A DNA stretch of 25,501 nt from a virus: IMG/VR virus record IMGVR_UViG_3300025759_000630, positions 1-25,501 of that record; one strand, 5' to 3'. Numbering within the stretch: the first letter of the stretch is position 1; every line of letters begins with the position of its first letter. This document shows positions 1 to 25,501 of this stretch, in pieces. The position numbers were made by a program, and so were the translations under genes. The notes below the pieces were generated by a model. That model ran no database searches. It saw nothing but the letters and a program-made list of their open reading frames with translations, and was not told the origin of the DNA.

Positions 1-807
1 TTTTTGTATACCTGCACCTATAATAGGTAAAGCACCTGCTACTGCTGTACCTACACCTGCACCTATTATAGAATCAAAAGCAACATCCATTAATTCTATA
101 TTTGACTCAGGTGTTTTATCATCCATATACGCTTTTCTTCTTATGTCTTGACTAGCAACATTATAACCAGCACCAAAAGCTCCACCTGTAACTCCACCTG
201 TTAGTAACTGTTTTGATGCCTGTGTTTTTGGAAGCATTAATTTTATTCCTTCACGCACAGCATTCTTACCTACAAGTGCAGTACCAAATTTTAAACCTGC
301 TCTTCCTACTATGCCAACACCTAGCAAGTTTATAGGATCAAGTATTGCTGCTTTTAAATAATCTTTGGTTGCTCTTCCTACAGTGTCACCACCTTCTTGT
401 CCTGCACTTGGCAGTTGTTCATAATAGTTATACAACTTACCAAACTTTCTTCTATCATCTTCTTTTGCTTTTCTTAAATAATCAATTTGCCCTGCTATAG
501 ATATGCTGTTTGTTTCAAATCTTCTAGCATGAGTAATAAATCTTTTTACATAATCTTCATCACTTTCATTTGATTGTTGCAAACCATTTTCACCTAATCT
601 TTTAGGCAGATACTCTCTTAATGTTTCCATTTTATCTGTGTCGTTAGCAAAGTCTTCTATTGAAAATGCATTAGGAGTTGTGTCTTCATAAATAGATTTA
701 ACAACAGGAAGAGTAGATGTTTTAGAACCTGTTCTATACTTATCAAATACAGAACCTGTGCTTACTGTTTGTTGAGCATTGTTTCTATACTTATCAAATA
801 TACTCAT
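1..807 (-). CDS. Large virion/ejection-type protein, N-terminal part (runs off the left edge)
   Basis: An open frame of 269 codons starts at ATG 805-807 and has no stop before base 1, so the gene is partial. Its ATG overlaps the TAA of the upstream gene (TAATG). The first 25 residues contain a short duplication (FDKYR at 5-9 and 21-25). Residues 80-140 are charged and probably helical. Residues 151-181, 201-217 and 242-267 are Gly/Ala-rich hydrophobic stretches, the first beginning ILDPINLLGVG. Alternating charged and Gly-rich hydrophobic segments, in the last position of the structural block, fit the very large internal/ejection proteins of podoviruses (T7 gp16 position). That role is inferred from context; no catalytic motif is visible in the part present. 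The reading frame is certain, the function uncertain. Confidence 0.75.
   Translation of the reverse strand, partial: MSIFDKYRNNAQQTVSTGSVFDKYRTGSKTSTLPVVKSIYEDTTPNAFSIEDFANDTDKMETLREYLPKRLGENGLQQSNESDEDYVKRFITHARRFETNSISIAGQIDYLRKAKEDDRRKFGKLYNYYEQLPSAGQEGGDTVGRATKDYLKAAILDPINLLGVGIVGRAGLKFGTALVGKNAVREGIKLMLPKTQASKQLLTGGVTGGAFGAGYNVASQDIRRKAYMDDKTPESNIELMDVAFDSIIGAGVGTAVAGALPIIGAGIQK
732..800 (-). repeat. Short direct repeat in the partial left-end gene
   Basis: An identical 18-bp sequence occurs at 732-749 and 783-800, offset by 51 bp (17 codons, in frame). It encodes FDKYR twice near the N-terminus, a recent micro-duplication or a repeated binding motif. Confidence 0.8.
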
Positions 808-3128
808 TAGTTTTCAAACCCTGTGTCTTTTGCTGTTAATAAATTATTAGTCATTCTTAATTGTCTGTCGGTTCTATTTAATGATAGGAACTGTTTTAAT
901 AATTTAAATCGCATTTTTTGTTTTTCTTCTTCAGGCACATTAATAAATGATGGTCTTTGTAACTGACCATAGTCTTGTGCTCTTCCTACTTCAGCAAAAA
1001 TTTCATCAGGGTATTTTTGTTTAAATGAATTAATATCAGTATTAAATAATGTAAAGTCTTCTAGTGAATATTTGTTTGGATCAAGACCTTTATCAATCAT
1101 ACTAAAAAATCTTCTATCAATAGAGTATGCATTGGCAGCTAGAAAACTGTTAATAGTTTCTGAATCCAAAGTTTGTGGTGTAATCTTTGTAAGAACAGAT
1201 GAAGTTGCACTTAAATTTTGTGGCTTATCTAGTTCATAAACATTTTTTCCACCCTTAGGATATATAAAAATTTCATCAGGAACAGTTTCTACTTTTGGTG
1301 TAGTAATATCTTCTGCTTGTTTTGTTTTTCTAAATGAGTCAAGTGCTAAACTATAATACTTATTTGCTTCTGCACGAGAGGATACTCCAAAGTCTGTTGT
1401 TATTGAATCAACTATAATATCTTTACTGTCTCCACCTTCAATTGCTTTTATAATAAGATTAAAATGTTCTTGATTAATTTCTGATGTTTCTGTTTCACTC
1501 ATGGATGAAATTTCCATAGCATCTAATTCATTTATATTAGGAATATAATTTCTAGTAATATTAAAATAATCATCGTATGCTTGATTAGGTATTTTTGGTG
1601 TGTATGTGCCATCACTAGCTATGTTTCCATAAGACTTTATTAGAAAACTCATTGCATCATTTTGTATTTTCTGTTGAATTTTTGTAAACTCAGGAGTGCC
1701 TTCATATATTTTTTTCTCTACTCCACTTTCATTTCTAGTAAAAAATTTTGTACTAGTTGTAGTGCCACCCATTGTAATGCCTTTTTGTAGCTCTGCTCCT
1801 CCTGTTACTATATCCTCTTGCCCAAAACCATAGCGAACTTTTAAACGTGTTTCTATTTCATTTTGTAGTAAAAGTATGTTTCTTAAACCTGTTACTGGGT
1901 CTTGTGTTGCAAGATTTTTAGCCACTCTAAGGGCAGTAAAACTTTGGTACAAGCCATCTGCTTCTTCTAGTTGTGTAGTTAATCTACTTATTATTGTTGG
2001 ATCAGTTTCTCCAATTAATTTATTTTTAATAAATGCATAAGATGCACCTGCATTATTTATTTCTTGGTCTATATCTACATCCTCTAACCTATTCTCTGCA
2101 AATGATGTGTTAGCTTTTTGTTCTCTTAAAACTAAATCAGCTATTTCATCTGCATTTTTTAAATCTTTTTGTTTAAGTTTAAGATCAATCTCAGACGCTG
2201 CTTTATCAATAGTTTGTTGGTCAAGATCGCCTGTAATTTTTTTTAATTCTAGAGGATGCATAATTGATTTATGTTTTATATTCAGTCGCTGTACTTTTTG
2301 ATTTAGTGCTTGTGTTTCTTGCTGTGCAATACTCTCTTCCATAGCAATCAATACATCAGTAGGAATAGCATCATAGCTTGGAGCTTTCCAACCTGTACCT
2401 TCACCTAGTTGACCTTCTACTTGCTCAGGTTTAATTATATTTAAACCTATCAACTGACTTCTTACACCACTTTGTATAAAGGAAGCTGGTATATCAAAAC
2501 CACCAACTGTTTGGTATTTACCTGCTTCAGTCTGTGAGTATGCTTGTAGTTGTTTATCTACATCAGGGTATGGATTTAACCCCTGTGCATAAGCACTAGA
2601 TGCTTTCTTAATGCCAAGACCTACAAATGCCTGAGCATCAAAGTCATCTTTTTCTTTTGCTGCAAGATAATCATCGCTTCTTTGAAATGTGTTCTTTAAA
2701 AACTTTTGTTTATTCATTTGATCATAACTAAACTCAGGTGGTTTATAGCCTAGTACACTATCAATAGACACACCTGCTTCACTAACAGCAGGTTGCTTGG
2801 TATTTTTTAAGTAATCATATTGTGCCTTAGTTTTATCTTCTTTATATGCTTCAAGAAATTCTGTAGCTCCATCTGGACCACCTAATAAAATCATTTCTAT
2901 CTGACCCTTATCAAGATCAAGGTCTAATCCTTTTAGTTTATTATAGGCATCTTGGTATTTTCTTTTATCTAGCTGAAACTGTCTATCCCAATCATCATGT
3001 TTGTTCATAAACCTTTCAGTGGCTCTATCAATAATAGTCTCTGCTCGTCTTTCTTTATCAGCTAATTTTTCTGAACCTTTTGCCGCGGCTCCACCAAGTG
3101 CCTGTGCTGGCATAAATTTAAAACCCAT
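807..3128 (-). CDS. Large putative internal virion protein, unknown family
   Basis: A 773-residue protein that is mostly charged and predicted helical, with an Ala/Gly-rich start (residues 7-18) followed by a Lys/Glu/Asp-rich region (20-70). I see no signal peptide, membrane segment or enzyme motif. AAGGAG lies just upstream and the ATG overlaps the previous stop as TAATG, which supports the start at 3128. It sits between small structural-type proteins and a partial Gly-rich giant protein, the place where podoviruses encode internal core/ejection proteins (T7 gp15/gp16 region). I infer an internal virion protein from size, composition and order; I do not recognise a named family. Confidence 0.7.
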   Translation of the reverse strand: MGFKFMPAQALGGAAAKGSEKLADKERRAETIIDRATERFMNKHDDWDRQFQLDKRKYQDAYNKLKGLDLDLDKGQIEMILLGGPDGATEFLEAYKEDKTKAQYDYLKNTKQPAVSEAGVSIDSVLGYKPPEFSYDQMNKQKFLKNTFQRSDDYLAAKEKDDFDAQAFVGLGIKKASSAYAQGLNPYPDVDKQLQAYSQTEAGKYQTVGGFDIPASFIQSGVRSQLIGLNIIKPEQVEGQLGEGTGWKAPSYDAIPTDVLIAMEESIAQQETQALNQKVQRLNIKHKSIMHPLELKKITGDLDQQTIDKAASEIDLKLKQKDLKNADEIADLVLREQKANTSFAENRLEDVDIDQEINNAGASYAFIKNKLIGETDPTIISRLTTQLEEADGLYQSFTALRVAKNLATQDPVTGLRNILLLQNEIETRLKVRYGFGQEDIVTGGAELQKGITMGGTTTSTKFFTRNESGVEKKIYEGTPEFTKIQQKIQNDAMSFLIKSYGNIASDGTYTPKIPNQAYDDYFNITRNYIPNINELDAMEISSMSETETSEINQEHFNLIIKAIEGGDSKDIIVDSITTDFGVSSRAEANKYYSLALDSFRKTKQAEDITTPKVETVPDEIFIYPKGGKNVYELDKPQNLSATSSVLTKITPQTLDSETINSFLAANAYSIDRRFFSMIDKGLDPNKYSLEDFTLFNTDINSFKQKYPDEIFAEVGRAQDYGQLQRPSFINVPEEEKQKMRFKLLKQFLSLNRTDRQLRMTNNLLTAKDTGFEN

Positions 3129-3607
3129 TATTGTATCTCCTTTTTAGCCATTAGACCTGTTTGTTTTTTTACTTGCTCACCTGCTTGTTTAATTTCAGGT
3201 TCGTTTTCTTTTAACTCTTCTTCCATAACTTCTCTTATAGCTCTTATATTAACTCTATCTTTTTCAGGTACGCTTGTATCTATTGTATACTTTATATTTG
3301 CAACGTCACACATTCCTTTCATAAACTCTACAAGTAAAGGATTAAGTAGTAGCCCAACGTCTACACTATGTATCCCTTCCATAACACCACCTGTTGTCAT
3401 AGACTCTGATATAATTGTTAATGGCAATCCTGTTTTTACTACACTAAATAAATTAGTTGACTTTTCTTGAGTAGATAACATCTCAAGATAAAACTCTAAA
3501 CTTTCTTCTACTGTACTGAAACGAGGTGGGTTTAACCAAGGTCTACTATTTAGACCTGCTGTCATTCCCTGTCCCGGAACAGGTGCTCTAAACCTTTGTT
3601 TTTGCAT
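3128..3607 (-). CDS. Small virion-associated protein with RAPVPGQGMT motif
   Basis: 159 residues. The N-terminus (residues 7-35) has an R-A-P-V-P-G-Q-G-M-T motif followed by SRPW and PPRFSTVEE. Similar '(I/V)PGxxMT...RPW..PP' starts recur next to internal virion protein genes in marine phages, as far as I recall. The middle (60-110) is moderately hydrophobic; the C-terminus (125-159) is highly charged and probably helical. The start at 3607 overlaps the upstream gene by 20 bp; a later ATG at residue 15 is possible but has a weaker ribosome site. The biochemical role is unknown; context suggests a virion or internal-core component. Confidence 0.65.
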   Translation of the reverse strand: MQKQRFRAPVPGQGMTAGLNSRPWLNPPRFSTVEESLEFYLEMLSTQEKSTNLFSVVKTGLPLTIISESMTTGGVMEGIHSVDVGLLLNPLLVEFMKGMCDVANIKYTIDTSVPEKDRVNIRAIREVMEEELKENEPEIKQAGEQVKKQTGLMAKKEIQ

Positions 3608-3845
3608 TTGTTTTAAACCCTTCTTCTATTCTCTTTGCCATTTTAGCTACTCTCATTATTTCCTGTTGCTTTCTATTTGCTGCTAGTGTTTCATTTCTAT
3701 TTATAATTCTTTGTTGGGGTCTTTGCATTAATGTTCCTTTATAGTCATCAGCAGGATTAAAATCTGTTTGTTTCATCTGTGCTTTTAATAGCTGTATTCT
3801 TGCATATGCCATCTCTGCTGCTTTTGTTTTTCCTACTGTACTCAT
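3588..3845 (-). CDS. Small basic helical protein, unknown
   Basis: 85 residues from the chosen start MSTVGKTKAA. An upstream in-frame ATG at 3869 exists, but AAGGAG sits 8 bases before the ATG at 3845 and the longer form would overlap the upstream gene, so 3845 is preferred. The protein is rich in Lys/Arg/Gln/Met and predicted almost wholly helical (10-30 and 50-80), with no membrane segment. It lies between the hendecad-repeat protein and a small virion-associated protein, and is probably co-translated with both. A core or assembly accessory role is only a guess from position. Confidence 0.65.
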   Translation of the reverse strand: MSTVGKTKAAEMAYARIQLLKAQMKQTDFNPADDYKGTLMQRPQQRIINRNETLAANRKQQEIMRVAKMAKRIEEGFKTNAKTKV

Positions 3846-3858
3846 TTCTATACTCCTT

Positions 3859-5484
3859 TTATTCAGCAACTACAGGTATACCAAACATTTTACCTGCTAT
3901 TGATCCACCTATTTTACTTGTAAACAAGTCCATAACAAAACCACCTATTGCACCACTTGCTTCAGCAGATAAATCTAAATGTTTTAAATCCATTTGTAAT
4001 TTAGCATCAATCTCTGCAAGAGTAAGTTCATGTAATCTATCTTTACCACTCTCGCCACTTGTCCATGCCCATTCCATTAAGTCACTCATGTGTGACCACA
4101 TGTTATTGTATGCTGTATTAGATATATCTAATAATGCTTTCGCATTAAATTCATTTGAATAATTTTGTGCTGCACTATCTGTGGTTGCTATCTGTTGCTT
4201 CCATTTCTTATTAAACTGTTCTATTACTAATTGGTTCTGTGCATTAAACTGTTCACGTTGATCTTCTAACTGTTGGTTAAACTTAGCCATTGAATTTGTT
4301 TCACCTGTGTTAAACTTCTCCATAGCATTTACTTGTGTTGCATTAAACTGTGCTATATTGTTAGCAAGGTTAGCCATAAATTGATCTGTTTGCATTTTTG
4401 ATTCTGCATTAAATTGTTTGGATGCATTGTCAGCGGCTTGATCTGATAACATAAAATCTTGTTGGGCTTTTGTGTTAAGTATTTCTGTTTGTTGTGCGGC
4501 TTCAAAGTTAGCAAGATCAACTTCTAAAAATCTTTTAGAGTTTTCTACTGCTGCTTGTTGTCTGTTGTTTAAGTTAGCTATATTAAGGGAAGACAATGCG
4601 GCAGCTTTTGCAAGTGTAACTTGTTGTGCATTTGATGCATTTGTTAAACCATACTCTGCAAATACATTAGCATCTGCTTTTGCTATAGGTAATTGTGACT
4701 CTAGTATTGCATTAAAAACTGCACCACTTGCCATAGTACTTGCACCTAAACCACGAGATGCCATAGCTGACATTGCCGCCCTAACGGCTGCTGTAGCATA
4801 AGAAGGTATCTGTCCTTCTTCAGCTTGAGCACTTAACATTTCTAGCTGACCTTGTACTGTAGCTTTCTTTGCTACTTCTGCTTGTCCTGCTTTTAGTGCC
4901 GCATTATATGTTGCTAGTTCTTCTGCTGACATATCTCCTTGAGCAGCTTTAACTAACATATCATCTGTTACTTCAGTTGTTTTAGCTTCAGCTTTAGGTG
5001 CATCACCTACTTTTGTTGGATCATATGTTTCTGCTTCTACATTTTTTGCAGGGTCTGTTGTTGTAGTGTCTCCTGTTTCTACTTTTACTTTTGGTTTATT
5101 TTCATCTAACTTTTCAAATGGGTCAATAAATTGATCGTCTTGTTCATCTATTTTATTAGGTTCTAACTTACCTCCTTTAGGTATGCTAGGGTCTCCTATT
5201 TGACCTACAGTAAAATCTGTAATATTTTGTGTCTTTTTATCTTCATCTAGTTTTTTAAATGGGTCAATAGGTTGATTATCTCCTGCATCACCCCCTTCTT
5301 GCATCTTTCTAACTACACCACCTTCAGCCATCTGCATAGCCTTTGCATTATAGTTTCGCATCATATTACTCTTCTCAGGGTTAGCCATCAAGAAGTTTTC
5401 AAACTGATTCATGTCACCTGTATGACCCATTGAACGTGCTATACGTTGCATAGCTTCAGGTTTAAATGCTTTAAAAGTTGCCAT
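3859..5484 (-). CDS. Internal/virion protein with 11-residue Phe-Asn coiled-coil repeat
   Basis: 541 residues. Order: helical N-terminus (1-50), a MAEGGVV-type Gly/Met segment (52-66), an acidic disordered linker (67-175) with two copies of IDPF(K/E)KLDE(D/N)K at 73-83 and 120-130, an Ala-rich helical region (175-330), then a strictly periodic array with Phe at 358, 369, 380, 391, 402, 413, 424 and 446, usually followed by Asn. The last 40 residues are Gly-rich and hydrophobic (GAIGGFVMDLF, IGGSIAGKMFG). An 11-residue period predicts a near-straight helical bundle, and the Gly-rich tail could insert in membrane. By order and shape I infer an internal/ejection protein that could form a tube or rod. 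The start has AGGTAA upstream and a short gap to the upstream gene. Confidence 0.75.
   Translation of the reverse strand: MATFKAFKPEAMQRIARSMGHTGDMNQFENFLMANPEKSNMMRNYNAKAMQMAEGGVVRKMQEGGDAGDNQPIDPFKKLDEDKKTQNITDFTVGQIGDPSIPKGGKLEPNKIDEQDDQFIDPFEKLDENKPKVKVETGDTTTTDPAKNVEAETYDPTKVGDAPKAEAKTTEVTDDMLVKAAQGDMSAEELATYNAALKAGQAEVAKKATVQGQLEMLSAQAEEGQIPSYATAAVRAAMSAMASRGLGASTMASGAVFNAILESQLPIAKADANVFAEYGLTNASNAQQVTLAKAAALSSLNIANLNNRQQAAVENSKRFLEVDLANFEAAQQTEILNTKAQQDFMLSDQAADNASKQFNAESKMQTDQFMANLANNIAQFNATQVNAMEKFNTGETNSMAKFNQQLEDQREQFNAQNQLVIEQFNKKWKQQIATTDSAAQNYSNEFNAKALLDISNTAYNNMWSHMSDLMEWAWTSGESGKDRLHELTLAEIDAKLQMDLKHLDLSAEASGAIGGFVMDLFTSKIGGSIAGKMFGIPVVAE
4147..4413 (-). repeat. Hendecad (11-residue, 33-bp) repeat region within the 541-aa protein
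   Basis: Residues 358-446 show a Phe, nearly always followed by Asn (and often Ala or Gln), every 11 residues for seven consecutive positions. One position is substituted (Thr 435) and the next Phe-Asn falls exactly 22 residues after the seventh. Gln/Asn/Glu fill the other positions. The spacing is read directly from the translation. Confidence 0.9.
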
Positions 5485-5486
5485 AA

Positions 5487-5717
5487 TTATTTACCTATTA
5501 ATATCTTATCTAATTTATCTTCTAATCTTTGAAGTGCATCCATTACTACATGCATGTCTTCTTTAACGTCATCACGTTTTGCATACTCTTCTCTTGTTTT
5601 ATTTAACAGTATGTCAAGTCTTTTTATCTCTACAAACATACCACGAAAGACCCATATAACAGGAGCTATTACGACTGTAAGTATTCCGTTCCAAAATAGT
5701 ATAGGGTTTATTTCCAT
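5487..5717 (-). CDS. Small membrane-anchored coiled-coil protein, possible lysis-accessory protein
   Basis: 76 residues. Residues 4-27 form one hydrophobic segment (ILFWNGILTVVIAPVIWVF) that should cross the membrane. The rest is a charged helix with Leu/Ile at heptad-like spacing (34-73), ending DKILIGK. One N-terminal membrane segment with a C-terminal coiled coil fits a holin-like, spanin-like or membrane-tether protein. No endolysin is next to it, so a lysis role is inference. It lies between the second fibre gene and the internal protein block, with 2 bp to the downstream gene and 13 bp to the upstream one. Confidence 0.65.
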   Translation of the reverse strand: MEINPILFWNGILTVVIAPVIWVFRGMFVEIKRLDILLNKTREEYAKRDDVKEDMHVVMDALQRLEDKLDKILIGK

Positions 5718-5730
5718 AGTTTAATTTCCA

Positions 5731-6537
5731 TTAATTTTTATATGTTGTTAACATATAATTATTAGCACCATTGTAACTAGAAGTGTAATCAGCAGGTGCA
5801 TTACAATTCGTTGTAATATAAAGAGCAAATGCGTTAGTGCCGTACCCAGATGTAGTTATCTCAATATTTTTATTAGCTTCAAAAACAATATCAAATTCAT
5901 AATAACCTGCTCCATGAGCAATAGTTTGACTAGATAAACCACCACTAATCACACCTGCTCCACCGATTGTAAGTGATCCAGCAGGACTATTACCTCCACT
6001 TACAGCCGCATTAACTCTGTATTGACCTGTTTTATTCATTTGAATTTTGCTAAATGTACCAGAAGAACCTACTTCATAAGCCTGATTTACTAGAAAAAAT
6101 AGTTGAGATTCATATTGAGTATTAGCAGAAGAGATTGCTGAATAGTTAATTCCCCATCCTGAATGATATAAATTACTACTACTATTTTTTTGACCTACCC
6201 AAGGTCTTTGTGAACTACCAGTTCTTGTCCAATCTCCGTTCAAGGTTACATAGTTTGTTCCTGATCCGGGATTTATTGCTGAACAAGTTGGTGCAACAAG
6301 TTTCATTCCACCATAAAAATCATCAAAGGCTAATGCTGAACCACTTGTGCCAACATTGGAGTTAGCGTTACTTGCTAAAGTTGTTTGATATGAAGAACCA
6401 TTGTAACTAGCAGGATTAGGAACATAGGATTCGCCTTTGTGTAACTCATCAAGATTAACTGAACCACTTGCTGCCTTATAAAAATTTCTAATTTGTTCAA
6501 AGGATATAGACCCTGAGGATGGTAGTTGTGTTGTCAT
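5731..6537 (-). CDS. Tail fibre/virion structural protein
   Basis: 268 residues. The N-terminal 80 residues contain SSGSISFEQIRNFY, a Ser/Asn-rich stretch and a closing GSALAFDDFYGG. Paired '(S/L)SFxxIxxFY ... LxFxxFYG' segments are typical of short virion fibre proteins in marine and cyanobacterial phages. The rest is beta-type, rich in Ser, Gly, Asn and aromatic residues, with no enzyme signature; residues 85-260 look like one beta-sandwich receptor-binding-type domain. The ATG overlaps the stop of the S74 fibre (ATGA), so the two are translationally coupled and may assemble together. Receptor binding is inferred. Confidence 0.75.
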   Translation of the reverse strand: MTTQLPSSGSISFEQIRNFYKAASGSVNLDELHKGESYVPNPASYNGSSYQTTLASNANSNVGTSGSALAFDDFYGGMKLVAPTCSAINPGSGTNYVTLNGDWTRTGSSQRPWVGQKNSSSNLYHSGWGINYSAISSANTQYESQLFFLVNQAYEVGSSGTFSKIQMNKTGQYRVNAAVSGGNSPAGSLTIGGAGVISGGLSSQTIAHGAGYYEFDIVFEANKNIEITTSGYGTNAFALYITTNCNAPADYTSSYNGANNYMLTTYKN

Positions 6538-8561
6538 TTACATTTACACCCATTTTTATGTTCGTCTAATTCATTTTTGATATCTTTGATTGCTTCTATT
6601 AATAAGGGTACAAGTTTTTCATACTGCACAGTATAATAATTATTGTCAATAGGAGCAGGTTTAACTGCTTCAGGACATACTTCTAAAACTTCTTGTGCAG
6701 ACACACCAACCTGATCTTCATCATCAAATATATTAGCATCTAATTTTTTAGCTGTGTCGTTCCAATTAAAATTATAACCATTTAATTTAGAAACTTTCTC
6801 TAATGCTAAAGGTATTGTTTCTTTAAAATCTTTTAATCTTTTATCTGATGTTAAACCTGTAATATTTCCTGAAGCTGTTATTGCACCTGCAACTGTAAGA
6901 GTATTACCATCAAAAGTTAGATTAGCTTCATCTACAATAGCACTTGTACCATTTCCTGTTAGCACTCTATTGTTTGTAAACGTTGTAGCACCTGTACCAC
7001 CTTTAGCTACACTTAATTGTTCACCTCCTGATGCATCAAACCCTGAGTTATTTACTGTAACAGCCGAAAAACCTAAGTTTCCAGAACCATCTGTTTTTAG
7101 AAAATGATTAGCACTTCCATCACTAGCAGGTAAAGTAAATTCTGTGTCACTTGCTGTCTTTTTTAACTTACCTATTAATGTTGTACCTGTAACTGTTGTA
7201 GCACCTGATACACTACCTACTAAATCGCCTGTTACATTGCCTTCAACACTAGCTACAATTGTACCTGCCGTACCTGAAAATACTTCTGAAGAATTAGTTG
7301 CATCAGCTATGAAAGTAAACTTACCTGCACTATCATCAAACCCAAAAAAACCTACTTTAGCAGCAGAGCCTGTATGATATTTAAATTCTATACCTCTATC
7401 TTTATTGTCATCAGAAGCATTTGCACCCAATGTAATAATAGGATCAGCGATAGTTGTTACTGTACTGTTAACAGTTGTTGTTGTACCATTTACTATTAAG
7501 TCTGCACCTACAGTAAGATTGCCTGACGTTTCAATACCTGCAGCAGTCGTAGTTATTCTTGCTGTATTATCATGGTAAATAATAGAAGCACCATCTGCTG
7601 TAAACTCTGCTAGTTTCTCATCACCTGCTTGTTTCTTTAGCGTAATAACACTACCTCTAATTATTAACCCACCATCTCCTGAATCATCAATATAAGAGTT
7701 ACTACCATCGTGATATATTTCTAAGTCAGCACCTGCACCAAACAGTAACTTATCACTATCTTCAAAACGTAACCCTGTATCTGCTACGTGTGTTACTGTT
7801 ACATCGTTGTCTGTACCAAAACCTAACACAGCACCATCACTATTTAACTGAAGATCATTACTAACTGTTACTGCTGTAGATGCATTAAGATCAATAGTAA
7901 CCTCACCATCAATTGTCATTACACCATCAGAACTTTGATGTATAAAGGTAGCTACATCTCCAAAGGTTAATTTGTTTGTACTGTTAAGTGTTAATCCTGT
8001 TCCATCTGTATGTGTTAAAGTTGTATCTGTATCAGCACCAAAACCTAGTACTGCTGAGTCAGAACCTAATACAAGGTCATCTCCTACTAATAAATCTGTT
8101 GACACATCTACTCTTGTACTTGCGTTAATATCTACAATAGGTGCTGTAATTTCTAGTTCACCATCAGCATCTATATCTAACTGACCATCTGTTGATGAGT
8201 TTATAAATATTGCATCATCTCTAAACTGTATCTTTTTATCAGTAGCTACAAGCATGTCTCTACCTAACCCATCAATATAGGCTGTGCCATCTATGAATAT
8301 ATCTTTAAACTCTAGGGCATCTGTACCTATATCTAATGTATTAGTTGTCTTTGGTGTAACAAGAGAACTTGAAACTACAAGGTCTTGTCCCGGACCTATC
8401 TTAGTTACAGCACCACCATTCTCTGATGTGCCATCATGAGTATGTCCTGATGTTCCAAATGCTGTAGCTATTGCATCAAACTCTCCATCAAAGTCTGATG
8501 CATTAATAATATTACCATCTGCAATATTATTTGTTGTATCTGTTCTTGTGTAACCTGCCAT
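6534..8561 (-). CDS. Tail fibre with C-terminal peptidase_S74 intramolecular chaperone
   Basis: 675 residues. The N-terminus (1-45) includes DFDGEFDAIATAF and HTHDG, typical of the tail-proximal part of phage fibres. Residues 108-305 hold three diverged beta repeats, e.g. KIQFRD-AIFI-SSTDGQLDID, KLTFGD-ATFI-QSSDGVMTID and KLLFGAGADLEIYHDG, that should stack as a beta-helical trimer. Residues 571-675 match the S74 chaperone family: S572-D-K-R-L-K577 carries the expected Ser-Lys dyad, followed by GVSAQEV (49 residues after Thr571) and a C-terminal coiled coil. In this family the chaperone folds the trimer and cuts itself off just before the Ser, here between T571 and S572. The protein ends in an odd GCKCK. 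This is the clearest main fibre in the window. Confidence 0.92.
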   Translation of the reverse strand: MAGYTRTDTTNNIADGNIINASDFDGEFDAIATAFGTSGHTHDGTSENGGAVTKIGPGQDLVVSSSLVTPKTTNTLDIGTDALEFKDIFIDGTAYIDGLGRDMLVATDKKIQFRDDAIFINSSTDGQLDIDADGELEITAPIVDINASTRVDVSTDLLVGDDLVLGSDSAVLGFGADTDTTLTHTDGTGLTLNSTNKLTFGDVATFIHQSSDGVMTIDGEVTIDLNASTAVTVSNDLQLNSDGAVLGFGTDNDVTVTHVADTGLRFEDSDKLLFGAGADLEIYHDGSNSYIDDSGDGGLIIRGSVITLKKQAGDEKLAEFTADGASIIYHDNTARITTTAAGIETSGNLTVGADLIVNGTTTTVNSTVTTIADPIITLGANASDDNKDRGIEFKYHTGSAAKVGFFGFDDSAGKFTFIADATNSSEVFSGTAGTIVASVEGNVTGDLVGSVSGATTVTGTTLIGKLKKTASDTEFTLPASDGSANHFLKTDGSGNLGFSAVTVNNSGFDASGGEQLSVAKGGTGATTFTNNRVLTGNGTSAIVDEANLTFDGNTLTVAGAITASGNITGLTSDKRLKDFKETIPLALEKVSKLNGYNFNWNDTAKKLDANIFDDEDQVGVSAQEVLEVCPEAVKPAPIDNNYYTVQYEKLVPLLIEAIKDIKNELDEHKNGCKCK

Positions 8562-8569
8562 AATAAATC

Positions 8570-10825
8570 CTATGAATGTGTATGTTCTGCGTATTCTAAT
8601 GTTACAGCATCTAATGAGTATGGAGCATCTGTTGACTCTGATCCAAATTGTAAGGATGCTGTAAATCCTGATCCTGTAGTTTGTTCTTCAAATATGCTTT
8701 TTAAACTTTCGCCACCATACGTTGAAGAACCTACAGAGTTTACTGTTTTAAATGATACTTTTGTGTTGTCATCTAAACCAGAAGGTGTTGCAGGACTAAA
8801 AGTTAAATTACCTGCATTGTTTGTTATAGAGGGTGTAGATGATAATGTAAATACTGTGTGTACAAAACTAGCACCTGACCCTGTTCCTTGACCTGCAATT
8901 ATAAATGTATCTCCTGCAATTAAGTTAGATGTAGATAAACTATCTACTGCAATAGTAGTAACACCTGAACCATAATCACTTCCGTTGTTTACTAAACCAC
9001 CATGTGCAAACTGTACATTACCATAGATAGCTTGTACACTTGCTATAGATGTATTAGATATTACCTTAGTCGCAGGTTGTATAACAGCAGGGTCAGCAAA
9101 GTCATACTTTAAAGAAAAGTTAGAATTAAAACTACCCTGTGGGTCTGTAAACAAAAACATCTTATAAAAAGATTTACGTATTCTTGGATCATTAATTGGA
9201 AAAAAAGGTGTAGCAAATGTAGATATTATATTACTTCCATCAAAACTATTACCATCTTCCATCTTATACACGTAACCATCCGTATGTGCAAACACAATTA
9301 ATTCAGATGTGCCGTTGTAATTACTGTCTGCTACAAATGCTCTTATACCTCTAAGCTCACCCCATGCTAAACTTTCTTGTAATTGTGTAGCTAGTAAACC
9401 TTGTGCAGATGTTGCAGTAATACTACGATTAAAACCAAATATTCTATATTGACTTTTTTCTCTAATAACTAAACTTGAAAATGATGTGTTTCTATTTACA
9501 AAGTTTGTTACTTCATCCTGTATTTGTTTAGATGTAACAGCTAAACCAAAGTCACCAATCTTATCCGTAGCACTTAATGATCTTATACCATCAGGTCCTA
9601 AGAATAAAATGTCACCACCTATTTCCTGTATTGTATCAGGTGCAACACACCCAATGTCCATTGTAATAGGTTGTAATTGAAAGTCTGCTTCGGATGAACC
9701 TACAAGTCTTTGTATTCTTCTCTCACTAAATATAATTAGTTGTTCTCTAAATACAACTATGCCTGTAATTATATCACCTACATTAATTGATCCTGCACCT
9801 GATGCAGCAGTAAAGTCATCTGAACTAAATAATGCAGTATACACTATATTAGAACCTTTTGCAAACATTATATGATTTTTAAAGTTTGTTACATGCGTTG
9901 CTCCAATTACATCTGAAGGTGCATTATCTAGCGAATTAAAAACAGAACCATCAAATGTAAAAGGTTTATTAATTTCATCTACACCTACTAAAGTTTCTGT
10001 TCCATTAAAGTTAAATGTACTAAACCTATGCTTTGACATTAATGATCTATCAGAAGATAAAAATGTTACAACAGCATTATCAGCAGGAGCACTTGCAAGA
10101 GCAGGATTAATATTTATAGTTGACCCACCTGACGATACAGTTGCATCTGCTGTTACTGTATACACTTTAGCTACGTTAGCTATAGTAAATGTATCACCTG
10201 CTTGAGGTGCAGCAGTTAGTGCATCTATAGCTAATGTAGTACCTGACTGTGACCCACCATTAACTAATACTGTTCCATATACAGGTATATTTATTCTAGT
10301 CCAATTAGATGCAGAACCTGCCGATCTAAATAAGTTACCACCTCTTGCTACAATAACTGTATCTTCAAAAGATGCTACACCTTCTATATCTCCTGACCCT
10401 GTTACAAAAGTAACGGCTACTTGATCTGTTGCATCTGCTACAAGGTTAGGTGTAAAACCTACTGTAACTCTTTTGTTTGCTGTTAAGTCTGTTGTGCTTA
10501 CAGATGCCACTGCATATACTTGTGCGTTACCTGCTATTGTAAATGTATCACCTACACTAGGAGATGAAAACATATTACCTAAAACTATACTACTACCACC
10601 TGACGATACTGTAGTAGATATCTTTGGTTCGCCATATGGTGGCACTTGATTATCATCAAACTTTTGAAAACCTTCTATTCTTCTAAAACCACCTTGAACA
10701 GATGGTTCAAAGTTACTTAATACTCTTGCTGAGTTAGGAAGTTGCATACCATGCTGTAGTGGAGACAGGTTAGATATTAACCCACCTTTAAACTCTAAGG
10801 GATATGTTTTCCATGTAGTCGGCAT
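8570..10825 (-). CDS. Tail nozzle / packaged-DNA stabilisation protein (T7 gp12 / P22 gp10 type)
   Basis: 751 residues. The start (FKGGLISNLSP...NSARVLSNFEPSVQGGFRRIEGF) and centre (VFREQLIIFSERRIQRLVG, then CVAPDTIQEIGGDILFLGPDGIRSLSA) match the beta-propeller nozzle proteins of podoviruses, which close the portal/adaptor channel and form the tail tube. Three diverged beta insertions, each with a 'GDTFxIA ... VxTV ... VxF' pattern, lie at about 72-140, 187-255 and 612-692. The gene follows the adaptor gene directly, the order expected for T7/P22-like tails. The last residues, EHTHS, are His-rich. The assignment is firm at family level. Confidence 0.88.
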   Translation of the reverse strand: MPTTWKTYPLEFKGGLISNLSPLQHGMQLPNSARVLSNFEPSVQGGFRRIEGFQKFDDNQVPPYGEPKISTTVSSGGSSIVLGNMFSSPSVGDTFTIAGNAQVYAVASVSTTDLTANKRVTVGFTPNLVADATDQVAVTFVTGSGDIEGVASFEDTVIVARGGNLFRSAGSASNWTRINIPVYGTVLVNGGSQSGTTLAIDALTAAPQAGDTFTIANVAKVYTVTADATVSSGGSTININPALASAPADNAVVTFLSSDRSLMSKHRFSTFNFNGTETLVGVDEINKPFTFDGSVFNSLDNAPSDVIGATHVTNFKNHIMFAKGSNIVYTALFSSDDFTAASGAGSINVGDIITGIVVFREQLIIFSERRIQRLVGSSEADFQLQPITMDIGCVAPDTIQEIGGDILFLGPDGIRSLSATDKIGDFGLAVTSKQIQDEVTNFVNRNTSFSSLVIREKSQYRIFGFNRSITATSAQGLLATQLQESLAWGELRGIRAFVADSNYNGTSELIVFAHTDGYVYKMEDGNSFDGSNIISTFATPFFPINDPRIRKSFYKMFLFTDPQGSFNSNFSLKYDFADPAVIQPATKVISNTSIASVQAIYGNVQFAHGGLVNNGSDYGSGVTTIAVDSLSTSNLIAGDTFIIAGQGTGSGASFVHTVFTLSSTPSITNNAGNLTFSPATPSGLDDNTKVSFKTVNSVGSSTYGGESLKSIFEEQTTGSGFTASLQFGSESTDAPYSLDAVTLEYAEHTHS

Positions 10826-11578
10826 TTATAAAGAATCCAATGATGAACCTGATGTTGTTAGTGATGTTCCAACCCTACCTCTACCACTAGAACTAGGTGT
10901 CATATATGATCTAACATATATGTAGTTATTATTAATTAATAGAGAACGCATATGTTTAATACCTTCGTCAAACTTTTCTTTTGCTACTACAGCATCCTGT
11001 GTATTACCTCTAAACAAATAGGCATAGTGCATTGCACCATCAACTATGATATGTTTAAATCTTTCAGGTACATTTGGTACATCATTATGGTTCTCTAATT
11101 CTACAGCTATTCTGTAGTATTCATAAACTAATTCATATGCCTTGTCAGGTAAAGGTTGTACTATATACTCTAACGATGGAGCACATATAATAAATCTAGG
11201 TACACCTTTTGTAGGCTCTGCTTTATACTCTTGATCTACGTACTTTTCTAGGTATTCATTATATGCAAGTTCTTTTAACTTCATAGTCTGATTACCTAGT
11301 GTACTGTTTTCTTTTATTCTAAAACTTCTAAAGTTAATTGTTTTTGAATCATCAGGAAATGGGTATCTACCTGTACTAGCTGTTAATGTATCTTCTTGAA
11401 GCACATGGTTATAGGGCCATTCATACTCAGATTGATTAAGATATCTTATAGAAGCATTGACTGCATCTTTAGCTAGGTTATAAAAACCTGATGCTGTAGC
11501 AAAGTTAGTAGATGATAACTCTACTTCGTTTAATCTTCTGTTTACATCATTTACTATAGTTAAAAAATTGTATGCCAT
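10826..11578 (-). CDS. Head-to-tail adaptor protein (tail tubular A, T7 gp11-like)
   Basis: 250 residues. The N-terminal part is helical (MAYNFLTIVNDVNRRLNEVEL, then NLAKDAVNASIRYLNQSEYEWPYN); the centre is a beta domain, with ILQPLPD-type 'YIVQPLPDKAYELVYEYY' in the second half; the C-terminus returns to helix (FKHIIVDGAMHYAYLF). This pattern and size are typical of the gp11/gp4-like adaptors that form a dodecameric ring under the portal. It lies directly upstream of the nozzle gene (stop TAA abuts the ATG), the standard partner. The C-terminal 25 residues are Ser/Gly-rich and probably flexible. The homology is judged by eye, with good support from gene order. Confidence 0.85.
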   Translation of the reverse strand: MAYNFLTIVNDVNRRLNEVELSSTNFATASGFYNLAKDAVNASIRYLNQSEYEWPYNHVLQEDTLTASTGRYPFPDDSKTINFRSFRIKENSTLGNQTMKLKELAYNEYLEKYVDQEYKAEPTKGVPRFIICAPSLEYIVQPLPDKAYELVYEYYRIAVELENHNDVPNVPERFKHIIVDGAMHYAYLFRGNTQDAVVAKEKFDEGIKHMRSLLINNNYIYVRSYMTPSSSGRGRVGTSLTTSGSSLDSL

Positions 11579-11925
11579 TATTTATCTCTCACAGCTATCT
11601 TTACACTTCTCTTTGCTGTACTGCCTGTACTATCAGTCATAGAGCAAAAGAATGTGTACTCTCTATTTGCAGTACCACCTGCAATATTTATTGTTGCAAC
11701 AGTTGTTGTATTAGTTTGGGATATGTTTTGTATGGTATCAGAAGTCGCACTACTAGATGCAGTAGCCAAAGTTTGTCCACTACTAAGAGTAGTCTCGGTT
11801 GAGTATTCAGTTGATTTTACAGACCATGCAACACTACTTATAGTTGCTGTTCCTAAAAATCTAGACCAATCTACACTATAATCTAACTGTTCATCAGGGT
11901 CTTTAATGGGCCATCTGAATGACAT
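11578..11925 (-). CDS. Neck-fibre / fibre-tail adaptor-like protein
   Basis: 115 residues. It begins with RWPIKDPDEQLDYSVDWSRFL, a 'KDPDxxLDYxxDWSxxL' motif recurring in small phage proteins that link fibres to the neck or tail. The rest looks like one Ig-like beta-sandwich, with Trp34 and a closing '(R)EYTFFCSMTDSTGSTAKRSVKIAVR' strand pair. The start has TAAAGGAG overlapping the upstream stop; its own TAA overlaps the adaptor ATG. Position beside the adaptor supports a neck role. The family name is from memory of the motif, so treat the role as probable, not proven. Confidence 0.65.
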   Translation of the reverse strand: MSFRWPIKDPDEQLDYSVDWSRFLGTATISSVAWSVKSTEYSTETTLSSGQTLATASSSATSDTIQNISQTNTTTVATINIAGGTANREYTFFCSMTDSTGSTAKRSVKIAVRDK

Positions 11926-11939
11926 TTAATATAACTCCT

Positions 11940-12425
11940 TTACGCTGCTATTCTTATTGTTCTATCATCTGATGATGATTGTCTTGCTACAAATGTTAAT
12001 CTTATTTCTTCTTTTACGTTTACTGTTCTTTCGTCTGATGTACTTTTTGCTTTAACATATACAACTCTTGATATATCAAATTGATCTTTAACAGCATCAA
12101 AATCAAACTGAACACCTGTAACAGTAGGTGTTCCTATTGAACCTGTAACAGTTACACCTGCTAATGTAGGGTTAGCAGATGTTGTTAGTGATACTGTTCC
12201 AATAGAAAAAGTAGCAGATACATCATCAGCAACTTTGATAACAATAGGTGTTACAGTTCCTATAGAAAATGTAGCACTTACACCTGTTAAGTTTTGAGCA
12301 GCTGATGATGCTACTACTGAAACTGAACCTAGTGCCGTTGTTCCTACAACTCCATCTATAGAAACTGATACATCACCTGATGCAGAAAAGGGTGTTTGAG
12401 AAAAAGCTATTGATGAAAATGACAT
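11940..12425 (-). CDS. Beta-repeat structural protein, unknown
   Basis: 161 residues. Residues 48-115 contain three copies of a short beta unit, VSATFSIGTV, VSATFSIGTV and VTVTGSIGTP, 20 and 22 residues apart. The C-terminus has two copies of a '(Y/F)V-(K/R)-STSDERTV / SSDDRTIRI' motif, common at the end of small structural proteins preceding neck genes in marine podoviruses. I see no signal peptide or membrane segment. It sits 14 bp upstream of the neck-fibre-like gene and is probably a decoration or neck/tail component; the exact role is unknown. Confidence 0.6.
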   Translation of the reverse strand: MSFSSIAFSQTPFSASGDVSVSIDGVVGTTALGSVSVVASSAAQNLTGVSATFSIGTVTPIVIKVADDVSATFSIGTVSLTTSANPTLAGVTVTGSIGTPTVTGVQFDFDAVKDQFDISRVVYVKAKSTSDERTVNVKEEIRLTFVARQSSSDDRTIRIAA

Positions 12426-12435
12426 AGCTTATACC

Positions 12436-12624
12436 TTAATCAGCATCCTCTATGGTCAGTTCACCTGCATCAACTTGTCGTTTGATTTCATCATACTCTT
12501 TATTTCCAACACATATTGGAACATTAGATGTAACTCCATTTATAACAACTTTATATGCAGAATGTTTTCCACTAATTGGGTCATTAACTTTTTTTACTGA
12601 TGTAAATGTAATTTTATCTAACAT
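12436..12624 (-). CDS. Small conserved-type phage protein, unknown
   Basis: 62 residues, starting MLDKITFTSVKKVNDP and ending in an acidic helix (YDEIKRQVDAGELTIEDAD). The composition is a small beta sheet plus one helix. TAGGAG formed by the upstream gene's stop region is its ribosome site. Short proteins of this style recur beside fibre genes of marine phages; I cannot name a function. Its position after the 371-aa fibre suggests a fibre accessory or virion component. Confidence 0.6.
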   Translation of the reverse strand: MLDKITFTSVKKVNDPISGKHSAYKVVINGVTSNVPICVGNKEYDEIKRQVDAGELTIEDAD

Positions 12625-12632
12625 ATAAACTC

Positions 12633-13748
12633 CTATAACTCTGCTGTTGCTTCAAAAAACCATCTAATACTATTAGCAGAATTTCCAGTAGCTGGTCTAT
12701 CAATAGAATAGTTTTTACTTCCTGCCCTAAATACATTTCCAGTTTCACCATTATATTCATTAGTACCATGTTTAGTTGTTGAAACTTTTCCAGATGTACC
12801 AGCTATATCGTATAATGTTATAGTAGGTGTGGTTCTCATTTCAGTATAAAACGTATCATAAGCTATCATTTGCCCAGTACTATTTCCACTTGAACCATTA
12901 CCATCATTACCTAACTCACCATTATTTGTAGCAGTACCGGGATTTGTTTCATAGTTATAAGATTTTTGATAGTACCTATAACACTTATGTAAATTTGTAT
13001 CAAAACTTTCATGTTCAAAAGGTGTAGCTACCTCTCCTAATTCCCATTGAACACCTGTTATTAACCAATTATAACTTGCATTACCCAAAACATTTACTTG
13101 CCCTACAGCAGAATTTGCAGCAGTATCATCAGCCCAAGTAGTTTGTAACGAACCACTTGTAAAATTAGAACCAGCAAGTAACCAAAAATCTAATGTCATG
13201 CTTTGTGCATTATCATTATCTAATGGGTCACCTGTTGATGTATCACCTGCAAAGGTAATTGTTTTATGCTCCCAAGTATCTGCTGCATTTACTGTATATG
13301 ATTTAGATATTTGTCTTGAATTATCGTGGTCATACAATCTACATATATGTGTTCCTGTTAATCCTGATTTTACCCAAAAAGAAACTGTACTTGATTTAGC
13401 TGTTGAAAACCCTTTTTGTAATCTTGGTAAGAATTGACCTTCAAAACCTTGTCTTATTATTGCATACTGTGCTGCTCCTACACTTGAGTCAGCAGTTGTT
13501 ACATCTATTTTAAAACTATTATTAAAACCTTGACCTGATGGTAAATCTGTTGCTTGAGATATTGTAAGCGTGGCATCCGAGTTATCAAGAATTTTCCATC
13601 TGTCACACGCATAATAACCAGATGACGTTACACTAGATGTACTTGTTCCTCTTTGTGCAACAGCCATGTCACCATTTATAATCATATTACGATTAGCCAA
13701 AGAAGACTGACTTCCTATCAATGCCGCTAATTCTGCTGCTTTACTCAT
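12633..13748 (-). CDS. Fibre/receptor-binding-type protein with carbohydrate-binding-like fold
   Basis: 371 residues. After a short helical head (MSKAAELAALIGSQSSLANRN) comes MIINGDMAVAQRGTS...YACDRWKI, a motif shared by many phage tail fibres and tip proteins. The centre has STVSFWVKSGLTG, HKTITFAGDTS and VQWELGEVATPFEH, which together resemble the jelly-roll (carbohydrate-binding-module-like) domain of these fibres; the 'W-LGxxATPFExxxxxxxLxxCxRYYQKS' stretch is diagnostic in my judgement. The last 110 residues are Gly/Asn-rich. The ATG overlaps the upstream GDLA gene's stop. Host-surface glycan binding is inferred from the fold, not shown. Confidence 0.8.
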   Translation of the reverse strand: MSKAAELAALIGSQSSLANRNMIINGDMAVAQRGTSTSSVTSSGYYACDRWKILDNSDATLTISQATDLPSGQGFNNSFKIDVTTADSSVGAAQYAIIRQGFEGQFLPRLQKGFSTAKSSTVSFWVKSGLTGTHICRLYDHDNSRQISKSYTVNAADTWEHKTITFAGDTSTGDPLDNDNAQSMTLDFWLLAGSNFTSGSLQTTWADDTAANSAVGQVNVLGNASYNWLITGVQWELGEVATPFEHESFDTNLHKCYRYYQKSYNYETNPGTATNNGELGNDGNGSSGNSTGQMIAYDTFYTEMRTTPTITLYDIAGTSGKVSTTKHGTNEYNGETGNVFRAGSKNYSIDRPATGNSANSIRWFFEATAEL

Positions 13749-14140
13749 GCTAAATCTCCGTGTACTACAAGATATACTTCATAATCTGCATTTGTTCTAT
13801 TGTTTCCAGCGTTTCCCCAATGAACTTCAAAATCAAAAGAACCTGCTGCTTGTGTTCCATTTGTAACATCAACCATTGACCAAGAATCACTTGTTCCACC
13901 ATCATCTGCTATGCCAGAAATAGCATAGTTAACTGAAGAAATATCATTTGTTATATGTACTCCACCATCTCCTGTTCCGTCATCATCAAGAGAAGACACA
14001 TTATAACTATCTAATATACTTGCTAAATTTGCAGCAGGATTAATCCAAGCCTTTGCCGAACCTGCAAACACCACACTCGTTGCTACAGAGTTATTGCCAC
14101 TTGCATCCTTTAACGTATTTACTCTTAGTTCACTTGCCAT
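13745..14140 (-). CDS. GDLA-family short fibre protein (copy 5)
   Basis: 131 residues. The head MASELRVNTLKDASGN matches the shared 'S-L-V-(D/N)-T-(I/L)' head of this family. The middle has AKAWINP and LDSYNVSSLDDDGTGDGGVHITND, the family's 'KAW ... DSFNVSS.TD.GTG ... TNN' core in its most diverged form. The end is HGDLA. Sequences like 'KAW-N--G...DSFNVSSITDNGTGxYTVxFT' are frequent in marine phage fibres. The stop overlaps the next ATG (ATGA), and the codons for GDLA carry that gene's ribosome site. Likely a tail-fibre tip or appendage subunit. Confidence 0.75.
   Translation of the reverse strand: MASELRVNTLKDASGNNSVATSVVFAGSAKAWINPAANLASILDSYNVSSLDDDGTGDGGVHITNDISSVNYAISGIADDGGTSDSWSMVDVTNGTQAAGSFDFEVHWGNAGNNRTNADYEVYLVVHGDLA
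13749..13759 (-). promoter_or_regulatory. Coding ribosome-binding element GGAGATTTAGC (GDLA copy 5)
   Basis: Encodes the Gly-Asp-Leu-Ala end of the 131-aa protein and supplies GGAG for the ATG of the 371-aa fibre gene, whose ATG overlaps the stop (ATGA). Confidence 0.75.
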
Positions 14141-14143
14141 ATT

Positions 14144-14635
14144 TTAACCTATTAAAAATCCACTCATGTATGTTCCATATTCAGCAGAAACAGTTAAAGT
14201 AGCTGATGGTTGCAGTATAACGTAAAATGTTTCACTTGCTGAAAAAGATAAAATCATTTTTAAACCATCAATACCATCATACTGATTACCACCTTGTGCT
14301 GTTGGTTGTGATTGTCTGTGAGCAGAACCTATATTAGAACCATTTTTATATATTCTTGATGCTACATATCTTGAATTATCACTGTCTTGAAATGTAAAAC
14401 CCCAAGTTATACTATAAATTCCTGCTACAGGTGCTGTAAATTGATGATCTGTAGTTGACCAACAACTGCCTTGATTAACTTCTGTTGCATTCAAAGGTGT
14501 CTTTGTTGAGTTTGATGAATCTGGTGCAAAAGAACCACTGCTCATATACGCATAAAAACATGGTCTGTTAGGCATTAATATATTACCAGTTCCTGATGTG
14601 TCTTGTATTGAATCTACTTTTAGTACACTTGCCAT
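14144..14635 (-). CDS. Fibre protein with family head but a C1q/TNF-like C-terminal domain
   Basis: 163 residues. The head MASVLKVDSIQDTSGTG is the same as in the GDLA-family proteins on either side, but the rest differs: FYAYMSSGSF, then FTAPVAGIYSITWGFTF, YKNGSNIGSAHRQ and a closing ILQPSATLTVSAEYGTYMSGFLIG. The 'FTAPVAGxYxxxW ... F.G.LI' pattern resembles C1q/TNF-like jelly-roll domains that trimerise at phage fibre tips. It therefore shows a shared anchor on a different tip. Its start is coupled to the upstream GDLA gene by TAATG. The C1q call is a fold resemblance by eye. Confidence 0.75.
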   Translation of the reverse strand: MASVLKVDSIQDTSGTGNILMPNRPCFYAYMSSGSFAPDSSNSTKTPLNATEVNQGSCWSTTDHQFTAPVAGIYSITWGFTFQDSDNSRYVASRIYKNGSNIGSAHRQSQPTAQGGNQYDGIDGLKMILSFSASETFYVILQPSATLTVSAEYGTYMSGFLIG

Positions 14636-15027
14636 TACGCTAAATCTCCTACAAACATTCCATCTACTGCGACCATATCTCTAAAACCATCACCAAAAAC
14701 ATCAGTTGAACCATAAGTAAGTGCTGTTGTTCTTGATGAGTTAAACCAACTAATTCTACTTCCATCCCCAAAATTAGAGTATAAACTTGCATCTTCGCCA
14801 TGATTTGCAGTAGCTGAGTAATTTACATTACCAAAATTATTAGTCCAAGTAGGTTTAAATTTACCTGCGGCTTCATCACTAATTGAAGAAACATTAAAAG
14901 TTTCTCTTATTGATGCTGAATTGTCATTATAGTTTAATCTTGCTTTTACACCTTCTTGTTTTGTAAAAGCTACAGTTCCAGAACCTGCCTTGTTAGCTAT
15001 TGTGTCTACATTTAACTGACTAGTCAT
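14635..15027 (-). CDS. GDLA-family short fibre protein (copy 4)
   Basis: 130 residues from MTSQLNVDTIANKAGSG. An upstream ATG at 15039 is in frame, but ATG 15027 overlaps the previous stop as ATGA with GGAG 6 bases before it, so it is preferred. The core reads IRETFNVSSISDEAAGKFKPTWTNNFGNVNY and the end VGDLA. The stop TAA overlaps the next ATG, and GGAGATTTAGC in the last codons is that gene's ribosome site. It follows an MPYIGK-headed gene, the same arrangement as in the other cluster at 18.6 kb. Confidence 0.75.
   Translation of the reverse strand: MTSQLNVDTIANKAGSGTVAFTKQEGVKARLNYNDNSASIRETFNVSSISDEAAGKFKPTWTNNFGNVNYSATANHGEDASLYSNFGDGSRISWFNSSRTTALTYGSTDVFGDGFRDMVAVDGMFVGDLA
14639..14649 (-). 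promoter_or_regulatory. Coding ribosome-binding element GGAGATTTAGC (GDLA copy 4)
   Basis: Same element at the end of the 130-aa protein; next ATG overlaps the stop as TAATG and begins the C1q-like fibre gene. Confidence 0.75.
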
Positions 15028-15482
15028 ACGATACTCCAATAACCATTAACAGTCACTGTAGCGTTCTGTGTTATAGGGCCTGCACTTTGACCATTCTCAT
15101 CACTGTCAATTGTAATGTCTGCTGATATAGTCTGACCATTTAACCTTATAATACTGTTGTTGCCTTTAAATGGATAACGTGTATCTGACTCTGTTTTAGT
15201 GTAAGTATTGTTTACGCTAAACACATCATACACAACCATCTCAACTACGTCATTTAAACTTGCACCTGTAACAAGAACGACTGTTGTGCCTGTTGTAGCT
15301 GTATAGTCAGTTCCGGGCTTTAACAGCACACCATTCTGATACACATCCATATACAAACTGTCGTTGTATGATAGAACTAGGGAGCTACTATCTGATCCAC
15401 TGAAAGAGGTTTGACCTGCTGTGGCTTGATAGATGTATCTGTTTCTTACTCCAAAATTTGGTGCTTTTCCTATGTATGGCAT
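15024..15482 (-). CDS. MPYIGK-headed fibre protein (copy 2)
   Basis: 152 residues. The head MPYIGKAPNFGVRNRYIYQATAG is followed by a beta domain with 'YMDVYQNGVLLKPGTDYTA' and 'ASLNDVVEMVVYD', close to the 'VDGVVQ...YTI--GTTLTFTAAP' layout of the 149-aa protein at 18574-19023. The C-terminus (IRLNGQTISADITIDSDENGQSAGPITQNATVTVNGYWSIV) also parallels that paralogue. 'MPYIG(K/R)' heads with '(V)xxNGVLL..GTDYT' beta domains are common in marine phage fibre genes. Probably a fibre shaft or connector; it leads a GDLA gene, as copy 1 does. Confidence 0.75.
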   Translation of the reverse strand: MPYIGKAPNFGVRNRYIYQATAGQTSFSGSDSSSLVLSYNDSLYMDVYQNGVLLKPGTDYTATTGTTVVLVTGASLNDVVEMVVYDVFSVNNTYTKTESDTRYPFKGNNSIIRLNGQTISADITIDSDENGQSAGPITQNATVTVNGYWSIV

Positions 15483-15484
15483 AA

Positions 15485-15769
15485 TTAACTCGGTTTCGTT
15501 GGGAATGTTATATTGCTTAAAGCCATATCAGTTGGCTCTGTTTTAGTAATATCTCGCAATGCTTGTCTGTATGTTTTCCAATCGTTACTTATGGTAACAT
15601 CAGAACTAGCCATCCAATCTGTTTCAGCTAATAAATTATTTCTTTTGTTTCTTAAAACAGACATTCTTTGTACTAATGTTCCTTCTAAATTTTGTTTATC
15701 TTCTGCTTGTTTTGATGCAATCTCTGCATCTGTCATTTCAATTTCAATGCCATCCACAATCTTTTTCAT
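15485..15769 (-). CDS. Tail-assembly-chaperone-like small protein
   Basis: 94 residues. The second half reads RNKRNNLLAETDWMASSDVTISNDWKTYRQALRDITKTEP. That 'R--LL-ETDW---SD------W--YRQALRDI' pattern is the signature of the phage tail assembly chaperone family (Pfam Phage_tail_APC type), where it accompanies fibre genes. The first half is charged and helical. Overlap with the upstream fibre gene is ATGA, and a 2-bp gap leads to the MPYIGK gene. It probably assists folding or assembly of one of the neighbouring fibres; which one is unknown. Confidence 0.75.
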   Translation of the reverse strand: MKKIVDGIEIEMTDAEIASKQAEDKQNLEGTLVQRMSVLRNKRNNLLAETDWMASSDVTISNDWKTYRQALRDITKTEPTDMALSNITFPTKPS

Positions 15770-16434
15770 GATGCTACTATCCCATACAAACTAAACGTAC
15801 CCTGTGCAACATTGCCACTTGCAAATTGAAACTTTAAATTATTAATCGCTGTTCTATCAGAATTTGACGAACCTATAATTTTTGCAGCACCTTCCCACCA
15901 ATAGTCATTACCAGTATTATGTCCACCATCATTGTCATGAGCTCCAATACAATCATAACGGAGTGCTTTATAACCAGTAGTTTGTCTTAACCCAATAAAA
16001 GTTATAGTTGCATTAATACCCCTATTTGCAGTACTTTCTGTACCAGCACCTAATTGTACGTTAAACGCAGAATTACCAGTTGTTCCAGCATTACCAGAAG
16101 CAAGAGATGCTTTCAAATCGTGGTATCGCATATGTTGTTCAGCATATATATCATAAGCTGTACCATTATTATCTGATAAATAAACCAAAAGTGCTTGTCC
16201 GTTTGTTGCACCTGCTGCAAATCTAATAGTAACTTTATAGTCCATATATGTATCAGTTATTAAAGACGAACTAAAAGTTACATTTGCTACACCACTAGAA
16301 ACTGTGGTTGTATTAAGATGTACCATTCCAAATGTGTCACTAAGTTTTGCATTTGTTATATTTGAATCTGCTATCTTTGCTGTGGTAATTGCAGAATCAG
16401 CCATGCCACTTGTTCTTACTTTAGTTAAAGCCAT
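15766..16434 (-). CDS. Fibre protein with ALTKVR head
   Basis: 222 residues. The head MALTKVRTSGMADSAITTAKIADSNITNAKL is a classic tail-fibre head seen in many marine phages; the repeated 'I--AKI-DS-IT-AKL' resembles the coiled-coil repeats of larger fibres. The body (35-222) is one beta domain with no enzyme motif, containing RYDCIGAHDNDGGHNTGNDYWWEGAAKIIG, a His/Asp/Asn-rich loop that might bind metal or sugar (inference). AAGGAG lies 5 bases before the ATG. Followed immediately by the chaperone-like gene, with which it may be paired. Confidence 0.75.
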   Translation of the reverse strand: MALTKVRTSGMADSAITTAKIADSNITNAKLSDTFGMVHLNTTTVSSGVANVTFSSSLITDTYMDYKVTIRFAAGATNGQALLVYLSDNNGTAYDIYAEQHMRYHDLKASLASGNAGTTGNSAFNVQLGAGTESTANRGINATITFIGLRQTTGYKALRYDCIGAHDNDGGHNTGNDYWWEGAAKIIGSSNSDRTAINNLKFQFASGNVAQGTFSLYGIVAS

Positions 16435-16443
16435 CGTTACTCC

Positions 16444-16815
16444 TTATGCGTAAGGACTGTCACCAAGTACAGATGTATCCCACGCTGCTTTTAGTTTAGC
16501 GATTGTATCTGCATTTGTAATTGCACTTGCTGCAGGTGCATCTCTCAATGCTTTCTTCTTATTCTTACTTGCAGTCTGTGCATCGCTGTCAGCATCTTCT
16601 AGTGCTTTCATGTATACTACATCTTCAGCTTCTAACAAAGGTTTTCTTACTTCTCTAATTTTTGCTTTAAATATTTCTTTAGCTTTAGTCATATCTTCAG
16701 CTATAACTTTACCAGAAATTGCCCAAGCATTTCTAAAATGTCGGTCAGATGGCTTTGATGAAACAGTTGAAGCATCAATCTGGTTGCCATCTTTGTCTAC
16801 AATAAAACTTGTCAT
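16444..16815 (-). CDS. Small fibre-accessory protein with FRNAW motif (copy B)
   Basis: 123 residues. DRHFRNAWAISGKVIAEDMTKAKEIFKAKIREVRKPLLE (25-63) is followed by a Lys/Ala/Asp-rich helical region with an A-L-(R/K)-D element. 'DR-FRNAW-I-G--I--DM-KAKEI-K-KIR--R' occurs in small proteins adjoining fibre genes in marine phages and is thought of as fibre-associated or chaperone-like. The neighbouring upstream gene ends with WRNAWQITDDIELAA, the same motif. AAGGAG lies before the start. Function beyond fibre association is unknown. Confidence 0.65.
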   Translation of the reverse strand: MTSFIVDKDGNQIDASTVSSKPSDRHFRNAWAISGKVIAEDMTKAKEIFKAKIREVRKPLLEAEDVVYMKALEDADSDAQTASKNKKKALRDAPAASAITNADTIAKLKAAWDTSVLGDSPYA

Positions 16816-16825
16816 ATGTTTCTCC

Positions 16826-17299
16826 TTATGCTGCTAGTTCTATATCATCAGTTATCTGCCATGCATTTCGCCATTGACGATGTTCAGGCAGTTGATGTGT
16901 TTGGCATATAACCATCTTTGGTTTATTACCTTCATCCCATGTTCGCCATACACGTTGTGGGATATCTTTTTGGATTAGGTATTCTATTGCTTGTTCCTCT
17001 GTCATTGCTTCAACAGGTTTAGTGTTATGCAACAAATACCCTCTCGTATGTTTTTCAAAATCAGGTTGTGCTTCGTCTTTTGCTAATTCCCAATATACTT
17101 CAACAGGTGGTAGTATGCCACCCTGTAATGCACAAGCCATCCAATTAGGGTCAGGAACTAATATCTTTGCAGGATTATCCATATCCTCTGGGTCTTCATA
17201 TACTACTCGTATATCTGATTGCACTTTCTCTAGGTTCTCTTTTGCCCAATGCAATCGTTCCCATAGATGTGTTCCTTGAAACTCTGGTGTTTTTATCAT
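16826..17299 (-). CDS. Fibre-accessory protein with C-terminal WRNAW motif (copy A)
   Basis: 157 residues. It starts MIKTPEFQGTHLWERLHWAKENLEK and has a DPNWMACALQGGILPP segment in the centre. The C-terminus QHRQW-type 'EHRQWRNAWQITDDIELAA' shares RNAW-I with the 123-aa protein that follows it. Rich in Trp, Glu and Lys, unlike the Ser/Thr-rich fibre proteins, so it is more likely a cytoplasmic assembly factor or structural adaptor than a fibre (inference). Its ATG overlaps the stop of the upstream GDLA gene, whose GDLA codons supply the ribosome site. Confidence 0.6.
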   Translation of the reverse strand: MIKTPEFQGTHLWERLHWAKENLEKVQSDIRVVYEDPEDMDNPAKILVPDPNWMACALQGGILPPVEVYWELAKDEAQPDFEKHTRGYLLHNTKPVEAMTEEQAIEYLIQKDIPQRVWRTWDEGNKPKMVICQTHQLPEHRQWRNAWQITDDIELAA

Positions 17300-17691
17300 G
17301 CTAAATCTCCCATAGCAATTGTACCTTGTCTATTAGTATCTACTAAACTACCACCTTCATAATGATATGTTAAAATAGTGCTAGTAGTTTGTCCTTCAAA
17401 ACTTGAATGTACATTAGTTCTAGTAGATGCATCTTGGCTATTAACTGATGCTGAAAAACCATCATTAGACATATTGTTAGTAAAATTATTAGTATAATTA
17501 CCTGTGCCATTATCTGTAGTGCTACCTACATTAAAGCTATCTCTAGTAGCTAAAGTGCTAGTTCCATTAATGTTACTCCAAGCCTTTGCCACACCATTAA
17601 ATAAATAACTCGTATCAATAGACTTTTCTGTACTTGTGTTCTTAGCATCAGAAGTTGTCAGCGTATCAAATTTTAAATTACCAAAAGCCAT
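17296..17691 (-). CDS. GDLA-family short fibre protein (copy 3)
   Basis: 131 residues. The head MAFGNLKFDTLTTSDAKNT is a variant of the family's '-L-(V/F)-DTL'. Core: FNGVAKAWSN, then TRDSFNVGSTTDNGTGNYTNNFTNNMSNDGFSAS. End: MGDLA. This copy preserves the family consensus best. TAATG links it to the upstream copy and ATGA to the 157-aa downstream gene. It is the third of three consecutive GDLA genes. Confidence 0.78.
   Translation of the reverse strand: MAFGNLKFDTLTTSDAKNTSTEKSIDTSYLFNGVAKAWSNINGTSTLATRDSFNVGSTTDNGTGNYTNNFTNNMSNDGFSASVNSQDASTRTNVHSSFEGQTTSTILTYHYEGGSLVDTNRQGTIAMGDLA
17300..17310 (-). promoter_or_regulatory. Coding ribosome-binding element GGAGATTTAGC (GDLA copy 3)
   Basis: Same element at the end of GDLA copy 3; ATGA overlap with the WRNAW-motif gene. 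Confidence 0.75.
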
Positions 17692-18122
17692 TATGCTAAG
17701 TCTCCTACAAACTGATTAGTAACATAGTGATAATCTGCCACACCTTGTGCACCAGCATTACCATACGCTGATACAATTTCACAACTTCCTGTATCTATGT
17801 CGTTTCTATTATGAACTTGTTGTGTGTAATGATTATCAATTACGTCTTCATTTGCACCATGTGTTCCTGCATGACCATAGCCTTCTGCTGCCCTAAAGTT
17901 ATTTGTAAAATTAGGTTTATGAATACCTGACGCTACATCTGTATAGCTACCAACATTAAAACTATCAGTAGCAGAAATTGCTCCACCACTATGATTTCCT
18001 GCATACCAAACTTTGGTTAAACCTTGTTGCAGATTAGTAGTAGTAGAACCACCTTCACCTGTTACAACGATTGAACCTGCTGAAGTTGTGCCTGTAAGAG
18101 TGTTGACTTTAGCTGTACTCAT
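17691..18122 (-). CDS. GDLA-family short fibre protein (copy 2)
   Basis: 143 residues from MSTAKVNTLTGTTSAG. A longer reading from ATG 18137 would add five residues inside the upstream gene; ATG 18122 overlaps the upstream stop as ATGA and has GGAG 8 bases upstream, so it is chosen. Core: LTKVWYAGN, then ATDSFNVGSYTDVASGIHKPNFTNNFRAAEGYGHAGTHG; end VGDLA. His-rich turns (GHAGTHG) may be surface loops. Likely a tip or appendage subunit. Confidence 0.78.
   Translation of the reverse strand: MSTAKVNTLTGTTSAGSIVVTGEGGSTTTNLQQGLTKVWYAGNHSGGAISATDSFNVGSYTDVASGIHKPNFTNNFRAAEGYGHAGTHGANEDVIDNHYTQQVHNRNDIDTGSCEIVSAYGNAGAQGVADYHYVTNQFVGDLA
17695..17705 (-). promoter_or_regulatory. Coding ribosome-binding element GGAGACTTAGC (GDLA copy 2)
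   Basis: Same element with one synonymous change (GAT to GAC); TAATG overlap with GDLA copy 3. Confidence 0.75.
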
Positions 18123-18577
18123 GCTAAGTCTCCACACATTGTTGCATTTAAATATGCATAATCAGCAATCCCTGATGCACTAGCTGAAGCGTATGCTGTT
18201 ACAAGTTCTATACTACTTGATGTCACATCATCATCTTGTTTTGGTTGAACATTGTAAACATGGTCAGTAACATCTGATGCATGACCCATACAACCAGATA
18301 CTGTATATATTTTGTTTCCTCCAAAGTTATTAGTAAATGCTATTGTATAATTACCACCTGCAACATCTGTTGTAGAACTACAATTAAATGAATCATTAAA
18401 AATAGCATCTCCACTATCATTTGTTGCAGTAAACCAAGTTTTTACTAAGCTTTGCACAAGATTTTGTGTATTGCTAGTGCTGTTGTCTGTTTCATACACA
18501 GAAGTATTTTTTACTCTTATGTCTACTCCTGCTGTTCCACCAGTTTTTCTAATTGTATCTGCTAGTAATGTACTCAT
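18119..18577 (-). CDS. GDLA-family short fibre protein (copy 1)
   Basis: 152 residues. The head MSTLLADTIRKTGGTAGVDI matches the family head with a longer linker. Core: LVKTWFTATN, then FNDSFNCSSTTDVAGGNYTIAFTNNFGGNKIYTVSGCMGHASD; end MCGDLA. The Cys in the FNC variant and the Cys near the end distinguish this copy. The gene is coupled (ATGA) to the MPYIGK gene upstream and to copy 2 downstream, so this is the first unit of the tandem array. Confidence 0.78.
   Translation of the reverse strand: MSTLLADTIRKTGGTAGVDIRVKNTSVYETDNSTSNTQNLVQSLVKTWFTATNDSGDAIFNDSFNCSSTTDVAGGNYTIAFTNNFGGNKIYTVSGCMGHASDVTDHVYNVQPKQDDDVTSSSIELVTAYASASASGIADYAYLNATMCGDLA
18123..18133 (-). promoter_or_regulatory. Coding ribosome-binding element GGAGACTTAGC (GDLA copy 1)
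   Basis: Same element with GAC; ATGA overlap with GDLA copy 2. It fixes that gene's start at 18122 instead of the longer reading from 18137. Confidence 0.75.
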
Positions 18578-19023
18578 AAAGTCACCAATGTCCCACCTGA
18601 CTCAATCGTAAGTGTCACTCCACTTGCAACTGTAAATGGACCTGTTACGTTAGCATTTTCTGTAGCAAGTATTGTTATGTTCGCTGTCAATGACTGAGCA
18701 TTTGTTCTAAATAATCCACCACCTTTAAAGTTACCTTTGTTCTCAGCGGCAGGTGTTATTGTTGATGCTTGAGGAGCTAGGTAGTTTACAAATATGTTAC
18801 CTGTTCCACTTGAAGGTGCGGCAGTAAAAGTTAAAGTTGTACCATCAGGTATTGTGTAAGCTGCCGTATCCTGTACCACACCATCTACAGATACAAGAAC
18901 GTCTTGCACAGAACTTACAGTTGTTGTCAACGTAAATGTTGTATCACTGCCGTCACCATTAAATCTCTGTACGGCTGTTGTACTTTGATATGCTGTTGCT
19001 ACATCTTTACCTATGTATGGCAT
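18574..19023 (-). CDS. MPYIGK-headed fibre protein (copy 1)
   Basis: 149 residues. The head MPYIGKDVATAYQSTTAVQRFNGDG is followed by a beta domain with VQDVLVSVDGVVQDTAAYTIPDGTTLTFTAAPSSGTGNIFVNYLAPQ, a widespread small phage-fibre domain. The C-terminal part (FRTNAQSLTANITILATENANVTGPFTVASGVTLTIESGGTLVTL) resembles the fold of copy 2 at 15024-15482. It precedes the three-copy GDLA array, as copy 2 precedes its GDLA gene. Its ATG forms TAATG with the upstream gene. Confidence 0.75.
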   Translation of the reverse strand: MPYIGKDVATAYQSTTAVQRFNGDGSDTTFTLTTTVSSVQDVLVSVDGVVQDTAAYTIPDGTTLTFTAAPSSGTGNIFVNYLAPQASTITPAAENKGNFKGGGLFRTNAQSLTANITILATENANVTGPFTVASGVTLTIESGGTLVTL

Positions 19024-19364
19024 TAGGTTATCTCCATGATACTCATTGTAGCACTAATTTTATCAGCTACAGAACAGTCTACTTTAATAATATCAGTTGC
19101 TTCCAAAACTAATTTATTTCCTGCCATAACCTCAATACTACTTCCTGCTGGTACTGGAACATCTTTTAACAAGTGAGAAACAACATCAGCACTTTCGTTG
19201 TCTGTTACTGTGACAGTAGCCGTAACTTGAGAAGTATGTACATTACATAACATTAATCCAAGAACGATTGTTGTTGTGCTGCTTGGAACAGTATATAATG
19301 TATCTGGTGTTCCTGCACTACTTGGCATTAGTGCATTGTTTTTAAGTTTAAATGTATTTGCCAT
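19023..19364 (-). CDS. Small beta-sandwich virion protein (paralogue of 21643-21993)
   Basis: 113 residues. Layout: head, then TLYTVPSSTTTIVLGLMLCNVHTSQVTATVTVTD, AGSSIEVMAGNKLVLEATDIIKVDCSVADKISATMSIMEIT. The 116-aa protein at 21643-21993 has the same order: TLYTCPTNRTALIKEIFICNVDTTNSTDITLAITD ... LDSADIILESGDIIKAQASAADDLEVSAFIEEY. The pair therefore arose by duplication (inference). Probably a beta-sandwich virion component; no named function. Its last codons (MEIT) carry the GGAGAT ribosome site of the next gene. Confidence 0.7.
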   Translation of the reverse strand: MANTFKLKNNALMPSSAGTPDTLYTVPSSTTTIVLGLMLCNVHTSQVTATVTVTDNESADVVSHLLKDVPVPAGSSIEVMAGNKLVLEATDIIKVDCSVADKISATMSIMEIT

Positions 19365-19367
19365 ATT

Positions 19368-21200
19368 TTATCCTAACGCTATTGCTAATGCTGTTGCTTC
19401 ATTAGATGCTGCTGTTGCTGTTGTCTTTGCATCTATCTGTGTTTGTATTGCTGATGTCACACCATCTAAGTGACCTATCTCTGTTGATGTAACAGCACTT
19501 ACAATAAGATTACCACTACCATCTGACACTAATGCCCTTGATACTGTTAAGTCTGCCATCTTACTAAATGCTATTGCTGCATTTGATGCTACACTTGCGT
19601 TGACTACAGCGTTTGATGCAAGTTCAGCAGCACCAACAGCATCGTCTGCCAACATAGAATTTTCAACAGCACCTGCTTGTATTGTAGCTGATCCTGTTAC
19701 GTTACCTGCACCAGTAAAACTAGCAGATGTCCAAACAACATCTCCTGTCATTCCAATAGTTCTACCTGTAGCTAATGCTGTGGCTGTGTCTGCATTACCT
19801 GTTAAAGCACCTGTAACATTTGCTGTAATCGCATCTGGCAACCCAATCGTTATTGTTCCTGAACTCTCTCCAACCACAACTTCATTACTTGTTCCTGAAA
19901 AGGTAAGTGTACCACCTAACGCTATAGCTGTTGAGCTAGAAGCATCTGCTACAGTTATGCTTGAGTTAGCTAGTTTAGCATTAGCTATAGACCCTGCTAA
20001 CTGTGCATTTGTAATTGTTCCTGACAATGAACTTGTAGGATAATTAGTTGCATCTGATAAATTAAAAGCAGGAGTAGCATCACTTGCTCCTAAATCTAGA
20101 GATATTCCTCCAAAACTTACTGAGTCATTTGCTAGTTTACTATTAGCAATACTACCTGCAAGTTGTGCATTTGTAATTGTTCCTACTAGTGAACTTGTAG
20201 GATAGGCAGTTGCATCAGATAAATCAAAAGCAGGTGTTGTATCACTTGCACCCAATGCTAAAGATACACCACCAAAGTTAATAGAAGAGTTAGCTAGTTT
20301 TGAATTTGCAATTGCTGCACTAGATTTTATATCAGCGTTAACAATGTTTGTTATTGTATTACTATCTGAGTCAATAGTTTTATTAGTTAAAGTTTGTGCT
20401 ATTGTTGTAGAAACTAAATCTGATGTAGTAGTAACATCAATACCATGATCAGGAAGTCTTAATGTATTAGCCGCTCTAGCAGAATGTGGTGCAGCTAGAA
20501 TTGTTTGACCATGACTGTTTGCTTCACAATTAAGAACAAGTGCTCCTGCGTTATCATTGCCTTTAACTACAACTCTACCAGTTCCATGTGCCGCAAGATC
20601 AATATCTTGATTGGATGCTGTAGTTACAATATCTTGTCCACCTAAGTTTAAATTACTAGCTAGTGTTCCAAGACTGGTTAAACTAGATGCAGTTACTGTT
20701 GATTTAAGTGTATTACCTGATAATGTTCCTGCTGCGGCAGTTACAGTTATATCACCTGTTCCATTAAAACTTACACCATTAATTGCTCTAGCATTTTCTA
20801 AAGCAGTAGCAGTATCAGCATTGCCTGTAACATCACCTGTGATATTACCTACAAATGTTCCATTGATATTATTACTTGCATCTTTAAACACAGCCTTACT
20901 TGATGGATATGTTATAAATATTTCTTTTGTTCCTGATGCCCAACTGTGAACATTGTCATTGCCTGAGTTAGAACTTGCAAGTATAGTTGTTCTTGTTAAT
21001 GTGTTTCCTGAACTGTTATATGTACCTATACCAATTTCAAAGTTTGTTCCATCAGTACATACATAGTAAGTTGTATCAGTATCACCTAAATGTGAGCCAA
21101 AAGTTTCAAAACCTGTTACTGCACCACCTAAAGCATATGCATCAGAGCTTCCTGTAGTAGTAGTAGTTTCTTTTACTCTGTCATGTACTTCAAGAGCCAT
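19368..21200 (-). CDS. Large tail fibre with 54-residue repeats
   Basis: 610 residues. Residues 1-105 (MALEVHDRVKETTTTTG, 'YYVCTDGTNFEIGIGTYNSSGNTLTRTTILASSNSG', FITYPSSKAV) form a standard tail-attachment domain of marine phage fibres. NADTATALENARAINGVSFNGTGDITVTA at 127-155 and NADTATALATGRTIGMTGDVVWTSASFTGAGNVTGSAT at 469-506 are shaft repeats known from T4-type and cyanophage fibres. Residues 298-405 hold two full 54-residue repeats. The end (EIGHLDGVTSAIQTQIDAK...) is a coiled-coil trimerisation-type tail. No S74 domain is present, so folding may need a separate chaperone (inference). Confidence 0.85.
   Translation of the reverse strand: MALEVHDRVKETTTTTGSSDAYALGGAVTGFETFGSHLGDTDTTYYVCTDGTNFEIGIGTYNSSGNTLTRTTILASSNSGNDNVHSWASGTKEIFITYPSSKAVFKDASNNINGTFVGNITGDVTGNADTATALENARAINGVSFNGTGDITVTAAAGTLSGNTLKSTVTASSLTSLGTLASNLNLGGQDIVTTASNQDIDLAAHGTGRVVVKGNDNAGALVLNCEANSHGQTILAAPHSARAANTLRLPDHGIDVTTTSDLVSTTIAQTLTNKTIDSDSNTITNIVNADIKSSAAIANSKLANSSINFGGVSLALGASDTTPAFDLSDATAYPTSSLVGTITNAQLAGSIANSKLANDSVSFGGISLDLGASDATPAFNLSDATNYPTSSLSGTITNAQLAGSIANAKLANSSITVADASSSTAIALGGTLTFSGTSNEVVVGESSGTITIGLPDAITANVTGALTGNADTATALATGRTIGMTGDVVWTSASFTGAGNVTGSATIQAGAVENSMLADDAVGAAELASNAVVNASVASNAAIAFSKMADLTVSRALVSDGSGNLIVSAVTSTEIGHLDGVTSAIQTQIDAKTTATAASNEATALAIALG
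19986..20309 (-). repeat. Two tandem 54-residue (162-bp) fibre repeats
   Basis: Residues 298-351 and 352-405 of the 610-aa fibre each begin ANSKLAN and end NAQLAGSI, with 'GG(V/I)SL-LGASD-TPAF-LSDAT-YPTSSL' in the middle. A third, partial copy begins ANAKLAN at residue 406. The DNA is also clearly similar (copies at 20148-20309 and 19986-20147). Confidence 0.88.
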
Positions 21201-21202
21201 AC

Positions 21203-21640
21203 TTATGCTAACCTTATAATTGCATCACTTGCATCTGCTGTCGGCATAGCTACTGTAAATGTACCTGCCGTAGATGCTACTGTTCCACCAAAACTAATTA
21301 CTGCTATTGCTCTGCTACCTGCACTTGCATTATATATCATTGCACCTGCAGCTGAGATAGTAGAGTTACTAAAGCTAACATCTGCAAAGTCTACAAGAGC
21401 AGTTGTGCCACTTACAGTTATAGCTACACTTCCCAAAGTTGCACCACCACTAGAGTACCCTGTACCTGATGCTTCATCTGATGCGTCTGTTATGTTTGAA
21501 TAGTTTGTGGATGTTGCGTTATATGTTCCTGATTCACCGGATTTAATTAACGCTATTTTAAGAGTGTGTCCATCAAGGTCATGTAAGCCTTGAAGTAACT
21601 CTTTTTTGAAAGTTGTTGTCATTGCAGTCGTAATTGACAT
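21203..21640 (-). CDS. Small virion protein, unknown
   Basis: 145 residues. Starts MSITTAMTTTFKKELLQGLHDLDGHTLKIALIKSGES, followed by Ser/Thr/Ala-rich beta stretches (VDFADVSFSNSTISAAGAMIYNAS, ISFGGTVASTAGTFTVAMPTADASDAIIRLA). The 'MTTTFKxELLxGxHxLDGHTLKIALIKSG' start is a recurring type in marine phages between capsid and fibre genes. Probable structural protein; no enzyme motif or membrane segment. It is 2 bp both from its upstream and downstream genes. Confidence 0.7.
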   Translation of the reverse strand: MSITTAMTTTFKKELLQGLHDLDGHTLKIALIKSGESGTYNATSTNYSNITDASDEASGTGYSSGGATLGSVAITVSGTTALVDFADVSFSNSTISAAGAMIYNASAGSRAIAVISFGGTVASTAGTFTVAMPTADASDAIIRLA

Positions 21641-21642
21641 GT

Positions 21643-21993
21643 TTACCTCATTGGGTCAGGATATTCTTCTATAAATGCAGACACTTCTAAATCGTCTGCC
21701 GCACTTGCCTGTGCCTTTATTATATCTCCTGACTCTAATATAATGTCTGCACTATCTAATCTTAAAAAGTCATCATTAGCAACTGTTTTAGTTTTAATTA
21801 AATTAAAAGTAGTAGAAGCTGATGTGTCTGTAATTGCTAATGTAATGTCTGTACTGTTTGTAGTATCAACATTACATATAAAAATCTCTTTAATTAATGC
21901 TGTTCTATTTGTAGGACAAGTATAAAGTGTAGTAAGATCAGTACTAGATAAATCTAGAAATGCGTTTATTCTTCTTTTCACCTCAACTGTCAT
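21643..21993 (-). CDS. Small beta-sandwich virion protein (paralogue of 19023-19364)
   Basis: 116 residues. It shows the same segments in the same order as the 113-aa protein downstream of the 610-aa fibre: TLYTCPTNRTALIKEIFICNVD, TDITLAITD and SADIILESGDIIKAQASAADDLEVSAFIEEY. AGGA lies before the start. It is the first gene after the terminator-like hairpin at 22008-22038. Virion location is inferred; the two paralogues flank the 145-aa protein and the 610-aa fibre, so they might cap different parts of one structure. Confidence 0.68.
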   Translation of the reverse strand: MTVEVKRRINAFLDLSSTDLTTLYTCPTNRTALIKEIFICNVDTTNSTDITLAITDTSASTTFNLIKTKTVANDDFLRLDSADIILESGDIIKAQASAADDLEVSAFIEEYPDPMR

Positions 21994-22007
21994 AATAAAT
22001 TCCTGTT

Positions 22008-22038
22008 AAAAGGAAAGGCAAGTTACCCTGCCCTTCCT
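22008..22038 (-). terminator. Possible intrinsic terminator after the head genes
   Basis: On the minus strand AGGAAGGGCA pairs with TGCCTTTCCT (10 bp, one G-U) around an 8-base loop, followed by TTTT. It lies in the 57-bp gap after the 165-aa capsid-associated gene. The T run is short, so termination may be partial and set the ratio of head to fibre transcripts. Confidence 0.6.
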
Positions 22039-22050
22039 ATGTTAAGTGAG

Positions 22051-22548
22051 TTACGCTAATGTATCTCTGTCTACTTCATCGGCATTGAAACCATTTCCAG
22101 TTCCTTGACCCATGTCGCTGACATCAGCTAGTATAGCATACACTCTGATTTTACCTGCTGAGAAAGTTGCACCATCTCCTGCGAAAGTTAAATCAAGCGT
22201 GTCTGCTGTGCTAAGAACTACGTCTGCTGATGGAGTAACACTAGGAGCATATGCTCCGTCTGCCGCACCATCAATATCAAAAGCAGCAACATATTCGTTG
22301 TCGTCTGCTCCTGTACCTAGTATAGCAGTAGCGTTAGTGCCTGTGTTCATAGTTGCACTTTCTTCAACCTCAAAACCTGCTGCAATAATTTTAGTATGTG
22401 CAGGAATTGTTAAGCACTGAACTACGTCACCACCTGTACAAGAAATTGCTTGTGCAGTAAGATCAATAGTCTTTTGAATTTGATAAGGTTGTCTTCCTCT
22501 TTGAGTATTACCATGAGCTGGTAAAAGTAAAGATGTTACTGTAGCCAT
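22051..22548 (-). CDS. Capsid-associated protein (possible head decoration)
   Basis: 165 residues. Starts MATVTSLLLPAHGNTQRGRQPYQIQKTIDLTAQ, with a beta-rich body (GGDVVQCLTIPAHTKIIAAGFEVEESATMNTGTNATAILG) and an acidic flexible end. The first gene after the major capsid gene often encodes a decoration or cement protein; size and beta composition fit that, but no diagnostic motif is visible. GGGAGA lies before the start. A tail connector is the alternative. Confidence 0.65.
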   Translation of the reverse strand: MATVTSLLLPAHGNTQRGRQPYQIQKTIDLTAQAISCTGGDVVQCLTIPAHTKIIAAGFEVEESATMNTGTNATAILGTGADDNEYVAAFDIDGAADGAYAPSVTPSADVVLSTADTLDLTFAGDGATFSAGKIRVYAILADVSDMGQGTGNGFNADEVDRDTLA

Positions 22549-22561
22549 TATCTATTCTCCC

Positions 22562-23644
22562 TTATGCTATGTTGTAGATTGCAGTAGTAATACATTCTGG
22601 TCTTAGAATCTTTCTACCATACAAATGCATACCACGAACAATATCAGCGAAACTATCAGGGTCCCTGTAAGTTTCTGTCTTGTTGATTTGTTCAGCAGTA
22701 GCTATAGCAGAACTGTGTCCACCTACAATAACACCATAGTTAGATGTATTGGAAGCAGCTTGAGTTCCCGGACCAGTACCAACTGACGGCAAGTTATTTG
22801 ACATGTATACTTTAAAACCATGTAAATTGTTTAGAACCATACCATTCTGAAGACCACCTGTGTTTCCACCAAAGTCTGCGTTAAACAGTCTTGAGTCTTC
22901 GTCTTTTAATAGTTCAACAAATACAGGGTCAACTACAAGCCATCTATTTGCTGAGTCAACGTTTTGTTGATCCAATTTCCTTGACATACGAGCAATCAAT
23001 GTCAATGGAAAAGTTGTACCATCAGCAGGAGTTGTGTCTGTTGATCCACCTGCTCTTGGTTTAAGTAAGATACTGTTACTTGCAGAACCTGTACTACCAT
23101 CACCATCGCCAAAGTCACTAGCATCTAATTTCATAGAAGCGAGTAGTTCATCACTACCTGCTGATGAAACAGCTTTAGTTCCGTTGACTGTGGTATTAGC
23201 AGTATCAGCCGCACCATGTAATGCTGACTGTTTAAATCCTGATAAATAACCTAGTACTTCTTGGTCGTATTGATCTTTCAATCTGTATGCTGCACGATCA
23301 GATGCAAGTGATTGAAAGTTAATATGCGAATGAGCTTCTTCAATATCATCAACTTTAAATGCAAAGTAATTTGCTTTGTCAATGACAAGAGAAAACTCTT
23401 CATCGTCAATGTCTTGTGGTGAAATAGTTGTACCACGAGCATAAGACTTGACTGTAATTTCAGGTTCTTTGATTACTTTAACTGTATCTCCAAAGTTTGC
23501 AATTTCACCAAAGTAGTCTGAATTAGTTATTGCTTCTACAACAGAACCCTTGCGAAATGCAAGTTGTACCTGTTTAGAATATATGATTGGCGAGAAATTA
23601 CCATTAGGTAAATTTCCATGTCCTGCCACGCTAGTAAAAGCCAT
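22562..23644 (-). CDS. Major capsid protein
   Basis: 360 residues. Starts MAFTSVAGHGNLPNGNFSPIIYSKQVQLAFRKGSVVEAITNSDYFGEIANFGDTVKV, then a domain with VDDIEEAHSHINF and RAAYRLKDQYDQEVLGYL, ending GMHLYGRKILRPECITTAIYNIA. Helix after a flexible N-arm, an 'IxNxDYxGEIxxFGDTVKV' segment and a C-terminal '(V)xGxxxYGxKxLRPEx(I)TTA' strand fit HK97-fold coat proteins of marine podo/siphoviruses. It follows the scaffolding gene and has the strongest ribosome site in the window (AAAAAGGAGA) plus its own promoter, as expected for the most abundant virion protein. Confidence 0.9.
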   Translation of the reverse strand: MAFTSVAGHGNLPNGNFSPIIYSKQVQLAFRKGSVVEAITNSDYFGEIANFGDTVKVIKEPEITVKSYARGTTISPQDIDDEEFSLVIDKANYFAFKVDDIEEAHSHINFQSLASDRAAYRLKDQYDQEVLGYLSGFKQSALHGAADTANTTVNGTKAVSSAGSDELLASMKLDASDFGDGDGSTGSASNSILLKPRAGGSTDTTPADGTTFPLTLIARMSRKLDQQNVDSANRWLVVDPVFVELLKDEDSRLFNADFGGNTGGLQNGMVLNNLHGFKVYMSNNLPSVGTGPGTQAASNTSNYGVIVGGHSSAIATAEQINKTETYRDPDSFADIVRGMHLYGRKILRPECITTAIYNIA

Positions 23645-23900
23645 TATAAGTCTCCTTTTTCTTTTACTTAAACAGATGCAAAAAGTACTATACGCTCAGA
23701 GGTCTACAGCAAAAGGTGCAAACAGAGAACACGTTGCAATCGCATTCAAAGGTTGGGCTTATACTTATAGAGTTAGTCTCAATGTATTAATGTAATTTGC
23801 GAATTATATACGTAATTCCTAGGTTGCACTATGTGGGCTAGTTCATACGTTATCTGTAGTTATACCTACAAATGCTTATTTGTCAACCATTTTTTTGCTA
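23645..23900 (-). other. 256-bp leader/intergenic region before the capsid gene
   Basis: The longest non-coding stretch in the window. It holds the sigma70-type promoter (23859-23886), a perfect TATAAT without a good -35 near 23805-23810 inside a 6-bp inverted repeat (GAATTA ... TAATTC, 23801-23818), and AAAAAGGAGA before the capsid ATG. I find no tRNA, no strong terminator and no clear minus-strand ORF. The implied mRNA leader is about 200 bases. Confidence 0.7.
23859..23886 (-). promoter_or_regulatory. Sigma70-type promoter for the capsid gene
   Basis: Minus strand: TTGACA (23881-23886, perfect -35), a 16-bp spacer, TATAAC (23859-23864, 5 of 6 for -10). Located directly after the scaffolding gene and about 215 bp upstream of the capsid ATG. 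Transcription would start near 23852. This is the only near-consensus promoter I found in a gap between genes. Confidence 0.72.
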
Positions 23901-24785
23901 TTACCTAGCTGAACCTGATAGGTCATATACAAATTTACCACTTCTTATTGCTTCCATTACTTCGTCAGCACGTTTCTCATATTCTTGAGGGCTCATCTTT
24001 TCTACTTGAGACTCTTTTAAATAAGAAGCTGTTTCATCTGTAGTAGGTTGACTTCTCTCTGATCTAGTATCTACAGCTTTTGCTGCATCTTTTTTGTCAG
24101 ATTTCTTTTTAGGTTTAATGTCCTTGTCTGCTTTATATAGATCAATTGCTCTTGCAGCTGATCTTGCATCAGAACTATTCTCATACAGTGCATCTTGTAC
24201 CCACTTAGGCTGTTGGTCTGCCCACTCATGGAACTCATCACTATCTCTAATCTCACCAAAGTCAGGATGTAATCTTAACAATTCTACTTCAGCTTTTTCT
24301 TTTGATGCTTCAACTCTTAGGTCTTCATACTCTTTCATGCGACCTTCTAGCATTTCGTTTTGTTCTTTTGCTTTTTTAATAGCAATAGTTTCTACAATAG
24401 CTGCAACATCAGGATATTCTTTTGCCCAATCTTCTAGCTCTGCTTCAGTCTTGGGTAATTTAATTTCACTCTTTGTTGATGACTCTAACTGTTTCTTTAC
24501 ACTCTCTAACTCTTTCTTTAAGTCTTCGGTTTGTTTTTGCGTGTGTCTTCGTAGATCGCCATAACGTTTTTTAAAACTTCTTTCTTCAGCACTCGTAGGA
24601 TTCTCCGTGCCTTCATCTTCCGTTTCAGGTTCTTTAGTGTCAGAATCATTTTTTTGCTCCTCTACTAATTTCTTTAATTCATCTTCGTCTTTTTTTATTT
24701 TGTCTTCTCTGCTATATGGCTTTGCCATAAATGCTTTCTTTTCTATTTTAACTTCTTTAGTCATAGCTTGTGTTTGTTCTGCCAT
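23901..24785 (-). CDS. Capsid scaffolding protein
   Basis: 294 residues from MAEQTQAMTKEV. An upstream in-frame ATG (24821) exists, but AAGGAG is 7 bases before 24785, so that start is preferred. The protein is extremely Glu/Lys/Asp/Ser-rich and nearly all helical: an acidic disordered N-terminal third, a coiled coil (about 85-160), then a helical C-terminal domain with YLKESQVEKMSPQEYEKRADEVMEAIRSGKFVYDLSGSAR. Charge pattern, length and position immediately before the major capsid gene are those of podovirus scaffolding proteins, which template the procapsid and then leave. No protease motif is visible. Confidence 0.85.
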   Translation of the reverse strand: MAEQTQAMTKEVKIEKKAFMAKPYSREDKIKKDEDELKKLVEEQKNDSDTKEPETEDEGTENPTSAEERSFKKRYGDLRRHTQKQTEDLKKELESVKKQLESSTKSEIKLPKTEAELEDWAKEYPDVAAIVETIAIKKAKEQNEMLEGRMKEYEDLRVEASKEKAEVELLRLHPDFGEIRDSDEFHEWADQQPKWVQDALYENSSDARSAARAIDLYKADKDIKPKKKSDKKDAAKAVDTRSERSQPTTDETASYLKESQVEKMSPQEYEKRADEVMEAIRSGKFVYDLSGSAR

Positions 24786-24799
24786 GTTCTTCTCCTTTG

Positions 24800-24844
24800 T
24801 TGTTGGGGTCATAGTAGCCACTTGGGGGTGTGAGTAGCCAACAA
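24800..24844 (-). promoter_or_regulatory. Inverted repeat next to the scaffolding ribosome site
   Basis: On the minus strand TTGTTGG (24838-24844) and CCAACAA (24800-24806) form a perfect 7-bp stem around 31 bases, ending 2 bases before AAGGAG (24792-24797). The loop contains GGCTACT twice, 20 bp apart. It could modulate scaffolding translation; this is inference. Confidence 0.4.
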
Positions 24845-24864
24845 TGTGAACAGTATTAATTCAC

Positions 24865-25485
24865 TTATCTTCTTATGCCAGTGCTTTTTTCAAATACATC
24901 ATCCGTTTCTTTTATTTGTTTTTCAGTTAAACCTGATCCTTTTACTCCTTTATCTTCTTGTTGTTCTCTTCGTTTTTCTCTAAACTTATCATCGTCATCA
25001 TCATTATTATTAGTAACTGGTGCTGTTGTTTTTACTGTTGGTTTTGATACACCTAAATCTTTAAGTTGTTTTTCTGTCGTTGGTTTTCTTTTAACATTAT
25101 TTGTTTTGTTACTTAATGTTTCAGAAACTTTTTTGTCTTTATTGTAGGCATCAAAAGTAGAATCAACGTTGTCTTGTAGTTTTTTGTTAGATGCTTGTGC
25201 AAATCCTGTTATAATTCCTGCAGGTCCTGTTTTTATACCACCAGATTTCTCAAATCCTGTTTTTATATTTTCAAAGATGTTTCCGTATTTAGATTTTAAT
25301 CCACGAGTTCCCGGCTTACCAAAAGCCGAACCTATAAATGCTGGATCAGGAGAATACACATCCCACTCTTTTCCGTTCCACATTGCTTTTACATTTCCTT
25401 TTTCTTTTAGTATATTATACTCTCTTTGGTTTTGTGTAGACCATCCTGCTGGAGCTTTACTTTGATCAACTGCTTTTCCAAACAT
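24865..25485 (-). CDS. Unknown head-region protein upstream of scaffold
   Basis: 206 residues. Starts MFGKAVDQSKAPAGWSTQNQREYNILKEKG, with AAGGAG 7 bases before the ATG, so it is complete in the window. Residues 37-70 (WNGKEWDVYSPDPAFIGSAFGKPGTRGLK) look ordered; the C-terminal half is Lys/Asp/Asn-rich with NNNDDDDDKFREKRREQQEDKG and appears disordered. I do not recognise the family. Position before the scaffold (portal side) suggests a head-assembly or virion component. Confidence 0.65.
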   Translation of the reverse strand: MFGKAVDQSKAPAGWSTQNQREYNILKEKGNVKAMWNGKEWDVYSPDPAFIGSAFGKPGTRGLKSKYGNIFENIKTGFEKSGGIKTGPAGIITGFAQASNKKLQDNVDSTFDAYNKDKKVSETLSNKTNNVKRKPTTEKQLKDLGVSKPTVKTTAPVTNNNDDDDDKFREKRREQQEDKGVKGSGLTEKQIKETDDVFEKSTGIRR

Positions 25486-25501
25486 ACCCTCTCCTTCTAG
25501 A

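Follow-up and report, generated by a model that had tools for sequence, protein, structure and literature searches.

A conserved structured RNA in the capsid leader of HMO-2011-type marine podoviruses, downstream of a sigma70-type promoter

The major capsid gene in the viral DNA studied here is preceded by a sigma70-type promoter and by a leader that holds a conserved structured RNA, backed by compensatory base-pair changes. The promoter boxes, the RNA fold, and its position immediately ahead of the capsid gene are all conserved among relatives, and we are highly confident that both the promoter and the RNA structure are real. On balance, we favor a reading in which the promoter starts a late-block transcript whose leader RNA is a cis regulator of the capsid mRNA. 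The leader RNA is apparently new and apparently unannotated.

The stretch of DNA analyzed, hereafter the window, is an entire IMG/VR record of 25,501 bases. It is evidently a fragment, because its nearest named relatives measure 52.7 to 56.2 kb. The minus strand carries gene-sized ORFs that tile the window, a 25.5-kb late-gene fragment. The capsid protein shares 77.2% identity with the coat protein of Roseobacter phage CRP-345 and 73.3% with its counterpart in Puniceispirillum phage HMO-2011, and the order of upstream gene, gap, and capsid gene is the same as in HMO-2011-type relatives; because of this identity and the matching local gene order, the window is assigned to the HMO-2011-type marine podoviruses. 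Judging from its position, the upstream gene is probably the scaffold gene. A Pfam search returned no match for this presumed scaffold protein and none for the capsid protein either. The gap between the two genes (23645–23900) had been called the only sizeable one, a description that stands insofar as it is the sole sizeable gap lacking a plausible minus-strand ORF; two more sizeable gaps, 5485–5730 and 12426–12632, also exist and carry minus-strand ORFs of 76 and 62 aa. The features around the gap, with boxes and ribosome-binding site read from the sequence, are as follows.

22562–23644, minus strand: major capsid gene, 360 aa (PHROG 267, major head protein, E 3.9e-68)
23651–23657, minus strand: ribosome-binding site AAGGAGA of the capsid gene
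23850–23854, minus strand: predicted transcription start region, ~23852, placed by its distance from the −10 box
23859–23864, minus strand: −10 box TATAAC
23881–23886, minus strand: −35 box TTGACA
23901–24821, minus strand: upstream gene, 306 aa, probably scaffold by position (PHROG 13678, function unknown)

The earlier note had read TTGACA, 16 bp, and TATAAC at 23859–23886 as a promoter facing the capsid gene, and the boxes are exactly so on the minus strand, with the PHROG 267 gene downstream. TTGACA-16-TATAAC agrees with 11 of 12 sigma70 consensus letters, and its spacer lies inside the 16–18 range. When the spacer is allowed to run from 15 to 19, the record holds one exact match to the two boxes. 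At a spacer of 16 with at most two mismatches, eight matches are found against 6.0 expected (28 of 100 shuffles reach eight), and the site at 23886–23859 alone among them has no mismatch. A simple promoter scan omitted this site because it requires the −10 box to end in T. From the distance to that box, a start near 23852 is a reasonable prediction.

Conservation of the two boxes in related phages had been proposed as a check on the promoter. Both are exact in all 77 usable close relatives among 80 capsid-matched IMG/VR loci fetched (L019, L042, and L051 were left out of the count, their upstream sequence being too short). The spacer is 16 nt long in 71 of these and 17 nt in six, and the −35 box stands 203–294 bases ahead of the capsid match. 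Since the boxes are conserved in 77 of 77 while the spacer letters vary, the promoter is beyond chance. An alignment of 72 sequences including the window was made without the three short-upstream loci, L005, and duplicates. In the window, the spacer (23865–23880) is AT-rich, and in many relatives it is near-palindromic (AAATAGTTATTT); such a spacer is possibly an operator.

The promoter was also sought in IMG/VR independently of the capsid gene, with the pattern TTGACA-16/17-TATAACTATA, which gave at least 120 stretches, the 80 listed ones being examined. Among these 80 listed matches, 59 stand 203–288 bases ahead of a capsid homolog, and capsid linkage was found for 59 of the 63 listed with a 16-nt spacer vs none of the 17 listed with a 17-nt spacer; promoters with 17-nt spacers do occur ahead of capsid genes, as in six of the capsid-matched relatives. 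The locus sets fetched by capsid, by promoter pattern, and by other queries overlap in part. A scan of genome contigs gave 34 loci, from MAG contigs and actinobacteria. Four contigs (L401–L404) from bins labeled Euryarchaeota, Bacteroidetes, Gammaproteobacteria, and Blastopirellula MAGs encode capsid relatives 56–76% identical to that of the window and are likely phage contigs inside bins.

We compared 13 named relatives, namely HMO-2011, eleven CRP roseophages, and ctYwJ313. In HMO-2011, CRP-345, CRP-1, CRP-13, and CRP-9, the boxes are exact with a 16-nt spacer; in ctYwJ313, they are exact with an 18-nt spacer; and in CRP-2, CRP-207, and CRP-603, the −35 box is exact and one −10 letter is changed. 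The boxes are absent from the remaining four of these relatives (CRP-212, CRP-738, CRP-3, and CRP-235). HMO-2011, CRP-345, and CRP-1 share with the window a related capsid gene, the same gap, the promoter boxes, and the leader RNA. According to PMC8528129, CRP-9 and CRP-13 have HMO-2011-type morphogenesis but Cobavirus-type replication modules. More distant leaders were gathered with the capsids of CRP-3 and Sinorhizobium phage phiM6 as queries (80 loci each; after duplicates and short-upstream loci were dropped, 58 CRP-3-query and 63 phiM6-query loci were kept for the module test described below and 57 and 63 for the box test). Exact boxes occur in none of the 58 CRP-3-query relatives; a site with at least 10 of 12 positions occurs in 23 of 57 vs ~4% of shuffles, in a test that used single-letter shuffles and accepted T or C as the final −10 letter. 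On the plus strand, TTGACA-16/17-TATAAC also appears in CRP-345 at 13358, CRP-1 at 12503, CRP-2 at 12686, CRP-207 at 11260, and CRP-603 at 12610; this second set, at ~11–13 kb on the opposite strand of five named phages, may be coding or another promoter.

The leader between the promoter and the capsid AUG is ~200 nt long and comprises a 5′ hairpin, H1, followed by a core of nested helices. Its elements are listed below in the order of transcription, with the evidence for each in parentheses.

23810–23850, minus strand: 5′ hairpin H1 with module 1, CTAG-CC-CAC / GTG-CAAC-CTAG at 23841–23819 (module scan, minimum-energy fold)
23672–23800, minus strand: structured leader core, P2 to P6 plus a conserved AUCUGU (alignment A1, pair counts)
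23796–23800, minus strand: P2 5′ strand GCAAA, partner 23682–23678 (A1, pair counts)
23768–23779, minus strand: P3/P4 5′ strand AGA-CTAAC-TCTA, module 2, partner 23706–23698 (hand-added; A1, fold)
23753–23760, minus strand: P5 5′ strand AAG-CC-CAA, module 3, partner 23721–23713 (A1, module scan, fold)
23727–23747, minus strand: P6 inner hairpin GAATGCG-ATTGCAA-CGTGTTC (A1; terminator-like in the simple scan)
23713–23721, minus strand: P5 3′ strand TTG-CAC-CTT, module 3 (A1, module scan, fold)
23698–23706, minus strand: P4/P3 3′ strand TAGA-CC-TCT, module 2 (hand-added; A1, fold)
23678–23682, minus strand: P2 3′ strand TTTGC (A1, pair counts)

A minimum-energy fold of the window leader shows H1 and P2–P6, and a hairpin at the H1 position is also found in three groups of relatives. 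The window leader is no more stable than its shuffles, of which 169 in 200 equal or exceed its stability (z +0.90), and we rejected single-sequence folding energy as evidence for an RNA on that account. The case for the RNA rests on covariation. Three further candidates were set aside, namely a terminator at P6, listed by the simple scan, whose T-rich tail the A1 sequences do not preserve; a pseudoknot between an apical GGCC and a GGCC before P5, seen by eye and seemingly not kept in lineages with other apical loops; and masking of the ribosome-binding site through pairing with the conserved AUCUGU, a hint in the fold of one group that is not general.

Alignment A1 is a MAFFT alignment of 34 cores from one lineage. 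Forty distinct cores were extracted by a regular expression, and 40 other leaders, largely of other lineages, gave none or duplicates; A1 leaves out L025, L027, L048, and L049 as short and L083 and L086 as long, and the starts of L030 and L059 are shifted in it by 9 bases. The structure has 27 nested pairs, in which 93.8% of 917 cells pair vs 31–40% with the partners slid, a lead owed partly to the structure being drawn from the same alignment on which it is counted. Seventeen pairs change on both sides, including all seven pairs of P6, and the covariation score is 0.395 vs 0.158 for shuffles, none of 500 reaching 0.395. The automatic consensus contained 17 pairs, to which P3, P4, P5a, and the P2 pair 6–127 were added by hand and from which a rival two-pair helix (31–45, 32–44) was removed by hand. 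When column pairs are ranked by covariation, eight of the top 17 fall in the structure (six in P6, one in P4, one in P5b) and nine fall outside; P3 and P5a are absent from the top 45, and their support comes from the pair counts in A1 and in the wider model-fitted set described below.

A covariance model built from A1 gave 30 matches at E up to 1 in 56 sources, not all of them relatives. Five of these are the model's own rows, and four are weaker than E 0.01 (L043, CRP-3, CRP-2, and phiM6), the last three being too weak to count alone (0.023, 0.36, and 0.88, respectively). New matches at E below 0.01 include CRP-345, CRP-1, CRP-13, CRP-9, ctYwJ313, CRP-212, and CRP-235. The window core, itself one of the model's 34 sequences, scores 70 bits (E 1.6e-12). 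In the wider set of 30 sequences fitted to the model, two-sided changes appear in 26 of 27 pairs, and 90.6% of cells are paired vs 32–42% when slid, in an alignment that leans toward the model. A second lineage, with 15 sequences, an alignment of its own, and a hand-drawn structure, has 96.8% of cells paired and four pairs with two-sided changes; at a mean column identity of 91%, and with further pair types that do not rise above shuffles (400 of 500), the support that it adds is modest. The sequences share descent, and these counts are accordingly not independent.

A second feature of the leader is that its helices are separated by one type of internal loop, G-CC opposite one to three letters followed by AC-C. 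Examples from relatives are AAAGAG-CC-TCCA / TGGA-CTAC-CTCTTT in CRP-13 and TTAG-CC-CCCTC / GAGGG-ATAC-CTAA in phiM6. Across 93 leaders, not deduplicated and with alternative pairings counted, the mean number of modules per leader is 2.04 vs 0.20 in dinucleotide shuffles, and at least one is present in 92, CRP-738 being the miss. The descriptor fixes the loop letters, and its score thus gauges the pairing around the loop. At least one module was found in 56 of 63 phiM6-query leaders vs 12% of shuffles (mean 1.57 vs 0.15) and in 56 of 58 CRP-3-query leaders vs 33% of shuffles (mean 3.28 vs 0.45). The loop letters recur while the helix letters change, which points to a recognized shape or binding site. 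The loop may resemble the C-loop motif, likewise an asymmetric internal loop; the consensus letters of that motif were sought in the literature and not found, and the likeness is put forward tentatively.

A looser descriptor of nested modules was run on five whole genomes, 19 kb of phiM6, and the window. It detected the capsid leader in CRP-345, CRP-1, CRP-13, CRP-3, and phiM6 but not in HMO-2011 or the window, and it had no match in 317,541 shuffled bases (one shuffle per piece). Six weak matches lie off the capsid leader, in the genomes of HMO-2011, CRP-1, CRP-13, and CRP-3. The apical loops of the inner hairpin (23734–23740 in the window) and of its counterparts in relatives are often palindromic, with GGCC, UGUACA, UUGCAA, UAGCUA, and UGAUCA among them, and may form kissing dimers.

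The RNA is tied to the capsid gene. In 16 records searched whole, nine have a model match at E 0.05, one each and all at the capsid leader, and seven have none at that threshold; HMO-2011 and the window, both among the 16, are also model rows. Among the loci fetched by promoter pattern, some of which are the same contigs as model rows, the model matches 44 of 58 with a capsid gene vs none of 21 without. The CRP-3-query leaders keep their modules with exact boxes in none of them, and modules likewise persist in phiM6 and in the 25 of 63 phiM6-query relatives from which exact boxes are absent. In ctYwJ313 (Caudoviricetes sp.), an annotated HNH endonuclease gene (L088 1315–1884) lies between the promoter (record 30256–30227, L088 1206–1235) and the core, which at L088 1846–1967 overlaps the end of the HNH gene and still adjoins the capsid gene at 2001. 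This PacI-like HNH gene within the capsid leader (L088:1206–2001) resembles a homing insertion. RNA and promoter are thus separable, with the RNA persisting in distant relatives that do not have the boxes. For more distant capsids (Pelagibacter phages HTVC033P, HTVC103P, and HTVC115P and Aeromonas phage MQM1), there is no room for a leader RNA because the gaps are just 17–58 nt.

No known family accounts for the leader. Rfam 15 at gathering score gave no match in the window or in 15 relatives, and the leader alone, searched at E up to 5, returned only mcrA at 10.8 bits (E 2.7), far under the gathering score; a tRNA/tmRNA search of the sequence found none. By term search, the word "promoter" is absent from the main texts of PMC9038755, PMC8528129, and PMC6918029, and "RNA polymerase" occurs only in the last of the three, five times; in the portions of PMC6918029 available, these mentions belong to a figure key and to the Cobavirus group. 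A literature search over titles and the starts of abstracts, with few subscription journals in its range, returned no report of a promoter or RNA at the capsid leader, and the available portion of a study of pelagiphage transcriptomes (PMC12753301) does not touch on such an element.

The promoter also bears on who transcribes the late genes. Capsid transcription by the host enzyme had been suggested from the sigma70-type boxes, and the suggestion gains support from the retention of the boxes in close relatives and from the group's having no detected T7-like RNA polymerase. A search for an RNA polymerase gene, which the earlier note had also proposed, used PF00940 and thus covers T7-like enzymes; neither the 13 named relatives nor the window, a fragment, gave a match, and among 20 records only MQM1 was positive. 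Because no T7-like polymerase was found in the group, host transcription is the expected state for HMO-2011-type phages and not special. The MQM1 match (55320–56797) falls in two separate stretches with open frames of 610 and 383 aa, and the gene is perhaps split or interrupted. In phage T7, promoter phi10 precedes capsid gene 10, and T7 uses its own polymerase. The window promoter likewise lies between (presumed) scaffold and capsid genes in a late block; unlike phi10, its boxes are of the sigma70 type and no T7-like polymerase was found in the group.

The proposal that the promoter is dedicated to the capsid gene is not supported, as the next gene on the same strand begins 13 nt past the capsid gene and the next listed minus-strand terminator-like site downstream comes only at 17991. 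Given the 13-nt distance, transcription from the promoter probably extends past the capsid gene into the genes beyond it, and the promoter more likely restarts the late block at the capsid gene than serves that gene alone. In HMO-2011, the same strand forms one long late block running ~19 kb beyond the capsid gene. The minus (late) strand of HMO-2011 (GU557055) has two more exact TTGACA-17-TATAAT sites, at 53396 and 31754; one of the two is close to where the late strand begins, and the other precedes gp42. That the capsid would get more mRNA than the scaffold, as had been suggested, is plausible.

How these elements might work together can be put as follows. Host polymerase would start near 23852 from the promoter at 23886–23859, at the capsid gene of the late block, and the leader would fold while being transcribed. 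Its first ~200 nt would form the 5′ hairpin and then the long-range helix P2, enclosing a P3–P6 rod with repeated internal loops. These loops would probably serve as a protein-binding site, with coat or scaffold as possible partners, or else keep a specific shape, and the shape or the protein would set ribosome access, translation, or mRNA lifetime, so that capsid output would be tuned apart from scaffold. We infer the transcription start, the cis action, and the protein partner, and consider it reasonably probable that the leader RNA acts in cis on capsid expression. A bolder version, advanced only tentatively, is that tandem internal-loop modules define a new viral RNA class that is the main control point of capsid production, acting via a dedicated protein or the host polymerase and possibly as a dimer at the palindromic apical loop.

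Among other explanations, the leader could be a put-like antiterminator, in which the nascent RNA would bind host RNA polymerase and enable read-through of the late block. As described in PMC9378689, the put RNAs of phage HK022 are ~70 nt long with two stem-loops, occur in two copies, and lie downstream of the early promoters ahead of early genes, putR being ~270 nt from its start. The leader is, like put, a structured RNA that begins a phage transcript made by host polymerase (presumed here), in a group with no T7-like polymerase detected, and it lies upstream of the late block, which in HMO-2011 runs on for ~19 kb beyond the capsid gene. Unlike put, the leader is ~200 nt long, with a 129-nt core plus H1 in a rod of nested helices, has other motifs and one match per genome, and precedes the capsid gene. 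Across the 16 whole records, no genome has more than one model match and none lies at another promoter at E 0.05, and in ctYwJ313 the RNA stays with the capsid gene and not with the promoter. We regard antitermination as unlikely.

It is less likely again that the promoter alone matters and that the leader is an mRNA-stabilizing 5′ structure with no specific partner. Hairpins at 5′ ends commonly stabilize mRNA, and H1 begins near the predicted 5′ end, but the recurrence of the internal-loop letters amid changing helix letters argues for specific recognition or a three-dimensional shape. We give very little credence to the leader's yielding a separate trans-acting RNA, through processing or an end at P6 and with roles in apical-loop pairing or particle assembly, or to P6 being an attenuator. 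P6 (23747–23727) does look terminator-like in the simple scan, and six of 23 distinct apical loops hold a 6-mer palindrome vs a shuffle mean of 0.84 and a largest value of four in 500 shuffles, in a statistic that ignores shared descent; against this, the T-rich tail is not kept across A1, and the capsid gene is always next in the loci examined by capsid homology. That the boxes are a chance match conserved by shared descent alone is scarcely credible, for although looser promoter-like matches are common in the window DNA (56 found by the simple scan, 80.7 expected), 12 exact positions persist in all 77 usable relatives over a varying spacer and were found again ahead of the capsid in 59 of the 80 matches listed, with no use of the capsid gene.

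The promoter seen in the raw sequence is the visible edge of a larger element, the leader RNA, which the earlier note missed. A conserved folded RNA with no known family match means that the capsid gene may be under an undescribed form of RNA-level control. In an abundant group of ocean phages, the capsid-leader RNA offers a concrete way to study how a tailed phage adjusts the output of the protein that it makes most of, and the structure and partner of its recurring module are open to direct testing.
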